This document shows positions 1 to 64,000 of a DNA stretch of 64,000 nt, piece by piece (the stretch's first letter is position 1; each line of letters opens with the position of its first letter). The DNA comes from Flavobacteriaceae bacterium NBU2973 (GTDB taxonomy: Bacteria; Bacteroidota; Bacteroidia; Flavobacteriales; Flavobacteriaceae): positions 310,001 through 374,000 of the forward strand of contig JAOEIQ010000003.1 in assembly GCA_026162565.1 (NCBI GenBank), written 5' to 3'. Made by a program: the position numbers and the translations under genes. The notes under the pieces are model-generated. The model made no database searches, was not told the origin of the DNA, and was given only the letters and a program-made list of their open reading frames with translations.

Positions 1-831
1 TTCAGTACTCTTATCTGTAATAGGTTTTCCACTTAATCCTCCCATTTCAGATTTATTATCACTTTTTAAATTGTCTCTAGAAACTGATGTATTACTAGCT
101 ATAACACCATCGATTTTTGTTTGGTCTACTAGTTCAATTATTTCATCCAATTGAATAGTATTTAAATCTGGAGCAATTTTTAACAGAATAGGTTTTTGCT
201 TGCTAAAAGTATTGTTAATAGATTGTACAGAGGTAATCAATTCTATTAAATAATCTTTATCAGTTAATTTAGCATGGCTCCCAACATTAGGACAACTCAC
301 ATTCAATACAAAGTAATCAACATAAGGATGCAAGGCTTTAAAACAAGTATTATAATCATCTGTATAATCTTCAGGTTTAGTAGCTGTATTTTTACCAATA
401 TTACCACCAATAATTAACTTGCCTTTATTTTTTTTAAGCTGTTGTATAGCAGCTTCAAGTCCCTCATTATTAAAGCCCATTCTATTGATAATACCTTGAT
501 CTTCTTTTAATCTGAATAGTCGCTTTTTAGGATTTCCGACTTGCGCTTTTGGAGTAACAGTTCCTATTTCAATAAAACCAAAACCAAAGTTAGCTAGTTC
601 ATTATATAATACAGCATTTTTATCGAATCCTGCAGCTAGTCCAACTGGATTTTTAAAGGTTAATCCAAATAGATTGCGTTCTAATCTTTTATCATTTACT
701 GAATATAAACTTCTAAATAATAAGGAGAATCCAGGAATCTTGCATAAAAGCTTAATTACCGAAAATGTAAAATAGTGAATTTTTTCTGGGTCAAACGAAA
801 ATAAAATTGGTCGTACTAGAAGTTTGTACAT
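1..831 (-). CDS. pyrD: Dihydroorotate dehydrogenase (quinone), 5' part only
   Basis: This is the N-terminal 277 codons of a class 2 dihydroorotate dehydrogenase, which oxidises dihydroorotate to orotate in pyrimidine synthesis and passes electrons to membrane quinone. It begins [11 protein letters not shown] with the amphipathic N-terminal helix region typical of class 2 enzymes. '[13 protein letters not shown]' is the FMN/substrate loop, 'NRMGFNNEG' follows, and 'VLNVSCPNV' carries the Ser-Pro-Asn segment of the active site, with Ser as expected for class 2. The reading frame is open to base 1, so the C-terminal roughly 60-70 residues lie outside the window. A Bacteroidetes-type -7 box sits 16 bases upstream of the ATG. 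It is a housekeeping gene and the identification is secure. Confidence 0.95.
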
Positions 832-846
832 TCTGATTTGTTTGTG

Positions 847-854
847 CAAAAATA
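847..854 (-). promoter_or_regulatory. Predicted Bacteroidetes -7 promoter box for pyrD
   Basis: On the minus strand this reads TATTTTTG, a full match to the TAnnTTTG -7 consensus of Bacteroidetes. It lies 15 bases before the pyrD ATG, in the 35-base gap after the upstream gene. No clear -33 TTG is visible at the usual spacing, so the call rests on the -7 box and its position. Confidence 0.45.
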
Positions 855-866
855 TACAAAATAGTG

Positions 867-2606
867 TTATTTTTTAATGAATCGTTTAGTAAAGTTTAAA
901 CCATCGTATTTAATATTAGTAAAATATAAACCACTATTGAATTTAGATATATCAATTGAAGAATTTGATAATATCATATTGGATTTACTGAAAATAATTT
1001 GACCTAATGTATTGACAATTTCAACAGAAAAATCTTTATTTGAGTTAATTAAATTTTCTCCTGTAATAGTTAATTGATTATCTGCAATTGTTGGAAATAT
1101 TTTAAAATTAGTAAAACTATTAAAATCGTTATTTGACAATGTATTACCTTCAGTAATCGTTAATAATTGATTTGGAGAGACGTCGTAAATCACATCTTCT
1201 ATTCCACTTAACCATGTTACTTTTACATAATCAATTTCTGTAGCATCACCAACTCCAAAAAATTCTGCTCCAGAATTTTGACTGACGTAGCCTTCTCCAC
1301 AAAGTGTATATCGATATTGTTTTTTATTATCTGCCATAATCTCTATCCACGAACCAATTCCCATTTTATTACCAACAGTACCATTTAATTTAACCTTTAG
1401 CCAATTATTATTAACATTCTCATAGCACTCATTAATCCATAAATAGTTATCATCAGGTTCTATATTTAATACAGAAATATCAGGATAACCGTCATTATTA
1501 ACATCACCAATAGCATTAGAATAACTTACAGCTAAATCAACTTGAAAACCAGCATTAAGAGGTATAGAATAGGAACCACTACCATTATTCTCATAAAAGG
1601 CAGCAGATAAATAGGTTAAAAAATTATCAAATGAACCGCTGACGTATAAATCCTGATCTGTATCATTATCTGCATCTAAAAATACAGCTCCCCAAGCAAT
1701 ACTATTAAATTGTGTGCCATTTGTTGCAGCAATATCTGTAAAGGTTCCGTCTCCATTATTTCTTAAAAAAGAATTCCCGTCTAGTGTGTTCGTCACATAA
1801 ATATCTAACCAACCATCGTTATTATAATCGTCAATAGTTGTAGACATAGCATCTATTAATAAATCAGTTCCTGATTCAGAGCTCACATCTGTAAAAGTAC
1901 CATCTCCATTATTTTTATACAGTAAATTAGGAGTCACAATTCTATCATTAGCAATGTAAATATCTTGCCAACCATCGTTATTATAATCAAAAAAAGATGC
2001 ACAAAACGAACGTTGATGACCAGTATCTATTCCGGCAGCTGCTGTAACATCTGTAAAGGTTTTATTACCATTATTTCTATACAAATAATTTCTTGCAGAA
2101 TTATTTTGTAGATCTCTACTACTTAAAAATAAATCTAAATCACCATCTTTATCATAATCTCCCCAAGAAGATCCCCAAGTTTGAATGTCCGTGGTATCCA
2201 ATCCAGCACTAGTAGTAATATCTGTAAAGTTCATACTGCCATCATTTTCATACAATCTATTCATAGCATCATCATATGCAACAAAAAAATCTAAATCTCC
2301 ATCGTTATCGATATCTACCCAATTCATTTGTCTGGAATCCTTTTCGTAGTCAGTAAGGTTTAATGTAACAGATTGAAACGTCCCATTATTATTTTTAAAA
2401 AAATACAAGGGTTTATCTGTTTCCGAAGAAAATGTTAGATCGTCCCATCCATCTTGATCAAAATCAAAAAAAGATAGGCCTCCAATAAATATATTATCAC
2501 CATGCGATACATTAATATTTTGTGCGCTTGAGCTTTCAGTAAATTTTATTTGAGAAAAACCGAACAAAAAAGAACATGTAAATACTAATGATATGGCAAA
2601 TCGCAT
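867..2606 (-). CDS. Secreted FG-GAP/VCBS repeat protein with ASPIC/UnbV domain and T9SS tail
   Basis: A 579-residue exported protein. After a signal peptide ending near 'LFGFSQIKF' there are about seven FG-GAP/VCBS blades, each with an Asp-rich calcium loop such as 'DIDNDGDLD', 'DYNNDGWQD' or 'DVNNDGYPD'. These should form a beta-propeller. An ASPIC/UnbV-like segment follows ('GIGSWIEI', '[18 protein letters not shown]'), as in CRTAC1-type proteins. The last 85 or so residues resemble a type IX secretion sorting domain (start '[14 protein letters not shown]', end 'KRFIKK'), so secretion to the cell surface by T9SS is inferred. I chose the internal start MRFAIS: it gives a clean signal peptide and falls one base after the stop of the upstream aminotransferase, whereas a start at 2630 would overlap that gene. 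The ligand is unknown. Confidence 0.88.
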
Positions 2607-2607
2607 G

Positions 2608-3876
2608 TTATAGAGTTTTAGTAAATTCAATTAAATTTTTGATTCCGTTAAAGATATTAGGGCAATTTGTTTTAATTAAATTATCATCAACAGTTGTTTG
2701 ATTTTTATAGTGCCTCATTACATCTTCTCCATTAAAATCTACAAAAGCCAATCTAAAAAATAGGTCCTCTTCATTAAAATAAAAATCAGATCCCGGAAGC
2801 AACGCTACTTTATAATTTTTGAGTAGATAATTAGCAAGTTCACTACTTGTATCTATTCCTAAATTATTAATTTTTTCTTTAAAGTTATTAAATCCTATCA
2901 TCACATAAAAAGAACCTTGAGGAATTGTACAATCTATTTTATATTTTACTAATTCTGTATACACATAATTAGAAACTCCCTTTAAAATATCAGATCCTAA
3001 ATTCACATACTCTTTTAATTCAGACTTCATTTTAAAAGCCTCTACAGCTGCATATTGAACAGGTGAGGCTACAGCACTAAATGTTTCGCTAAACAGAGAT
3101 CTATAAGTAGTATGCAAATAAGAGAGTTCTTTTGGTAATTTTAAAAAGCCTAATCGGTAACCTCCAGCAGAAAATACTTTACTTAAACCTCCAAAAATAA
3201 ACGTTTTTTCAGGATAATAAGTAGCAATACTTGGTGAAGATTCCTCATTAAAATTAACTTGAGAATATATCTCATCAGATAATACTATCACATCATAAGC
3301 TCTACAAATATCAGCTAATGCTTTAAGCTCATCTTCAGAATATACAGCTCCAGTTGGATTATTTGGTGAATTAATGATTAGTGACTTTTGGATGTCTTTA
3401 TTATCCTCACAATACGTTTTTAATTCTTCTGGTTGAAGTTTAAAATTGTTTTTTAAATACGTATCTAAAACTACATAGTCACCACCTTTAGATTGTATTT
3501 GCGGACCATAACTTACCCAACTTCCTTTTGGTATCAGCACTACACCCTCTAACAATAAAATGGTTTGATATAAAAGCTCTTTACTTCCAGGACCAATTAA
3601 TATATCCTCTGGTAGAGAAGAAATATTTTGATAATTAGTAAGAAAAGAAGCAATGGTCTCACGTAATATTTCTAAACCAATAGTTGGTAAATATTTATTA
3701 TTTTCTGCATTCGCAATTAATTCATTAACTATACTGTCATGTATTTGAAATGGTGATTGTCCAAAACCAAAATGACAAATGTCTTCACCTTGACTTCTTA
3801 ACCTTTTAACTTCTTGATTAATCGCTAAAGTAGCTGAAGGTTTTAATGATTGAATATGTTGGTTTATTCGTATCAT
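2608..3876 (-). CDS. PLP-dependent aminotransferase, class I/II
   Basis: A 422-residue fold-type I aminotransferase, expected to act in the cytoplasm on an amino or keto acid. Visible landmarks are 'SPNNPTGAVYS' (cofactor-ring Asn near 172), Asp201 in 'VLSDEIYSQ' that binds the pyridine nitrogen, the Schiff-base Lys233 in 'FGGLSKVFSAGGYRLG', and Arg241 of the same stretch. The length suits aspartate/tyrosine-type enzymes, but the substrate cannot be read from sequence. It ends one base before the FG-GAP protein start, so the two are probably co-transcribed, an odd pairing with no obvious pathway link. A terminator of the preceding lipoprotein operon lies just upstream, so this gene should have its own promoter in the 38 bases before its ATG; no clear one is seen. 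Confidence 0.9.
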   Translation of the reverse strand: MIRINQHIQSLKPSATLAINQEVKRLRSQGEDICHFGFGQSPFQIHDSIVNELIANAENNKYLPTIGLEILRETIASFLTNYQNISSLPEDILIGPGSKELLYQTILLLEGVVLIPKGSWVSYGPQIQSKGGDYVVLDTYLKNNFKLQPEELKTYCEDNKDIQKSLIINSPNNPTGAVYSEDELKALADICRAYDVIVLSDEIYSQVNFNEESSPSIATYYPEKTFIFGGLSKVFSAGGYRLGFLKLPKELSYLHTTYRSLFSETFSAVASPVQYAAVEAFKMKSELKEYVNLGSDILKGVSNYVYTELVKYKIDCTIPQGSFYVMIGFNNFKEKINNLGIDTSSELANYLLKNYKVALLPGSDFYFNEEDLFFRLAFVDFNGEDVMRHYKNQTTVDDNLIKTNCPNIFNGIKNLIEFTKTL

Positions 3877-3914
3877 ATAAAATTTAAATTTCCTTACTAA
3901 TGTAACTAATATCT

Positions 3915-3946
3915 AAAAAAAATACCCAGAAAAATCTGGGTATTTT
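3915..3946 (-). terminator. Rho-independent terminator of the TonB receptor operon
   Basis: A perfect 12-base stem (aaaatacccaga / tctgggtatttt) with an AAAA loop is followed on the minus strand by a run of T. It lies about 23 bases after the stop of the last lipoprotein gene and before the aminotransferase start, so it separates the two transcription units. Confidence 0.85.
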
Positions 3947-3968
3947 ATATAATAAGCAAATTGAATTG

Positions 3969-4688
3969 CTATGGTACGCTAAACTCTACAGAATCAGAAC
4001 TTCCAAACTCTCCACCTTCTGCTAAAGTTTCAGAACATGCAGGCTTTGTAATTGTATAAGAACCTTCTCCCCAAGAACAACATATTCCATCTCCAAAACT
4101 ATCGAAGATAGTAAATGTATACGTTCCATCAGCTAATGTAAATCCTTCAGTAAACTCTGGAGCACCACTACCATCGCCTGAAGCAACTAATGCACCTCCA
4201 GAATCTCTAATTTCCCAAGTAGTTTCTCCAGGGAATGCATCAAAAACAATGTTTAATTCAATATCATTAGACTGACATATTTTTTCATAATCTACAGTTA
4301 CTTGCTCTGCAGAGTTATCAGCCAATTGTAAAGTTAAACTTCTTGGCACACCTGTTGGTATCGCATCAAAGTTAAAACCTACGCTAGTAGATCCTGTAGT
4401 TTCTCCAGCTTGGATAACTACATTTCCAGCAAAGCTATATTCAAAGTTAGGAGCATCTGAAGCATCACTAACTAATATACCAACAACTCTATCATTAAAT
4501 GATGTTGTTGAAGCTCCTACTACAAGGTTATAACTAACATTATCAGAATCCACCACTACAGATTGAGATGCAGATTCAATAGTTATCACTCCAGCTTCTT
4601 GAGTAGGAACAGGGTCTAATTCATTTTTATCACATGAAATTACAGCAACTGCAATTATACATGTAAAAATATACTTAAGTTTTTTCAT
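3969..4688 (-). CDS. Lipoprotein with a 'GDGICC' beta-sandwich module
   Basis: A 239-residue predicted lipoprotein of unknown function. It begins MKKLKYIFTCIIAVAVISC, so Cys19 is the likely lipid-anchored residue, and Asp and Lys follow. Residues about 30-135 look like an all-beta Calx-beta/Ig-like domain. Residues about 140-215 form a module with 'PGETTWEIRDSGG' and 'YTFTIFDSFGDGICCSWG', a pattern that recurs in secreted Bacteroidota and marine proteins and contains adjacent Cys-Cys. It is the last gene of the TonB-receptor operon, 11 bases after the other lipoprotein. It may be a surface-exposed partner that binds the receptor's substrate, but it is not a SusD family member by eye. Substrate unknown. 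Confidence 0.8.
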   Translation of the reverse strand: MKKLKYIFTCIIAVAVISCDKNELDPVPTQEAGVITIESASQSVVVDSDNVSYNLVVGASTTSFNDRVVGILVSDASDAPNFEYSFAGNVVIQAGETTGSTSVGFNFDAIPTGVPRSLTLQLADNSAEQVTVDYEKICQSNDIELNIVFDAFPGETTWEIRDSGGALVASGDGSGAPEFTEGFTLADGTYTFTIFDSFGDGICCSWGEGSYTITKPACSETLAEGGEFGSSDSVEFSVP

Positions 4689-4699
4689 AATCTATTTTT

Positions 4700-5530
4700 T
4701 TAATTTTGAGTAAATGTATACGTCTTAAATCCATTTCCTGGGTTTGCAGGATCTTGATCTGCAACATCCATTAACACGACATCTTGATCAATACCTCCTT
4801 CTAAAATTAAATCATCGCCTCCAAAAGTTTCTACAGAACCATCAGGATAAATGATATAAATAGTATAACCTGGAGCAGCTAATCCACCTCCTCCGATAGT
4901 AAAAATATCAAGTGCATAATATGCTCCATCAATACCAAGGAATCCTGGTAAATCTGGAGAATTTGGTAATCCAGGAGCAAAGAATGGTAATTCTAATACA
5001 AAGTTTGTTGTTAAAGCAGCATCAGTTACCCAAGCACCTTCTCCATCAAACACACCAATAGTAAAGAATGTAGTACCTCCAAAATTAGCATCTTCTAAAC
5101 TTAATACAAGAGTTAAAGCATCTTCTACTGGATTTGGTATGCTAATAAATGTTGCTGTGGTGTTAGTCCCTAAATTAACTTGTTGATCTAAATTAAGACC
5201 TCCTGTCAAAGTAATGGTATTTGTAGACCCAACAGTATTAGGAAAAGTCAGAGAAGCACTTGTAGAACCAGCAGGGATTGTTAGAGACTCTTCTGCACCA
5301 TTTAATGTATAATTTACTAATGTATTTTTACTCATAGCAGCCGATAAAATAACGTTAACAGTTATATTATCTCCAGCACTTGCAGGTACAAAGTTCTCAC
5401 CAGACTGATCTAGCGATACCACTTCAAAAATATCATCTGCTGGCAAAATAACGGGATCGTCATCTACAGCACATGAAAAAACGAACGCTAATGTAATTAG
5501 CAATACTAATATTGATTTATTTTTTTTCAT
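4700..5530 (-). CDS. Lipoprotein of unknown function in TonB-receptor operon
   Basis: A 276-residue predicted lipoprotein. The signal is MKKNKSILVLLITLAFVFSC with lipobox FSC and an acidic stretch 'AVDDDPVILPADD' after the lipidated Cys. The mature part is rich in Thr, Gly and Asn and looks all-beta. Residues about 35-125 resemble one Ig/Calx-beta-like repeat ('LTIPAGSTSASLTF'). The rest, with 'LPFFAPGLPNSPDLPGFLG', does not match any family I recognise. It lies 10 bases after the receptor gene and 11 before the second lipoprotein, so all three should be co-transcribed. A role as an accessory subunit to the receptor is inferred from position only. Confidence 0.78.
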   Translation of the reverse strand: MKKNKSILVLLITLAFVFSCAVDDDPVILPADDIFEVVSLDQSGENFVPASAGDNITVNVILSAAMSKNTLVNYTLNGAEESLTIPAGSTSASLTFPNTVGSTNTITLTGGLNLDQQVNLGTNTTATFISIPNPVEDALTLVLSLEDANFGGTTFFTIGVFDGEGAWVTDAALTTNFVLELPFFAPGLPNSPDLPGFLGIDGAYYALDIFTIGGGGLAAPGYTIYIIYPDGSVETFGGDDLILEGGIDQDVVLMDVADQDPANPGNGFKTYTFTQN

Positions 5531-5540
5531 AGTCTTTTAA

Positions 5541-8420
5541 TTAAAGTTTAAAGTTAAGTCTCGCAAATAACTGTCTACCGTTTTGTCCAAACTGTGATGT
5601 CACACGAGGGTAAATAAAGTTATTACCACTTGTTAAATCATCTGGAGCGTCATCTGGGAACTTATCAAATAAGTTATTAGCTCCAACAGTTAAAGTTAAT
5701 CTTTCGTTTACTTTATATCCAAAAGATAAATCTGTAACTATTTTAGCACTAAATTCAGGATGAGAATCTCTAACTCCATCACCTGTTGTGTCAGTTAAAT
5801 CTGGGTTAAATACCGATCCAAAATACGCATTTCTAACAAAAATTCTCCATTTACCACCTTCAATCATGTTAGTTAAATTAGCTTTTACTCTAGGTTGCGC
5901 AAACTCTAAAAAGTATCTTTCACGCTCACCGAAATACGTGTCAATTTGTGGTGCTAATTGTTGAGATGCATGAATATCATCTACTTGCATAGTTCTAGAA
6001 ACTGTACCAGCTAAACTCGTTGTCATTTTAAAAGTATCACTTAAGTTACCTCTATGGGTAATCACTACATCAATACCTTTAGTTTCTGTATCTATTGCAT
6101 TTGCAAAGAACCTAGCTCTAGTAGCATTAGCAGCATCAAATAAAGTTTGTAATTCTCCTGGTGCATCAGGTCTAAAGAAATTACCTGTTAAGGTAGTTCT
6201 GTCTTCTATAGCTGTAAAGAAAGCATCAACTGTAACTGTAAGATTAGCAGATGGTATTTTAGCTGCTAAACCTACACTTGCACTAAACGACTCTTCCTCT
6301 TTTAATTCAGGAATTCCTAATAATTTAGCAATACGACTATCATTTGAGAAAGTTCCAACCTCATTTGGAACACCGTTAACAAAATTAGTACTGGTTGCAT
6401 TAAAATGTAACTGATGTAAAGAAGGTGCTCTAAAACCTGTACTAGCAGCTGCTCTTAAATTAAAATTGTCATTTACTTTAAATAAAGAAGAAACCTTCCA
6501 GTTGAGTGTTGATCCAAAATCACTGTAGTTTTCAAAACGTAAAGCTGTTCCTATTAAAATTCTATCAGTTACATCTGCTTCAATGTCAGCATATACAGCA
6601 TAACTATTTCTGCGAGCATCTCTTTCATTTTCCGGTCTAAATCCTGGGAATACTTGTACACCACCTGGACGTTGTCTTCCAAAAAAGTCAGTAACTGCTA
6701 AAGAGGCATCACCATTCCAAATATCGCCATTTATATCATAGGTTGCCCAAGACGCCTCGCTACCTTGTAATAATTCATAATTCTCTAGTCTATATTCTGC
6801 TCCAAATGCCACATTTAAACCACTCCAAACCGAATCGTAAAATCTAGATACATCTAAATTAGTTGTATTTTGTGAAAAAGCAAATCCTCCAGCATAAGTC
6901 TCAAGAGGAGTAGATGTACCTAAAGTCGCATTACTAGAATTAGCTATAGTAAAATCAAATGAGTTTCTACCCCAAGTATTACTAAAATCAATATCCCAGT
7001 CACCTTGCTTTCCTTTAATTCCAACTGCTAATGATTTATCGTTAACATCTGTTTGTATTTCAGGTAAAAAGCCATTGATGTAGACAGCTGTATTAGCTCT
7101 AGATTGCGCTGGTCTTCTATAAAAACCAGCTGCTTCACCATTTCTATAACTAATACCTCCAAACGAATAAATACTGAAATCGTCTGATAATGGAATTTCC
7201 ATATTAGCAAAGAATTTTCCGCTTCTTAATTTAGATTGTCCAACACGCATACTATAATCTCTTCGATCTTGACCTCTTAAAGCCAATTCTTGATCTGTAG
7301 TATCAAAGTCTAATAATCCACGAAGATCATCAATTGAGCTAGCTGCATCTATATCTGATTGTAATGCAGCACTAAAGTGAGGAACACCATCTGCTAACAA
7401 TTGTAACTCTGCTAAAGAATAGTTGTTTAAATCTGTATCAAAGCCAGCTAACATAGCTTGCCATTCTAATGAATTGGATCCATCAAATATCTGACCAGTA
7501 GCACCATCTCGCCCAGCTCTACTTCCAGGATTTCTAGTTAACACAGATCCTGTAAAGTTTACAAAACCACCTTTGTCTCCTAAAGGAATTCCATAGTTTG
7601 CATCAATTTGGATATTTTCACCATCAACGCCACCATCTTGATTATTTGCTTGACTTGTAAAATTAGCACCAGAGTTTACTTGCAATTCTAAACCTTCACT
7701 TTCTTTCATTACAATATTAATTACACCAGCAATGGCATCTGAACCATATTGTGCTGCTGCACCATCTCTTAATACTTCTATTCTCTTAATAGCAAATGCA
7801 GGAATTGCATTAAGATCTGTACCAACACTACCACGACCGACAGTACTGTTAACGTTTACTAAAGAAGAAGTATGCCTTCTTTTTCCATTAACTAATACTA
7901 AAACCTGATCTGGCCCCAAGCCTCTTAAAGAAGCTGGGTCTATGTGGTCAGTTCCATCAGAAACCGTTTGTGTTGTTGATGTAAACGAAGGTGCCACATA
8001 GTTTAAGATGTCATTTACAGACGTCTGCGGTCCAGCAGATGTCAATTCTGTAACGTCAATTACATCTATTGGAACAGGTGAATTAATTGCTGTTCTGTTT
8101 TTACTTCTTGTACCTACTAAAACAATTTCATCTAGTGCCACACCAGATTTCATTGTTACATCTACGGTACTTCCACTTACAACAACTTCTTGAGAGTCGA
8201 AACCAACATAAGAGAATACTAATGTATCTCCTTGATTGGCATCAATAGAATAGTTTCCATCAAAATCGGAAGTTGTTCCAGTTGTAGTTCCTTTTACAAC
8301 AATGGACACTCCTGGTAAAGGTTGTGAGGAGTCATCTAAAATTGTACCAGAAACTTGTGCATGTAAAAAAGTTGACAATCCAAAAAAGATAGCCAACATA
8401 ATTGTGTACTTTTTAATCAT
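5541..8420 (-). CDS. TonB-dependent outer-membrane receptor
   Basis: A 959-residue TonB-dependent transporter. Residues about 1-22 are a signal peptide (MIKKYTIMLAIFFGLS..HAQ). Next is a carboxypeptidase-D regulatory-like domain ('LPGVSIVVKGTTTGTTSDFD'), then the plug ('LRGLGPDQVLVLVNGKRRH', 'IEVLRDGAAAQYGSDAIAGV'), then the 22-strand barrel to the C-terminus ending in an aromatic-rich strand (RLNFKL). The plug is of the 'NGKRRH' type and not the SusC type, and no SusD partner follows, so a starch-like polysaccharide system is not indicated. It imports a small molecule with energy from TonB; the substrate is unknown. The start at 8420 was chosen over 8447 because it begins the signal peptide and has a -7 promoter box 24 bases upstream. 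First gene of a three-gene operon. Confidence 0.93.
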   Translation of the reverse strand: MIKKYTIMLAIFFGLSTFLHAQVSGTILDDSSQPLPGVSIVVKGTTTGTTSDFDGNYSIDANQGDTLVFSYVGFDSQEVVVSGSTVDVTMKSGVALDEIVLVGTRSKNRTAINSPVPIDVIDVTELTSAGPQTSVNDILNYVAPSFTSTTQTVSDGTDHIDPASLRGLGPDQVLVLVNGKRRHTSSLVNVNSTVGRGSVGTDLNAIPAFAIKRIEVLRDGAAAQYGSDAIAGVINIVMKESEGLELQVNSGANFTSQANNQDGGVDGENIQIDANYGIPLGDKGGFVNFTGSVLTRNPGSRAGRDGATGQIFDGSNSLEWQAMLAGFDTDLNNYSLAELQLLADGVPHFSAALQSDIDAASSIDDLRGLLDFDTTDQELALRGQDRRDYSMRVGQSKLRSGKFFANMEIPLSDDFSIYSFGGISYRNGEAAGFYRRPAQSRANTAVYINGFLPEIQTDVNDKSLAVGIKGKQGDWDIDFSNTWGRNSFDFTIANSSNATLGTSTPLETYAGGFAFSQNTTNLDVSRFYDSVWSGLNVAFGAEYRLENYELLQGSEASWATYDINGDIWNGDASLAVTDFFGRQRPGGVQVFPGFRPENERDARRNSYAVYADIEADVTDRILIGTALRFENYSDFGSTLNWKVSSLFKVNDNFNLRAAASTGFRAPSLHQLHFNATSTNFVNGVPNEVGTFSNDSRIAKLLGIPELKEEESFSASVGLAAKIPSANLTVTVDAFFTAIEDRTTLTGNFFRPDAPGELQTLFDAANATRARFFANAIDTETKGIDVVITHRGNLSDTFKMTTSLAGTVSRTMQVDDIHASQQLAPQIDTYFGERERYFLEFAQPRVKANLTNMIEGGKWRIFVRNAYFGSVFNPDLTDTTGDGVRDSHPEFSAKIVTDLSFGYKVNERLTLTVGANNLFDKFPDDAPDDLTSGNNFIYPRVTSQFGQNGRQLFARLNFKL

Positions 8421-8444
8421 AAGTTTTATTTTTGGTTGTTCTTC

Positions 8445-8452
8445 CAAATGTA
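8445..8452 (-). promoter_or_regulatory. Predicted -7 promoter box of the TonB-receptor operon
   Basis: The minus strand reads TACATTTG, matching TAnnTTTG, 24 bases before the chosen receptor start. It falls in the 86-base divergent gap shared with pepT. It also supports the 8420 start, because it would overlap the coding start of the longer form. No obvious -33 TTG is seen. Confidence 0.45.
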
Positions 8453-8506
8453 AGAAAAATGTAAATGAATCATAAAAAAAATGTTAACTAATTATAAAAT
8501 TAACAA

Positions 8507-9745
8507 ATGGATAAAAATAAAATCATGAATCGGTTTATAAGTTATGTCACTATAGATACTGAATCAGACCCAAATTCTGATACAACTCCAAGCTCAAAAA
8601 AACAATGGGATTTAGCTAACAAACTAGCTGAAGAATTAAAAACTATTGGCTTAACAGACGTGACTATAGATGGAAATGCCTACATCATGGCTACTTTACC
8701 TAGTAATGTTGAGCATGAGGTTCCAACCATTGGCTTTATATCACATTTTGATACGTCACCAGATTTTACTGGAGCGAATGTGAAACCTCAAATCATAGAG
8801 AACTATGATGGTTCTGACATCATTCTAAATGCTGAAGAAACTATTGTTTTATCCCCTAGTTATTTTGAAGATCTATTGCTTTACAAAGGACAAACATTAA
8901 TTACAACTGATGGTACAACACTACTTGGTGCTGATGATAAAGCTGGTATTTGTGAGATAGTTTCTGCTATGGAATATTTAATTAATAATCCACATATTAA
9001 ACATGGCACTATTAAAGTAGGTTTTACTCCTGATGAAGAAATTGGTCGAGGTGCTCATAAATTTGATGTAACAAAGTTTGGAGCTGATTGGGCTTATACT
9101 ATGGATGGCAGCCAAATAGGAGAACTTGAATACGAAAACTTTAATGCTGCAGGAGCCACTGTAAATATAAAAGGTAAAATTGTACATCCTGGCTATGCAA
9201 AAGGAAAAATGGTAAACTCCATGTATATTGCTACAGAGTTCATCAATTCACTTCCTAGACTAGAAACACCTGAACATACAGAAGGATATGAAGGTTTTTT
9301 CCATTTATATTCCGTTACTGGTTTAGTTGAAGGAACAAAACTTAAATACATTATTAGAGATCACGACAAAGAAAAGTTTGAAGCTAGAAAAGCGCTTTTC
9401 AAAAAAGTAGCTGATGATATCAACTCTAATTATGGTAAACAAATAATAGAGGTTGACTTAAAAGACCAATATTATAATATGAAAGAAAAAGTAGTGCCTG
9501 TAATGCATATTGTTGATATCGCAGAAGAAGCCATGAAAGCTTTAGGTATTAAACCGTTGATTAAACCAATTAGAGGAGGAACTGATGGTTCTCAATTAAG
9601 TTTTATGGGATTACCTTGCCCAAATATTTTTGCTGGTGGACATAATTTTCATGGTCGCTATGAGTATGTTCCTGTTGAAAGTATGATGAAAGCCACTGAA
9701 GTAATATGTAAAATAGCTGAACTTACTGCTGAAAAATATAAGTAG
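8507..9745 (+). CDS. pepT: Peptidase T (tripeptide aminopeptidase)
   Basis: A 412-residue M20B zinc aminopeptidase that removes N-terminal residues from tripeptides in the cytoplasm. The di-zinc ligands are all visible: His80 and Asp82 in '[11 protein letters not shown]', Asp in '[10 protein letters not shown]' (about 143), the catalytic Glu pair in '[12 protein letters not shown]' (177-178), Asp200 in 'YTMDGSQIG', and the late His in '[15 protein letters not shown]'. '[14 protein letters not shown]' before it is characteristic of PepT. Length is normal for the family. It is transcribed away from the TonB-receptor operon and seems to be a single-gene unit. Confidence 0.95.
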
Positions 9746-9840
9746 TCATGAAAGCCCATAATGGGCATTTAGCAAACGAAGGCCATACCCATCGAAACAA
9801 TTAAAAACTGAACCTTAAGTTCTTGTGAAAATTTAGATAA

Positions 9841-10437
9841 ATGAAAAAAGTTTATTCGGTTGAAGAGTATCTAGAAACCGCTGAAAAATGGTCGAATGAG
9901 TTATCAAAACTCCGAGAAATTATTTTAAAAACAGAGTTAATTGAAACGGTAAAATGGAGCATCCCAACCTATACAATAAACAACAAAAATGTATTGGGTT
10001 TTGCTGGTTTTAAAAATTATTTCGGACTATGGTTTTTTCAAGGTGTATTTTTAAAAGATTTTGAGAACGTTTTAATTAACGCTCAAGAAGATAAAACAAA
10101 AGGAATGAGACAATGGCGTTTTAACTCTATCGAAGACATTAACGAGCCTTTAATTTTGAGTTATATACAGGAAGTCATAGACAACCAGAAACAAGGAAAA
10201 GAAATAACAATAGATCGTAAAAAAGAAACTATAATACCACATGAATTACAAGTCGTTCTTGATAAGAATAAAACTATTAAATCTTTTTTCATGGATTTAT
10301 CATCTTACAAACAACGTGAGTATTGCGAGTATATAGCGTCTGCCAAACGAGAAGCAACCAAAATATCTAGGTTAGAAAAAATTATCCCAATGATCGAACA
10401 GGGAGTTGGACTTAATGATAAGTATAGGAATTGTTAG
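9841..10437 (+). CDS. YdeI/OmpD-associated family protein (DUF1801-like)
   Basis: A 198-residue cytoplasmic protein of the YdeI family. The N-terminal half (about 1-120) is a DUF1801/YdhG-like fold: 'EWSNELSKLREIIL'-type opening, then 'ETVKWSIPTYTI' and 'NYFGLWFFQG'. The C-terminal half carries the YdeI-type helix 'SYKQREYCEYIASAKREATK' with the usual 'R.EKIIPMI' ending. Some relatives have been linked to peptide resistance, but the biochemical role is not known. It stands alone, 95 bases after pepT, and ends at a bidirectional terminator shared with yajC. Confidence 0.85.
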   Translation: MKKVYSVEEYLETAEKWSNELSKLREIILKTELIETVKWSIPTYTINNKNVLGFAGFKNYFGLWFFQGVFLKDFENVLINAQEDKTKGMRQWRFNSIEDINEPLILSYIQEVIDNQKQGKEITIDRKKETIIPHELQVVLDKNKTIKSFFMDLSSYKQREYCEYIASAKREATKISRLEKIIPMIEQGVGLNDKYRNC

Positions 10438-10454
10438 ACTTATGTTTAATAAAC

Positions 10455-10486
10455 AAAAAAGCTTCAGTAAAACTGAAGCTTTTTTT
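10455..10486. terminator. Bidirectional terminator between convergent genes
   Basis: An 8-base perfect stem (agcttcag / ctgaagct) around a TAAAA loop is flanked by A-run on the left and T-run on the right, so it can end transcripts from both sides. It lies 18 bases after the YdeI-like stop and 22 bases after the yajC stop. Confidence 0.85.
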
Positions 10487-10507
10487 ATATAATAGAGTAA
10501 ATTCTAT

Positions 10508-10804
10508 TTACTTTACTTGAGCAGGAGCTGTATTTAATTTTCTACTCATTTCCATTGAAATGGCAGAGCGATCAAATTTTATTTTTCCAGCCATAGTCTC
10601 AATAACACAACTGTTATCCTTGTCGTTTAAATCCACTACTCTTCCGTGCATCCCACTTTTAGTTATTACCTTATCACCACGTTTTAAAGCAGCAGCAAAC
10701 TTTTTTTCTTGCTTTGCTCGTTTCATTTGAGGTGCAATCATAAAAAAATACACCACAGCAAACATTAATAATAACGGTAAAAAAGAGCTTACGCCTTCAC
10801 CCAT
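10508..10804 (-). CDS. yajC: Preprotein translocase accessory subunit YajC
   Basis: A 98-residue single-pass inner-membrane protein that works with SecDF in protein export. One hydrophobic segment ('FLPLLLMFAVVYFFMIAPQ', about 8-26) is followed directly by a basic 'KRAKQEKK' stretch. The conserved YajC core 'LKRGDKVITKSGMHGRVVDL' follows. It lies two bases after the DUF1573 lipoprotein gene, an arrangement common in flavobacteria, and is the last gene before the bidirectional terminator. Confidence 0.93.
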   Translation of the reverse strand: MGEGVSSFLPLLLMFAVVYFFMIAPQMKRAKQEKKFAAALKRGDKVITKSGMHGRVVDLNDKDNSCVIETMAGKIKFDRSAISMEMSRKLNTAPAQVK

Positions 10805-10806
10805 AA

Positions 10807-11295
10807 TTATTGTACTTTTAATTGAGGTGTAGCAGTAGCTGGCTTGTTAGGATCTGGCTTAATAAATGCTTTAATCTTAACTGGCTCTTTACCTTTTTCT
10901 GTATTAGCAGTAACTGTTACTGTTTTAGAAACTGCATTTTTACCTTTACCATTAAACTTAACTGTAAACTTATCTGACTCACCTGGAGCTAGAGGCTCTT
11001 TACTCCAATCTTGTGGTACTGTACAACCACAAGTACTCTTAATATCAGAGATTACTAAAGGTGTTTTACCTGTATTCGTATAAGTAAAAACAGTTTCTAC
11101 TGGAGTTCCTTCTTCGATTTCTCCAAAATCGTGTTCTGTTTTATCGAAAGTTAATACCGCAAAATCATTAGCTGTTGCGTCTCTTTCTGCAGCTACTGCT
11201 ACATTTTCAGCTTTAATTTTACTAGTAGCATCTTCTTTACATGATGTAAAAGCCACTAAACACAGTGAGCTTAAACCTAATAGTACTTTTTTCAT
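10807..11295 (-). CDS. DUF1573 lipoprotein
   Basis: A 162-residue predicted lipoprotein. The signal is MKKVLLGLSSLCLVAFTSC with lipobox TSC. Residues about 40-150 are a DUF1573 domain, an Ig-like fold seen widely in Bacteroidota: 'FDKTEHDFGEIEEGTPVE', 'FTYTNTGKTPLVISDI', 'STCGCTVPQDW', 'LAPGESDKFTVKFN'. The 'CGCT' Cys pair is typical. The function is not established. I chose the internal start at 11295 over 11355 because only it gives an N-terminal signal. It precedes yajC by two bases and sits 169 bases after nusB on the same strand. Confidence 0.9.
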   Translation of the reverse strand: MKKVLLGLSSLCLVAFTSCKEDATSKIKAENVAVAAERDATANDFAVLTFDKTEHDFGEIEEGTPVETVFTYTNTGKTPLVISDIKSTCGCTVPQDWSKEPLAPGESDKFTVKFNGKGKNAVSKTVTVTANTEKGKEPVKIKAFIKPDPNKPATATPQLKVQ

Positions 11296-11464
11296 CTTCA
11301 ATAAATTTTTAAAATTATAAGTAGTTTTCGTTTTATAATTGATGGTAGCCATCATTTTCAGCGCATAAAAATACTAAAAAAATATTATGCTGATAATTTC
11401 TTAACTTTTACTTATGTAAAATTTGATGTAAATTGGACAAAATACGAGTTTAAAAGTACAAGTG

Positions 11465-12409
11465 TTACATTAAACCACGTCCTACTTTATTTAAAGAACC
11501 ATCTGTTTTATATTCCTTTACTAATTTATCTAGAATACCATTAATAAACACGCTGCTTTTAGGTGTTGAATATTCTTTAGCAATTTCCAAATATTCATTA
11601 ATGGTAACTTTTACTGGAATAGAAGGAAACTTTTTAAATTCACAAATAGCCATTTGTAACAGCACCAAATCTAAATTGGCAATACGATCACTATCCCAAT
11701 TTTTAGTTTTAGTAGAAATCTCTTCGGTAAACTGAACTTTATTTAAAATGGTTTTTGTGAATAAATCTTTAGCATAATCTCTATCCTCACTATCCTTATA
11801 TAGTTCAGGTACAAAAAAGGTGTCAGGCGAATTAGGTTTTACTTTTCGAAGTAGCTTTAATAAAATGGTATTTACCTCAGGATAATCATCTAACCAAGTA
11901 AGCCTATTATCTTCAATAAATTCATAAAGTTTATCGCTAGGTGCAATAATTGTTTTGTAAAGCTCTATTATAAAGTCTTTATCTTCTTTAAATGAAGATA
12001 CTTCGCTTTTCATATAATCCTTGTAGATATCACTAGATAACATAGCTCTAAACAACAAATCGACATATTCATCATGTTGGTGCCAAGTCGTTATTTTAGA
12101 TTTTTCAATAGCTTCCTTAAGTACAGAATTTTTGCTAATTGAATACAATAGCTCATTTTTAACAAAGCGCTCGTTAGGGCTTTTATCTTCTTGAGTGGCG
12201 AGATGTTTATTTTGAGTTTTTACAAGATGTTCTTGCGCTTTTTTTCTGATTTCAATTAGAAGTGAAAGCATATTAAGGTACAAAGCATACATACCATCAA
12301 TACTCTGTAGCAAGAACTTTTCATCTTTTTTTAGATCATCACTAGCGCCATTTTTTAACGCATATAATAGTTGCATAACCTTAACACGAATATGTCTTCT
12401 ATTTAACAT
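11465..12409 (-). CDS. nusB: Transcription antitermination factor NusB (long Bacteroidetes form)
   Basis: A 314-residue protein. Its last 130 residues or so match NusB: 'NWDSDRIANLDLVLLQMAIC', 'FKKFPSIPVKVTINEYLEIA', 'YSTPKSSVFINGILDKL'. NusB joins NusE on boxA RNA to allow read-through in rRNA operons. The N-terminal half (starting 'MLNRRHIRVKVMQLLYAL') carries the first NusB helix and a long insertion. This makes it about twice the length of E. coli NusB, as is usual in Bacteroidota. It follows the branched-chain dehydrogenase but is separated from it by a terminator. Confidence 0.93.
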   Translation of the reverse strand: MLNRRHIRVKVMQLLYALKNGASDDLKKDEKFLLQSIDGMYALYLNMLSLLIEIRKKAQEHLVKTQNKHLATQEDKSPNERFVKNELLYSISKNSVLKEAIEKSKITTWHQHDEYVDLLFRAMLSSDIYKDYMKSEVSSFKEDKDFIIELYKTIIAPSDKLYEFIEDNRLTWLDDYPEVNTILLKLLRKVKPNSPDTFFVPELYKDSEDRDYAKDLFTKTILNKVQFTEEISTKTKNWDSDRIANLDLVLLQMAICEFKKFPSIPVKVTINEYLEIAKEYSTPKSSVFINGILDKLVKEYKTDGSLNKVGRGLM

Positions 12410-12440
12410 AAGCTTACAAAGAACTTTTTTATTTAAAACT

Positions 12441-12472
12441 TAAAAAGGCGAAAAACAGAAATTTTTCGCCTT
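12441..12472 (-). terminator. Terminator of the leucine dehydrogenase-type gene
   Basis: A perfect 11-base stem (aaggcgaaaaa / tttttcgcctt) with a six-base loop is followed by TTTTT on the minus strand. It is about 30 bases after the dehydrogenase stop and before the nusB ATG. Confidence 0.85.
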
Positions 12473-12503
12473 GCAAAAATAGTATTATTTACTAATTCTA
12501 ATA

Positions 12504-13604
12504 TTAAGAATTAGCTTTTTTTCTAGCTTCTATTCGCTCATTTGCAATATTAAATGCAGCAGCTTGCGTTGTGATATTATTTTTATCAGCGTAGTCAAAA
12601 ATCTCTAATGTTGTATTATAAATATTTTCTGTTTTACGCATGATTTCTTTTCTATCATAATTTTCTAATTCTGCATAAACATTTATAATTCCACCAGCAT
12701 TAATTAAAAAATCTGGAGCATATACAATATTACGCTCTCTTAATATGGTTCCATGTTTATGTTCTTCAGCTAGCTGATTATTTGCAGCTCCAGCTATAAC
12801 TTGAGCTTTTAATTTGTATATGGTTTCATCATTTATGGTTGCACCTAATGCACATGGAGCATAAATATCCATCTCTTCAGAATAGATGTCGTTGCCTCTG
12901 TAAATAGAAGCGTTATATTTATCGCTAACTTCTTTTAAACGATCTTCATTTATATCAGAAATTGTAACTAAAGCACCTTCATTTGTTAAATGCTCAACTA
13001 AAGCTTCACCAACATTTCCAATTCCTTGAACACATACATGCTTACCTTCTAAAATATCTGTACCAAACTTATATTTTGCAGCAGCTTTCATTCCCATGAA
13101 AGTGCCATATGCTGTTACTGGAGAAGGGTTTCCAGCTCCTCCTTTACTTTGAGAAATTCCTGTTACATACGGAGTAACTTCTCGAACAGTATCCATATCT
13201 TCAGTAGTCATTCCAACATCTTCAGCTGTAATATATTTACCACTTAACGAATTAACAAACTCACCAAACTTTCGCATTAATTCGGGCGTTTTCTGGGTTT
13301 TAGCATTTCCAATAATAACTGCCTTACCACCACCAAGATTTAAGCCAGTTATGGCAGCTTTAAAAGTCATTCCACGAGATAAACGCAACACATCGTTCAG
13401 GGCTTCCCATTCATTATTATATTGCCACATTCTTGTTCCACCAAGTGCAGGTCCTAAGACTGTGTTATGTATTCCAATTATTGCTTTTAATCCTGTATCT
13501 TTGTCATTACAGAATACAATTTGCTCGTGATTATCAAAAGATAATTGACCAAACACTGGATCAATTTTATGTAACTCGTTAGAGTTTAATACATCAGATA
13601 TCAT
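12504..13604 (-). CDS. Glu/Leu/Phe/Val dehydrogenase, leucine dehydrogenase type
   Basis: A 366-residue NAD-dependent amino acid dehydrogenase, most like leucine/valine dehydrogenases that interconvert branched-chain amino acids and their keto acids. The substrate region 'GPALGGTRMW' is followed by Lys82 and catalytic Lys94 in 'TFKAAITGLNLGGGKAVI'. 'AEDVGMTTEDMD' follows. The Rossmann motif is 'VQGIGNVGEALVEHL' (about 192-206). The length fits Leu dehydrogenase (about 365) better than glutamate dehydrogenase (about 450). A monocistronic unit with its own terminator. It diverges from the ABC exporter across a 137-base gap. Confidence 0.92.
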   Translation of the reverse strand: MISDVLNSNELHKIDPVFGQLSFDNHEQIVFCNDKDTGLKAIIGIHNTVLGPALGGTRMWQYNNEWEALNDVLRLSRGMTFKAAITGLNLGGGKAVIIGNAKTQKTPELMRKFGEFVNSLSGKYITAEDVGMTTEDMDTVREVTPYVTGISQSKGGAGNPSPVTAYGTFMGMKAAAKYKFGTDILEGKHVCVQGIGNVGEALVEHLTNEGALVTISDINEDRLKEVSDKYNASIYRGNDIYSEEMDIYAPCALGATINDETIYKLKAQVIAGAANNQLAEEHKHGTILRERNIVYAPDFLINAGGIINVYAELENYDRKEIMRKTENIYNTTLEIFDYADKNNITTQAAAFNIANERIEARKKANS

Positions 13605-13741
13605 TTAGAAAAAATTAAATTGAGTCTTTTTAAGATTATTTAAAAAAACGTGTAAAAATAACCAGTAATTACATTATGCACAATAAAATTGATGTTAAAT
13701 TGAGAAATTGTTAAAAACTATAAAGTCCCATTTATATTTAA

Positions 13742-15505
13742 ATGAAAGAATTACAGCATCTTAATAAGCACTTCTATAAGTATCGGTTCAGATTATTTTT
13801 TGGTGTGTTAATAACTATTGTCTCAAAAATATTTATTCTATTTACTCCTCGTTTAACAAGAGATTCTGTAGACATTGTTGATGAATATATCAAAGGAACA
13901 GTTACCGACATTTCTATTGTTAAAAATGAGCTACTTGAAAATATTCTACTAATAATTGGCGCAGCAATAATAACAGGCATATTAACTTTTTTTATGAGAC
14001 AAACTATTATAAATGTCTCAAGATATGTTGAATACGATTTAAAAAATGAAATCTACAGACACTACCAAAAGTTGTCACTAAACTTTTACAAAAAAAATAG
14101 AACTGGTGATTTAATGAATCGTATTACTGAAGATGTTGGCAAAGTGCGCATGTATGCTGGACCTGCAATTATGTATAGCATTAATACCATTACTCTGTTT
14201 ATTATTGCGCTTACTTATATGTATAATCAAGCGCCAACACTTACGCTATATACTGTAATACCTTTGCCAATATTATCCGTAATCATTTATAAAGTAAGTA
14301 AAGCTATTCATAAGCGAAGTACCATTGTGCAAGAATACTTATCAAAACTATCCACATTTACACAAGAATCATTTAGTGGTATTTCAGTTATAAAAGCATA
14401 CGGAATTGAACAACAAACGTATAATGACTTTAATGAGTTATCAGAAGTAAGTAAACAAAAACAACTGCATTTAGTTAGAATTCAAGCTTGGTTTTTCCCA
14501 ATGATGATTTTACTAATTGGTATTAGTAACCTTATAGTAATTTACATTGGTGGAAAAATGTATATAGATGGTAAAATAACTATTGGAACTATTTTGGAGT
14601 TTATTATCTATGTTAATATGTTGACTTGGCCAGTTGCAACTGTAGGTTGGGTAACGTCTATTGTTCAACAAGCAGAAGCCTCTCAAAAACGTATCAATGA
14701 ATTTTTAAAAGAACCTATTGAAATTACTAACACTAATTCTACAGAAACTTCTATCTCTGGTGAAATAGAATTTAAAAATGTGTCATTTGTATATGATGAC
14801 ACAAAAATTGAAGCTCTCAAAAACGTGTCATTTAAAGTAAATAAGGGCGAAACATTAGCAATAATTGGCAAAACAGGGTCTGGTAAGTCAACCATTTTAG
14901 ATTTAATTGGTAGATTGTATGATGTTACTTCGGGAGAGATTAAAGTAGACGGTCAATCTGTTAAAGCCATCAACCTCAATAGTTTAAGAGAAAGTATAGG
15001 TTATGTACCACAAGATGCCTTTTTATTTTCAGACACTATTAAAAACAATATTCTATTTGGAAAAGAAGACGCTTCTGAAGACGACATAATTCAAGCAGCA
15101 AAAATGGCTGATGTTCACAAAAACATTAAAGATTTTAATGAGGGTTACAATACTATTCTTGGAGAAAGAGGTATTACCTTATCTGGAGGACAAAAGCAAC
15201 GAGTATCCATAGCTAGAGCCATTATAAAACAACCAAATATTTTATTATTTGATGATTGCTTATCTGCCGTCGATACAGAAACAGAGGAGAAAATACTAAA
15301 CAACCTCAAAAAAGTTACCGCAGGAAAAACAACCATTATAGTTAGCCATAGAATATCATCTGCTAAAAATGCGGATAAAATTTTAGTAATAGATCAAGGA
15401 GACATTATTCAAGAAGGTACTCATGACCAGCTTATTAATATAAAAGGTTATTATAAAGAATTGTATGTAAAACAGTTAAGTGAATCTTCAAGTTCAGACT
15501 CCTAA
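13742..15505 (+). CDS. ABC exporter, fused membrane and ATPase domains
   Basis: A 587-residue half-transporter of the type I exporter group (MsbA/MdlA-like). Residues about 1-320 form the six-helix membrane domain. The ATPase follows with Walker A 'GKTGSGKST' (376-384), Q-loop 'YVPQDAFLF', signature 'LSGGQ' (480-484), Walker B 'ILLFD' (500-504) and switch His in 'IIVSHRIS'. The residue after Walker B, usually catalytic Glu, is Asp505 ('LLFDDCLSAVD'), as in the degenerate half of heterodimeric exporters. A partner with an intact Glu might therefore exist elsewhere, but it is not adjacent. Substrate unknown; drugs, lipids or peptides are all possible. Confidence 0.9.
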   Translation: MKELQHLNKHFYKYRFRLFFGVLITIVSKIFILFTPRLTRDSVDIVDEYIKGTVTDISIVKNELLENILLIIGAAIITGILTFFMRQTIINVSRYVEYDLKNEIYRHYQKLSLNFYKKNRTGDLMNRITEDVGKVRMYAGPAIMYSINTITLFIIALTYMYNQAPTLTLYTVIPLPILSVIIYKVSKAIHKRSTIVQEYLSKLSTFTQESFSGISVIKAYGIEQQTYNDFNELSEVSKQKQLHLVRIQAWFFPMMILLIGISNLIVIYIGGKMYIDGKITIGTILEFIIYVNMLTWPVATVGWVTSIVQQAEASQKRINEFLKEPIEITNTNSTETSISGEIEFKNVSFVYDDTKIEALKNVSFKVNKGETLAIIGKTGSGKSTILDLIGRLYDVTSGEIKVDGQSVKAINLNSLRESIGYVPQDAFLFSDTIKNNILFGKEDASEDDIIQAAKMADVHKNIKDFNEGYNTILGERGITLSGGQKQRVSIARAIIKQPNILLFDDCLSAVDTETEEKILNNLKKVTAGKTTIIVSHRISSAKNADKILVIDQGDIIQEGTHDQLINIKGYYKELYVKQLSESSSSDS

Positions 15506-15583
15506 TTGTTAAAATTTATTCGTTTTGTCAAGCTTCACAGGGCATTCTTAAAACAAAAAAAAAGAAATGTCTCAAAGGTTTGG

Positions 15584-15610
15584 TTGGTATTCTTTTTTTT
15601 CACATTTTTG
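15584..15610 (+). promoter_or_regulatory. Possible promoter of the DUF3276 gene
   Basis: A TTG (15584-15586), 16 bases of spacer and CATTTTTG (15603-15610) approximate the Bacteroidetes TTG/TAnnTTTG promoter with one mismatch in the -7 box. It would give a leader of about 30 bases before the ATG at 15650 and supports that start over an upstream TTG. Confidence 0.35.
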
Positions 15611-15649
15611 ATTCATCAAAATTTAAACACAACAAAAAAACATATATTT

Positions 15650-16030
15650 ATGAGTTCGCACGAAATGATGGAGAAAGAAGAAATTTTCTCAAAGATATTA
15701 AGAGCTGGAAGACGTACTTATTTCTTTGATGTTAGAGCGACAAAAGCTGGAGACTATTACTTAACAATTACTGAAAGTAAAAAGTTTACTAACGATGATG
15801 GTTCTTTTCATTACAAAAAGCATAAAATCTACTTATATAAAGAAGACTTCGCAGAATTTGAAGAAATTTTAGGTGAAATGACCAATTACATCATTAACGA
15901 AAAGGGTGAAGAAGTAATTAGTGAGCGTCATCAAAAAGATTTTAAAAGAGATGATTACACTGATAGTGATATGGATTCTTCTGAATCATCAACAGATAGC
16001 TTTACAGATGTAGACTTCGATGACATATAA
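15650..16030 (+). CDS. DUF3276 / PUR-like nucleic-acid-binding protein
   Basis: A 126-residue cytoplasmic protein of the bacterial PUR-alpha-like family (DUF3276), found across Bacteroidota and thought to bind single-stranded DNA or RNA. The core is 'IFSKILRAGRRTYFFDVR' then 'GDYYLTITESKKF' and 'KHKIYLYKEDFAEF', one PUR repeat of four strands and a helix. The C-terminal 35 residues are very acidic and Ser/Asp rich. The reading frame is open upstream to a TTG at 15506, but that would add an unlikely hydrophobic and basic extension; MSSHEMMEKEE is the family-like start. A strong terminator follows. Confidence 0.9.
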   Translation: MSSHEMMEKEEIFSKILRAGRRTYFFDVRATKAGDYYLTITESKKFTNDDGSFHYKKHKIYLYKEDFAEFEEILGEMTNYIINEKGEEVISERHQKDFKRDDYTDSDMDSSESSTDSFTDVDFDDI

Positions 16031-16052
16031 ACAGAATTACTGTTAAAAAGTT

Positions 16053-16083
16053 AAAACCGTTACGTAATTGTAACGGTTTTTTT
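16053..16083 (+). terminator. Rho-independent terminator after the DUF3276 gene
   Basis: A perfect 11-base stem (aaaaccgttac / gtaacggtttt) with a six-base loop continues into a T-run on the plus strand, about 22 bases after the stop. Confidence 0.85.
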
Positions 16084-16117
16084 ATTTTTATAACCTATAC
16101 CAATCTTAATTAATCAT

Positions 16118-18622
16118 ATGCAACGTATTATACTAGTACTCGTTCTTACCGTTTTTTCTATTCAAGCACAAGAATCTTTAGATTTAAGTTATTACTTACC
16201 AAGTAACACAACTTATAATAAAAACATTCCAACACCAAAAAGTGTAATTGGTCACGAAGTTGGACAATGGCATGTTACTCATGACAAGCTAGTACAGTAT
16301 ATGTATGCTTTGGCAAATGCTTCAGATAGAATAACTATAGAAGATAGAGGCAAAACTTTTGAAGACAGACCACTCCTATTATTAACTATTACGTCTCCCG
16401 AAAATCATAGCCAATTATCAAGTATTAAAAGGGATCATGTAAATGCTACTAATAACAATTCATCAAACTTTAGCAATAGACCAATTGTTGTATATCAAGG
16501 ATTCTCAATACATGGTAACGAAGCAAGTGGTTCTAACGCAGCATTGGCTGCAGCTTACTATTTAGCAGCCGCAGAAAATATTGATGACTTATTAAATAAT
16601 ACAGTTATACTATTTGACCCTTCATTCAATCCTGATGGTTTACAACGCTTTGCGTATTGGGCGAATACTAATAAAAGTGATAATTTAAATCCTGATCCTA
16701 ATGATAGAGAATATAGTGAGGTTTGGCCTGGAGGGCGAACTAATCATTATTGGTTTGATATGAATCGTGATTGGCTTCCAGTACAGTTACCAGAATCAAG
16801 AGCACGCATCAAAACGTTTCATGATTGGTATCCAAATATTCTAACAGATCACCATGAAATGGGAACTAACTCCACCTTCTTTTTTCAACCAGGAATACCA
16901 TCGCGTACACATCCTTTAACACCAAAACTAAACCAAGAACTTACTAAAGGAATTGCTAATTATCATGCTAAAGCATTAGATAAAATTGGCTCTTTATATT
17001 ATTCTGAAGAAAGTTTTGATGACTTTTATTACGGAAAAGGGTCTACATTTCCAGATATCAATGGAGGTATTGGTATTTTATTTGAACAAGGAAGTTCTCG
17101 TGGTCATATTCAAGAGAGTGAAAACGGTATACTAACGTTCCCTTTTACGATTCGCAATCAATTTACTGCTGCTTTATCTACTCTTGAAGCTGCAAATAGT
17201 ATGCGAGAAGACCTTTTAAAATACCAGCATGATTTTTATAAAAATGCTCGTAATGAAGCATCTAGTGCAGGAAACAATGCCATTGTTTTTGGCGATGAAA
17301 AAGATGCCGCAAAAACCTATCATTTAGCTGAAATATTAAATAGACATGATATAAAATTTCATGAAGTAGCGAACGATTTTACCTCCAACGGAAAACGATA
17401 CAAAAAAGGTTACAGTTATATAATTCCTAAAAACCAACGAAATACACGTTTGATAAATGCTATGTTTGAAAAACGTACAACATTTCAAGATAGTTTGTTT
17501 TATGACGTGTCTGCTTGGACTTTTCCCCTAGCTTTTAATGTCGATTATTCTGAAAATGTAACCACAAGTAATGCTGGAGCAGAAGTAACTAATCTTGAAG
17601 CTCCATCAGGTTCTATAGCTGGAAAAAGTAATTATGCCTATTTAATGGAATGGCATGAGTATTACACACCAAAAATTTTACATGCTATTTTAACTAATGG
17701 GTTACGTGCTAAAGTTGCTATGAAACAATTTAAAATGAATGGCAAGCAATATGATTACGGAACCATTATGATTCCTGTGCAAAATCAAAAGTTAAATGCT
17801 TCTAGTTTGTATAGTACTCTTGAAAAATTAGCAAAAGAAAGTCATGTACATATTGATGCTGTGTCTACTGGTTTAACAAAAGGTATAGATTTAGGAAGTA
17901 GAAACTTTAGAGCTTTAACGAAACCGAAAATTGCTTTATTAGTTGGTGACGGAATCACATCGTATGATGCAGGAGAGATATGGCATTTATTTGATCAACG
18001 CTATGATATTACAGTTACGAAACTAGATACTAAAAGTGTTAATCGAGCAGATTTAAGTAGATATAATGTAATTATTATGCCTAATTCTTGGTCTGGATTA
18101 GAGGATAGAAACGCTAAAAAATTAAAAACTTGGGTGCAAGATGGTGGTACATTAATTGCCTTTAAAAATGCAGTAAACTGGTTAAACACTAAAGAGTTTG
18201 CTAAATTAGATTTTAAGAAAAGTGATCGCACTGCTAAAGATATTTCGTTCGAACAACGAGGTGATTATAATGGAGCACAAGTAATTGGAGGTGCCATTTT
18301 TGAAGCAAAATTAGACAGGTCTCATCCTATTAACTTTGGCTATAAAAATGACAAAGTGGCCTTGTTTAGAAACACAACAATCTTTATGAATGCTGATAAA
18401 AACAGTTATAACAATCCAATTCAATATACTAAAAACCCATTATTAAGTGGTTATATTTCTAAACCTAATCTAGATAGCTTAAGTATGACTGTTCCCTTAC
18501 AAATTAAACGTTTAGGTCGTGGTAAAGTTGTGGCTTTTACAGATAATACAAATTTTAGAGCGTTTTGGTATGGTACTAATAAACTTATGATGAATGCTAT
18601 TTTCTTTAGAGAAGAATTATAG
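16118..18622 (+). CDS. Secreted M14 zinc carboxypeptidase-like protein with C-terminal GATase-like domain
   Basis: An 834-residue exported metallopeptidase. A signal peptide of about 18 residues (ending FSIQAQ) precedes the M14 domain. The zinc ligands are His132 and Glu135 in 'SIHGNEASG' and a His of 'LTDHHEMGTN' (245-246). 'FDPSFNPDGLQRF' and 'WFDMNRDWLP' are further family landmarks. The likely catalytic Glu is in 'ILFEQGSSRG'. From about residue 600 a second domain resembles a class I glutamine-amidotransferase/DJ-1 fold ('PKIALLVGDG', 'YNVIIMPNSWSG'), a combination common in marine Bacteroidota. It probably trims peptides in the periplasm or outside the cell. It overlaps the convergent acyltransferase gene by six bases. 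Confidence 0.9.
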   Translation: MQRIILVLVLTVFSIQAQESLDLSYYLPSNTTYNKNIPTPKSVIGHEVGQWHVTHDKLVQYMYALANASDRITIEDRGKTFEDRPLLLLTITSPENHSQLSSIKRDHVNATNNNSSNFSNRPIVVYQGFSIHGNEASGSNAALAAAYYLAAAENIDDLLNNTVILFDPSFNPDGLQRFAYWANTNKSDNLNPDPNDREYSEVWPGGRTNHYWFDMNRDWLPVQLPESRARIKTFHDWYPNILTDHHEMGTNSTFFFQPGIPSRTHPLTPKLNQELTKGIANYHAKALDKIGSLYYSEESFDDFYYGKGSTFPDINGGIGILFEQGSSRGHIQESENGILTFPFTIRNQFTAALSTLEAANSMREDLLKYQHDFYKNARNEASSAGNNAIVFGDEKDAAKTYHLAEILNRHDIKFHEVANDFTSNGKRYKKGYSYIIPKNQRNTRLINAMFEKRTTFQDSLFYDVSAWTFPLAFNVDYSENVTTSNAGAEVTNLEAPSGSIAGKSNYAYLMEWHEYYTPKILHAILTNGLRAKVAMKQFKMNGKQYDYGTIMIPVQNQKLNASSLYSTLEKLAKESHVHIDAVSTGLTKGIDLGSRNFRALTKPKIALLVGDGITSYDAGEIWHLFDQRYDITVTKLDTKSVNRADLSRYNVIIMPNSWSGLEDRNAKKLKTWVQDGGTLIAFKNAVNWLNTKEFAKLDFKKSDRTAKDISFEQRGDYNGAQVIGGAIFEAKLDRSHPINFGYKNDKVALFRNTTIFMNADKNSYNNPIQYTKNPLLSGYISKPNLDSLSMTVPLQIKRLGRGKVVAFTDNTNFRAFWYGTNKLMMNAIFFREEL

Positions 18623-19648
18623 CTTAATTGTCAATAAAGCCAATATTAAAACACTTGCTAGATATAAAAGCGCAATTTTAAGACTTAAAAAAGTAGCTAG
18701 AATTATAGTTACAATAAGTAGATAGAAAGGAACCAAAGTAGCAGCAATAGCAAATCTGAAAGTTGACGTAAATTCTACTTCCGTAATTTTTGGCTGTGCT
18801 AGAAGCTTCCAAATGGCATAAGGTATTAACAAATTTAATATTAGTAAGTATTTTAATCCTGAACGTAACCAATGTAATTGCGATTTAGGTCTTACTTCAC
18901 AAGTTTCAAAATTAGAAGTAATACACCTGTTTACAGATTCAGGATTTAAAAAGTTAACATGCATCTGCTCTAATTTAATAACTGTTTCATCATAACCTTC
19001 AACTGGAATATGTGTTGTTAGTTTAGATATGGCATCATGAACATCTTTTTTAATTTTTACTATTGATTCGTTTTTATTGTCTGACAAGTAAGTTTTAGCC
19101 TCTAAAGGTTTCCCAAAATAAATAGCTGCACTATCAGGACAATCTTTGGCATTCTTAAAATTTAAGCCTATTGGCACAAGTAGTAAATTACTATCAGGAT
19201 GCTTTTCCAAAACATTAAAAATAATACGTGTAAACCCTTTACTTAAAGGACGAACACGTCTTGCCAAATTGTGGCTACCTTCAGGAAAAATAGTGACCAT
19301 TTTGTTAGCCTTTAATAAATCTGCTGCTATTTCGAAAATAGCATTATTATTGGTTAAGTTTCCATAACCATCACGAATACGATATACAGGGATCAATTGT
19401 AAACTTTGTAATAATTTAGAAACAAATTGCTTTTTAAACACGCCAGCTCTGGTTAAATAATGTGCAAAACCTTGTATTCTGGTAGCAATTAACAACGCAT
19501 CTAACAAGGCGTTTTGATGGTTAGATAGTAATAAAACTGGTTGATTTTTAGGTATATTTTCTAGACCATGTACCTCTATCTTTTTAAAATAAAAGAACAA
19601 GCATAATCGTAAATACAATTTTAAAAGATATAGTTTCAAATACTTCAC
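18617..19648 (-). CDS. Lysophospholipid acyltransferase family protein (PlsC-like)
   Basis: A 343-residue membrane acyltransferase expected to acylate a glycerophospholipid or related acceptor. The acyltransferase block I reads 'LLSNHQNALLDALL': His44 is followed by five residues before Asp50 instead of the classic four, a spacing seen in some Bacteroidota relatives. Block III is 'VTIFPEGSHN'. Two or more hydrophobic helices lie at the C-terminus (about 265-340). It is the third gene of a csaA-BASS-plsC run with gaps of one base each and ends in a six-base overlap with the M14 peptidase. The exact acceptor is not known. Confidence 0.88.
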   Translation of the reverse strand: MKYLKLYLLKLYLRLCLFFYFKKIEVHGLENIPKNQPVLLLSNHQNALLDALLIATRIQGFAHYLTRAGVFKKQFVSKLLQSLQLIPVYRIRDGYGNLTNNNAIFEIAADLLKANKMVTIFPEGSHNLARRVRPLSKGFTRIIFNVLEKHPDSNLLLVPIGLNFKNAKDCPDSAAIYFGKPLEAKTYLSDNKNESIVKIKKDVHDAISKLTTHIPVEGYDETVIKLEQMHVNFLNPESVNRCITSNFETCEVRPKSQLHWLRSGLKYLLILNLLIPYAIWKLLAQPKITEVEFTSTFRFAIAATLVPFYLLIVTIILATFLSLKIALLYLASVLILALLTIKL

Positions 19649-19649
19649 A

Positions 19650-20543
19650 TTACACCTTTTTAGACCAATACGTAGCTAAAAGCAGACCAGAAATTATATG
19701 CCAAATCCCCCAGAAAGCTGCCATTATCGCCATACCTCCTAACCCATTAAAAAATGTGAAAATTAGTAATAATCCCAAACCAGAATTTTGAATACCTGTT
19801 TCTATAGCCAAGGTTTTTCTGTCTTTTAATGAGAGTTTAAATAGCATAGCTAATGTTAAACCTAAAGCTATAGCAATCGTATTATGCAAGACACCTAAAC
19901 CTAAAACATGGTGCACATAATTATTAAAAATATCCAGATTATTAGAAAAGGCTATTACAACAATTGCTATAAAAACTAGTATCGATAGAGGCTTCAATAT
20001 TTGAGACAGCTTATCAGCTAACACTTTATTTTTACTTCGTAAAAACATGCCTAAAACCAAAGGAATACCTAGGATAAGCATAACTAGTTTTACCAATTCA
20101 AAAGGATCTAACTCTACGGTCTGTAAAATTTCGGCTGTTGGTTGATATAGGTTTCCATATAACTGAAAGTTAAAAGGTGTCATAAACATGGCTAAAAAAG
20201 TAGCAAATGCTGTCAAGCTTATAGACAATGCTGTATTTCCTTTTGCCATGTGTGTCATAAAATTAGAAATATTTCCTCCTGGACAAGCAGCAACCATCAT
20301 CATACCAAGAGCAATACTTGGTTGTGGTTTTATAATTATGATAAGAACATACGTTAATAAAGGCAATAAAATAAATTGAGACGTCACACCAAGCAACACT
20401 AACTTTGGGTTCTTAAACAGGTTTTTAAAATCTTCGATAGTTATACCAAGAGCCACACCAAACATCACCACTGCTAAAGCAATGTTCATGATCATAAGAC
20501 CATTACTATCAAAATGTATTTGTACATCGTCTAACTCTTGCAT
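19650..20543 (-). CDS. Bile acid:sodium symporter family transporter (BASS)
   Basis: A 297-residue integral membrane protein with eight to ten hydrophobic helices. It matches the BASS family: 'VAACPGGNISNFMTHMAKGN' is the first crossover-motif region, and 'AIETGIQNSGLGLLLI' is the second. These regions line the sodium and substrate sites. Bacterial members move organic anions such as keto acids or pantoate with sodium; the substrate here is unknown. It lies between csaA and plsC with one-base gaps, so all three are probably translated from one mRNA. Confidence 0.9.
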   Translation of the reverse strand: MQELDDVQIHFDSNGLMIMNIALAVVMFGVALGITIEDFKNLFKNPKLVLLGVTSQFILLPLLTYVLIIIIKPQPSIALGMMMVAACPGGNISNFMTHMAKGNTALSISLTAFATFLAMFMTPFNFQLYGNLYQPTAEILQTVELDPFELVKLVMLILGIPLVLGMFLRSKNKVLADKLSQILKPLSILVFIAIVVIAFSNNLDIFNNYVHHVLGLGVLHNTIAIALGLTLAMLFKLSLKDRKTLAIETGIQNSGLGLLLIFTFFNGLGGMAIMAAFWGIWHIISGLLLATYWSKKV

Positions 20544-20544
20544 A

Positions 20545-20880
20545 TTACGATACTGTTGAACCGTTTTTAACTCCTGTTTCTGGATTTAATAGAATTACAT
20601 CCTTTCCATTAACAGCTCCTAGTACCAAACATTCGCTCATAAATTTAGCAATTTGCTTTTTCGAAAAATTTACAACAGCAATAATCTGTCTGTTTAATAA
20701 ATGGTCTTTACTGTAAAGTGTTGTAATTTGAGCAGATGATTTTTTAATACCTAAATCGCCAAAATCAATAGTCAATTGGTAAGCTGGATTTCGCGCTTCG
20801 GGAAAATCATTCACTTCGATGATGGTTCCCACTCGAAGATCAACTTTAGTAAAGTCTTCAAAAGTTATAATATCGCTCAT
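20545..20880 (-). CDS. csaA: tRNA-binding OB-fold protein, CsaA type
   Basis: A 111-residue protein that is nearly all one tRNA-binding (EMAP/Arc1-like) OB-fold domain. It shows 'DLRVGTIIEVNDFPEARNPA', 'QITTLYSKDHLLNRQI' and 'VLGAVNGKDVILLNPE', as in Bacillus CsaA, for which a secretion-chaperone role has been proposed. Length is typical. It is the first gene of the csaA-BASS-plsC unit and diverges from the thioredoxin-like gene across a 183-base gap holding two hairpins. Confidence 0.9.
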   Translation of the reverse strand: MSDIITFEDFTKVDLRVGTIIEVNDFPEARNPAYQLTIDFGDLGIKKSSAQITTLYSKDHLLNRQIIAVVNFSKKQIAKFMSECLVLGAVNGKDVILLNPETGVKNGSTVS

Positions 20881-20932
20881 TTAGTCAGTAGTTAGTGCTG
20901 ATGAAGATAGGAAAATTAATCAAAATAGAACT

Positions 20933-20989
20933 CCTCAATATTTATATTGAGGTTTCATTAATCTTGTCGTTCCAAATTTATTTTTGGAA
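20933..20989. other. Pair of small hairpins in a divergent intergenic region
   Basis: Two perfect inverted repeats lie in the 183-base gap between csaA and the thioredoxin-like gene: cctcaata/tattgagg (20933-20952, four-base loop) and ttccaaa/tttggaa (20970-20989 region, six-base loop). Neither is followed by a clear T-run in an orientation that would end a neighbouring gene. The role is unknown; they could be operators or a leader structure. Confidence 0.4.
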
Positions 20990-21063
20990 TCTTTTAAAGG
21001 AATTTTTTATAATTTAAATAACAATAAAAAATTCTTTAATTATTTTAGAGAAAAATTAATCCA

Positions 21064-21618
21064 ATGGCTAGAACTCCATCTAATATGCTTGAGTTAGGCA
21101 CTCAAGCACCAAACTTCTCTTTACTCGATACTGTAAGCGACCAAACTAAATCTCTAAATAATTTAAAAGGAGAAAACGGAACGGTTATTATGTTTATCTG
21201 TAACCACTGCCCTTTTGTGATTCATGTAAATGAAGAATTGGTAACTATCGCCAACGCATATCAAGACAAAGGTTTTGGTTTTATAGCTATCTCCAGTAAC
21301 GACGTGGTTAATTATCCTCAAGATGGTCCAGATTTAATGAAGACTCATGCGGCAACTGTTGGTTATCCATTTCCGTATTTGTATGATGAAACCCAAGAAG
21401 TTGCAAAAGCCTATAATGCTGCTTGCACACCAGATTTATATTTATTTAATGCTGATTTAAAGCTAATTTACAGGGGACAATTAGATGACTCTAGACCAGG
21501 AAATGGTTTACCTGTAACAGGAAACGATTTGCGTCATGCTTTAGATTGCTTATTAAATAAAGAAGACAATACACAATTACAAAAACCAAGTATTGGTTGT
21601 AATATTAAATGGAAATAG
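21064..21618 (+). CDS. Thioredoxin-like redoxin (AhpC/TSA type)
   Basis: A 184-residue redoxin. The fold begins 'LGTQAPNFSLLDTVSDQTKS' and the active site is 'MFICNHCPFVIHV', with a CxxC (about residues 48-51) after the second strand. 'CTPDLYLFNADLKLIYRGQL' holds the cis-Pro region. The sequence is of the thioredoxin/AhpC-like group common in marine bacteria. It has no signal peptide, so it is probably cytoplasmic and reduces disulfides or peroxides; the exact partner is unknown. It is monocistronic and is followed by a palindromic repeat element instead of a simple terminator. Confidence 0.88.
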   Translation: MARTPSNMLELGTQAPNFSLLDTVSDQTKSLNNLKGENGTVIMFICNHCPFVIHVNEELVTIANAYQDKGFGFIAISSNDVVNYPQDGPDLMKTHAATVGYPFPYLYDETQEVAKAYNAACTPDLYLFNADLKLIYRGQLDDSRPGNGLPVTGNDLRHALDCLLNKEDNTQLQKPSIGCNIKWK

Positions 21619-21651
21619 CATATGATTAAATTCTTTAGGCATATTCGTAAT

Positions 21652-21768
21652 GTCATTGCGAGCGTAGCGTGGCAATCTTTTAAATTATAGTAACAGAGTA
21701 ACAGACCTGCCTACCGTCAGGTAGGTTACCACGTCTTCAAACTAAAACATCTGGAGCCTCGTAATGAC
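21652..21768. repeat. Palindromic interspersed repeat (REP/MITE-like)
   Basis: The element begins GTCATTGCGAG and ends CTCGTAATGAC, terminal inverted repeats matching at 10 of 11 positions. A second inner pair is cgtggcaat (about 21668) against ttaccacg (about 21726). The centre holds a perfect hairpin CCTACC-GTCA-GGTAGG (21710-21725). It carries no open frame of note and sits between two plus-strand genes. Elements with GTCATTGCGAG ends are common in AT-rich bacterial genomes. It could fold into a long RNA stem and act as a terminator or mRNA-stability element. Confidence 0.7.
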
Positions 21769-21816
21769 AATTAAAATGATTAAATTCTCCAAAAAAATGA
21801 TTAAAAAAATTAAAAC

Positions 21817-22194
21817 ATGGAAGTAACATCTAAAAAAAATGAACAAGTTGCCAATATGGTTTTTGGATCTATTTATCCACATTACTTAAATAGAATTGTA
21901 AAAAAAGGCAGGACACAAGAAGAGCTTAACAAAGTAATAGAATGGTTTACTGGTTATGATGAAAACACCTTACAAAATCTTATGGACGACAAAGTAACAT
22001 TTGGAGACTTTTTTAAAAATGCAACCATTCACCCAAATGAGCATTTAATTAAAGGTGTTGTTTGTGGTTACAGAATTGAAGAAATTGCCGATGAATTTGT
22101 ATTGTATAAACAATGTAGACAACTAGAAAAACTCATTGATGAATTAGCAAAAGGTCGTAAAATGGAGAAAATTTTACGTGTAGAAAAAAAGTAA
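21817..22194 (+). CDS. DUF2200 family protein
   Basis: A 125-residue soluble protein of the DUF2200 family, of unknown function. Family landmarks are 'VFGSIYPHYLNRIVKKGRT', 'VIEWFTGYDENTLQ', 'LIKGVVCGYRIEEI' and the C-terminal 'DELAKGRKMEKILR'. Length matches the family. It has no signal peptide or membrane helix. It follows the palindromic repeat and converges on the DinB-like gene with only seven bases between the two stops, without a visible terminator. Confidence 0.88.
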   Translation: MEVTSKKNEQVANMVFGSIYPHYLNRIVKKGRTQEELNKVIEWFTGYDENTLQNLMDDKVTFGDFFKNATIHPNEHLIKGVVCGYRIEEIADEFVLYKQCRQLEKLIDELAKGRKMEKILRVEKK

Positions 22195-22201
22195 CATAAA
22201 C

Positions 22202-22744
22202 TTACCAACCTTTTCTATCTAGTAAATTTTTTATGTGTGCATAATGATGGTTAGAATGCCAAGCATAAATACCAACATTCTTTTTTAAACCCACTTCTTC
22301 ATCATGCTCTGGATGAATAAAGCTTCTATTAAATTGCTCATCTGTCATGCTTTTTAATAAGTACACCAATTTAGCATGTACTGCACTTAAATGATTTAAT
22401 GATAAACCTATTGGAGCCGTTTTATAATCGTCTAATTCTGCCCAAAGTTGCTCATAATAGTATTTTATCACTGGTTTATCTTCGGTTAAAGCCCATTTAA
22501 AGCGTATATAACTATGATGATGACTGTCTGATACATGATGTATTACTTGACGAATTGTCCAACCTCCTGGTCTGTAAGGCGTACTTAACTGCTCGTCTGT
22601 TAAGTCTATAACGAGTTGTTGTAATCTAGTTGGAAATTCTTCTAATGTGGTTATCCACTCTTGTAGATGATTATCTGTAATTGTTTCAGGACAAGAGAAA
22701 TGTCCAATTGGATAGCGAAATTTTTGTAATTCAGAATCTGTCAT
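22202..22744 (-). CDS. DinB-superfamily YfiT/BstA-like metal-dependent protein
   Basis: A 180-residue four-helix-bundle protein of the YfiT branch of the DinB superfamily. The three expected metal ligands are visible: a His in 'IRQVIHHVSDSHHH' (about residue 68) and two in 'YAWHSNHHYAHIK' near the C-terminus. Relatives in Bacillus transfer bacillithiol or hydrolyse thiol conjugates, so a role in thiol-dependent detoxification is possible, but which thiol is used here is unknown. It lies 22 bases after the small hypothetical gene and may share its promoter. Confidence 0.85.
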   Translation of the reverse strand: MTDSELQKFRYPIGHFSCPETITDNHLQEWITTLEEFPTRLQQLVIDLTDEQLSTPYRPGGWTIRQVIHHVSDSHHHSYIRFKWALTEDKPVIKYYYEQLWAELDDYKTAPIGLSLNHLSAVHAKLVYLLKSMTDEQFNRSFIHPEHDEEVGLKKNVGIYAWHSNHHYAHIKNLLDRKGW

Positions 22745-22766
22745 GTAACAAATTTAGAATTAAAAT

Positions 22767-23195
22767 TTAAACTGCGGCAGCTTCTAAATCAGAATTTTTT
22801 GCCCAATTAATCGCTGTAAATAAGTCCGTAAATTTTTGAATCTTTTTATTAAAGAATAAGTTTTCAACCATGGTATTTAAAATACTTCCTTTACTATTTC
22901 CAACAACAGCATATCCTTTTAAATTATAGTTATGCTTAAAAAATTTAATCCAATCTGCAGCTAATACAGAATATGAATTAATTCTGTTAGAAATATACAC
23001 TAAATCATCACCATAAGTACCATAATAACTGGCAATATCTTGAACAATTAATTCTGCATGATCATCCCAGCTAAAAACAACACCACGTTTTATTTCAGAA
23101 ACTATAAAACCGTCAAATAAAAAAACATTAGCAAAAGGGTAGTTCAGTTCTTTTATAACATCATTATAGAAAGGTGAATCTTTTACACTTATCAT
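22767..23195 (-). CDS. Hypothetical protein, possibly SpoIIAA/STAS-like
   Basis: A 142-residue soluble protein I cannot assign with confidence. The alternation of short strands and helices ('IKRGVVFSWDDHAELIVQDI', 'DDLVYISNRINSYSV', 'LKGYAVVGNSKGSILNTMVE') resembles SpoIIAA/STAS-like proteins of Bacteroidota that carry no partner kinase. No signal peptide or membrane helix is present. A good -7 promoter box lies 24 bases upstream, overlapped by a short palindrome. The DinB-like gene follows after 22 bases, so the two may be an operon. Confidence 0.7.
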   Translation of the reverse strand: MISVKDSPFYNDVIKELNYPFANVFLFDGFIVSEIKRGVVFSWDDHAELIVQDIASYYGTYGDDLVYISNRINSYSVLAADWIKFFKHNYNLKGYAVVGNSKGSILNTMVENLFFNKKIQKFTDLFTAINWAKNSDLEAAAV

Positions 23196-23209
23196 TCTCT
23201 AGTATTAAA

Positions 23210-23226
23210 TTTGCAATGCAAACATA
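23210..23226 (-). promoter_or_regulatory. -7 promoter box overlapped by a palindrome, upstream of the hypothetical gene
   Basis: The minus strand reads TATGTTTG (23219-23226), a full match to the Bacteroidetes -7 consensus. The adjoining bases form a perfect palindrome, tttgca-a-tgcaaa (23210-23222), lying over the expected transcription start. Such an arrangement would let a dimeric repressor block the start site. No -33 TTG at the usual distance is seen. Confidence 0.4.
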
Positions 23227-23344
23227 ATACTTGACTATAATTCTGTAAAAAATATTAGTTGGAGCGTCTAATAAATTCTACAAAAAACAGAACCGTTTTT
23301 ATTAAAACGTTTAAGTGTATATTCTGTACTATAAAAGACAATGC

Positions 23345-24037
23345 TTAATCTTTATCGTAAGCTTCAATAAATCGTTTGGCTCGTTTATTTCCTGTATTTA
23401 ACTCTAAAGCTTTTTTATAATTATTAAGCGCTTGTAAACTGTCGCCACTTCTTAAAAAAGCATCTGCTAAACTATCATATACATTATCACTTTCAGGATA
23501 CAATTCTACATTCATTTTAAAAACCTCAATAGCATCGTCATAGTTTTTCTCACGTAGTAAATTGTACCCTAATCTATTAAAGGTCCATTCATTTACATAT
23601 TCACTCGTTGAATCTTCGTTTCTAATGGCTAAAAAACCTTCGTATGCTTGCTTGTATTCTTTATCTTTTATGTGCATACTAGGTGTTTTATAAGTGTTAG
23701 CAACTTTTTTATAATCATAAGAAATACTATCAGGATTATTTTTAGAAACAACTCCTATATAACGCTTTTTAGTCTCTGGATGTTCAATAAAACGAAGTTT
23801 ATTATACATATCTGCCACAAAGAATGTGTTTTCATCTAATACGACTGGTTTAATATTTTCAGCTCCTCGCCATTTTAAAAAAAGCGCATCATTTTTATAA
23901 TATACTTCCATGATATCATCATGATTAAATAAATAACGTCCTGATGTTTGTGCAATATGCTCTTGAGAATACTCAACACCTCCAGAACAACTAACTAAAA
24001 CTAAAAGAAGACATAAATTAGCTAGTATTGATTTCAT
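23345..24037 (-). CDS. TPR-repeat lipoprotein
   Basis: A 230-residue predicted lipoprotein. The signal is MKSILANLCLLLVLVSC with lipobox VSC. The middle part (about 20-110) is beta-rich with no family I recognise. The last 110 residues are two to three tetratricopeptide repeats ('WTFNRLGYNLLREKNYDDAI', 'VYDSLADAFLRSGDSLQAL', 'YKKALELNTGNKRAKRFI'). It probably acts as a periplasmic scaffold for a protein partner. The start at 24037 was chosen over 24082, because the longer form would run into the terminator hairpin of the upstream gene. Confidence 0.82.
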   Translation of the reverse strand: MKSILANLCLLLVLVSCSGGVEYSQEHIAQTSGRYLFNHDDIMEVYYKNDALFLKWRGAENIKPVVLDENTFFVADMYNKLRFIEHPETKKRYIGVVSKNNPDSISYDYKKVANTYKTPSMHIKDKEYKQAYEGFLAIRNEDSTSEYVNEWTFNRLGYNLLREKNYDDAIEVFKMNVELYPESDNVYDSLADAFLRSGDSLQALNNYKKALELNTGNKRAKRFIEAYDKD

Positions 24038-24067
24038 ATATAATGTATTGGTTAGTAATAATTTGAC

Positions 24068-24096
24068 AAAAAAAAGTCTCATTATACTAATGAGAC
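24068..24096 (-). terminator. Terminator of the peptidyl-prolyl isomerase gene
   Basis: A perfect nine-base stem (gtctcatta / taatgagac) with a three-base loop is followed on the minus strand by eight T. It lies about 45 bases after the isomerase stop and just upstream of the TPR lipoprotein. Confidence 0.9.
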
Positions 24097-24140
24097 GATT
24101 CTTTATAAAAAATGTTACGATTTTAGTTAATAAAATAGAT

Positions 24141-25073
24141 TTATTTCACATTCATTAATTCTACATCGAAAATTAAAGTAGCATCTGGTGGTATAACACC
24201 TCCTGCTCCTGCACTTCCATAAGCTAAATCACTAGGAATTACAAAACGCGCTTTATCGCCTACTTTTAATAAACCAACGCCTTCATCCCAACCTGGAATT
24301 ACCTGTCCTACTCCTAAAGCAAAATCGATAGGTTGATTCCTTTTGTAAGATGAATCAAAAACGGTTCCATCAACTAATTGTCCTTTGTAATGAACTGAAA
24401 CCATCTTTCCTTTTTCAGCTTTTACACCAGAACCTTCTTGAATAATCTGGTATCGTAAACCACTATCTGTTTTATTAAATCCTGCAGCTATTTTATTTAA
24501 GGCTTCTTCCACTTTTGCTTTTTCTTCTGCTAAGCGCTTTTCTCTAGATCCTTCAAAGGTTCTAAACGCTTCAATTGCATTAAAGTTTTCGGCATCTGCT
24601 CCTACTCTAATAATTTCTAAACTATCAATTGTATCACCTTGAGCAATCTCATCTACCACTTCTTGTCCATGATAAACGTGTCCGAAAACGGTATGCTTAT
24701 TATCCAACCAAGGAGTTGGAACATGAGTGATAAAAAATTGACTTCCATTAGTTCCTGGCCCAGCATTTGCCATAGATAAAACTCCCGGAGCATCATGTTT
24801 GAGATCCGAATGGAATTCATCATCAAACTTATAACCTGGATTTCCAGTTCCGGTTCCTTGAGGACATCCTCCTTGAATCATAAAATCAGGAATAACTCTA
24901 TGAAACTTCAAACCATCATAGTAAGGTTGGCCTTGTGGCTTTGCAGAGTTCTCTAAATTACCTTCTGCCAATGCTACAAAATTTCCAACTGTTCCTGGTG
25001 TTTTTTGATATTCTAAAGTGAGTAAGATTTCTCCTTTACTAGTATTAAACTTTGCGTATAATCCGTCTTCCAT
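24141..25073 (-). CDS. Dual-family peptidyl-prolyl isomerase: cyclophilin fused to FKBP
   Basis: A 310-residue fusion of two unrelated prolyl isomerases. Residues about 5-155 are a cyclophilin with Arg59, Phe64 and Gln67 in '[13 protein letters not shown]', '[15 protein letters not shown]', and Trp122 and His127 in '[11 protein letters not shown]'. A Glu/Lys-rich helical linker (about 165-200) leads to an FKBP domain (about 203-310) with Tyr229, Asp240, Phe251, 'QVIPGW' and Tyr285 in '[11 protein letters not shown]'. Key residues of both active sites are present, so both halves should be active and able to bind cyclosporin and FK506 respectively. No signal peptide, so cytoplasmic. Fusions of this order (cyclophilin first) are known from flavobacteria. 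It is monocistronic with a clear promoter and terminator. Confidence 0.95.
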
Positions 25074-25093
25074 TGTGCTTAAATTTTAAGCGG

Positions 25094-25101
25094 CAAAGAT
25101 A
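25094..25101 (-). promoter_or_regulatory. -7 promoter box of the fused isomerase gene
   Basis: The minus strand reads TATCTTTG followed by C, the classic Bacteroidetes -7 element, 20 bases before the ATG. The -33 region has TTC/TTA but no exact TTG at the usual distance. The upstream gap also holds a short imperfect repeat of aatactga (about 25236-25260), which I regard as incidental. Confidence 0.55.
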
Positions 25102-25260
25102 CACAATGATTTTAGATTAACGAATTACGATTTTTGATTTGCGAATTTAAATTGCATAAATTATTACTATCAAAATTGCACTAACAAAATTCCAAATTCC
25201 TACAAAACTGTGAATCTTAATTAAAACTGTAACTAAATACTGACTCCTGAATACTGAATA

Positions 25261-27462
25261 CTAGTTAGCGACTTCACTTATAAACTTAATACGATAGAGA
25301 CGTAATTCTTCATCATCATAATCGCCATCAAACTCATTAATAGCTACATCTATTTTATCGGTATCAGATTCCATAAAGTACTCATGAATTTCTTCCTGTT
25401 GATCTTCATCTAGAATATCGTCAATCCAATAATTTATATTAAGCTTGGTTCCAGAAAAAACAATAGCTTCCATTTCTTTAATAAACTCCGGCATCTCCAT
25501 ACCTTTGGCAGATGCTATATCATCCAATGGTAATTTTCTATCCACATTTTGGATAATATATAGTTTGATAGCAGAATTACTACCTGTAGATTTTACTACA
25601 AAATCGTCTGCTCTTTCAATATCATTATCATTGACGTATCTGGCAATTAAATCAACAAAGTCTTGACCATATTTTTTTGCTTTTCCATCACCAACACCAT
25701 GAACATTAGATAATTCCGTTAGGTTTACAGGATATTTTAGCGCCATATCTTCTAATGAAGGATCTTGAAAAATAACAAAAGGTGGAACACCCAATTTTTT
25801 GGCATTTCTCTTTCGTAAATCCTTTAGCATAGACATTAAGGTTTCATCTACAGCTCCTCCACCAGATTTGGCAGCTGTAATAATTGAATCGTCATTAGTA
25901 TCACTATACTCATGATCTTCTGTCATCATAAACGATTCTTGTTTGGTAATAAAAGCGTTTCCAGAATCGGTTATTTTTAAAACACCATAGGTTTCAATAT
26001 CTTTAACTAAATATCCAGCAACTAATACTTGTCGTATGAGTGCCATCCAGTACTTATTTGATTTTGATGAGCCTTTACCAAAAAATGATTGGGTATTTGT
26101 TTTATGAGACTTTATTAACGCATTTTCCTTACCAATTAAGACTTTAACCAAATCTTTAGACTTATATTTTTGGTTCGTATCAATAACTGTTTGCAATAGA
26201 ATTTTAACCTCGTCTTTTGCTTCGTGTTTCTTTTTAGGGTTACGAACATTATCATCCATATCACCTCCTTCACCAGTCTCTACATCAAACTCTTCGCCAA
26301 AATAATGCAATATGAATTTTCGTCTGGAGATTGAGGTTTCAGCATAGGCAACAACCTCTTGCAATAGCGCTTGACCAATCTCTTGTTCAGCCACTGGTTT
26401 TCCAGACATAAACTTTTCAAGCTTTTCAATATCTTTATAAGCATAATAGGCTAAACAATGCCCTTCACCTCCATCGCGTCCAGCACGTCCAGTTTCTTGA
26501 TAATAGCTCTCTATACTTTTAGGTATGTCATGATGAATTACAAATCGTACATCTGGCTTGTCAATTCCCATTCCAAATGCAATAGTCGCAACAACCACAT
26601 CTGTATCCTCCATTAAAAACATGTCTTGATGTTTGGCTCTTGTTTTGGCATCTAATCCTGCATGATAAGGAACTGCTTTAATACCATTAACTTGTAATAC
26701 TTGAGCGAGCTCTTCAACACGTTTTCTACTCAAGCAATAGACTATTCCAGATTTTCCTGAATTTTGTTTAATAAAACGAATAATATCGGCATCTACAGTT
26801 TTAGTTTTTGGTCGTACTTCGTAATATAAATTTGGTCTATTAAATGATGCTTTAAATGTTTTAGCATCAGACATGCCGAGATTTTTTAAAATATCTTCCT
26901 GAACTTTAGGCGTTGCAGTAGCCGTTAAACCAATGATAGGAATATCGTCACCTATTCTTTCTATTATCTTCTTTAAATTTCTGTACTCTGGTCTGAAATC
27001 GTGTCCCCATTCACTAATACAATGTGCTTCATCTACAGCCATAAATGAAATTTTCACGGTTCGTAAAAACTCAATATTATCGTCTTTAGTTAGTGATTCT
27101 GGAGCAACATACAGTAATTTAGTTACTCCTTTAGTAATATCTTTTTTTACCTGTTTTACTTCTGTTTTATTTAAAGAGGAATTTAATACATGAGCAACAC
27201 CATTATGTTGAGAAACACCTCGAATAGCGTCAACTTGATTTTTCATTAATGCTATTAGAGGCGACACAACAATTGCTGTACCCTCTTGCATAAGTGCAGG
27301 TAGTTGATAACATAGTGATTTACCTCCACCTGTAGGCATGATAACAAATGTATTTGTTTTTGAAAGTATACTGCTAATTACGGCTTCTTGTAGTCCTTTA
27401 AAAGTATTAAAACCAAAATACTTTTTTAATGCCGATTGCAAATCGGCTTCGTTAGTTTCCAT
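25261..27462 (-). CDS. recQ: ATP-dependent DNA helicase RecQ
   Basis: A 733-residue superfamily 2 helicase that unwinds DNA 3' to 5' in recombinational repair. Motif I is '[14 protein letters not shown]' (42-55), motif II 'DEAHC' (144-148), motif III 'GLTATATP', and motif VI '[10 protein letters not shown]' (322-331). The aromatic-rich loop is '[12 protein letters not shown]'. An HRDC domain lies near 540-620 ('[19 protein letters not shown]'), then a further C-terminal extension. In the RQC zinc subdomain (about 377-412, '[13 protein letters not shown]' onward) none of the four zinc-binding Cys of E. coli RecQ is present. It diverges from kpsF across 141 bases. Confidence 0.96.
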
Positions 27463-27579
27463 TTAATCCCAGTTCAGTTTTAGTTAATTGTGTCAACAAA
27501 ATTGTACTCAAAAAAGTTTCTAATTGAGAATGCTACATTTTTTGTTCTTTTGCAACAGCATTAAAAACTAATTTATAGT

Positions 27580-27587
27580 TAATTTTG
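27580..27587 (+). promoter_or_regulatory. Possible -7 promoter box of the kpsF operon
   Basis: TAATTTTG matches TAnnTTTG and ends 16 bases before the ATG of kpsF. The nearest TTG upstream is about 27 bases away, longer than usual, so the -33 part is uncertain. Confidence 0.4.
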
Positions 27588-27603
27588 CATAACTTTAAAG
27601 ATA

Positions 27604-28611
27604 ATGATTTCTTTAAACGTGTCAAACCTAAAAACTCATAAAGTTTTGAACACTAAAAATTCAATTATCGACATGGCAAAACAAACCATTACTATGGAAA
27701 GTCATGCCATATCAAATTTATCTAATTTAATAGATAACGATTTTGCTGATGCTGTTGAATTATTATATAACTCTAAAGGTCGTGTAATTATTACTGGAAT
27801 TGGTAAAAGCGCTATAATCGCTACAAAAATAGTTGCCACCATGAATTCTACAGGAACTCCAGCTGTTTTTATGCATGCTGCAGATGCTATTCATGGTGAT
27901 TTAGGTTTGATTTTAGATGATGATAATGTTATCTGTATTTCTAAAAGTGGCAATACACCAGAAATAAAAGTTTTGGTTCCACTTATTAAAAATGCTGGCA
28001 ATAAAATGATTGCCATTACAGGTAATAAAGACTCTTTTTTAGGGCAACAAGCAGATTATGTACTTAATTCGTATGTAGAAAAAGAAGCTTGTCCAAATAA
28101 TTTAGCACCTACTACCAGTACTACTGCACAATTAGTTATTGGTGATGCTTTAGCAGTTTGTTTATTAGAATTAAGAGGGTTTTCTAGTAATGATTTTGCT
28201 AAATATCATCCAGGTGGAGCTCTTGGCAAAAAGTTATACTTACGTGTTAATGACTTATCGTCTGTTAACCAAAAACCTCAAGTAACTTCAACTACTAGTG
28301 TTAAAGACGTTATTATTGAAATTTCAGAAAAAATGCTTGGTGTAACTGCTGTTGTAGAAAACAACAAAGTTATAGGAATTATCACAGATGGTGATATTCG
28401 TAGAATGCTACGAAACGATGAGAATTTTTCCAACCTTAAAGCAAAAGATATTATGGGAGGAAACCCAAAATGTATTGATTGTGATGCTATGGCTGTTGAT
28501 GCTATGGAACTGATGGAAGAATATGGAATATCGCAATTATTGGTTGAAAAAGATGGAGACTATGATGGAGTGGTACATCTTCACGATTTAATAAAAGAAG
28601 GCATTATTTAA
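27604..28611 (+). CDS. kpsF: KpsF/GutQ-type sugar-phosphate isomerase (arabinose 5-phosphate isomerase)
   Basis: A 335-residue enzyme of the KdsD/KpsF family, which converts ribulose 5-phosphate to arabinose 5-phosphate for Kdo in LPS. An SIS domain spans about 55-190 ('GRVIITGIGKSAIIATKIVA', 'CISKSGNTPEIK'), with 'KYHPGGALGKK' at the linker and two CBS domains at about 225-335 ('VIGIITDGDIRRML', 'ISQLLVEKDG'). Family members often begin near 'NTKNSIIDMAKQT', so a TTG at 27646 is an alternative start, but the ATG at 27604 has the -7 box. It overlaps tatC by one base (TAATG) and opens the kpsF-tatC-CMD-lptB operon. Confidence 0.93.
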   Translation: MISLNVSNLKTHKVLNTKNSIIDMAKQTITMESHAISNLSNLIDNDFADAVELLYNSKGRVIITGIGKSAIIATKIVATMNSTGTPAVFMHAADAIHGDLGLILDDDNVICISKSGNTPEIKVLVPLIKNAGNKMIAITGNKDSFLGQQADYVLNSYVEKEACPNNLAPTTSTTAQLVIGDALAVCLLELRGFSSNDFAKYHPGGALGKKLYLRVNDLSSVNQKPQVTSTTSVKDVIIEISEKMLGVTAVVENNKVIGIITDGDIRRMLRNDENFSNLKAKDIMGGNPKCIDCDAMAVDAMELMEEYGISQLLVEKDGDYDGVVHLHDLIKEGII

Positions 28612-29468
28612 TGGCAAAAAAAAATAGTAACGACATGTCTTTTCTTGACCATCTTGAAGAATTAAGATGGCATTTAATTCGTATTACAATTGCTATTTTA
28701 GTTGGTGCTCTTGTAGCATTTGTTAATAAAGTATTCATTTTTGGAACACTTATAGACGGCCCAAAAAACCCAAATTTTATTACTTACAGAGTGATTTGTA
28801 ATATTTCTAAATCTTTAGGTTTTAATGAAGACTTATGTGTTACCGAAATGCCATTTAGCATTATTACAACTGCTATGGCAGATAAGTTTTCTATCCATAT
28901 CTGGACCTCAATTACCATTGGTTTTATTATAGCGTTTCCATATATATTATGGGAAATTTGGCGTTTTATTAAACCAGCACTTCATGATAACGAACGTAAA
29001 TACTCTCGATCATTTATTCTTGTAGGCTCATTCTTATTTTTTATTGGTGTGTTATTTGGGTACTATATAATTGCACCTTTCTCTGTAAAATTTTTAGGAG
29101 GCTACACGTTGATTCCGGGAAATGATTTTGAAGCCAAGCCTACTATAGCATCTTATATTGCTTTATTACGCTCTGTAGTTATTGCAGGAGGATTAATTTT
29201 TGAATTACCTATCATTATTTACTTTTTAACCAAAGTTGGATTGGTAACACCACAATTTTTAAAAACTTACAGAAAACATGCTCTGGTAATTGTATTAATC
29301 ATTTCAGCTATTATTACACCTCCAGATATTGCCAGTCAAGTTGTGGTTGCTATTCCTGTTTTATTTTTATATCAAATTAGCATTTATATATCTAAGTGGG
29401 TTGTAAAGAATCAAGAAAAAAATACTAAAAAAGAATTACGAAATGTCAGACATAGTAAAAGAATTTAA
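28611..29468 (+). CDS. tatC: Twin-arginine translocase subunit TatC
   Basis: A 285-residue inner-membrane protein with six hydrophobic helices, the core receptor for folded twin-arginine substrates. Family landmarks are 'MSFLDHLEELRWHLIRI' at the N-terminus (the conserved Glu-Glu-Leu-Arg) and 'PYILWEIWRFIKPALHDNE' with the conserved Phe-Lys/Pro-Ala-Leu region. It is slightly longer than E. coli TatC because of a loop after the first helix ('GPKNPNFITYRV'), common in Bacteroidota. TatA is not in the window. Start codon overlaps the kpsF stop; the end overlaps the next gene by 26 bases. Confidence 0.95.
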   Translation: MAKKNSNDMSFLDHLEELRWHLIRITIAILVGALVAFVNKVFIFGTLIDGPKNPNFITYRVICNISKSLGFNEDLCVTEMPFSIITTAMADKFSIHIWTSITIGFIIAFPYILWEIWRFIKPALHDNERKYSRSFILVGSFLFFIGVLFGYYIIAPFSVKFLGGYTLIPGNDFEAKPTIASYIALLRSVVIAGGLIFELPIIIYFLTKVGLVTPQFLKTYRKHALVIVLIISAIITPPDIASQVVVAIPVLFLYQISIYISKWVVKNQEKNTKKELRNVRHSKRI

Positions 29469-29790
29469 TGACTATCGTGCTAGAATGAACGACCATATTT
29501 TAGCAGACAACAATAAAATAATTAAGCGAATTTTTAATCTAGACACCAATGCTTATCAAAAAGGTGCTTTAGATGTTAAAACCAAAGAGTTATTGGGTTT
29601 AGTAGCCTCTACCGTTTTACGTTGTGATGATTGTATTCGGTATCATCTTGAAACCTGTTACAAAGAAGGCTTAACCAAAGAGGAAGTTGTTGAGTCGTTG
29701 AGTATTGCAACACTCGTTGGCGGTACAATCGTGATTCCGCATTTACGTCGTGCCTACGAATATTGGGATGCTTTAGAACAACAAGGTTAA
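29443..29790 (+). CDS. Carboxymuconolactone decarboxylase family (AhpD-like) protein
   Basis: A 115-residue all-helical protein of the CMD family. The CxxC-plus-His motif 'LRCDDCIRYHLETC' is of the AhpD type, where the Cys pair serves in disulfide reduction, so a peroxidase or redox role is more likely than decarboxylation. Length fits a single-domain CMD protein. Its start lies inside the end of tatC (26-base overlap in another frame) and it keeps its place between tatC and lptB, an order I know from other flavobacteria. The substrate is unknown. Confidence 0.9.
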   Translation: MSDIVKEFNDYRARMNDHILADNNKIIKRIFNLDTNAYQKGALDVKTKELLGLVASTVLRCDDCIRYHLETCYKEGLTKEEVVESLSIATLVGGTIVIPHLRRAYEYWDALEQQG

Positions 29791-29864
29791 ACTTATTATA
29801 ATTCTATTAAGCAGTTATTGCTATGCTATTGTTTTTAGTATTTTAGCAACAAGTTTAAAACTAT

Positions 29865-30605
29865 ATGATTTTAAGAGCCGAAAATTTAATGAAGTCCTAC
29901 AACGGACGAAAAGTTGTAAAAGGCGTTTCTGTTGAAGTAAATCAAGGAGAGATTGTAGGTTTACTTGGACCAAATGGTGCGGGTAAAACTACATCGTTTT
30001 ATATGATTGTTGGCCTTATTAAACCTAATGGTGGAACTATATTTTTAGACAATACAGAAATCACCAACTATCCAATGTATAAGCGAGCTCAAAATGGCAT
30101 TGGTTATCTAGCTCAAGAGGCTTCTGTTTTTAGAAAATTAAGTATTGAAGATAATATCTTAAGTGTCTTGCAACTTACTAGCTTAAGTAAGAAAGAACAA
30201 GAAGCTAAAATGGAATCGCTTATTGAAGAGTTTAGCCTTGGACACATTCGCACCAATAGAGGTGACTTATTATCAGGAGGTGAACGTCGTCGTACAGAAA
30301 TTGCTCGTGCTTTAGCAACAGATCCTAACTTTATTTTATTAGACGAGCCTTTTGCTGGTGTAGATCCTGTTGCTGTTGAAGACATTCAACGAATCATCGC
30401 TAAATTAACCAAAAAGAATATTGGTATTTTAATTACAGATCACAACGTACAAGAAACACTAGCGATTACTGATAGAACCTATTTAATGTTTGAAGGTAGC
30501 ATTCTTAAAGCTGGAAAACCAGAAGAATTAGCTGAAGATGAAATGGTACGTAAAGTATATCTAGGACAAAACTTTGAGTTGCGTCGTAAGAAGCTGGAAT
30601 TTTAG
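29865..30605 (+). CDS. lptB: LPS export ABC transporter ATPase LptB
   Basis: A 246-residue cytoplasmic ATPase that powers LPS extraction by LptFG. Walker A is 'GPNGAGKTT' (35-43), followed by '[14 protein letters not shown]' with the Q-loop. The signature is '[16 protein letters not shown]', Walker B '[13 protein letters not shown]', and the switch His lies in '[11 protein letters not shown]'. The 'SGGERRR' and 'FAGVDP' wording is diagnostic for LptB. It is the last gene of the kpsF operon, so Kdo precursor synthesis and LPS export are co-located. It overlaps the convergent terC-like gene by four bases. Confidence 0.95.
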
Positions 30606-31426
30606 ACTTCTTCCTTTTTTCTTTGTTCTCTCTCCTGTTCTGCTATTAAATTTTTCTGATAGCGACCTTGAACGATATCTACCACAACTAGCACGACAAT
30701 CACAAAATAGAAAGTTGTTTTACTCATTGGTACAATCTCGTTCCCAAATATTTTTAGATGCGCTAAATGGCCACCTTCTGTAACCAACATAATTCCTACA
30801 ATAAACAGAATAAATAAACCAAGTACTTCGTACATTCTATTTTTTGCTAAAAAGGCAGAAATCTTATCTGCTAAAAACAACATTAATAAGCCACTAATTA
30901 CAATAGCAATTGCCATGACTATAAAGGCTGTTGTAGAATTTTCAATTTCATTAGTTAAACCAATAGCTGCTAAAATAGAATCGAAAGAGAATACTAAATT
31001 CATAATCACTATACTTACAATTGCAGCATTTGCAGATTTCTTTCCTTTGGAGCTATCAACATCTACATCATCATTTAAGTCTTGAACAGCTATCATATGC
31101 CATATTTCTTTGATAGCAGTGTATATTATAAATGCGCCTCCAGCGAGTACAATAAGGCTATGACCATTAAAAGCAAAGTCTAAAACATCACCTATTTCTC
31201 CTGTCAAAAATGCAAAAGGCTCTTGAAAGAAATCAATAATTGACACCAACACAAATAGCAATACAATTCTCAATACTATAGCTATTAAAATACCAACTTT
31301 TCTAACTCTTTTTTGGTCAGCTTCTGGAGCTTTTTTAGATTCTAAAGAAATGTATAATAAGTTGTCAAAACCTAAAACAGCTTGTAACATTACTAACATT
31401 AAAAGCGTAAAAATAACTTCTGCCAT
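30602..31426 (-). CDS. TerC-family integral membrane protein
   Basis: A 274-residue membrane protein with seven or so helices. It opens with the TerC signature region '[20 protein letters not shown]', where Asp of 'FDN' is conserved, and has a second copy at '[17 protein letters not shown]'. TerC relatives are linked to manganese efflux or tellurite resistance, and metal ion export is the best current reading. A cytoplasmic basic/acidic loop ('[16 protein letters not shown]') separates the two halves. It follows the pssA-type gene by 11 bases and probably shares its mRNA. Confidence 0.9.
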
Positions 31427-31437
31427 GAGACTTTAAT

Positions 31438-32193
31438 TTATGAATTATAGGATACTAAAGATGTTAAAATATATAATGCAATAATAATTGGTATTGCAGC
31501 AAAATGGAACACAATTAATAACACAATACTCAACAATAAAAATGTATATCGCATCGCGTTATTTTTAAAACTCCAATCTTTAAATTTTAAAGCAAATAAT
31601 TTTATATGAGAGTTTAATAAATAGGAACTTATTAATGTCAAACCTATTAAAAACCATTTATTAAGTATTATAGAGTTTATTAGGTCGTTATTTTGAAATT
31701 CCATCATTAATGGTAGAGACAAAATCAGTAATGCATTAGCAGGTGTAGGCAATCCAATAAAACTATCTTGTTGGTTTTCATCAATATTAAATTTTGCCAA
31801 TCTGTATGCTGAAGCTAAAGGAATTAACAAACCTATAAATGCAATTGTAGGAATTGAAAATCCATACCAATGCATACTATCAGAAGACCATTGATTTGTC
31901 ATATCAACATATTCAGGAGATTCAGCAGTTATTGCTAGCAATTTAAACATGATTATTCCGGGCACTAATCCACTTGTAATCATGTCTGCTAACGAGTCTA
32001 GTTGCACTCCTAATTCACTTTGCACTCCTAATTTTCTTGCAGCTAAACCATCAAAAAAATCAAAGAAAATACCTAAAAAAACAAATAATGCGGCAGAAAC
32101 TAATTGATTATTAGCAGCTAATATTACTGCTATACTTCCACTTAAAGCATTTAAAAGTGTAATGAAATTGGGTATCTGTTGTTTAATAGTCAT
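31438..32193 (-). CDS. pssA: CDP-alcohol phosphatidyltransferase, phosphatidylserine synthase type
   Basis: A 251-residue inner-membrane enzyme that swaps CMP for an alcohol on CDP-diacylglycerol, most likely serine. The catalytic signature D-G-x2-A-R-x8-G-x3-D-x3-D is complete from 'DGLAARKLG' to 'LDSLAD' (about 48-70). About eight hydrophobic segments follow. The length and the N-terminal 'QIPNFITLLNALSGSIAVI' are typical of the PssA group in Bacteroidota. It diverges from the PorV-like gene and precedes the terC-like gene. Confidence 0.9.
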   Translation of the reverse strand: MTIKQQIPNFITLLNALSGSIAVILAANNQLVSAALFVFLGIFFDFFDGLAARKLGVQSELGVQLDSLADMITSGLVPGIIMFKLLAITAESPEYVDMTNQWSSDSMHWYGFSIPTIAFIGLLIPLASAYRLAKFNIDENQQDSFIGLPTPANALLILSLPLMMEFQNNDLINSIILNKWFLIGLTLISSYLLNSHIKLFALKFKDWSFKNNAMRYTFLLLSIVLLIVFHFAAIPIIIALYILTSLVSYNS

Positions 32194-32287
32194 TTAATTA
32201 GTTTGAGCATAAAAATAAGAAACAATTTATCACCAAAGCAAATGCTATACAATAACTATTAAAAATTAGAGTTTAATATGTTGAAAA

Positions 32288-33385
32288 ATGGCTATTTTTG
32301 TACAAAACAAATTGCAATTGAAAAATTTATTATTAGCTATTGTATTGCTGTTATCAGTAACAGTAACTTCACAAGCGCGAAAATATTCTAACGAATTTTT
32401 GAATATTGGTGTCGATGCTGCCTCATTAGGTATGGCTAATGCAGTTGTGGCTAATGCTAATGATGTAAATTCTGGTTATTGGAATCCAGCAGGTTTAGTA
32501 AATTTAGAAGACAAACAATTAGCCTTGATGCATTCTAGTTATTTCGCGAACATTGCTAATTACAACTACGCAGCTTTTGCAATGCCACTTGACGATAGAA
32601 GTGCTGTTGGAATTTCTCTAATTAGATTTGCTGTTGATGATATATTAGACACCACTCAATTAATAGATGAGCAAGGAAATATCAATTTTGATAGAATTAA
32701 CCTTTTCTCAACTGCAGATTATGCTTTAACGTTTTCCTATTCTAGAAAATTACCTGTTCAAGGATTTAGCTATGGTGTAAACGCCAAAGTTATACGTCGT
32801 ATTATTGGGGATTTTGCCTCAGCTTGGGGATTTGGTTTAGATGCTGCACTACAATTTGAAACGGATAATAATTGGAAATTTGGTTTTATGGCTCGTGATA
32901 TAACAACAACTTATAATGCCTGGAATATTGATGATGATAGATTAGCAGATATTCAAAATGCCATAGAAGGACAAAACCAAACAGCTCCTGAAAAAACCGA
33001 AATAACCATACCAAAACTACAAATAGGTGTAGCTAAAAAACATACCTTCCATTATGATTATTCTCTACTTGTTGAGTTAGATTTAAATGTACGATTTGCA
33101 GAGAATAACGATATTATCTCTACTTCTTTCGCTAGCATAAATCCAGCTCTTGGTTTTGAATTTGGTTATATTGACATGGTGTATTTAAGAGGTGGTGTCG
33201 GTAACTTTCAAAACGAATTACAAATAGATAACAGCGAAGATTTAACTTTTCAACCAAGTTTTGGTTTAGGTTTTAAATACCAAGGTATTCATATTGATTA
33301 TGCCTTTACAGATATTGGTGATCAAAGTGCTGCGCTCTATTCTAACGTATTCTCGGTAAAGTTAGATTTCAGTATATTTAGATAG
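32288..33385 (+). CDS. PorV/PorQ-family outer-membrane protein
   Basis: A 365-residue outer-membrane beta-barrel of the PorV/PorQ (UPF0164, FadL-like) group. A signal peptide (ending 'TVTSQARK') is followed by the family's opening 'FLNIGVDAASLGMANAVVAN' and 'NSGYWNPAGL'. PorV in type IX secretion shuttles cargo from the translocon to the sortase. This protein may be a PorV/PorQ paralogue and not the main one, because no other T9SS gene is beside it. It is followed after 11 bases by the DUF4105 gene. Confidence 0.85.
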   Translation: MAIFVQNKLQLKNLLLAIVLLLSVTVTSQARKYSNEFLNIGVDAASLGMANAVVANANDVNSGYWNPAGLVNLEDKQLALMHSSYFANIANYNYAAFAMPLDDRSAVGISLIRFAVDDILDTTQLIDEQGNINFDRINLFSTADYALTFSYSRKLPVQGFSYGVNAKVIRRIIGDFASAWGFGLDAALQFETDNNWKFGFMARDITTTYNAWNIDDDRLADIQNAIEGQNQTAPEKTEITIPKLQIGVAKKHTFHYDYSLLVELDLNVRFAENNDIISTSFASINPALGFEFGYIDMVYLRGGVGNFQNELQIDNSEDLTFQPSFGLGFKYQGIHIDYAFTDIGDQSAALYSNVFSVKLDFSIFR

Positions 33386-33396
33386 ATTATTTAAGT

Positions 33397-34566
33397 ATGC
33401 AAAAACTAGTACTCCTTTTAGCTTTAACAGTTTCATTTTTTCTTTTCGGCCAAAATAATCAGTTATCTGATAAAGCAGAAATTAGTGTTTTAACTATTGG
33501 TCCAGGAGCACTATTAAACGATTCGTTTGGACATAGTGGATTTAGAGTTAAAGACACCAAATTAGATTTAGTTTTTAATTATGGAATGTTTGACTTTGAT
33601 GCTCCAAATTTCTATTCGAATTTTGCTAAAGGAAAGCTTAATTATTATATGGGAATTAATTATTACGATGATTTCTTAAATAATTATATAAGACAAAATA
33701 GAACTGTAAAAGAGCAAGTATTGAATCTCAATGCAATAGAAAAACAACAACTATTTGATTTTTTATTAACCAACGCCAAACCAGAAAACAAATATTATCT
33801 CTATGATTTTTTCTATGATAATTGTGCTACCAAAATTAGAGATGTCATTGAAAAAGCAACTGGTAAGGTTATCGACCTTAAAAAACCCAAAGACTATTCT
33901 GAAAAATCATTTAGGCAATTAATCCAAGAAAACCTCAACTGGAATTCATGGGGAAGTTTTGGAATTGATTTAGCTCTTGGTTCTGTAATTGATAAAAAAG
34001 CTACGGCTGAAGAACAACTGTTTTTACCAAAGTATATACATTCATTTTTTGCTAATGCTTCATTTAAAGAATCTGGAAAACCTTTGGTAAAAAACGACAC
34101 ACTAATATTTGCGAAACAACCAAAAACCGAAAGTTCAAACTTCTTGTTAAGTCCTTTATTCATAATTGCTATTATTAGCATATTAATTATTGCAATCACC
34201 TATTTTGATTATAAGAATAGTAAGAGAAGTAAATGGATAGATGTACTGTTATTTTTATTAACTGGTATCATTGGTATAGTTCTATTACTGTTATGGTTTG
34301 CAACAGATCATACAGCAACTGCTCATAACTATAATTTGCTTTGGGCTTTTGCTTTAAATATTTTTATGATTGGTCAGGTCATAAAAAAAAGGCCTAAAAT
34401 ATGGTTTAAAAAGTATTTAAAATTTTTACTTATAATGCTTTGCCTATTAACATTGCATTGGTTTGTTGGAGTACAAGTTTATGCTGTTGTTTTAATACCT
34501 TTTCTAATAGCCTTATCAATTAGATATTTATACTTGATAACAATTATCTCCCACGATAATAAATAA
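33397..34566 (+). CDS. DUF4105 membrane protein
   Basis: A 389-residue protein with an N-terminal signal (ending near 'FLFGQNN'). A DUF4105 domain follows at about 28-180: 'LTIGPGALLNDSFGHSGFRV', 'FNYGMFDF', 'YDFFYDNCATKIRD'. The His and Cys of these motifs recall an NlpC/P60-like active site and are characteristic of DUF4105. The C-terminal part has four to five membrane helices (about 245-385). Function unknown; a periplasmic enzymatic or assembly role is possible. It overlaps the convergent polysaccharide gene by 23 bases, so it marks the edge of the polysaccharide locus. Confidence 0.85.
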   Translation: MQKLVLLLALTVSFFLFGQNNQLSDKAEISVLTIGPGALLNDSFGHSGFRVKDTKLDLVFNYGMFDFDAPNFYSNFAKGKLNYYMGINYYDDFLNNYIRQNRTVKEQVLNLNAIEKQQLFDFLLTNAKPENKYYLYDFFYDNCATKIRDVIEKATGKVIDLKKPKDYSEKSFRQLIQENLNWNSWGSFGIDLALGSVIDKKATAEEQLFLPKYIHSFFANASFKESGKPLVKNDTLIFAKQPKTESSNFLLSPLFIIAIISILIIAITYFDYKNSKRSKWIDVLLFLLTGIIGIVLLLLWFATDHTATAHNYNLLWAFALNIFMIGQVIKKRPKIWFKKYLKFLLIMLCLLTLHWFVGVQVYAVVLIPFLIALSIRYLYLITIISHDNK

Positions 34567-35938
34567 CTGTACTAATAGTTTTTACAATGATATTAATATC
34601 TAAAAAGATACTTCTTCTTTTTATATAAAATAGATCGTATTGCAATTTTTTGAGACTATCCTCAACAGTAGATCCATAGCGCATTTTTACCTGTGCCCAA
34701 CCAGTTAGACCAGGTTTAATAATATGCCTGGTTTCGTAAAAAGGAATAGACTGAATAAGCTCTTTAACAAAGAATGGTCTCTCTGGTCTTGGACCAATCA
34801 GAGCCATCTCTCCTTTTAATACATTAATAAATTGAGGAAGCTCGTCTAAACGCGTTTTTCTCAAGAAATTACCAAAAAGTGTAATTCTTCGATCATTTTT
34901 CTCTGCCCATTGTATTCCACCTTTTTCAGCATGTCTCACCATGGTTCGGAATTTAATAATATAAAATAGCTTTCCATTTTTACCAACACGCTCTTGTTTA
35001 TAAAATAAAGGACCTCTATTAGCAATAAGATTCCCTAAAACAATTAGAGGTAGAAAGAAAAAAGCCAGTATAATACCAACAAGAGAAACAATTATATCTA
35101 AAACTCTACTAAAAGATAAGTAGAGTCTATTTTGATTACTTCTACTAAATGGGAAATATTTATAAAAGTCTTTCCCAACAAATTGTACAGGTATACGCTG
35201 TGTTATAGATTCATAAACCTGTGTATATTCTCTAATAACATAACCATCTTCTAAAAGATTAATCAAATTGTTATATAATTCGGGAGTAATGGTATCAACA
35301 TTGTTACTAGCAACCACAATTTCAGAAATACCATTTTCAGCTACAATAGTAACAATCTCATTTGCTTGAAACTTTTTTAATCCTTTAAAACTGATACTTT
35401 TGTTTATTTCATAATCACTATTGACATAGCCAACTATGTCGTAATTCGGATCTGATTCTGAAATAATATTTACCATTGGAGCTATATCAGAGGCATCAGC
35501 AATCAACAATACTTTTTTATAGAATCTAGGTGAATTAATTAAGGTAACATAGGCTATTCGCCATAAAAATATACCAACCAGAATAGTTAAATAAAAATAG
35601 ATTATTTGTAATCTTTTTTCTGGTAAAAAAGGCGTTATAAAGGGTGTTAACAGATAAAAAAGAACCGTAAACGATGCTGTTAAAACTACGTTTTTAAAAG
35701 TGACATCTAATTTACTTGAGGCTTGTAAATCGTACAATTCAAAGACGGTTCCAACCATTGTTATATATAAAGACAAGATTACAGTCCATATCCAATTCTC
35801 TTTAGTTATATAAAAATAATCAAACTCAAACTGCCTAGAGATAACGTATAAACCTCCTAAAGCAAAGAGCACATCAAATAAGCGAAGAAGAACTTTTCGC
35901 TCGGAGACTTCAAAATGAATACTGCTTTTGTTTGACAT
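34544..35938 (-). CDS. Initiating sugar transferase (polyprenyl glycosylphosphotransferase)
   Basis: A 464-residue WbaP/WcaJ-type enzyme that puts the first sugar phosphate onto undecaprenyl phosphate, starting a surface glycan. Four N-terminal membrane helices and a Rossmann-like middle part (about 140-235) precede a membrane hairpin. The catalytic domain follows with 'KFRTMVRHAEKGG', 'LRKTRLDELPQFINVLKGE' and 'MALIGPRPERPFFV'. The sugar cannot be read from sequence. It is the promoter-distal last gene of the long polysaccharide operon, 46 bases after the preceding GT. Confidence 0.93.
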   Translation of the reverse strand: MSNKSSIHFEVSERKVLLRLFDVLFALGGLYVISRQFEFDYFYITKENWIWTVILSLYITMVGTVFELYDLQASSKLDVTFKNVVLTASFTVLFYLLTPFITPFLPEKRLQIIYFYLTILVGIFLWRIAYVTLINSPRFYKKVLLIADASDIAPMVNIISESDPNYDIVGYVNSDYEINKSISFKGLKKFQANEIVTIVAENGISEIVVASNNVDTITPELYNNLINLLEDGYVIREYTQVYESITQRIPVQFVGKDFYKYFPFSRSNQNRLYLSFSRVLDIIVSLVGIILAFFFLPLIVLGNLIANRGPLFYKQERVGKNGKLFYIIKFRTMVRHAEKGGIQWAEKNDRRITLFGNFLRKTRLDELPQFINVLKGEMALIGPRPERPFFVKELIQSIPFYETRHIIKPGLTGWAQVKMRYGSTVEDSLKKLQYDLFYIKRRSIFLDINIIVKTISTVIYYRGR

Positions 35939-35984
35939 ATAACAAGTTAACTATGTAAATATAGTAAGTTATTACTATCTGAAA

Positions 35985-37004
35985 TTACATTTCTCGAAAT
36001 AAACTAAACCATTTTTCTTTTACAATAGACCAATCATAGTGTTCCACTTTAGATCTCGCATTTTGAGAAAGTGATTTGGCTAAATTAGTATTGCTTGCAA
36101 TTCTTATTATGGCCTCAGTCATGTCTTCGCTATTATTTTTATCAACTAAAATTCCGTCTTTTTCGTGTTCAATTAAAAAAGGTATTCCACCTACATTAGT
36201 GGATACAACTGGCAAACCTAATGCCATTGCTTCTATAACACTTACAGGCATATTATCGAAATCAGTTGTGTTTATAAAGATATTAAAGTCTTTAGACTTG
36301 TTAATCCATTCTTGTTTAGACAATTTACCAGTAAACTCAACTTCAACAGATAACTGTTTAGCATAAACTTTTAATTCTTCTAAAGTTCCATCAGAATCCG
36401 GACCTATCATACACAAAGTAGAATTATATCCTTTATCAACTAATCGTTTGGTAACATCTATTGCTAATTTAGGATTATAAATTTTTGAGAATGATCGTAC
36501 CCAAAGTAGCTTAATGTTATCATAAACTCTTTCTTTATAACCATAATTTTCTATCTGAATTGAATTAGGAATAAACTCTACATTGCCATATCCATATTTA
36601 TTAAATTCTTCTACTAAATATAAAGAAGGAGACATATTAGTATAGGCATGATTAAAAATTGCTTTAGAGAATCTAGGGTATTTATTTAATCTAAATGGTA
36701 GATTACCTCCATGAAGAATCGGTATATATGGTTTTTTTAAGAGTCTAGCTATTTGAGAGATTATTAGTGCATAGTAAAAATTAGTTGTGCTATACGTATC
36801 AATAAAAATAACATCTACTTTATTTCGCTTATTTAAAACTGAAAAAATCATATCGAATAAACGTAATATCTTATTCGTTTTCTTTGAAGAGTAATACACA
36901 ATATGTCCACTATCTTCCAGTAAATACCCTAAAGTGTGCATATAAGATGTATTAGTCTTATTTCCTTGCAGATAATTTCCTATGTATAGGATTCTTTTTT
37001 TCAT
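35985..37004 (-). CDS. Glycosyltransferase family 4 protein
   Basis: A 339-residue GT-B glycosyltransferase. The N-terminal domain starts 'MKKRILYIGNYLQGNKTN'. The C-terminal domain has 'LLWVRSFSKIYNPKLAI' and the donor-binding EX7E region 'MPVSVIEAMALGLPVVSTN' (about 255-275). It should add one sugar, retaining configuration, to the lipid-linked glycan in the cytoplasm. Its first 47 bases overlap the end of the O-antigen ligase-like gene in another frame. The well-conserved beginning supports this start. Confidence 0.9.
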   Translation of the reverse strand: MKKRILYIGNYLQGNKTNTSYMHTLGYLLEDSGHIVYYSSKKTNKILRLFDMIFSVLNKRNKVDVIFIDTYSTTNFYYALIISQIARLLKKPYIPILHGGNLPFRLNKYPRFSKAIFNHAYTNMSPSLYLVEEFNKYGYGNVEFIPNSIQIENYGYKERVYDNIKLLWVRSFSKIYNPKLAIDVTKRLVDKGYNSTLCMIGPDSDGTLEELKVYAKQLSVEVEFTGKLSKQEWINKSKDFNIFINTTDFDNMPVSVIEAMALGLPVVSTNVGGIPFLIEHEKDGILVDKNNSEDMTEAIIRIASNTNLAKSLSQNARSKVEHYDWSIVKEKWFSLFREM

Positions 37005-38340
37005 AAACTATTCTCAATAATGCCAATCCATATATAAATCCAGGTGCTGCAATTCTCATTGCTGAGTGATTGATAGTCGCAAACCAAAACGCTAAAAATG
37101 AATAAAATAAAATATTACCTTGTTGTTGCGTTCTGTAAGCTAGTGGTTTGATAATGAGTAGTAAAAGAATAATGAGTCCCAATATACCATGTTCTGATAA
37201 TAATCGGCTTACCTCATTATGGGATGCTACAATTTTACCTTCTTCTTCTAAACGAACTTGTTTCATCCCACTGGCACCAACACCTAAAAAAGGATGTTCT
37301 AAAAACCCTTGTATTTCATGAACGAATAATTCTAGTCGTCCTGTAGAGATATCTTCTTTTTCTCTTCCTATTGCATCTTTATTAGCATATCTATTATCAA
37401 TTAAACCAGATGTTTGACTGGAGGTGATAGTCCAAGTAACCATACTACCAAGTACTAAAATTATGAATAATGCAATGATTTGTTGTCGACGTTTATATTT
37501 AGACCTTAAATACAACACCCAAAGAAAGCCAGCAATAACAATAATAGAACCAAAAACTCCTCCTCTACTAAAAGTTACCAGTGCTCTGTAAGTCACAACA
37601 AATAATAATAATGAATTAAAAACTTTAAGAAATAAAGTAGGTGATTTTAAAAAAAAGCGAACTATAAAGGTCACCATTCCTAAACCTAAAAGTGTTGAAA
37701 CTTGATTTGGACCAAACCCTCCAGAAGTCGTAAAATTAGAACCTGTTCCTGTTAAAACCTCCTTTACACTTGGGTTATATAAAATAATATAAGTAGTCAT
37801 GGCGACAAGTGGATAACTCATACATGCCATTATTTGTAAGAGTTGTTCGGAAGTGACTTTTTTGTCGTAACAGTACAAAGCTGATATACCCAAACAGACT
37901 GGCCCACTTAAAACAAAAGCTACACTGGTTCTAAAATTTAAGTCAAACCCTAAATTTATTGACGCTACTAAAACAGATGGCACTAATAAAATTAAATACA
38001 TAAAGTAAGGGTAGGCTTTACCAGAAACACCATTAAAAAACATACCCATTAATACTAAAAGTATGACATAGTACTTTGAAAACTCATAGAATAAGCCTCC
38101 TCCAGTCATCCTAAACAAGGATTCAGCAGCAGCTATATAGGCACAGCCAAAAAGCACCCACATGGTTTTATCTGCTTTATGAGCTACAATTATTTTTAAA
38201 ATAAAAAAAGAACAAGCAATAGCAAAGTATAATTTTGAAAAAACAGGAATCATATTTATCAAAATACCTAGTGCTATGTGTAATACAATCATAAACACAT
38301 AAAGATCGTTGGTAAATTTATATTTACGAGCTTGCTTCAT
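36958..38340 (-). CDS. O-antigen ligase / polymerase family membrane protein
   Basis: A 460-residue polytopic protein with about twelve hydrophobic helices and a large periplasmic loop. The Wzy_C/WaaL-type segment is visible: 'STGRLELFVHEIQGFLEHPF', 'LGVGASGMKQ', 'SHNEVSRLLSEHGILGLI' with the conserved His. Members either polymerise repeat units or ligate finished O-antigen to lipid A core; which one applies cannot be told from sequence. It sits between GT4 genes, starting one base into the stop of the gene before it. Confidence 0.88.
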   Translation of the reverse strand: MKQARKYKFTNDLYVFMIVLHIALGILINMIPVFSKLYFAIACSFFILKIIVAHKADKTMWVLFGCAYIAAAESLFRMTGGGLFYEFSKYYVILLVLMGMFFNGVSGKAYPYFMYLILLVPSVLVASINLGFDLNFRTSVAFVLSGPVCLGISALYCYDKKVTSEQLLQIMACMSYPLVAMTTYIILYNPSVKEVLTGTGSNFTTSGGFGPNQVSTLLGLGMVTFIVRFFLKSPTLFLKVFNSLLLFVVTYRALVTFSRGGVFGSIIVIAGFLWVLYLRSKYKRRQQIIALFIILVLGSMVTWTITSSQTSGLIDNRYANKDAIGREKEDISTGRLELFVHEIQGFLEHPFLGVGASGMKQVRLEEEGKIVASHNEVSRLLSEHGILGLIILLLLIIKPLAYRTQQQGNILFYSFLAFWFATINHSAMRIAAPGFIYGLALLRIVYEKKNPIHRKLSARK

Positions 38341-39422
38341 TAACTAACTTCTAAAACTTTGGTGTAAATAGAGACGACTTTTTTTATTTGTGAATCTACA
38401 GAAAACGTATTTTTGATGTGCTGATGTAATGCCTCTCCAGCATGAGTTCGTAATGTATTATCTTCCATATACAGTGAAAGTGCATCTGATAATGCAAGAT
38501 GATCATTTTTTTGCACCAATTTCCCTAAATTACTATTTGATATAACTTTAGAACAATCTCCAACATCTGTTGCAACAACAGCTAAACTCCCTAAACCATA
38601 CTCTAAAAGTGCTAATGGCAAACCTTCAGAATTAGATGATAGCACACCAATATTGGATTGCTCAATTACATATTCAACATCTTGAACACTTCCATAAAAA
38701 AACACCTTTTCTTTTAATTTAAACTCTTCAATTAACTTAAAAATATGTTTGGAGTAATCATCATTAAAATCTTTTCCTACACAGTGCAACGTCCATTCTC
38801 GAAATTTAGACTGTAATCTCTCAAAAGCCCTTAATAGATTTTCATGATCTTTTTGAGGTCGCAAATTAGCTAAACACAATATTCTCTTTCCTAAAACACC
38901 ATTTAAATGAGTTTCTTTCTTATTATTGTTTTTTACAACAAAGTTGGGTAAATAAGATACACTATCGCATGACAGTTTAGTTTTTGACCAGGTTTCCAAT
39001 TGTTCATTAACACTAAATATATGAGAAAAATAGTTTGAGCAAAACTTTAGAATTCTATGTTTTCTTTTATCGAGAAACTGGCTTTTACCATAGTGATCGT
39101 GCCAAACAATTTTAATATTTCCTCCAAATACTTTTAAAATAGTAGCTAAAAAAAACGACGAAGAATGTGCATGAATAATTGCTATTTGTTCATTCTTAAC
39201 ATAACTTAATAGCCTTTTTATTACTGCATAATCTACTGTTCGTTTCTTGTTCAAGAAAAAATAATTAACCTTATTAGATACGCTATCTTTTAAAAGTCCT
39301 TCGTCTCTAGTTACACATAAATAAGACTCTACATCATGATTTGCTAAACTATTAGCCATATTTACAGCTACTCGTTCGGCACCACCTGTATGCAATGAGT
39401 CTATTAATTGTAAAACTCTCAT
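38340..39422 (-). CDS. Glycosyltransferase family 4 protein
   Basis: A 360-residue GT-B enzyme. It begins MRVLQLIDSLHTGGAERVAV, the classic donor/acceptor N-domain start with 'GGAER'. The C-domain has 'ILCLANLRPQKDHENLLRAF' and the EX7E region 'SSNSEGLPLALLEYGLG'. I chose the start at 39422, which overlaps the previous gene's stop as TAATG, over one 63 bases upstream. It should transfer one sugar of the repeat unit; the donor is unknown. Confidence 0.92.
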   Translation of the reverse strand: MRVLQLIDSLHTGGAERVAVNMANSLANHDVESYLCVTRDEGLLKDSVSNKVNYFFLNKKRTVDYAVIKRLLSYVKNEQIAIIHAHSSSFFLATILKVFGGNIKIVWHDHYGKSQFLDKRKHRILKFCSNYFSHIFSVNEQLETWSKTKLSCDSVSYLPNFVVKNNNKKETHLNGVLGKRILCLANLRPQKDHENLLRAFERLQSKFREWTLHCVGKDFNDDYSKHIFKLIEEFKLKEKVFFYGSVQDVEYVIEQSNIGVLSSNSEGLPLALLEYGLGSLAVVATDVGDCSKVISNSNLGKLVQKNDHLALSDALSLYMEDNTLRTHAGEALHQHIKNTFSVDSQIKKVVSIYTKVLEVS

Positions 39423-40540
39423 TATTCTAAAACATATTTCTTTATAGAACTTTCTAAAGTTTCTAAAGTGTATTGTTGCGACCAATCTAAAGCCTGTTTA
39501 GCCATATCATTCAAGTCAGATTTGTGTAAATGTTTTTCTATTGCTTTTACAGCCAATTCAACATTTGGTTCAATTAAAATACCTCTATTTCCGTAATCTA
39601 AGATCCACTCTAAACAGGATATTTTTGTAGAAACTGGTATAGCTCCATAAAACATCCCTTCAGCAATTGCTTTTGGCCATCCTTCACTTTTTGAGGGTAA
39701 AATTGTAAAATGCGCTTGCTTTAATCGTTCTCTTATAACTTCCTTTTCTTGATTACCATAAAGTATAATAACGTCTTGAAGATTATTATTTTTTATATAA
39801 TTTTCTAGGTCTAATCTTAAATCACCCTCTCCATACATATGAAGTTTTGATTTATATCCTTTGTTGTTAAGTAGTTCAATAATTTTAATGGTTAATAAAG
39901 GTCTCTTTCCTATTACTAACGCTCCTGCAAACACAAACTGAAGTTCTTCATTAAAATTTCTTTTATTAAAACTCACTTTTTCGTGTTCAAAATAGGTAGC
40001 AGAAATAAATGGTGTAACATAGTCACTTTTACTGTTCCAATCGCCATACACTAATACTCTCATTTTTTTAGTAAAAAACGTATTACTTAATAGGCATTTT
40101 TGAAATTTATACCCTAAAGGCTGAATACTATTTGGATCCCAATTGCCAGCATATTTTGTAATCTTTTTTTTAGACGGAAAAAAAACTTGTACAATTGAAG
40201 CTAAAGCTGCTACATTGCTAGGGCATCTAAAATGTAATTGATCTGCCTTTCGCATCACTTTAGCCATTTTATAAAAAACTCCTGGCAGTAAGATTAGAAT
40301 TCTGAAAATACTCTGTATCGATTTAATATTAAAATCGGGAGCTTCAACAAATGTTATTTTTTTATGATCATATGGTAAATCTATTGCAGAAACTACATTG
40401 TTTTTTGATTTTGGAGCTACAACAATAACGTCGTCAACATATTTGGTCCAAATATTCATTTCTCGTATATATGGTGCATAACCATAATATTTGCCATCCT
40501 TCTCTCTGTGTTGCACTAATGTAAATATGGCAAATGTCAT
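39422..40540 (-). CDS. Glycosyltransferase family 4 protein
   Basis: A 372-residue GT-B glycosyltransferase. The N-domain starts 'MTFAIFTLVQHREKDGKYYG' and includes 'LHFRCPSNVAALA'. The C-domain shows 'FVFAGALVIGKRPLLTIKI' and the EX7E region 'SKSEGWPKAIAEGMFYGAIP'. It overlaps the upstream GT2 gene by four bases and is coupled to the next through TAATG. The sugar specificity is unknown. Confidence 0.9.
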   Translation of the reverse strand: MTFAIFTLVQHREKDGKYYGYAPYIREMNIWTKYVDDVIVVAPKSKNNVVSAIDLPYDHKKITFVEAPDFNIKSIQSIFRILILLPGVFYKMAKVMRKADQLHFRCPSNVAALASIVQVFFPSKKKITKYAGNWDPNSIQPLGYKFQKCLLSNTFFTKKMRVLVYGDWNSKSDYVTPFISATYFEHEKVSFNKRNFNEELQFVFAGALVIGKRPLLTIKIIELLNNKGYKSKLHMYGEGDLRLDLENYIKNNNLQDVIILYGNQEKEVIRERLKQAHFTILPSKSEGWPKAIAEGMFYGAIPVSTKISCLEWILDYGNRGILIEPNVELAVKAIEKHLHKSDLNDMAKQALDWSQQYTLETLESSIKKYVLE

Positions 40541-41532
40541 TTTTCTACAGTTGGTTTTTTAAAAATTAAACTTATCCAGCCTATTAATCGTCCAAATCCT
40601 TCAGCTAGAGCATCCATTTTTTTTGAGCTCGTAAAAACTCCTATAAAAGTAATAATCATTAATAATAAAGCGGTTACATTCCATTTTATAATGGACATAA
40701 ATGACGATTTTGGATATTTTACTCTCCATACATACCATCCATTCCGTAAAACCATTTTTCCATATTTATACTTATTAGGCCTCCCTGAAACATGATGATG
40801 ATGACTTAATCTAGCATTGGTATTAACATATAATGCTCCTTTTTTCGTTAGTCTCAATGAAAAATCTGTATCCTCATATAAACCATAGCCTTCAAAATAT
40901 TTTGAAAAACTTAATGCTTCAAAAACCTCTTTTCTATAAGATGCTACACCTCCCATTATCTGTTCCACTTGGTATATTTTTCCTGAGGGTGGTAAAAAAC
41001 TAACAGATCTACCATGAGAGAACGTGGGTAAAAATGCTGGATTGGTATCAGGTTCCAAGCCGAAATAGTTTCTAATTCTAAATCTCAAAGGCTCCTCTCG
41101 CATCCATCCATCATATATAAACTTACCTTTTAGTTTATTCAAATTGGTCTCTTCCCACTCAACCTCATTAGTTATGTAACCTCCTACAGCTAATGCTTTA
41201 GGGTAAGTATTATACGTCGCTATAATTTCTTTAAAGAAATCCTGTTCTAAAATAGTATCATCATCTAAAAAACATATAATCTCTGAAGACTCCTTAACTT
41301 GTTTTATTCCAAAATTTCGTTGTTTGGTTAACCCTCTATGTAATTCATCAACTTTAAAATATGTTAAATTTTTAAACGTGTTTTGTTTTAAAGCTTCTTC
41401 TGTTTCATCATTTATCGAACCATCAATTATTAAAATTTCATTAGGACAAAGAGATTGCTGATTTACCGAATTTAACAAATTCAATAAAGATTGAGCTCTC
41501 ATGTATGTACAAATAACTAACGAAAATTCCAT
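40537..41532 (-). CDS. Glycosyltransferase family 2 protein
   Basis: A 331-residue GT-A enzyme. It opens 'SLVICTYMRAQSLLNLLNSV'. The metal-binding Asp cluster is 'ICFLDDDTILEQDF' (about 92-105). The acceptor region 'FEGYGLYEDTDFSLRL' is about residue 215-230. A hydrophobic helix near the C-terminus ('TALLLMIITFIGVF') should anchor it to the inner membrane. It probably adds one sugar to the lipid-linked glycan. Confidence 0.92.
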   Translation of the reverse strand: MEFSLVICTYMRAQSLLNLLNSVNQQSLCPNEILIIDGSINDETEEALKQNTFKNLTYFKVDELHRGLTKQRNFGIKQVKESSEIICFLDDDTILEQDFFKEIIATYNTYPKALAVGGYITNEVEWEETNLNKLKGKFIYDGWMREEPLRFRIRNYFGLEPDTNPAFLPTFSHGRSVSFLPPSGKIYQVEQIMGGVASYRKEVFEALSFSKYFEGYGLYEDTDFSLRLTKKGALYVNTNARLSHHHHVSGRPNKYKYGKMVLRNGWYVWRVKYPKSSFMSIIKWNVTALLLMIITFIGVFTSSKKMDALAEGFGRLIGWISLIFKKPTVEK

Positions 41533-41549
41533 CTACTATTTAAACTGAC

Positions 41550-43094
41550 TTATTTATAACGAACACCTAATTGAATCAATTTTTTTGCATAAAAAACTGA
41601 TCTTTTAAATTGTAATATTTTATATGGTAATTTTAAAAGTTTAGGAATAAATTTAAGTTTACTTCCTTTGAACAAGTGTAGTATAAAATATTTGTATTTA
41701 TACTCTTCAAACTGTTCTGGTGTAAAATGTTTATGAATTTGATACATGATTGTTGGACTAGGAACTGGTCTAATATGTTTAACAGGAGTATCTAATTCCC
41801 AAGGTTGTTGTTTTCTTTTTTTACCTAAAATTTTAGCTTGACTTCCCCAAAACCTGTAACCTCCACTAGACGGTTTTAGGTGCAAATTAACTGAAAAAGG
41901 ATTTTGTAGTAATGTGACACCACTTTTTAATAAGGATATACCAAAATCACTATCCTCACCATAACCTCCATCATAATTAATATCGTTACCTATAATATTG
42001 TTTACATGCTCTCTTCTTACACAGGTATTTGCATTGTTAAAAGTTAAAGCCGCTCCTACCTTTAGAGTTTTATCTTTATAATCTTCTAATTTTCTTTCTA
42101 AATCAGCTAAATCTTGATTAGAATTATCTGCCATGATATCTAACCCATTACAGCCTCCAGCATTATATGTTTGTAAAATTCTAATATGATTTTCTATAAA
42201 ATTAGGTTGGATTCTTATATCATCATCTCCAAAAATTATGAAATCACCAGTGCACAAATTAATAGCTTCATTCCTTGCTCTGCAGCTTCCTTTTGTCGTT
42301 TGCCATTTAAAATCTACTTTAAAAGGATAATTAGAACGATCATACAAAGTGGAATCTCTACTCGTTTCTGGAGTTGCATCCACTACTACAACTTGAGTAG
42401 GTTGATAGGTTTGATTAACTAAATCTTGGAGTAAAGTAAGCGTAAAATCCTGACGCATCATGGTGGGAATAATATAACTTACTGTTGGGTTTCCTTTAAT
42501 TGGATGTAATTTACGAGGCGGAATTGAGACTCCTTGTGGTCTTAATTTAAAATGCTTTTTTGCATATAGTAGTGATTTCCATTCCTTATACTTCCAGAAA
42601 CCTTTTCTGTATAGCATATAAAACGAATGTTCCATCTTAAAGTTTTTTCTGTAAAAAGTGTATCTGTCTTTTGCACTTATTAAAATAGTATCTTTAGACT
42701 TTTCAGTGTAGAGAGATGTAACATAATATGGAATTGCACCTCTATTTCTTAAAGCATTATAAGCAAAATCTAATGCTTTTATTTGATCGTTTTCATAATC
42801 CTCATCAAAGCCACCTAAAATATTCCATGTAGATTCTCGTATAGCAAAGTTATTTGGGTTTAATCTCCAACTAATACATTGATCTAAATCATCAAAGTCA
42901 TTAATAAACCAAAAAAACACAACAGCATGATACACGATATCCCTAAATTCATTTTTATAACCTTGCTCAAAAGAACTATGCCAAATATCGCCATCACCAT
43001 GAGAGAGGGCTTCTAGCAATTTTAAATCTGGATTCCCAGTATATAAAATTGTTTCACCCGAATTAGTAGTATATCTTTTAAATTCTACAGACAT
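41550..43094 (-). CDS. Two-part glycosyltransferase: half GT2 domain fused to a full GT2 domain
   Basis: A 514-residue protein. A complete GT-A domain spans about 205-440: 'SYIIPTMMRQDFTLTLLQDL', Asp cluster 'FIIFGDDDIRIQP', acceptor region 'YGEDSDFGISLL'. The first 190 or so residues are unusual. Residues about 75-125 ('NNFAIRESTWNILGGFDE') look like only the acceptor half of a second GT2 fold, with no nucleotide-binding half before it. The N-terminus may therefore be a remnant or a regulatory domain. It overlaps nothing and lies four bases after the GT4 gene upstream. Confidence 0.85.
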   Translation of the reverse strand: MSVEFKRYTTNSGETILYTGNPDLKLLEALSHGDGDIWHSSFEQGYKNEFRDIVYHAVVFFWFINDFDDLDQCISWRLNPNNFAIRESTWNILGGFDEDYENDQIKALDFAYNALRNRGAIPYYVTSLYTEKSKDTILISAKDRYTFYRKNFKMEHSFYMLYRKGFWKYKEWKSLLYAKKHFKLRPQGVSIPPRKLHPIKGNPTVSYIIPTMMRQDFTLTLLQDLVNQTYQPTQVVVVDATPETSRDSTLYDRSNYPFKVDFKWQTTKGSCRARNEAINLCTGDFIIFGDDDIRIQPNFIENHIRILQTYNAGGCNGLDIMADNSNQDLADLERKLEDYKDKTLKVGAALTFNNANTCVRREHVNNIIGNDINYDGGYGEDSDFGISLLKSGVTLLQNPFSVNLHLKPSSGGYRFWGSQAKILGKKRKQQPWELDTPVKHIRPVPSPTIMYQIHKHFTPEQFEEYKYKYFILHLFKGSKLKFIPKLLKLPYKILQFKRSVFYAKKLIQLGVRYK

Positions 43095-43097
43095 AAA

Positions 43098-44255
43098 TTA
43101 ACTTCTAGATTCAGCAAGTAAAGCTATACTATTTTTATAGTGTTCAATATTTTTATTTGTAATTATTTGTGTTGAAAAATTAGCCGCGACATGTTCACGG
43201 CCATTCTTACCAAACTCTGTTCTTAACTGATTACTATCTAACAGTTTTATAATTTTATTGGCAAACTCTTCATGTTTTTTTGGATCTACTGTATAACCAG
43301 TTTTTCCATCTATCATAAGCTCATTCGCCCAACCAATGTTTGAAGAAACTAATGCTTTTTCCATAGCTAAAGCTTCTAACCAGGTCATTGGGAAAGCTTC
43401 AGCAAAACTTGGCAATACTATAACAGAGGCTCTTGCAATATACTTTTTAATGTCTTGATAAGGAACTTCTTTTATATACTGAACTTTATTCTTGGCTTTA
43501 TCTGAAAGCAACCTATTAAAAAGACTTAAGGTGGACGTATTCTCAAAAATATCATTACTGTCTTTACCAATTAACAGTAACTCTGCATCATGCTTTTTTT
43601 CTACAACCAGGTTAAATGTTTTTGCAAGCTCTAACACGCCTTTTTTTCTGATAATTGTTCCAAAATATAATAGTTGATTGTCATTTACAGACTCATGTAA
43701 TGGTTTAAAGTCATCAATATTTATACTATTATGAATCGTTTTAATAGTATGCCTTAAACCAAAAATATACTTGGTTAGTTTACCAGTATAAGTACTTACA
43801 GAGATAATAGCATCAGCATTTTTTAAAGCTTTTTTTTCTAAAAAAAAGTGTTTCCACTTTTGTTTTCTATTTTCAATCTTACAGAAATAACCATCACTAC
43901 CATTCAGTCTGATAATTAACGGGACAGAAAACTTCATAAAAGCAGAAATACCTGTCCAATCTGGCGCTTCAATTAGATTAATTTTAGTAGTATGAATGTC
44001 ATTTTGAATAATTTTCTGTATGCGCTTTCTTTCAAAATGCCAATTAAAAAATGGATATACTTTTTTAGATATACTTACAATTCTAACTCCAGATTCTATG
44101 ACTTCAAAATCACTGTTTTGCCAGCACACAAATACAGTAACTTTTATATCTTGACTTACCAATCCTTCAGCAAGGTTTTTAATACTTGTACCTAATCCTC
44201 CTGATTTTTTTAATCTCTCATGAGGAAATTCTGGAGTTAAAAAACCTATATGCAT
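43098..44255 (-). CDS. Glycosyltransferase family 4 protein
   Basis: A 385-residue GT-B enzyme. The N-domain has 'MHIGFLTPEFPHERLKKSGG' and 'LGTSIKNLAEGL', as in glycogen-synthase-like GT4 members. The C-domain has 'LLYFGTIIRKKGVLELAKTF' and the donor-binding region 'SFAEAFPMTWLEALAMEKAL'. It should transfer a sugar from a nucleotide donor with retention. The start overlaps the end of the upstream GT4 gene by ten bases. Confidence 0.92.
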   Translation of the reverse strand: MHIGFLTPEFPHERLKKSGGLGTSIKNLAEGLVSQDIKVTVFVCWQNSDFEVIESGVRIVSISKKVYPFFNWHFERKRIQKIIQNDIHTTKINLIEAPDWTGISAFMKFSVPLIIRLNGSDGYFCKIENRKQKWKHFFLEKKALKNADAIISVSTYTGKLTKYIFGLRHTIKTIHNSINIDDFKPLHESVNDNQLLYFGTIIRKKGVLELAKTFNLVVEKKHDAELLLIGKDSNDIFENTSTLSLFNRLLSDKAKNKVQYIKEVPYQDIKKYIARASVIVLPSFAEAFPMTWLEALAMEKALVSSNIGWANELMIDGKTGYTVDPKKHEEFANKIIKLLDSNQLRTEFGKNGREHVAANFSTQIITNKNIEHYKNSIALLAESRS

Positions 44256-45322
44256 TCTAGAAGATTTAAATGTTGATTAACCATTTTTTCAATAGTGTAC
44301 TTATCTTTTATAAGCTTACTGACATCTAAATTAATTGTCTTGTTATTCGTAAGTATATCTGTAATAATTTGTTGTAACCCATTTACATCTCCAGCTGTAA
44401 ATACAAAACCATTTTCATTATCGGTAATTACTTCTAAATTACCACCAACTTCTGTTGTAATTACAGGAACATTTGCAGATAAGCTTTCTAAAATAGATAA
44501 ACTAAAACACTCCATATAAGTTGGTTGTAACAGATAACTGTAATGTTTAAATTCTGTATTTAAGTTTGAAGAACTCCCTTTAAAATAAATAACGCTCTGT
44601 AAATTATAAGACGCAACTTGATTTTGTAATTCTTGTTCTATAGGTCCTTCCCCAAAAATATCGATATGCAATTTATTTTGTAACGATGTATCTAACCCAT
44701 TGACTGCTTCAATAAGGTCTTGAATTCCTTTTGATGGTCGTAAATGAGATGCTACTATAAACTTATTGGTATTAGAATCTGTCCTTTGTTCAAAAACAGA
44801 GGTATCTATACCATTGTGTATAACTTTAGTTTTTGTATTTAGAAATGCACCATAATCCTTTAGAATATGTTTTTTAGTATAGTTAGACACTCCCACAAAA
44901 ACATCTATATATTTAGAATATAGCAGTCCTTTAATTTTGTTCTTGATTCTTTTTTTTAAAGGATAGCCTTTATAAGGTCTAGGGTTATGATCTACAGCAA
45001 TAATTTGAGTTTGACTATTTACCTCTTTTACGTTTTTGTAAAACGATGTACATAATTCCAAAAAATGAGTAATGACCACATCGTATATTACTGGTGTAGT
45101 TTTTATATGGTTTAAAAAAAACGATTCTATACTCTGATTGTTAGCACTTTTAATATGTAAACTAGTATAAAACTCAAAGGTTTCTGAATTGGTAAAAAAC
45201 CAGTCTATAGTATACTCTTTTTTTTCAGCTTCTGTATTAAACGCTCTAAAAAAACGATCCATACCACCTATTCTATCAGGTTTTATTTGATAGTTGCAAA
45301 CAATTGCTATATGACGATTCAT
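44246..45322 (-). CDS. Glycosyltransferase family 4 protein
   Basis: A 358-residue GT-B glycosyltransferase. It begins MNRHIAIVCNYQIKPDRIGG. The C-domain shows 'FIVASHLRPSKGIQDLIEAV' and the EX7E region 'MECFSLSILESLSANVPVI'. Two starts are possible: 45322, where ATG overlaps the upstream TAA as TAATG, or 45334, four codons longer (MSKV). I prefer 45322 because it starts directly at the first strand and is translationally coupled. Sugar unknown. Confidence 0.88.
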   Translation of the reverse strand: MNRHIAIVCNYQIKPDRIGGMDRFFRAFNTEAEKKEYTIDWFFTNSETFEFYTSLHIKSANNQSIESFFLNHIKTTPVIYDVVITHFLELCTSFYKNVKEVNSQTQIIAVDHNPRPYKGYPLKKRIKNKIKGLLYSKYIDVFVGVSNYTKKHILKDYGAFLNTKTKVIHNGIDTSVFEQRTDSNTNKFIVASHLRPSKGIQDLIEAVNGLDTSLQNKLHIDIFGEGPIEQELQNQVASYNLQSVIYFKGSSSNLNTEFKHYSYLLQPTYMECFSLSILESLSANVPVITTEVGGNLEVITDNENGFVFTAGDVNGLQQIITDILTNNKTINLDVSKLIKDKYTIEKMVNQHLNLLECI

Positions 45323-46722
45323 TACTTTAGACATTTAAAAATAGATTGTGCAACTTGTTGAGACGTATCTTCTAGAGGAACTCCTATTTGAAGATTTATA
45401 AACTCTTTTCTCTCTTTATCTTTATTATCAGAATTACTTAAAATATGATTTAAATGATTTAAGTAGTCCTCTTTGTTTTTAGAAATTAATGAAGCATCAG
45501 ATAGCACTAAATTTTTTAGATGCCTATACTCTAAAAACTTTTGATCATTAAAAAGTTCATTGTCATCATTCCCAAAAACTGGATTAATAACTGGTTTGTT
45601 AAATATAAACGCATCTAATGTAATAGTTGATAAGACATTCACACACAAAAAGCAATTGGCTAGCATAGATTTTAAATCCATTAAATCTTCTAATGAAGGA
45701 ACTCTCTGCGACCATGCCTCTTGATGGTTTTGTCTAACAGATGTCCAATCTGGATAGTTCCATTTAATAAAATTAAAACGTTCTGCAATATGTTTAAATC
45801 GATCTGGATTCTCCGCAGGTGATGTTCTAACAAGTAAATTTACTTTTTGTATCAACTTATTTTCCTCTATATATTTAGCTAGTATTTCTAAATAAATAGG
45901 ATCGTTCTCACTACTAGAATCGTTACAAGTAAAAAATAATAATGGTAGCTTACTATCTAAATTAAACTTCTTATGTAGTGAGTCTTTATCGTAACCAAAG
46001 TTTTGATACGTGTAAGGTTCAAATTGAGGTGTTCCAACAATGTGTATTTGCGACGCTTTTACTTGTTTATAAAATTGAAGTAATTCAGTTTTCATTAAAT
46101 CACTCCAAACAAAGTAATTATTAAAATTACCAGCCATTCTTCCTTTAGAAGCTATGTTATCCCAACTAAAAATAAACGTTCCATTAGGTATTTTTAATTG
46201 TTCTGAAGCATATATTAAAGGTGCAATAAATGGTGGCCTTTGGTGTGTGAAAAATAAAAAGTCTAACCTATCCTCTTTTAAAATAGAAATATACTCCTTG
46301 GTAATAGGATGATTTTTAAATGTAGCCTGTTGAAAGGAATTAAATTTCTGAATCCAGAATTCTGACTTTAAAAATCTAGTTATAAAAAAAATAAATCGTT
46401 TAGCTATACCTCGGTTAGAATTGTTAAATGTTTTATTAATATTAAAACTATCTCTAATACCAAAGTTGTTTTTCATATTAAGTTGTAGATGAGCCACTTC
46501 TTTTAACTTCATGAAAAACCATGTGAAAAAATTTTCTTTGTAGGTTTTTAACTCCACAACTTTATGATTATTTAGATGATCTTTATAAACCACTTTTGGT
46601 AAGCATGAGTAAATAATTACCTCATCAAATATATTGTTGGCTTCTTTTACAAACTTTGTTAAAATAAAGTTTCTAAAACCTACTCCATCAGTTATAACCA
46701 GTCCTAATCGTTTCTTGCTCAT
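45322..46722 (-). CDS. Unassigned GT-B-like glycosyltransferase, candidate nonulosonic acid transferase
   Basis: A 466-residue soluble protein without an exact family that I can name. The fold appears to be GT-B-like: a first domain starting 'KKRLGLVITDGVGFRNFI', a middle 'FIFSWDNIASKGRMAGNFNN', 'IHIVGTPQFEPY', and a C-domain with 'LPLLFFTCNDSS', 'NLLVRTSPAENPDRF' and 'STITLDAFIFNKPVINPVFG'. The last resembles the donor phosphate region of CDP-glycerol- or polysialyl-type transferases. It follows neuA-neuB-neuC, a deacetylase and a GNAT, and no known sialyltransferase is nearby. Transfer of the CMP-activated sugar is therefore an inference from context. Confidence 0.7.
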   Translation of the reverse strand: MSKKRLGLVITDGVGFRNFILTKFVKEANNIFDEVIIYSCLPKVVYKDHLNNHKVVELKTYKENFFTWFFMKLKEVAHLQLNMKNNFGIRDSFNINKTFNNSNRGIAKRFIFFITRFLKSEFWIQKFNSFQQATFKNHPITKEYISILKEDRLDFLFFTHQRPPFIAPLIYASEQLKIPNGTFIFSWDNIASKGRMAGNFNNYFVWSDLMKTELLQFYKQVKASQIHIVGTPQFEPYTYQNFGYDKDSLHKKFNLDSKLPLLFFTCNDSSSENDPIYLEILAKYIEENKLIQKVNLLVRTSPAENPDRFKHIAERFNFIKWNYPDWTSVRQNHQEAWSQRVPSLEDLMDLKSMLANCFLCVNVLSTITLDAFIFNKPVINPVFGNDDNELFNDQKFLEYRHLKNLVLSDASLISKNKEDYLNHLNHILSNSDNKDKERKEFINLQIGVPLEDTSQQVAQSIFKCLK

Positions 46723-46723
46723 T

Positions 46724-47557
46724 TTATATACTACCTACTCTTCCATGATCTGAAAAAGACCTATGAACAACATATTCATTATCTAGAGGTTTTTCAGATA
46801 AAAAAGTTATGTCACAAAAATACCCTTTTTCAATAGGATTTAGTCTCCAAGGAACAACTGTTTCATAATCTCTTTTCCAATTATTTTTAATAAGTAATTT
46901 CGTCTTAAGATCATTCCATGACGTTATATAATCAATCCATAAATAACCTAAATCCCAAGCTTGACTTTCTAAAAATTGTAAATCTTCTATATCAGCTACT
47001 CGCAAACCTCCAACTGCTTTTTGACAAACAGCTCTAGAACCATCTTTAAAAAGCATACCCTTGATATTAGGTTGTTTAAAATAATGTGTATCGTCAACTA
47101 TAAATTCTTGAATCGAGACCTCTACAGGTTTACAAATATTTTCAAATTTTGGATCTGTTACATTTGGGTTGACCTTTACGTATCGAACTAAATCATAATA
47201 TCTATACCACCTCATATTTTGATATAAACCAAGACCTGCTTCATTAGCTGCTGTTGCTGCTAATGGATAATAGGCTCTAGCCAAATCGTATAACTTTCTT
47301 AAAACACCTTTACCGCGAGAATCCTTATCTAAATAGACATTTATTATCCATGCTAAACCACCTTTAAAGTTTGCACCAACATGACCAGCTATTTCATTTT
47401 CACTATTGATATATACAAAAGACCTTCCGTGATTTTTATCGCCATATTGCCATTGCCAAAACGCTTTAGATAGAAGTGGATGGTTAGGCCTATATATTCT
47501 GGAGTAAAAACGAGATAATTTATCCCAATCTTCTATGTTAGCTTCCCTTGTAATCAT
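46724..47557 (-). CDS. GNAT-family acyltransferase
   Basis: A 277-residue protein with an N-terminal GNAT domain (about 1-145): 'MITREANIEDWDKLSRFY', 'IAGHVGANFKGGLAWIIN', and the acyl-CoA loop 'LDKDSRGKGVLRKLYD' with the R/Q-x-x-G-x-G/A pattern. 'ATAANEAGLGLYQNMRWYRY' follows. The rest is a second, less clear GNAT-like half. In this setting (between neuC/deacetylase and a GT) it may N- or O-acylate the sugar or glycan. It overlaps the deacetylase gene by four bases. Confidence 0.82.
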   Translation of the reverse strand: MITREANIEDWDKLSRFYSRIYRPNHPLLSKAFWQWQYGDKNHGRSFVYINSENEIAGHVGANFKGGLAWIINVYLDKDSRGKGVLRKLYDLARAYYPLAATAANEAGLGLYQNMRWYRYYDLVRYVKVNPNVTDPKFENICKPVEVSIQEFIVDDTHYFKQPNIKGMLFKDGSRAVCQKAVGGLRVADIEDLQFLESQAWDLGYLWIDYITSWNDLKTKLLIKNNWKRDYETVVPWRLNPIEKGYFCDITFLSEKPLDNEYVVHRSFSDHGRVGSI

Positions 47558-48471
47558 TTGTATTTATAATTTTTTCCACCAGGTAAGTCATTGCAATCAT
47601 ATCGTTTTAGAGATAGGATGTTATCTGCTTCTTTATTGACTCCTGTAGTTGTAGTAAATCCTATTGAATAGTCTGCTTTTTTAGTTTGTAAAAACACTTC
47701 TTCTGTACAAGCTTGAGGTGAACCATACGGATAAGACACAAAATTTATTGGCATATTTGTTAAACTCTCTAGATATTGTTTAGATAGTTCTAATTCTTTA
47801 TAAATTACATTTTCATCCAATAAACCTAGTGGATAATGACTGTGCGTGTGACTCCCCAAAAAATTTAATTTTGATAACTGTATCAAATCCTCTTCGCTCA
47901 TATATAGATGTTTAACAACCTCGTTTTCATTAAAATAGTTTGTAAACATGTTATTAATTAGTAATTCTTGTTCTTGAAAAGGGATTTTAAAATTTAGTAG
48001 AAACTTTAATTCTGCAGTACTTGTATTATCAAATCTATAAGTAGCTCTAGCAATAGTTTTATCCTCTTGTGTTAATGTCACAGTAGTGTTTGAATTGATT
48101 TTTGAACTCATCTCTTCAGGAGAAAGAATTGACCTTAAAAGGTGTATTTTATGAACTGTACTAACTTTAGATTCAATGTGGTTGATGGTATTAACAAAAA
48201 AAATTGCAGGTATACTTTTAGCCTGTAAAATTGGTAAGGCAATATCAAATTGTTCTTTTAAACCATCGTCAAATGTTACCAATAAATAATTATCATCAGA
48301 TTTTAAAATTGTCTGTGTATCTTCAAGTAAATCTGAAGGCGAAATATAATCACCTATGTTTTTTAGTTGCTGAAGTTGATAATCAAATTCATCTGGAGTG
48401 ACTCCAAAAATACTAGGATACTTAAAAGAAAAATTTTGACGTATGTAATGATAATTACAAACAGTTAACAT
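47554..48471 (-). CDS. Polysaccharide deacetylase family protein (NodB-like)
   Basis: A 305-residue protein with the NodB fold. The catalytic Asp pair is in 'YLLVTFDDGLKEQF' (about 77-90). The metal His pair is in 'FLGSHTHSHYPLG' (about 208-220), and 'VSYPYGSPQACTEE' completes the core. It should remove N-acetyl groups from an amino sugar using a metal ion. No signal peptide is visible, so it may act on a nucleotide- or lipid-linked sugar in the cytoplasm. It lies between neuC and the GNAT gene. Confidence 0.9.
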   Translation of the reverse strand: MLTVCNYHYIRQNFSFKYPSIFGVTPDEFDYQLQQLKNIGDYISPSDLLEDTQTILKSDDNYLLVTFDDGLKEQFDIALPILQAKSIPAIFFVNTINHIESKVSTVHKIHLLRSILSPEEMSSKINSNTTVTLTQEDKTIARATYRFDNTSTAELKFLLNFKIPFQEQELLINNMFTNYFNENEVVKHLYMSEEDLIQLSKLNFLGSHTHSHYPLGLLDENVIYKELELSKQYLESLTNMPINFVSYPYGSPQACTEEVFLQTKKADYSIGFTTTTGVNKEADNILSLKRYDCNDLPGGKNYKYK

Positions 48472-48480
48472 CTATATAAT

Positions 48481-49617
48481 TTAATTAGATACGTAATCTA
48501 CAAATTGTTTTTGTTTATTAATCATCCAAGTAGCAGAATCATTTAAACTTTTTAAAAATAATTCAGAGCTTCTACCGGAACCAAATTCTGGAAAGTCGTT
48601 ACTTGGTTTTTTGTTTACCTTACGCTCTAAAGCATGTTGTATGGATTTTTGCGAATAATCAACATTAATTATATCGCTTTGTATGCTTCTATTTTCTTGT
48701 CTTGTTCCAATGTTAATAGTTGGTATTCCGTAATAAGGAGCTTCTCTTATTCCTGCACTACTATTACCAATTATAAATTGTGCCTGTTTTAAAAGGGTTA
48801 AAAAATATTCGAATCTAATAGATGGAAACAGCCTAAACCTTGGGTTATTTTCAAAGGCTTTATATTGATGTAATATTTTTTCTGAACCTAAATCGTTATT
48901 AGGATACACCACCACAAAATTTTTATTACTAGTAATTAGAGCATCCACAAAATTTTTAGCGTATATCTCCATACTATCGTATTCTGTTGTTACGGGATGA
49001 AACATGGCTACTGCATAATTATCGAACGCAATTTCATAATACTGCTTGACAGTATCAATAGTTGGCAAGGTATCAGAAAACATAATATCCACATCTGGAG
49101 AACCAATAACTTTTACAGATGCTTCAATTTCTCCCATTTGCAATAATCGTTGCTTCGCTAAATCATTAGATACATAATGTATGTGACTCATCTTACTTAC
49201 CGAATGCCTAATTAATTCGTCCACAGTTCCAGAGACTTCACCACCTTCAATATGTGCAACTAGCGTATTATTTAAACTCCCGACAATGGCACCAGCAAGT
49301 GCTTCTACTCGATCTCCATGAACTACAATTAAGTCTGGAGACACGGTTTTTACATATTCAGAAAACCCTTCAATCGTTTTTGCTAAAGTTAAATCCATAG
49401 TGGTCTCACAAGTGTGATTAGAAAAGGTATGAATATTTGAAAAATTACAACGTTCTATTTCAATGAGTGTGTAGCCATATGTTTCTAATAAGTGCATACC
49501 TGTAACAAATACAAAAGGTTCAAAATCGTCATGAGATTCAAGGGCTTGAATAAGGGATTTTATTTTACCAAAATCAGCACGTGTACCAGTTAAAAAAACT
49601 ATTTTTCTCTTTATCAT
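48481..49617 (-). CDS. neuC: Hydrolysing UDP-GlcNAc 2-epimerase, NeuC type
   Basis: A 378-residue enzyme that releases ManNAc (or a related sugar) from UDP-GlcNAc as the first step to a nonulosonic acid. The start reads '[20 protein letters not shown]', the typical 'GTRADFGK' of the NeuC group as opposed to WecB. '[18 protein letters not shown]', '[18 protein letters not shown]' and '[19 protein letters not shown]' are the other family blocks. The start at 49617 overlaps the neuB stop as ATGA, so it is preferred to one five codons upstream. No 4,6-dehydratase for a legionaminic-type precursor is seen in the window. Confidence 0.93.
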
Positions 49618-50657
49618 TGAATATCCTCCCAAGTTAATTGCGTGTCCTCATCTATAGTTCTAGTAGCAGTCTTACCCAGAATACTATTAAAATTTTCTGC
49701 TAAAATGTCTCCAGTTCCAGGGCGTTTTACCCAAATATTATCTTTTGTAAAAACGGCTCCTTTTGCGATTGGTTTAATTGAACAAACTGTTGCAAAGGCA
49801 AAATCTATGGTTACTTGCTCTTCTTTTGCTGGCTCCTTTTTACCACCTCGCATTTGGGCTATTTCTTTGCTACTTATTATTAACTCTTTACACGTACTTT
49901 CATCCATAGAGCAAACTATATCAGGACCAACACGTTGCATATGATCTGTAAAATGACGCTCTAAAATAGACGCTCCTAAAGCGACAGATGCCAAACATGC
50001 ATTGTTATTAAGCGTATGGTCACTTAACCCAAATACGTTATTAGGAAAGGCCTTATGTAATTCCATCATAGCACCAAGTCGTACTAAATGAGTTGGTGTT
50101 GGATATAGATTTGTGGTATGCAATAAGGCTACATCAACCTTGTACTTATCGAAAATAGCAACTGCTTTTGCAACACTTTCAATAGTATTCATTCCGGTGC
50201 TTAAAATTACAGGCTTTCCAAATTGAGCAATATGTTCTAGTAATGGGTAGTTATTACATTCTCCTGAACCTATTTTGTAGGCTTTTACATCCATACGTTC
50301 TAGACGTTCTGCAGCAGCTCTAGAAAATGGCGTGGATATAAAAATCATGCCTTTACTTTCTACATAACTTTTTAAAGCGATTTCATCTGCTTCATTTAGT
50401 GAACACCGTTGCATTATTTCGTAAATAGATACATCAGCATTTCCAGGAATAACAGTTTTAGCCACTCCACTCATTTCATCTTCTACAATATGTGTTTGGT
50501 GTTTTACCACCTCAACACCAGCTCTAGCAGCAGCATCTACCATTTGTTTGGCCACTTCTAAAGACCCTTCATGATTAATACCAATTTCTGCTATGACTAG
50601 TGGTGGAAAATCCAATCCTACTTTTCGTCCTGCTATGTCTATAAAAGGGTTAGTCAT
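49614..50657 (-). CDS. neuB: N-acetylneuraminate synthase family protein
   Basis: A 347-residue enzyme that joins ManNAc-type sugar and phosphoenolpyruvate to a nine-carbon nonulosonic acid. The TIM-barrel domain has '[20 protein letters not shown]', '[13 protein letters not shown]', '[16 protein letters not shown]' and '[10 protein letters not shown]'. The C-terminal 60 residues are an antifreeze-like SAF domain ('[14 protein letters not shown]'). Length is normal. Whether the product is Neu5Ac or a legionaminic-type acid cannot be settled by sequence. It overlaps neuA by eight bases and neuC by four, so the three are coupled. GC is near 40%, higher than in the GT2 genes next to it. Confidence 0.94.
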
Positions 50658-51339
50658 TTGTGTAGTTATTTAATACAAATTCCGCAAAATCAAAATCTTC
50701 CTGATAATCTATATCGACTTTAGAAAAAGGATGATTAACAACAAAAGAATAATTATTTTCAGCTAAAATTACATCCTCTAAAATATAGGACGCTTTTATG
50801 ATGTATAGCAATCCATTTTCATAATATAACGGTTCTAAATCTTGACTTCTTTGACCAGGATTATAATTGTAAGGTTTAAAAGTTCCATCCGCAATCTTAC
50901 CCAATTTTTTATCACTTTTTGAGACTGTCATTAAGCTATCGCAACCAGATTCAAAAAATTCGTTAAGGGCAGCTTTTAATAAATTGTCAGGGCGACAAGG
51001 ATTAGTTGGTTGCAACAAAATAACATAATCGTACTCCTTATCAATAGTCTGCAACACATGTTTTAGGGCAGATACTGTTGTAGCTGTATCGCCTGAAATA
51101 GCTTTAGGTCTATCTATAACGGTGATATCTTTCTCTAAAGCAAAATTCTTGATCTCTTCATCATCAGTAGATACAACTATCTCATCAATACTATCTTTAT
51201 TATGTTTTGCAAAATCTATGCTATGTTCTATAAGTGGCTTACCTAAAAGGGGTAACAAATTTTTTTTGGGTAAGCGTTTAGAGCCTCCTCGAGCTGGTAT
51301 AATAGCAATAATTTTTTTGTTTCTTTTATGCATTATCAT
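50650..51339 (-). CDS. neuA: CMP-sialic acid synthetase (acylneuraminate cytidylyltransferase)
   Basis: A 229-residue enzyme that activates the nonulosonic acid as the CMP sugar. The signature '[17 protein letters not shown]' binds CTP. '[12 protein letters not shown]' and '[15 protein letters not shown]' follow, and '[17 protein letters not shown]' carries the metal-binding Asp pair. The length is that of the catalytic domain alone. Two start codons are near (51339, MIMHKR; 51333, MHKR). It is the first of the neuA-neuB-neuC set, 28 bases after a GT2 gene. Confidence 0.94.
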
Positions 51340-51367
51340 CGATATAAAACAAATTTATAATTTAAAG

Positions 51368-52252
51368 CTAAAATTTAGGTGCTTTTAGACGTTTCTTTTT
51401 ATCAATAACGGAAGTTTTAACGGGTTCTCTATATTGTAAAACTTTGGGTAAAGTTATGATAACGGTTATAATAGATTTCCAAAAGTTATAGAAATATTTA
51501 AAACTTTTAAAAGCATACTTTTTAAGATTATGAGCTAATAATTTTACAATAGGTATTAAAGGATAGCGATAGTAAACCAAATAATAATACATGGTATTTT
51601 TTAACTGTTTTTGGAATCTAAACTCGTGATAGCCTTTTGTTTTTCTTGAAGCAAAATCTACTCTGTGGTTTATTAAAATATGGCTACTATATTTTATGTC
51701 GTACCCTTTGGAGATAACTTCTAGAGCGACACAATCTTCTTCGCCATATATATCGATCCATTTAGGAAATCCGTTGGTAGCATTATACACATTTTTTTTA
51801 ATAGCAAATCCACAACCTATAAAACTATTACAAATATAGCTGTCTGTTGTTATCGCCTGTTTTAAAGCCTCTTCATCAGAATTAAATACGCCTTTTATTT
51901 CTTGAAAAGCTAGAATACCAATTTGATTATTGTAATTAAATTCCTTTTGCACTAATTCAATAAAATTAGCTTGCAAAGGATGTGCATCATCATCTAAACC
52001 AATAAAGATAGTTCCATTAGCAATTTTATACAGTTTATTTCTGGCATGAGAGGCTCCAATGGAAGTTTCTGACACCAACCATTTAATGGATGAAAACTTC
52101 GGTATTAAACTTTGCGAATCATCAGTACATCCATCTAAAAAAACACAAATTTCATGTTTGGAATAGTTGATATAGGTTTCAAGAATTTCAAGAGTTTTTT
52201 GAAGCGCTTGTTTCCTGTTTTTTGAAACGATTAAAATAGACACTTCAATCAT
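51368..52252 (-). CDS. Glycosyltransferase family 2 protein
   Basis: A 294-residue GT-A enzyme. It opens 'VSILIVSKNRKQALQKTLEI'. The Asp cluster is 'FIGLDDDAHPLQANF' (about 99-113), and the acceptor region is 'YGEEDCVALEVISKGYD'. The C-terminal 80 residues are basic and aromatic ('HNLKKYAFKSFKYFYNFWKS') and probably contact the membrane surface. It is the promoter-distal end of a run of six GT2 genes that precede neuA. Confidence 0.9.
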   Translation of the reverse strand: MIEVSILIVSKNRKQALQKTLEILETYINYSKHEICVFLDGCTDDSQSLIPKFSSIKWLVSETSIGASHARNKLYKIANGTIFIGLDDDAHPLQANFIELVQKEFNYNNQIGILAFQEIKGVFNSDEEALKQAITTDSYICNSFIGCGFAIKKNVYNATNGFPKWIDIYGEEDCVALEVISKGYDIKYSSHILINHRVDFASRKTKGYHEFRFQKQLKNTMYYYLVYYRYPLIPIVKLLAHNLKKYAFKSFKYFYNFWKSIITVIITLPKVLQYREPVKTSVIDKKKRLKAPKF

Positions 52253-52270
52253 ATGGTCGCTATTATTAGG

Positions 52271-53299
52271 TTACCATTCATGCCATGGCGTTTTAGTCAT
52301 TTCTTTTGGAAGTCCTTTAATCCTAATAAACCAATTAATAAAGGCTTTATTTTGTGTTAGCTTCCTAAATACATGATTTTTAATACAGTGGCTTAATTTA
52401 GTGCTTGACAATTTTTTGAGGTTAGCGACTGGAATTTCTTTAGGTTCTGTAAGTTGTTTTAATTGGTCGTCCATCCACGACTCATAAACATTTCCCATAT
52501 GGTAGGCATAATTATCTTCAGTGGTTAATCTATAACCACCCTTTTTTAGAATTGGATAATCTAAAAAATCCCGATCACTTTTAGAACCCAATAACTCTTT
52601 AACTTCATTATTGTTGTTAGTATTAAATGCCTCGTATCTATAGGTAGCAACAAAATGACCTGAACCTACTAAAGCTTTAAAACCATTTTTATTCTCAATA
52701 CTTAAATTAACTTTTAAAAAATCTTGATTATAACTATCATCCCAACCAATACTCTTATAAAAATGTTTCATATCTTCAGGATTAACCACATTGGTAAACC
52801 GCATTTTTTTTGATAAAGCATAATCAAATAACACATTACTACATAAATATGCATAGAGCTTAAACTGTGGAACCATACCAACGACTCCAGCCTTTGGAAA
52901 AGCATTAAAAACTTTTACCACTTGGTTTTGCCATTTAGATAGAAAAAACGTGTCGGCATCAGCGACTGTAACCAATTTAAAATAGTGACCTTTAATACCC
53001 TTACTAACCGCATTGATTTTACCAATATTAGAGGTATGTATTACTTCGTGTATACGACCTTGATAAAATAATTTATTTAAATAGTCTGATACTGAATCAT
53101 AACTACCATTATTTACTACTGTTATAAAAGTTTTAGAGTGAGTCGTTTTAATTAAAGAGGTTAAACAGGTTTTTAAAACTTTTAAACCGTCTTTAAAATA
53201 ATCTTCTTCATTGGGTAAATAAACAGGAATTATTACTTGATGAGTAAAATCAATTTTATCCTTAAATCTATTATTATATGGATTTTTACCCTTTCGCAT
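52271..53299 (-). CDS. Glycosyltransferase family 2 protein
   Basis: A 342-residue GT-A protein, a divergent GT2. The fold starts 'HQVIIPVYLPNEEDYFKDGL'. The metal site is 'KLVTVADADTFFLSKW' (about 113-128). 'VGMVPQFKLYAYL' and 'LVGSGHFVATYRYEAF' resemble acceptor loops. The sequence lacks the common 'TYN' start. It overlaps the upstream gene by one base. Sugar and linkage unknown. Confidence 0.83.
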   Translation of the reverse strand: MRKGKNPYNNRFKDKIDFTHQVIIPVYLPNEEDYFKDGLKVLKTCLTSLIKTTHSKTFITVVNNGSYDSVSDYLNKLFYQGRIHEVIHTSNIGKINAVSKGIKGHYFKLVTVADADTFFLSKWQNQVVKVFNAFPKAGVVGMVPQFKLYAYLCSNVLFDYALSKKMRFTNVVNPEDMKHFYKSIGWDDSYNQDFLKVNLSIENKNGFKALVGSGHFVATYRYEAFNTNNNNEVKELLGSKSDRDFLDYPILKKGGYRLTTEDNYAYHMGNVYESWMDDQLKQLTEPKEIPVANLKKLSSTKLSHCIKNHVFRKLTQNKAFINWFIRIKGLPKEMTKTPWHEW

Positions 53300-54234
53300 T
53301 AACTAAATAATCTTTTAATAATTTTTGGGTTCTTAATAACATTTAATAAAGAGTTATAAAAATCTTTAAAATTGTTTATCTCTAGTATTCCTGTAAGAGC
53401 TAATAAGGAGTTATAGTATAAACCATTCTTAAATGATTTTTTTAATAAATCTAATAATTTATAAGTAAAATGTTTTTTAATATGAGCTTTATTATTAATT
53501 AAGTTGCCTTTAGAATTAATGTTTTTAAAAACTTTTCTATTAGCATTAATCATAGACTTTAATGTATCCAAATTATTAAAACCATTAATACTTTTTTCAT
53601 GAATTCTAAAGTAATAAAGTATTCTCTTTATATGATAATAGTTTTTAGAATCAAGTAAAAGCCTCGTGTAAAATTCCCATTCTTGTTTTCTCTGTAAAGA
53701 TTCATCAAATAATTTTTTATCTTTTAAAAACGATCTTCGAAATAATGGACCATTAGTATGAAAAGAAATATCTCCTATTGCATGATCTAAAGCAGGTGTT
53801 GAACTTGAAATGGCATCCCATTTTCCAAATGTATTAGTAATGCTACTTTTAAATTCTATTCCTTCACAAACAACAAAATCATAATCACTAAATCTTAAAT
53901 TACTTACTTTTTCTTCCAACATTTCAGGATGCATTATATCATCACTATCAAACCATTGAACATAATCACCTCTCGATTTTTCAAAACCTAAATTTCTGCA
54001 AGCATTCCCTCCTTTTTTTCTATTTTTTGGTCTTAAAAAATATTTCATTCTAGGTTCATTAATTGAATACTCTTTTAGAATTTGCACTGTTAAGTCTGTA
54101 GATCCGTCATCAACAACAATGCATTCCCAATTTAAATAGGTTTGTTTTGTAACACTATCTAATGTTTCTTTAATAACATTTTCCCTATTAAATGTTGGAA
54201 TAACTATAGATACTAAAGGATCGCTATCAATCAT
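53299..54234 (-). CDS. Glycosyltransferase family 2 protein
   Basis: A 311-residue GT-A enzyme. 'VSIVIPTFNRENVIKETL' begins the domain, 'CIVVDDGSTDLTVQIL' is the nucleotide site, and the metal motif is 'DYVQWFDSDDIMHPEML' (about 90-106). The C-terminal 80 residues are lysine- and asparagine-rich, in keeping with the very low GC of the stretch. One base overlaps the next gene. Donor sugar unknown. Confidence 0.92.
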   Translation of the reverse strand: MIDSDPLVSIVIPTFNRENVIKETLDSVTKQTYLNWECIVVDDGSTDLTVQILKEYSINEPRMKYFLRPKNRKKGGNACRNLGFEKSRGDYVQWFDSDDIMHPEMLEEKVSNLRFSDYDFVVCEGIEFKSSITNTFGKWDAISSSTPALDHAIGDISFHTNGPLFRRSFLKDKKLFDESLQRKQEWEFYTRLLLDSKNYYHIKRILYYFRIHEKSINGFNNLDTLKSMINANRKVFKNINSKGNLINNKAHIKKHFTYKLLDLLKKSFKNGLYYNSLLALTGILEINNFKDFYNSLLNVIKNPKIIKRLFS

Positions 54235-54240
54235 AATAAT

Positions 54241-55185
54241 TTACAAGTCTAAATAACTTAATCCCTTTTTAGACGTTTTCTTTCTACTAACATTTATTTC
54301 TTTTTTCAAACTTTTTAAAAAAGATAGTTCTTTAGAGAAACCTTTATAACCCTTATAATCAAGTTTTAAAAAAGACTTTAATATTAGCCGTTTTAATTTT
54401 TTTTCACAATTTTTATAATGCACTTCAAAATCATTATCGTTGATATTTGCTAATCTAATTTTATAAGATTTTAATTTAGAAACATAATAAGCATTAGAAA
54501 ATAAATCTGTTGTTTTATTATTTATTTGAGGTCTATCATGTATTATGAAGTTAGTTGTAGAAACGCCTATTTTAAAACCATGAAACAAAACACGTTGACA
54601 ATAATTATCGTCTTCACCATAATGAAAAAACAAAGGATCAAAACCTCCAACTGTTTCAAGACAATCTCTTGAAACTAACCATGCAGCAGCATTTACAAAA
54701 GGAATTTCATATAACGTATCACGCTCTTTTTTTAGCAATACATCAGAAAATAAGCTTGGATTATTATTAAAACTAATATAGTTAGCAAAATTTCTATCTA
54801 ATCTGTTTTGTGAGCTGTCTAAATGCAATGGGCTCAATATACCAAAGTCAGTATTTTGTTTATGCATGCTAACTAAATTTTCTAGAACATCACCTATTAA
54901 ATAGGCATCTTGATTCAATAAAAACACATAGTCTGCGCCTTGCTTTAAAGCATACGATATACCAATATTATTAGCAGCACCAAAGCCAAGATTCTTTGCT
55001 TGATTTAATATGACAACTTCCGAGAAATTTTCTGCTATATAGTGTACTGTATTATCTGTAGATGCATTATCAACAACAATTACTTTATAGCCATTACAAC
55101 TGGATAAACATTTTGGCAGCCAATTGATACCATTATAGGTAACTATTACTATAAAAATATTATCTGAAAATTTTTCTGTAGGCAC
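54241..55185 (-). CDS. Glycosyltransferase family 2 protein, rhamnosyltransferase-like
   Basis: A 314-residue GT-A enzyme. 'IFIVIVTYNGINWLPKCL' and 'VIVVDNASTDNTVHYI' begin the domain, followed by 'NLGFGAANNIGISYAL'. The Asp motif is 'VFLLNQDAYLIGDVL', of the 'NQD' form found in rhamnosyl- and galactofuranosyl-like GT2 enzymes. The acceptor region is 'FFHYGEDDNYCQRVLFHG'. A rhamnose-type donor is only a suggestion. The start overlaps the end of the upstream gene by 26 bases. Confidence 0.9.
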   Translation of the reverse strand: MPTEKFSDNIFIVIVTYNGINWLPKCLSSCNGYKVIVVDNASTDNTVHYIAENFSEVVILNQAKNLGFGAANNIGISYALKQGADYVFLLNQDAYLIGDVLENLVSMHKQNTDFGILSPLHLDSSQNRLDRNFANYISFNNNPSLFSDVLLKKERDTLYEIPFVNAAAWLVSRDCLETVGGFDPLFFHYGEDDNYCQRVLFHGFKIGVSTTNFIIHDRPQINNKTTDLFSNAYYVSKLKSYKIRLANINDNDFEVHYKNCEKKLKRLILKSFLKLDYKGYKGFSKELSFLKSLKKEINVSRKKTSKKGLSYLDL

Positions 55186-56029
55186 GACGGCTTAAATCTT
55201 TAATTTTAGTAAATATAGAAAATTCAGATGCTAATTGGCTTTGTATTCTAGGATTTAAATAACTATAAAACTCACTGTATAAAATTTTGTGGTACAGCTT
55301 ATAATCATTAATCTTTTTTTTCCGATTAACATTAGTAGCCTGAGTTTTATGAATTCTGAAAGCAACTAACTCTTGATTAATAATAGCTATGGGGTAGTGC
55401 TTTAACAATCTATAATAAAAAACATAATCTAGTATCTGAACCAAATTCTCATCAAAAAAACCAACTGCATTTATTATATTTTTTCTAAACATTGTTGTTG
55501 TAGGCTCTCCAATTTTATTTAAAGGAGACGATAAAAAATCTTGACGATAAAAAAGTGACTCATCCAAAAAAGTAATTGGATTATTATTTTCAAATTGAAT
55601 CTGTAGGTTTTTATATTTATTTATCCAATTATTTATCAGTTCATCTAATTTTTGCTCAACAATAAAACTTCGCTTACAAGCCACTAATCCCAATTCAGGA
55701 TTATTAGTCAATAAGTTAACCATCATACTAATACATTTGGGTAGTAATACATCGTCTTGAAATAAAAATTTAATATACTCGCCATTAGCTTGCTTAATAC
55801 AATTGTTCCAATTGGCTCCTATACCATTGGGCTTATGGTTAAATATATAAACTGGTAGTTTTGTTTCTTGACGAAACTTCTCAACTATCTGTAATGTATT
55901 ATCAGATGAATTGTCATCAGAAATAATTACTTCAAGATGTTTATAATCTTGAATAAGTATTGAACCTAAAGCATCCTTAATAAAAGCTTCACCATTATAA
56001 GTTGGTATACATATTGAAACTAAAGACAT
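55160..56029 (-). CDS. Glycosyltransferase family 2 protein
   Basis: A 289-residue GT-A enzyme. It begins 'MSLVSICIPTYNGEAFIKDA' with 'VIISDDNSSDNTLQIV' and the metal motif 'YIKFLFQDDVLLPKC' (about 86-100). 'TTMFRKNIINAVGFFDENL' is the acceptor loop. The C-terminus is basic. It overlaps the next gene by 26 bases. One sugar transfer is expected; donor unknown. Confidence 0.92.
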   Translation of the reverse strand: MSLVSICIPTYNGEAFIKDALGSILIQDYKHLEVIISDDNSSDNTLQIVEKFRQETKLPVYIFNHKPNGIGANWNNCIKQANGEYIKFLFQDDVLLPKCISMMVNLLTNNPELGLVACKRSFIVEQKLDELINNWINKYKNLQIQFENNNPITFLDESLFYRQDFLSSPLNKIGEPTTTMFRKNIINAVGFFDENLVQILDYVFYYRLLKHYPIAIINQELVAFRIHKTQATNVNRKKKINDYKLYHKILYSEFYSYLNPRIQSQLASEFSIFTKIKDLSRRAYRKIFR

Positions 56030-56037
56030 AAATATTA

Positions 56038-56889
56038 TTAAGATTTTTGTTTAAAATAACTCAAAATATTTTTTAGTGTTATTTTTTTTGTTCTGGAGTA
56101 CTTCGCAATTCTACTTTTTAAAATATAATGAACATCGTTAGTTAAATATTCAATATTATTTTTTACTAACTCAATAGATTTTTTTGTGCTATCAAATTTT
56201 TCTATTTCAGATTTTACTGACCATAAACTTGAATCATGTACTCTATATACAGCCATATTATCTGATAGTTTTTTGATTTTTCTATTTTTCAAGGATACCA
56301 TATAAAGAGACCAATCTCCAATAGGCGATTTATAAAACCAGTTAGGTATATCAAAATCATTTCGTAATACTACAGATGGTGTGTGTATATAATTACCTTG
56401 GGCTAAATCTAAAACTGTTGTAGTTGTATCTACAGACCTTGTAATGGTATCGTTTTCTAGTTTCAATAACTTTTGATTAAAAACAGAAACCTTATGAAAG
56501 CAAATACTATAATCCAGATTAGCTTCTAAAAAATCTACTTGTTTTTGTAATTTAAGAAGGTCTGTCCAATAATCGTCGCCTTCACAAAGGGCAATATATT
56601 TACCTTTGGCAATTTTCAGGTTTTCAACAAAGTTAAATCTACCAGTTGGTCTATCATTAATATAAATAACATCTTTACGAGAACGCAAATGTAATTTTAT
56701 TATATCAGGGAATTTTGCAGCATACTCTATACAAATCTCGCGAGTACCATCATTGCTTTCATCCTCACCTAAAATAATTTCATATGAAAAATTAGTTTTT
56801 TGCATTAAAATACCATCTAGACATTCTTGTATATAATCTTTTTGATTATATGTCTGTATACATATGCTCACTAAAGGACTACTATTCAT
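56038..56889 (-). CDS. Glycosyltransferase family 2 protein
   Basis: A 283-residue GT-A enzyme. 'VSICIQTYNQKDYIQECL' and 'EIILGEDESNDGTREI' form the start of the domain, and 'YIALCEGDDYWTDLLKLQ' is the metal site ('GDD', about 93-110). It resembles GT2 enzymes common in Bacteroidota capsule loci that place an amino or acidic sugar. It is the first of the six-gene GT2 run in reading direction and overlaps the sulfotransferase by eight bases. Confidence 0.92.
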   Translation of the reverse strand: MNSSPLVSICIQTYNQKDYIQECLDGILMQKTNFSYEIILGEDESNDGTREICIEYAAKFPDIIKLHLRSRKDVIYINDRPTGRFNFVENLKIAKGKYIALCEGDDYWTDLLKLQKQVDFLEANLDYSICFHKVSVFNQKLLKLENDTITRSVDTTTTVLDLAQGNYIHTPSVVLRNDFDIPNWFYKSPIGDWSLYMVSLKNRKIKKLSDNMAVYRVHDSSLWSVKSEIEKFDSTKKSIELVKNNIEYLTNDVHYILKSRIAKYSRTKKITLKNILSYFKQKS

Positions 56890-57685
56890 ACAAGAACCTT
56901 TCTAAATTTGTACCTTTAACATCTTCTGTAATATACTTAATTATATTTTCGGGTAATTCTAACCATTTATCATCTTTAATCTTACTCTTAAAAACTGAAT
57001 ACGCATCATCATCATTTTTCATTCTACTTATATTCAAAAAATATTTGGTACTTTTATTCAAGTTAAGGTCACAAAAATTAAAAATACGTGTAACTTCTTG
57101 TTCAGTATTTTTCAATAAATCAGAATAATTTACAATACAGGTTTGTTTAGGATATAATTCACTTAACCTTAAAAAATTAATCGCTGTTTCTTTCCACTTA
57201 TTATAACCATTAAACTCTTCTGGTTTATTTAAATTTTTTTTTGGCGCATCTAACCATTCGTCTTGAAGATTCCAATTACTATTAAATTCTTTTGGTGCTT
57301 TACTCCAACTATGTATAACTGCTAGTGGGTTTCTAATTAAAAATACAAACTTTATAGTTTTATTTTTTTGCAACATATTTTCTATAATATGATGATAGCG
57401 TACTTCTTTGTAACAAATACATTGTGGTTCTTTAGCTTTACTAAAAGCAGGAATCAATCCTTTATCAACAGCTTCTTCTTGATTTATAAAAGAATCTTTT
57501 GATTTATTAATCTCTAAAAAAAATTGATCTATAACTAAATTAGACGAATCAACTTTCAAATAATCTTTAAAGGCATAAGAGAATAAAGGTTGGTATCTAA
57601 AATTAACCTCTGGGTGACTATTAAAAATATTTCCTAGCCAAGTTGAACCACTTCTTGGAACACTATGTATAGCAATTTTTTTCAT
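56882..57685 (-). CDS. Sulfotransferase domain protein
   Basis: A 267-residue PAPS-dependent sulfotransferase. The 5'-phosphosulfate loop is 'IHSVPRSGSTWLGNIF' (about 6-21). The 3'-phosphate site is 'FVFLIRNPLAVIHSWSK', with Arg and Ser at the expected spacing. It could add sulfate to a sugar hydroxyl of the glycan. It shares a base with the wbqC-like stop and overlaps the next GT2 by eight bases. No PAPS synthesis gene is in the window. Confidence 0.9.
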   Translation of the reverse strand: MKKIAIHSVPRSGSTWLGNIFNSHPEVNFRYQPLFSYAFKDYLKVDSSNLVIDQFFLEINKSKDSFINQEEAVDKGLIPAFSKAKEPQCICYKEVRYHHIIENMLQKNKTIKFVFLIRNPLAVIHSWSKAPKEFNSNWNLQDEWLDAPKKNLNKPEEFNGYNKWKETAINFLRLSELYPKQTCIVNYSDLLKNTEQEVTRIFNFCDLNLNKSTKYFLNISRMKNDDDAYSVFKSKIKDDKWLELPENIIKYITEDVKGTNLERFLYE

Positions 57686-58389
57686 TAAACCAGTTTATAT
57701 TCATCTAACATCTGTAGTATTAACGATCTCGAGTTAAACATCAATACATCAATTATTGATAACCAAGGTACAAACTCATTATCAAATTGCTTATAACTAA
57801 TATCCTTACTTTTTAAAAAGCTTAATTTTATATTATTATCAAGGAAATTGGATTTGTAGTATAATTCCAAGCCACCTATTGGGTTTATATAGTGCGAGGC
57901 ATTAAGAGATTTAGATATTTCAATTAAACGCTCTTCCTTGTGAAAATGCATAGTATCAGAAAATTGCTCACTAGAAATTACGAACTTTGTATTTAACTCT
58001 AAATATTTTGATACTAACTTTACACTTTCAATAGCTAATTCAGAAATTTTAAGAGCTCTAGTGTTTTTAAAAAAACTTTCTAAAAGAGGATAAACAGAAT
58101 TAAATTGTGGTGAATTAGAATAGCTATGATTAATTGAAGACAATAACTTTTCTACCCTAAATGAATCATAATCAACTATAGTTTTATTTATTTTTTTATT
58201 TTGACTAATAGATTTACATGGAATTGTAAACATCTTCTTTTCCATATTTATCAATAAATTATTTCTATTAATCCATCCCCTTTTTATAAAATTTACATCA
58301 TCATAAAACACAAATGTTTCAACAGCTTTTATTAATTGAAAATAACCTATATATGGAAATATATAAGGTTGCATTATAGCTATTTTCAT
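57685..58389 (-). CDS. WbqC-family protein
   Basis: A 234-residue soluble protein of the WbqC family, which is frequent in O-antigen and capsule loci. Landmarks are the opening 'MKIAIMQPYIFPYIGYFQLI', 'FVFYDDVNFIKRGWINRNNL', 'HYINPIGGLELY' and the end 'PWLSIIDVLMFNS'. The reaction is not firmly known to me; it is usually taken to modify an amino sugar made by the neighbouring aminotransferase. It overlaps the DegT aminotransferase gene by four bases, which supports a shared step. Confidence 0.88.
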   Translation of the reverse strand: MKIAIMQPYIFPYIGYFQLIKAVETFVFYDDVNFIKRGWINRNNLLINMEKKMFTIPCKSISQNKKINKTIVDYDSFRVEKLLSSINHSYSNSPQFNSVYPLLESFFKNTRALKISELAIESVKLVSKYLELNTKFVISSEQFSDTMHFHKEERLIEISKSLNASHYINPIGGLELYYKSNFLDNNIKLSFLKSKDISYKQFDNEFVPWLSIIDVLMFNSRSLILQMLDEYKLV

Positions 58390-59459
58390 ATTTCGCTAAT
58401 TATAATATCAATTACTCTATTAATATTTTCTAATTCTAAACCGTAATAAAGAGGTAAACATAAAACTCTAGAGGCAATATTTTCTGCTATTGGAAATTGG
58501 GCTTTATTTGTATATGGCAATTTGTTTAAGGATGGATAAAAATATCGTCGTGTGAATATTTTATTATTCTCAAGTATCGATTTAATTTTTAATAATTGAT
58601 TTTCATCATTAAATAATATAGGATAATAACTATAATTCCATTCTGTATTATCTCTTAATTTTAATGTATTAACATCTGTATTCTTGAAAGCTTTATTATA
58701 CATCTCAACTGTATCCTTCCTACCTTCAAGAATATTATCTATATAAGGTAAAACTGCTAAACCCATTGCTGCTTGTAGCTCACTCATTTTAGCATTAATT
58801 CCAATTCCATTAAACGCCTCTTTTCCTTGGTGACCAAAATTATGATAATCAAAAAGCCTTTTATTAAGTGATTTTGAATTAGTAAAAAAAGCACCTCCTT
58901 CTCCTGTATGAAATAATTTGGTTGCATGAAAGCTACAAGTACTTACATCGCCATAATTAAAAATGGATTGACCTTTATAAGTAACACCAAAACAATGCGC
59001 TGCATCATAAATTACTTTAAGGTTATATTTTTTAGCAATTTCACTAATAGCTTCTACGTGGCATGGATTGCCATAAACATGTGTAGCTAAAATAGCTGAT
59101 GTTTCAGACGTAATGACAGCTTCAATTTTAGTTTCGTCTATAGTCAAATACTCTGGATGAATATCCACAAAAATGGGTTTACAACCTTCCCAAACAATAC
59201 TAGAGGTTGTAGCCACATAACTAAATGGTGTTGTAATGATATGGCCTTTTAAGTCAAGTGCCTTAATTGCAATCTGTATAGGTAAGGTACCATTTGTAGT
59301 ACAAATTATTTGCTCAACTTCTAAATACGATTTTAGCTTACTCTCTAAATCTTGTACTAAAATACCTCTATTAGTCATCCAACCCGTTTCCCAAGCTCTT
59401 TGTAGAATAGCCTGATATTCGTTCTGTGGTGGTAAAAATGTTTTAGTTACATTAATCAT
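58386..59459 (-). CDS. DegT/DnrJ/EryC1 sugar aminotransferase
   Basis: A 357-residue PLP enzyme that puts an amino group on a nucleotide keto-sugar. Asp152 in 'VIYDAAHCFG' binds the cofactor and Lys181 in 'FHATKLFHTGEGG' forms the Schiff base. 'TTPFSYVATTSSIVWEGC' and 'NFGHQGKEAFNGIG' are family blocks. It resembles enzymes that make dTDP-amino-dideoxyhexoses (for example Qui4N, Fuc3N or Fuc4N). The exact product cannot be read, and no dehydratase lies in the window. Coupled to the WbqC gene. Confidence 0.93.
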   Translation of the reverse strand: MINVTKTFLPPQNEYQAILQRAWETGWMTNRGILVQDLESKLKSYLEVEQIICTTNGTLPIQIAIKALDLKGHIITTPFSYVATTSSIVWEGCKPIFVDIHPEYLTIDETKIEAVITSETSAILATHVYGNPCHVEAISEIAKKYNLKVIYDAAHCFGVTYKGQSIFNYGDVSTCSFHATKLFHTGEGGAFFTNSKSLNKRLFDYHNFGHQGKEAFNGIGINAKMSELQAAMGLAVLPYIDNILEGRKDTVEMYNKAFKNTDVNTLKLRDNTEWNYSYYPILFNDENQLLKIKSILENNKIFTRRYFYPSLNKLPYTNKAQFPIAENIASRVLCLPLYYGLELENINRVIDIIISEI

Positions 59460-59460
59460 A

Positions 59461-60246
59461 CTATTTCTCTCCTATGTACAAGATAGACGAATTTTTAATT
59501 CCTTGCACTTTGAAAACATTTAATTTAAAATCATTAACACCAAAAGTTTTCAATTTGAAATTTGCATTTGTAATTCTATTAGTAAAATCATTTTTAGCAA
59601 ATAATCTAAAGTGGTCAGATTGACCATAATTTTTAATTCTTTCTGCTTCAGTTTTATGATTAGGATCTTCAAGAGTTTTCTCTAATTCTGGTATAATAGG
59701 TGCCATAATGATACCTTTACCTCCAGGCCTTAATATTCTGTATAGCTCTTTTAAAGCTTTATCTGGATGATTAACATGCTCTAGTACATGTGAACAAATA
59801 AAATAATCAAAAGTATTGTCGTTAAATATTTTCATATCTTCAATGTTCAATTTGTAATCAACATTATCCATATTCAAATCAGTAGTTGTAACATCAAAAT
59901 GTTTTACTAAAAATCTATTATTTAACTGCCAAGCAGGAGCTACGTGAAGTAATTTTTTATTTTTTTCCTTTCCTAATTCAAACTGAATAAAAAAACTAGC
60001 GTATAGTCTATCACGATCAGAACTATTACAAATCGGACAAGAATATTTTTCTATATTTAAATGCTCATTTTGTCCAAAATATTTATAACCATATTTTTCA
60101 GCGTTTAATTTATATTCTTTTGACAAAGGCCTGAAAGCAGAAACTCTTGACATACACACTGAACATCTGTACTTATAAAAATATTTTTTGCCAGTCAACA
60201 ATTTTTTATATACAGCTTTAATAAGGTTCATAACTGTTTTAATCAC
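59461..60246 (-). CDS. SAM-dependent methyltransferase with N-terminal Cys-rich (zinc-ribbon-like) region
   Basis: A 261-residue class I methyltransferase. The N-terminal 90 residues hold two CxxC pairs, Cys28/Cys31 in 'YRCSVCMS' and Cys70/Cys73 in 'YSCPICNSSDRDRL', suggesting a zinc ribbon. The catalytic domain follows with 'KKLLHVAPAW' (motif I region), 'YFICSHVLEHVNHPDKALKE' and 'LYRILRPGGKGIIMAP'. It could methylate a sugar hydroxyl or a lipid-linked intermediate. It overlaps the upstream sulfotransferase by eight bases. Confidence 0.88.
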   Translation of the reverse strand: MIKTVMNLIKAVYKKLLTGKKYFYKYRCSVCMSRVSAFRPLSKEYKLNAEKYGYKYFGQNEHLNIEKYSCPICNSSDRDRLYASFFIQFELGKEKNKKLLHVAPAWQLNNRFLVKHFDVTTTDLNMDNVDYKLNIEDMKIFNDNTFDYFICSHVLEHVNHPDKALKELYRILRPGGKGIIMAPIIPELEKTLEDPNHKTEAERIKNYGQSDHFRLFAKNDFTNRITNANFKLKTFGVNDFKLNVFKVQGIKNSSILYIGEK

Positions 60247-61237
60247 TTTTTACTTCATTCTTTAAGTTATTCAACAAATCTAGTTTAGAGCTTAAATCTT
60301 TCATTTTTTGTTCATAAAAAGAATTGTTTTTTAATTTATTTCTTTTTCTCTCCTTTGGTAAAATATAGTTCTGATACAATCCAAAATAATCAACCCAATT
60401 AGCTTTACTAACTAGATCATATCCTAAATAATTCATATTTTCTTTACAAATTGTTTCTAATATTTTAATTTCTTTCTTACTTAACCTTTCTAAAAATTTG
60501 TTGCTATTATTTCTAATTATAGGTTTTGATAAATTTTTCCAAAGTTCATTGCGTTTAGATTCTTTATTATTTGAGTCAGTATTGAAACAATTCTCATCAA
60601 CTTTTAAATCTATAAAATTTAAAACATTCGTCATTGCAGATCTAGTATCTTTAATTAAATCCTCATATTTGAGATGATACATATTAATTTTATTGATATA
60701 ACTTAAAACTGTATTTTGTTCTCTATTCCATTTTTTTGCGATGTCAAAAACTGTATGTAAAAACAGAGGAGTTTTCAACCAAGAAACTGCATGATCCCTC
60801 GGGTCTCTTGTTAAATAAATATAATAAGTTGAACTATCTTTTTTTTCTAAATTTTCTAAAAGAGAGATGTAATCATAAAGATCATTATCCTTGCATACAT
60901 AATGTTTTTTGTTCTCATTTTCTACATAGCATTTGTGAATAAAATCCATGGCTGTTTCAAAACTATATACTTCTTTTTCTAATGAAAACTTCGAAAAATC
61001 GACTTCTAGTTTCCAATCAGTGTAAGGATGGTTAGCCGACTTTAAAAAATGATTTAACAGTTTAACACTATTCTTTTTCTCTTTTAAATCCCCATAATAA
61101 CTTAAGCTGGATTTAAATGTATTAAAAAAATGAACTGCTACTGGAGCAGAAATATCTTTATGGTTTCCCAGAAGAACTCTTAATAAATTTGTTCCTGAAC
61201 GTTCGGATGCTAAAATAAAGATTCGTTTATTGCTCAT
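60239..61237 (-). CDS. Sulfotransferase domain protein
   Basis: A 332-residue P-loop sulfotransferase. The 5'-phosphosulfate loop is 'FILASERSGTNLLRVLLGNH', and the 3'-phosphate motif is 'YYIYLTRDPRDHAVSWLKTP' with Arg and Ser at the expected spacing. The rest is highly charged and Lys/Asn-rich. I chose the start MSNKRIFILASERSG at 61237, which overlaps the end of the upstream gene by 11 bases, over one ten codons earlier that gives no conserved sequence. Likely substrate: a sugar of the surface glycan. Confidence 0.88.
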   Translation of the reverse strand: MSNKRIFILASERSGTNLLRVLLGNHKDISAPVAVHFFNTFKSSLSYYGDLKEKKNSVKLLNHFLKSANHPYTDWKLEVDFSKFSLEKEVYSFETAMDFIHKCYVENENKKHYVCKDNDLYDYISLLENLEKKDSSTYYIYLTRDPRDHAVSWLKTPLFLHTVFDIAKKWNREQNTVLSYINKINMYHLKYEDLIKDTRSAMTNVLNFIDLKVDENCFNTDSNNKESKRNELWKNLSKPIIRNNSNKFLERLSKKEIKILETICKENMNYLGYDLVSKANWVDYFGLYQNYILPKERKRNKLKNNSFYEQKMKDLSSKLDLLNNLKNEVKSD

Positions 61238-61859
61238 TGGTTTTATTCTCCCATGGGAATTTTTCATATAAAGGTTTTACTTCTAAAAAATCACAAAACC
61301 TTGAGTAAGAATCTTCATGTGATAAATTAATAACTAGTAAATTTTTTTTAAATCTAAAATAGTCTATAATCATTCTATTGTGATCTAGATAATATTTTTT
61401 TAGCCGTTCCTCATTATAAGGATCATCATTGGATATATCATGCCTAACATTAAAATTATCCCACATTGTTCTATCCTTACTTCTTTTTGCTAATTTTAAA
61501 TCATTTGAGTTAGGTAATCTATCTAAACCCAAAATTTTAGAATGAAATTGAGTTAAAGATTTATACCATTGTTCCTCATCGTCTCTTATTGTTAAAATGA
61601 ACTTTGCTTTTTTAAAATATAAATCCATAAAAATACCTGTGTAGTGCCATGAAAAAGGTGCATCTTGGAAAGCATCTGCATTTTTACAAAAATCTCTAAT
61701 TTTTTTAAAATCTCTAATCTTGTATGCTTCAATTAATGCTTGAGCAGAATTTTGATTTCCCATTTTAAACCCTAGATCACTTAACGCCTTTTCAACAGAG
61801 GTCGTACCTGTTTTATTAGCACCAATACAAAATACTTTAGGTCTATTTTTAAAAATCAT
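61227..61859 (-). CDS. Sulfotransferase family protein (short, P-loop)
   Basis: A 210-residue protein with a PAPS-type P-loop 'CIGANKTGTTSVEKALSDLG' (about 11-30) and the 3'-phosphate segment 'FILTIRDDEEQWYKSLTQF' (about 100-118). This is the pattern of the short sulfotransferase branch also found in eukaryotes and marine bacteria. It is the third sulfotransferase of the locus and follows the Wzt gene with an 11-base overlap. It may be a glycan sulfotransferase, but activity on another small acceptor is possible. Confidence 0.82.
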   Translation of the reverse strand: MIFKNRPKVFCIGANKTGTTSVEKALSDLGFKMGNQNSAQALIEAYKIRDFKKIRDFCKNADAFQDAPFSWHYTGIFMDLYFKKAKFILTIRDDEEQWYKSLTQFHSKILGLDRLPNSNDLKLAKRSKDRTMWDNFNVRHDISNDDPYNEERLKKYYLDHNRMIIDYFRFKKNLLVINLSHEDSYSRFCDFLEVKPLYEKFPWENKTNEQ

Positions 61860-63138
61860 AATCTAATTTCCAATCCAAATTTATTTTTAATGGAGCTGAA
61901 CTTTTTCCCATCCAAGTACCTAAATCTTTTTCTCTATCTAAAACTACAAAAGATATTATATCATCCAAACGTAAAACAACCTCTTTTCTATTTTTAACGA
62001 ATAATAGATTTACATAAAAATCTCCCGAATTAAAAAAGTCAGAATCAAAGCAAACTCTTGACTTCATCTCTCCTATTTTTTTAGAGTTATCTAAATTCTT
62101 AACTATTCCACTCCCTGTTGTAAGTATAAAATTTCCTTTTGAATCCTTTATTTGAATTGTAGTATCAATTTTAGAATCTTTATTTAGTTTATTATAACTA
62201 ACTTCAAATTCAATTTGATTATTCATATGTAAAGGATCATTAAAACTTTTATTTTTTGATTTAACTCCAAATGATTGAATAACAAGTTCTTTAGAAGAAA
62301 ACTCATCATTCAAGAAAACTTTATGATTTTTGAGGGTATTTGATATGTCAAGTTTTAGATAGTAGTCTATTGATCTATTAACATCTCCCTCAAAAACCAC
62401 TTTTCCATGTTCTAAAACTATAGCTCTTGTACACAAACTTTTTACAGCTGCCATATTATGGCTTACAAACAACACCGTTCGACCATCGCCTTGGCTAATG
62501 TCCTGCATTTTACCAATGGCCTTTTTCTGGAACTCGGCATCGCCAACGGCTAACACCTCATCTACTACTAAAATATCAGGTTCTAAATGCGCTGCTACAG
62601 CAAAAGCCAAACGTACACGCATACCAGAACTGTAACGTTTTACTGGTGTATCGATATAACGTTCGCAGCCTGAAAACTCGATGATTTCCTGTTCTTTTTG
62701 TTTTATTTCAGCTTTGGTCATCCCTAAAATAGCACCATTTAGGTATATATTTTCGCGGCCTGTCATTTCTGGATGAAAGCCTGTACCAACTTCTAATAAA
62801 CTCGCTATTCGCCCTTTAGACTTTATCTCGCCAGTTGTAGGACTTGTCACGCGTGATAGTATTTTTAACAGCGTGGATTTTCCGGCGCCATTTTTACCTA
62901 TAATACCCAAAACTTCACCGCGTTTTACCTCAAAATTAATATCTTTTAAAGCCCAAACATAGTCGCTATCGCCTTTTGTACTTCTATCGTTACTATCGCC
63001 AATCTTTAAGTAAGGATCCTCCTTACCTCTTACGCGACTCCACCATCTGTTTAAATCATGCGTAATAGTACCTGTACCAATAAGACCAAGCCTATATTGT
63101 TTAGAGATATTATTGACTTGTAAAATGATATCAGACAT
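61849..63138 (-). CDS. wzt: Polysaccharide ABC transporter ATPase with C-terminal substrate domain (Wzt type)
   Basis: A 429-residue ATPase for export of a finished lipid-linked glycan. The ATPase (about 1-245) has 'GIIGKNGAGKSTLLKILSRV' (Walker A), 'MTGRENIYLNGAILGM', 'RYSSGMRVRLAFAVA' and 'ILVVDEVLAVGD'. The C-terminal 170 residues are a Wzt-like beta-sandwich that binds the glycan chain end. DNA composition breaks inside the gene: about 43-48% GC in lines from the ATPase core but 17-27% in the C-terminal part. The permease partner (Wzm) is not in the window. It overlaps both neighbours by about ten bases. Confidence 0.93.
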   Translation of the reverse strand: MSDIILQVNNISKQYRLGLIGTGTITHDLNRWWSRVRGKEDPYLKIGDSNDRSTKGDSDYVWALKDINFEVKRGEVLGIIGKNGAGKSTLLKILSRVTSPTTGEIKSKGRIASLLEVGTGFHPEMTGRENIYLNGAILGMTKAEIKQKEQEIIEFSGCERYIDTPVKRYSSGMRVRLAFAVAAHLEPDILVVDEVLAVGDAEFQKKAIGKMQDISQGDGRTVLFVSHNMAAVKSLCTRAIVLEHGKVVFEGDVNRSIDYYLKLDISNTLKNHKVFLNDEFSSKELVIQSFGVKSKNKSFNDPLHMNNQIEFEVSYNKLNKDSKIDTTIQIKDSKGNFILTTGSGIVKNLDNSKKIGEMKSRVCFDSDFFNSGDFYVNLLFVKNRKEVVLRLDDIISFVVLDREKDLGTWMGKSSAPLKINLDWKLDYDF

Positions 63139-64000
63139 GTAAACTTACTTTAGGGTTTTTATACATTATGGTCTGGCTTCTCGCTCCAAATCGCCTTATA
63201 AATATGGGTAGATAGTTTTCAAAGCGTAAAGATAACCGTTTAAACCTAGCCATATGTTTGCTGTTAAATGGTAATATTCTATTGAGTCGTTCAAAAATAC
63301 CTAAAGGTACAATATGCACTTCATCAAACAACTTAAAACCAACCGTCTTATAATGCTTGGTACTATTATCTCTTGGTGGATGCGGATCTTGAGCTTCCCA
63401 TTGCTTAAAAGCTTTAGGGCTAAACAGTTTAGAAGGTCTATCGTTCATAGGTATTGCCCAACGCAAGGCATCTAATAATTTACTATTGACGGCTGTTTCA
63501 AAAAAACGGGCTTCACCATCTGGCTTTAATAGTGTAGCCACTTGCTGTAATATCTTAAACTCTAAATCTAGCGTTAAATGGTGTAAAAAGGCTTTGCCTA
63601 TAATAAAGTCGAAACTTTGTTTTTTGAGTTGCACTTTAGTAAAATCGCCAGATACGAAAACTATAGGATGTTCAAATTTATAATTAGCATTTAATGCGGT
63701 TATAATATCGCCACTTTTGTCTGATATATCATTAGCAACAACTTTAGCCCCTAATGCTGCCATAACTGCTGCATTAATACAATCGCCACAGCCTAACTCT
63801 AAAATATGTTGCCCTTGTATTTTAGATTTAAAATCTTGATAATACATACCAACCCAACTAATTTCGGTTGTGGTATGATGTTGTAAAAAAGACTCTAAAT
63901 TGTTTAAAATTTTAATAATCTTATGAACGTCTATTGTATTATAGACTGCATCATAATGCTCGCGATTTTGGCTGATATTATCTTGTATTGTTTTTTCCAA
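63131..64000 (-). CDS. SAM-dependent methyltransferase, 5' end outside the window
   Basis: At least 289 residues of a class I methyltransferase. The SAM motif I is 'ILELGCGDCINAAVMAALGA', motif II 'KVVANDIS', and 'FDFIIGKAFLHHL' is the post-I region. The ending 'IFIRRFGARSQTIMYKNP' has no special feature. The first codon inside the window is TTG, so the true start is probably an ATG beyond base 64000 and the gene is partial at its 5' end. It may methylate the growing chain end, a known role next to Wzt in ABC-type O-antigen export, but that is an inference from position. Confidence 0.8.
   Translation of the reverse strand: MEKTIQDNISQNREHYDAVYNTIDVHKIIKILNNLESFLQHHTTTEISWVGMYYQDFKSKIQGQHILELGCGDCINAAVMAALGAKVVANDISDKSGDIITALNANYKFEHPIVFVSGDFTKVQLKKQSFDFIIGKAFLHHLTLDLEFKILQQVATLLKPDGEARFFETAVNSKLLDALRWAIPMNDRPSKLFSPKAFKQWEAQDPHPPRDNSTKHYKTVGFKLFDEVHIVPLGIFERLNRILPFNSKHMARFKRLSLRFENYLPIFIRRFGARSQTIMYKNPKVSLHV

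Follow-up and report, generated by a model that had tools for sequence, protein, structure and literature searches.

Downstream of a gene encoding a TonB-dependent receptor of Flavobacteriaceae bacterium NBU2973 lie genes encoding two lipoproteins, here termed LP1 and LP2, that do not match SusD families. The explanation favored here, albeit tentatively, is that the trio forms a TonB-dependent uptake complex comprising the receptor, a non-SusD lipoprotein partner (LP1) and a SusE-like binding lipoprotein (LP2), with peptides or glycopeptides perhaps being the cargo.

Organization of the gene trio

The receptor, LP1 and LP2 genes are all found on the minus strand of the window, namely, the 64,000-nucleotide stretch that was analyzed, and appear in that order, with the ORF list and coordinates in agreement (Table 1). 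The reading frames are intact and tightly spaced, the intergenic gaps being 10 and 11 bases, such that the three genes are probably transcribed as an operon. The hairpin and T run found 3' of LP2 resemble a terminator, although such sites are not enriched in the scanned stretch (3 vs. 2.7 in shuffled sequence). The ORF list also includes a longer version of the receptor gene beginning at a TTG at position 8447. Because the signal peptide starts at the ATG at position 8420, the TTG is an unlikely start.

Table 1. Features of the receptor-lipoprotein locus and its surroundings (positions in the window).
Feature	Position	Strand	Remarks
FG-GAP/UnbV protein with type IX tail	867..2630	-	Choice of start decides whether it abuts or overlaps the aminotransferase gene
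Aminotransferase class I/II	2608..3876	-	Relative at most 3 genes downstream in 10/85 receptor orthologs (window included)
Terminator-like hairpin and T run, 3' of LP2	3919..3946	-	12 pairs
LP2 lipoprotein	3969..4688	-	239 aa; carries GDGICC module; SusE-position family elsewhere
GDGICC module	3972..4277	-	LP2 residues 138-239; alignment A4; model pLDDT 95
Calx-beta/DUF1735-like stalk	4278..4601	-	LP2 residues about 30-137; VIA-align
LP1 lipoprotein	4700..5530	-	276 aa; N-domain homologous to that of LP2; receptor partner in part of family
TonB-dependent receptor, not SusC	5541..8420	-	959 aa; CarbopepD_reg_2, Plug and barrel (Pfam)
NGKRRH plug motif	7872..7889	-	Read in sequence
M20-family peptidase	8507..9745	+	Relative is divergent neighbor in 25/85 receptor orthologs (window included)

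The receptor and its neighbors

An earlier, sequence-only reading of this region had described a receptor with an NGKRRH plug followed by two non-SusD lipoproteins, a description borne out here. When compared with the SusC/RagA model TIGR04056, the receptor scored 121.5 bits, below the cut-off of 368.25. As a control, the receptors encoded beside LP2 relatives in other genomes were considered, with 17 of 17 matching this model at E<=1e-3, the one displayed reaching 731.8 bits. Likewise, a match to SusD, which would have spoken against the earlier description, was sought in LP1 and LP2, yet neither matched PF07980 or PF14322 at E<=1; the SusD genes at the loci of the LP2 relatives, again serving as control, matched both families in all 17 instances. 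Indeed, the SusD_RagB profile (PF07980) matched nothing in this genome.

Receptor orthologs were identified at E<=1e-250 in 83 of 397 genomes of the family, including that considered here, thus defining an orphan receptor family encoded by roughly one in five of the family genomes sampled. The set used below comprises 85 receptor loci, including the window and a locus matched at E 2e-224 (L116). Left outside the set were weaker or split matches (L117-L121), a locus at a contig edge (L128) and further matches near E 1e-100. L117 looks like a true receptor ortholog without LP1; were it counted, the LP1 fraction given in the next section would read 12/86.

In sequence comparisons with solved structures, the receptor best matched FepA, PirA, CirA and BtuB, with the similarity to siderophore receptors residing mainly in the plug, while 9gbc, the XusA entry according to PMC13142918, was among the weak matches (E 7e-10). 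NCBIfam siderophore models were also matched. As such, it was considered whether the receptor imports a metal chelate or cofactor, with LP1 being a capture protein like XusB or BtuG and LP2 a chance insertion behind it. The TonB-dependent transporters known to carry non-SusD lids transport siderophores and B12 (PMC13142918 and PMC10404256), and several receptor orthologs are adjoined by genes that, when read by eye, appear FecR-like. On the other hand, the siderophore models were matched far under their curated cut-offs, no iron- or cofactor-related gene was found among the Pfam-scanned neighbors in the window (i.e., the aminotransferase, the FG-GAP protein and the M20 peptidase), and genes encoding a gamma-glutamyltranspeptidase (L089) and an M28 peptidase (L101) lie upstream of single orthologs. 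Import of such a micronutrient is deemed unlikely.

The M20-family peptidase, which we take to be peptidase T, may neighbor the receptor through mere synteny; its place is occupied by aspS in 21 of the 85 receptor loci. Literature listings on SusCD systems with peptidases and on receptors with peptidase T or peptide uptake showed nothing on such a pair. On the other side of the trio, the FG-GAP/UnbV and aminotransferase genes are found in the same order in one other locus (L226). Co-evolution of the aminotransferase with LP1 was also considered and set aside, with just three independent pairs being too few for a test.

Co-inheritance of LP1 with some of the receptors

Both lipoproteins begin with lipoprotein-like signal peptides and present acid-rich residues after the cysteine, namely, CAVDDD in LP1 and CDKNELD in LP2. 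Neither is identical to the surface-export signals QKDDE (Capnocytophaga canimorsus) and SDDFE (Flavobacterium johnsoniae) given in PMC5080379; both lipoproteins may be exposed at the surface.

In 12 of the 85 orthologs, window included, the gene immediately following the receptor is of the LP1 type, as is that at the contig-edge locus L128, which is not counted among the 12. When mapped onto the receptor tree, itself a quick one in which the window receptor sits on a long branch, this trait called for three changes. A portion of the receptor family has, therefore, inherited LP1 as a partner. At the same time, 73 of the 85 orthologs present no adjoining LP1-type gene, meaning that the receptor can work without LP1.

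The members of the LP1 profile (A3) were initially chosen by eye on the basis of their position behind the receptor, with their homology being tested only afterwards. Comparison of the mature parts of four proteins of the kind found in the window with those of the other eight yielded E 7e-12, as compared to 0.12 for the best of 30 shuffles. In the same manner, mature LP1-type and LP2-type profiles were found to be related (E 7e-8; N-domains, E 3e-7; best of 30 shuffles, 0.089). The similarity between the C-domains (E 0.004) was not significant; that the LP1 C-domain is a copy of the GDGICC module is accordingly unproven, the comparison with module alignment A4 giving E 0.01. The LP1 N-domain is Ig-like by profile, while no related structure was found when the LP1 profile was compared with the PDB (single match, E 0.28). 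Overall, LP1 appears to be an old, fast-changing partner of the receptor. This history shared with a portion of the receptor family makes LP1, a lipoprotein that is not SusD, the obvious partner for structural work.

LP2 belongs to a family found behind SusC and SusD

When 149 genomes from this family were searched, LP2 matches were detected at E<=1e-3 in 60, its own included (best foreign match, E 7e-30), and so the GDGICC module is not a chance string. No confirmed relative was found in the viral contigs searched. Of 19 regions followed up, a set that does not include several sites matching the N-domain only (e.g., G063 and G045), 17 loci from 16 genomes were retained, with L049 being omitted for lack of an LP2 match at 1e-4 and L047 because the matching protein is a type IX protein. 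In all 17 loci, the LP2 relative lies behind both SusC and SusD. Full-length homology (25-34% identity) was seen for 16 of these lipoproteins (alignment A2, from which L048 was excluded). Secreted S8 or M4 peptidases adjoin four of the loci (L033, L035, L036 and L039).

The position of LP2 in the window, behind LP1 and a receptor that is not SusC, thus differs from that of its family and is unique to the window among the 85 receptor orthologs (1/85), the genus in question being represented by one genome in the sample. The sequence-only reading had proposed an uptake system with its own surface binding module, and had held that lipoproteins not conserved with the receptor would refute this proposal. 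LP1 is conserved alongside a portion of these receptors, which upholds an uptake operon with non-SusD lipoproteins. LP2 is not so conserved, and its being the receptor's own module is not supported, because it follows this receptor in one locus of 85 and its relatives follow SusC-SusD in 17 of 17.

These same observations lead to an alternative in which receptor and lipoproteins are co-transcribed but share no function, LP2 being the remnant of a SusCD locus that has since disappeared, in agreement with the rarity of LP2 beside this receptor and with a genome that offers no SusD_RagB match and a single match to the module. Still, the spacing is tight and the frames intact, the co-inheritance of LP1 speaks against accident in its case, and LP1 and LP2 share a type of N-domain. 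Moreover, in two genomes (G309 and G311), LP1 is likewise followed by a second lipoprotein, there weakly related to LP1. Such positional accident is the least probable of the explanations considered.

Structurally, the LP2 N-domain was best aligned by VIA-align with 4dqa (Z 11.5, rmsd 2.7, 105 residues aligned), followed by the DUF1735 structure 3sot (Z 11.0) and the Calx-beta structure 3fq4 (Z 10.4). When LP2 and the LP1 and module profiles were compared with the PDB by sequence, matches appeared only at E 0.25 or worse.

The GDGICC module

As earlier reported, LP2 ends in a module containing 'PGETTWEIRD' and 'FDSFGDGICCSWG', both being found in the translations. The module is predicted to adopt an eight-strand beta-sandwich, with a core of invariant or nearly invariant D, E, W, Y, D, D and G positions. 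The cysteine pair does not belong to this core, with several relatives lacking CC. No Pfam or NCBIfam model matched the module above cut-off, the module profile matched once in this genome, and the strings GDGICC and DGICC were not found in the literature text searched. An exact DNA pattern built from guessed codons gave no match in the genome, an uninformative result. In the parts available of a marine TonB-dependent transporter survey (PMC3400609) and a cytophagalysin paper (PMC11674741), neither a substrate nor a match to the module was noticed.

Elsewhere, the module is frequent on secreted peptidases. Other carriers present a type IX tail in 61 of 63 cases and an M43 peptidase domain in 26 of 63. 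Pfam families of alignment A1 refer to the first 25 of its 43 members. Among type IX proteins, HExxH was seen in 80 of 136 that bear the module as opposed to 10 of 44 that do not (p 5e-5, relatedness uncorrected), the control being a small one drawn from proteins encoded near the genes examined. The stricter metzincin motif was not enriched (25/136 vs. 4/44, p 0.17).

The fold that VIA-align placed first for the module was CBM60 (2xfd, vCBM60; Z 8.1, rmsd 2.7 over 86 of 102 residues), a borderline similarity at the level of common arrangements, while Foldseek ranked other folds first and CBM60 tenth. An entry on two calcium-dependent CBM families, 2xhh, gave Z 7.1. LP2 did not match the CBM60 family PF16841 at E<=1, nor was this family matched in 247 genomes of the phylum. 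It could be that the module is carbohydrate-binding and that the system imports an oligosaccharide, given the CBM60 alignment and since PUL lipoproteins typically bear stalks resembling DUF1735, according to PMC11216935. Countering this are the absence of glycoside hydrolases among the Pfam-scanned adjacent genes, the many peptidases among module carriers, and a receptor that is not SusC in a genome with no PF07980 match. A glycan importer is considered distinctly improbable.

The conserved acidic site in the LP2 head may bind calcium. A bolder and improbable proposal would have the module be an undescribed calcium-dependent binding module that Bacteroidota attach both to secreted peptidases, immediately ahead of their type IX tail, and to importer-side lipoproteins, so aiming enzyme and importer at the same glycoprotein or matrix. 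LP1 would then be the first of a novel kind of non-SusD partner, serving a widespread receptor with the NGKRRH plug through which the peptides or glycopeptides set free are taken up. Here is a module with no curated model that is common to many secreted peptidases and uptake-locus lipoproteins of Bacteroidota; were it to bind what those peptidases cut, a single binding assay would indicate what numerous such systems import.

A proposed model for the trio

In the favored explanation, a TonB-dependent uptake complex, the receptor would serve as the energized gate and LP1 as its surface partner, be it lid or capture protein, with an Ig-like stalk of the LP2 kind and a further domain with no assigned fold. 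LP2 would be an accessory SusE-type lipoprotein, its stalk holding the head off the membrane so as to catch substrate near the gate. Because the LP2 family normally serves SusC-SusD systems, LP2 was probably recruited here or else retained when its own SusCD was lost. Most likely, peptides or glycopeptides freed by secreted peptidases would be the cargo; the gene surroundings are suggestive of peptides, and less so of a distinctly marine substrate such as had been suggested earlier.

Comparison with known systems

The GDGICC module and the calcium-dependent carbohydrate-binding modules CBM60/CBM36 may, by borderline scores, have a similar beta-sandwich spanning the whole module, in which an Asp/Glu/Trp set is conserved, yet differ in showing only 9-12% identity, no PF16841 match and many carriers that are peptidases. 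The LP2 N-domain assumes the Calx-beta/DUF1735 fold (Z 10-11.5), albeit with no Pfam match by sequence.

As is proposed for the trio, XusA-XusB and BtuB-BtuG pair a TonB receptor with a non-SusD surface lipoprotein. XusB is, however, a seven-bladed propeller, as described in PMC13142918, whereas LP1 is a 276-residue protein with an Ig-like N-domain and a profile that finds no related PDB structure. LP1 could be to its receptor what XusB is to XusA and BtuG to BtuB, but differently built.

SusCD systems with lipoproteins in the SusE position, including RagAB-like peptide systems, also combine an outer-membrane TonB receptor with small lipoproteins. The window differs in that its receptor falls under the SusC cut-off, LP1 and LP2 are not SusD, and the genome offers no PF07980 match. 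In all 17 loci examined, it is the relatives of LP2 that occupy the SusE position, and the proteins of the SusE/F position bear, according to PMC11216935, a DUF1735-like stalk as does LP2.

Organization of the receptor and lipoprotein genes

The sequence-only reading had placed a TonB receptor with an NGKRRH plug ahead of two lipoproteins (here termed LP1, with 276 residues, and LP2, with 239 residues), the second ending in a GDGICC module, and its coordinates and motifs proved correct. The genes, separated by gaps of 10 and 11 bases, are closed by a terminator-like hairpin and bordered by the neighbors listed in the table, the divergent M20 peptidase presumably being peptidase T.

Coordinates of the features considered (window positions, unless a receptor ortholog locus is named)
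Feature	Position	Strand	Remark
M20 peptidase	8507-9745		divergent, in front of receptor; Pfam
TonB receptor	8420-5541	minus	
LP1	5530-4700	minus	
LP2	4688-3969	minus	
Terminator-like hairpin	3946-3919		closes receptor-LP1-LP2 set
Aminotransferase	3876-2608		after the set; Pfam
FG-GAP/UnbV protein with type IX tail	ends at 867		after aminotransferase; Pfam
Second lipoprotein after LP1	L127:8378-9247		
Second lipoprotein after LP1	L188:480-1364		

Elsewhere in the window, a long run of minus-strand genes (34544-63138) is a surface polysaccharide cluster; of seven genes scanned with Pfam, six encode a sugar transferase, an O-antigen ligase-type protein, two glycosyltransferases, a DegT aminotransferase and a Wzt-type ABC transporter.

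The receptor family and its neighborhoods

The receptor comprises CarbopepD_reg, Plug and barrel domains (Pfam). With 121.5 bits from the SusC model (TIGR04056) against a cut-off of 368.25, it does not qualify as a SusC; its matches among solved structures are only weak, with FepA at the top (E 3e-17). An ortholog at E<=1e-250 occurs in 83 of 397 Flavobacteriaceae genomes (its own included), foreign members of this set being 49 to 60 percent identical to the receptor. Neighborhoods were considered for 85 orthologs, namely, 84 places at this threshold (window included) and one weaker match. The divergent neighbor is an M20 peptidase relative in 25 and aspS in 21, and in 10 a gene related to the window's aminotransferase lies no more than three genes after the receptor; a gamma-glutamyltranspeptidase (L089) and an M28 peptidase (L101) each lie upstream in a single case. 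These neighborhoods tilt towards peptides as substrate; given the aspS cases, synteny alone can account for much of this pattern. A 476-residue protein immediately following the receptor in L112, L116 and L234, assigned as a DASS-type symporter by a Pfam scan of the L112 copy, could hint at an anionic substrate.

In 14 of the 85 (L087, L091, L093, L094, L097 and L104 among them), the receptor is immediately followed by a secreted-looking protein of ~145 residues, for which the one scanned (L093) gave no Pfam match; the gene often found after it is presumably that of dihydroorotate dehydrogenase.

LP1 as a probable partner of part of the receptor family

In a single-sequence search, LP1 had matches, mostly weak, in 8 of 397 genomes (its own included), and the best two foreign ones, in genomes G309 (E 3e-9) and G185 (E 7e-6), lie immediately after the same receptor type. 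Other receptor orthologs also precede lipoproteins of similar length, and these were aligned with LP1 (12 sequences). When mature parts were compared, the four of the window's kind matched the other eight with E 7e-12 (best of 30 shuffles, 0.12), and with E 6e-7 without the intermediate L188; a profile from the four alone picks up members of the eight. Counting all 12 homologous lipoproteins, an LP1-type gene immediately follows the receptor in 12 of the 85 orthologs. On a quick tree of these receptors, where the window's row sits on a long branch, its presence requires three changes: it occurs in nine members of an 11-row clade, in the window and in the L127-L188 pair, and it is missing from, among others, a 60-receptor block and 11 rows at the base. 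The homology test, this count and the three-change tree together make joint inheritance of LP1 and part of the receptor family the best reading.

L226 has the window's gene order minus LP2: the receptor is followed by LP1, then by the aminotransferase and the FG-GAP protein. In L127 and L188, the slot held by LP2 in the window is occupied by a second lipoprotein of 290-295 residues, which resembles LP1 weakly (E 1e-7 and 5e-6) and has no Pfam match.

LP2 relatives reside in SusC-SusD loci

Of 19 regions fetched around LP2 matches, 17, from 16 other genomes, contain such a lipoprotein, and in all 17 a SusC (TIGR04056) and a SusD (PF07980 and PF14322) lie directly or one gene upstream. The home of LP2 relatives is thus elsewhere than beside this receptor, namely, in SusC-SusD loci. 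In the window genome, PF07980 has no match and the module profile has one. Pfam scans of neighbors revealed that subtilases (L035, L036 and L039) and a thermolysin-type peptidase (L033), all with type IX tails, adjoin LP2 relatives. Many of these loci (L036-L044) also adjoin one same gene, which we take to be rlmB, such that the chromosomal place recurs across genera.

Mature LP1-type and LP2-type profiles match with E 7e-8 and their N-domains with E 3e-7 (best of 30 shuffles, 0.089), and the similarity of the C-domains is not significant in the profile comparison; the two types thus share a type of N-terminal domain. The N-domain (stalk) of the LP2 model (17 sequences, pLDDT 86) matches PUL lipoproteins and Calx-beta domains, including 4dqa (Z 11.5, rmsd 2.7, 105 aligned), the DUF1735 entry 3sot (Z 11.0) and the Calx-beta entry 3fq4 (Z 10.4). 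A passage in PMC11216935 proposes DUF1735 as a membrane-bound spacer in proteins in the SusE/F position.

The GDGICC module

The module forms the C-terminal head of LP2 (residues 138-239). No Pfam model reaches its cut-off on LP2, FlgD_ig, the sole entry listed, scoring 13.4 bits against 27; likewise, no NCBIfam model does so on LP2 or matches over the module in two other carriers. A GTDB genome scan returned at least 551 relatives, the best 80 being Bacteroidota by record titles, in a ranking that favors close relatives. Within the family, 63 other proteins bearing the module were collected: 61 carry a type IX sorting tail, and an M43 peptidase domain is present in 26, with M12-like, M4, trypsin and S8 domains also represented. 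The module usually lies right ahead of the tail, since it ends a median of 93 residues from the C-terminus (deeper than 280 in 9 of 63). Among type IX proteins, 80 of 136 with the module contain HExxH, versus 10 of 44 without it (p 5e-5), and a stricter metzincin motif is seen in 25 of 136 versus 4 of 44 (p 0.17), both p values being too good as relatives were counted singly.

The module model (56 sequences, pLDDT 95) is an eight-strand beta-sandwich. VIA-align ranked vCBM60 2xfd first (Z 8.1, rmsd 2.7, 86 aligned), followed by 2xhh (Z 7.1); Foldseek ranked other folds higher, MmpS5 first (E 6e-5) and 2xfd tenth, and a Z of ~8 may simply reflect a common arrangement. A CBM36 described in PMC9165906 binds two calcium ions, with the sugar pocket sitting around one of them. 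The invariant acids of the module, D150, E155, D196 and D200 of LP2, could form a putative site of this kind.

A possible uptake route and comparison with known systems

Gene order and protein families are observed; the route that follows, in each of its steps, and its presumed peptide substrate are inferred. Secreted peptidases would release substrate outside the cell, the LP2 head would catch it and pass it on to LP1 atop the receptor, and TonB would drive its import; the M20 peptidase might then cleave short peptides, with the resulting amino acids being transaminated.

A TonB receptor with lipoprotein partners is of an already known kind. What is new is the combination of a non-SusC receptor, an inherited non-SusD partner and a SusE-family lipoprotein without any SusCD nearby, and the chief interest lies in a module that has no curated model, rather than in the trio.
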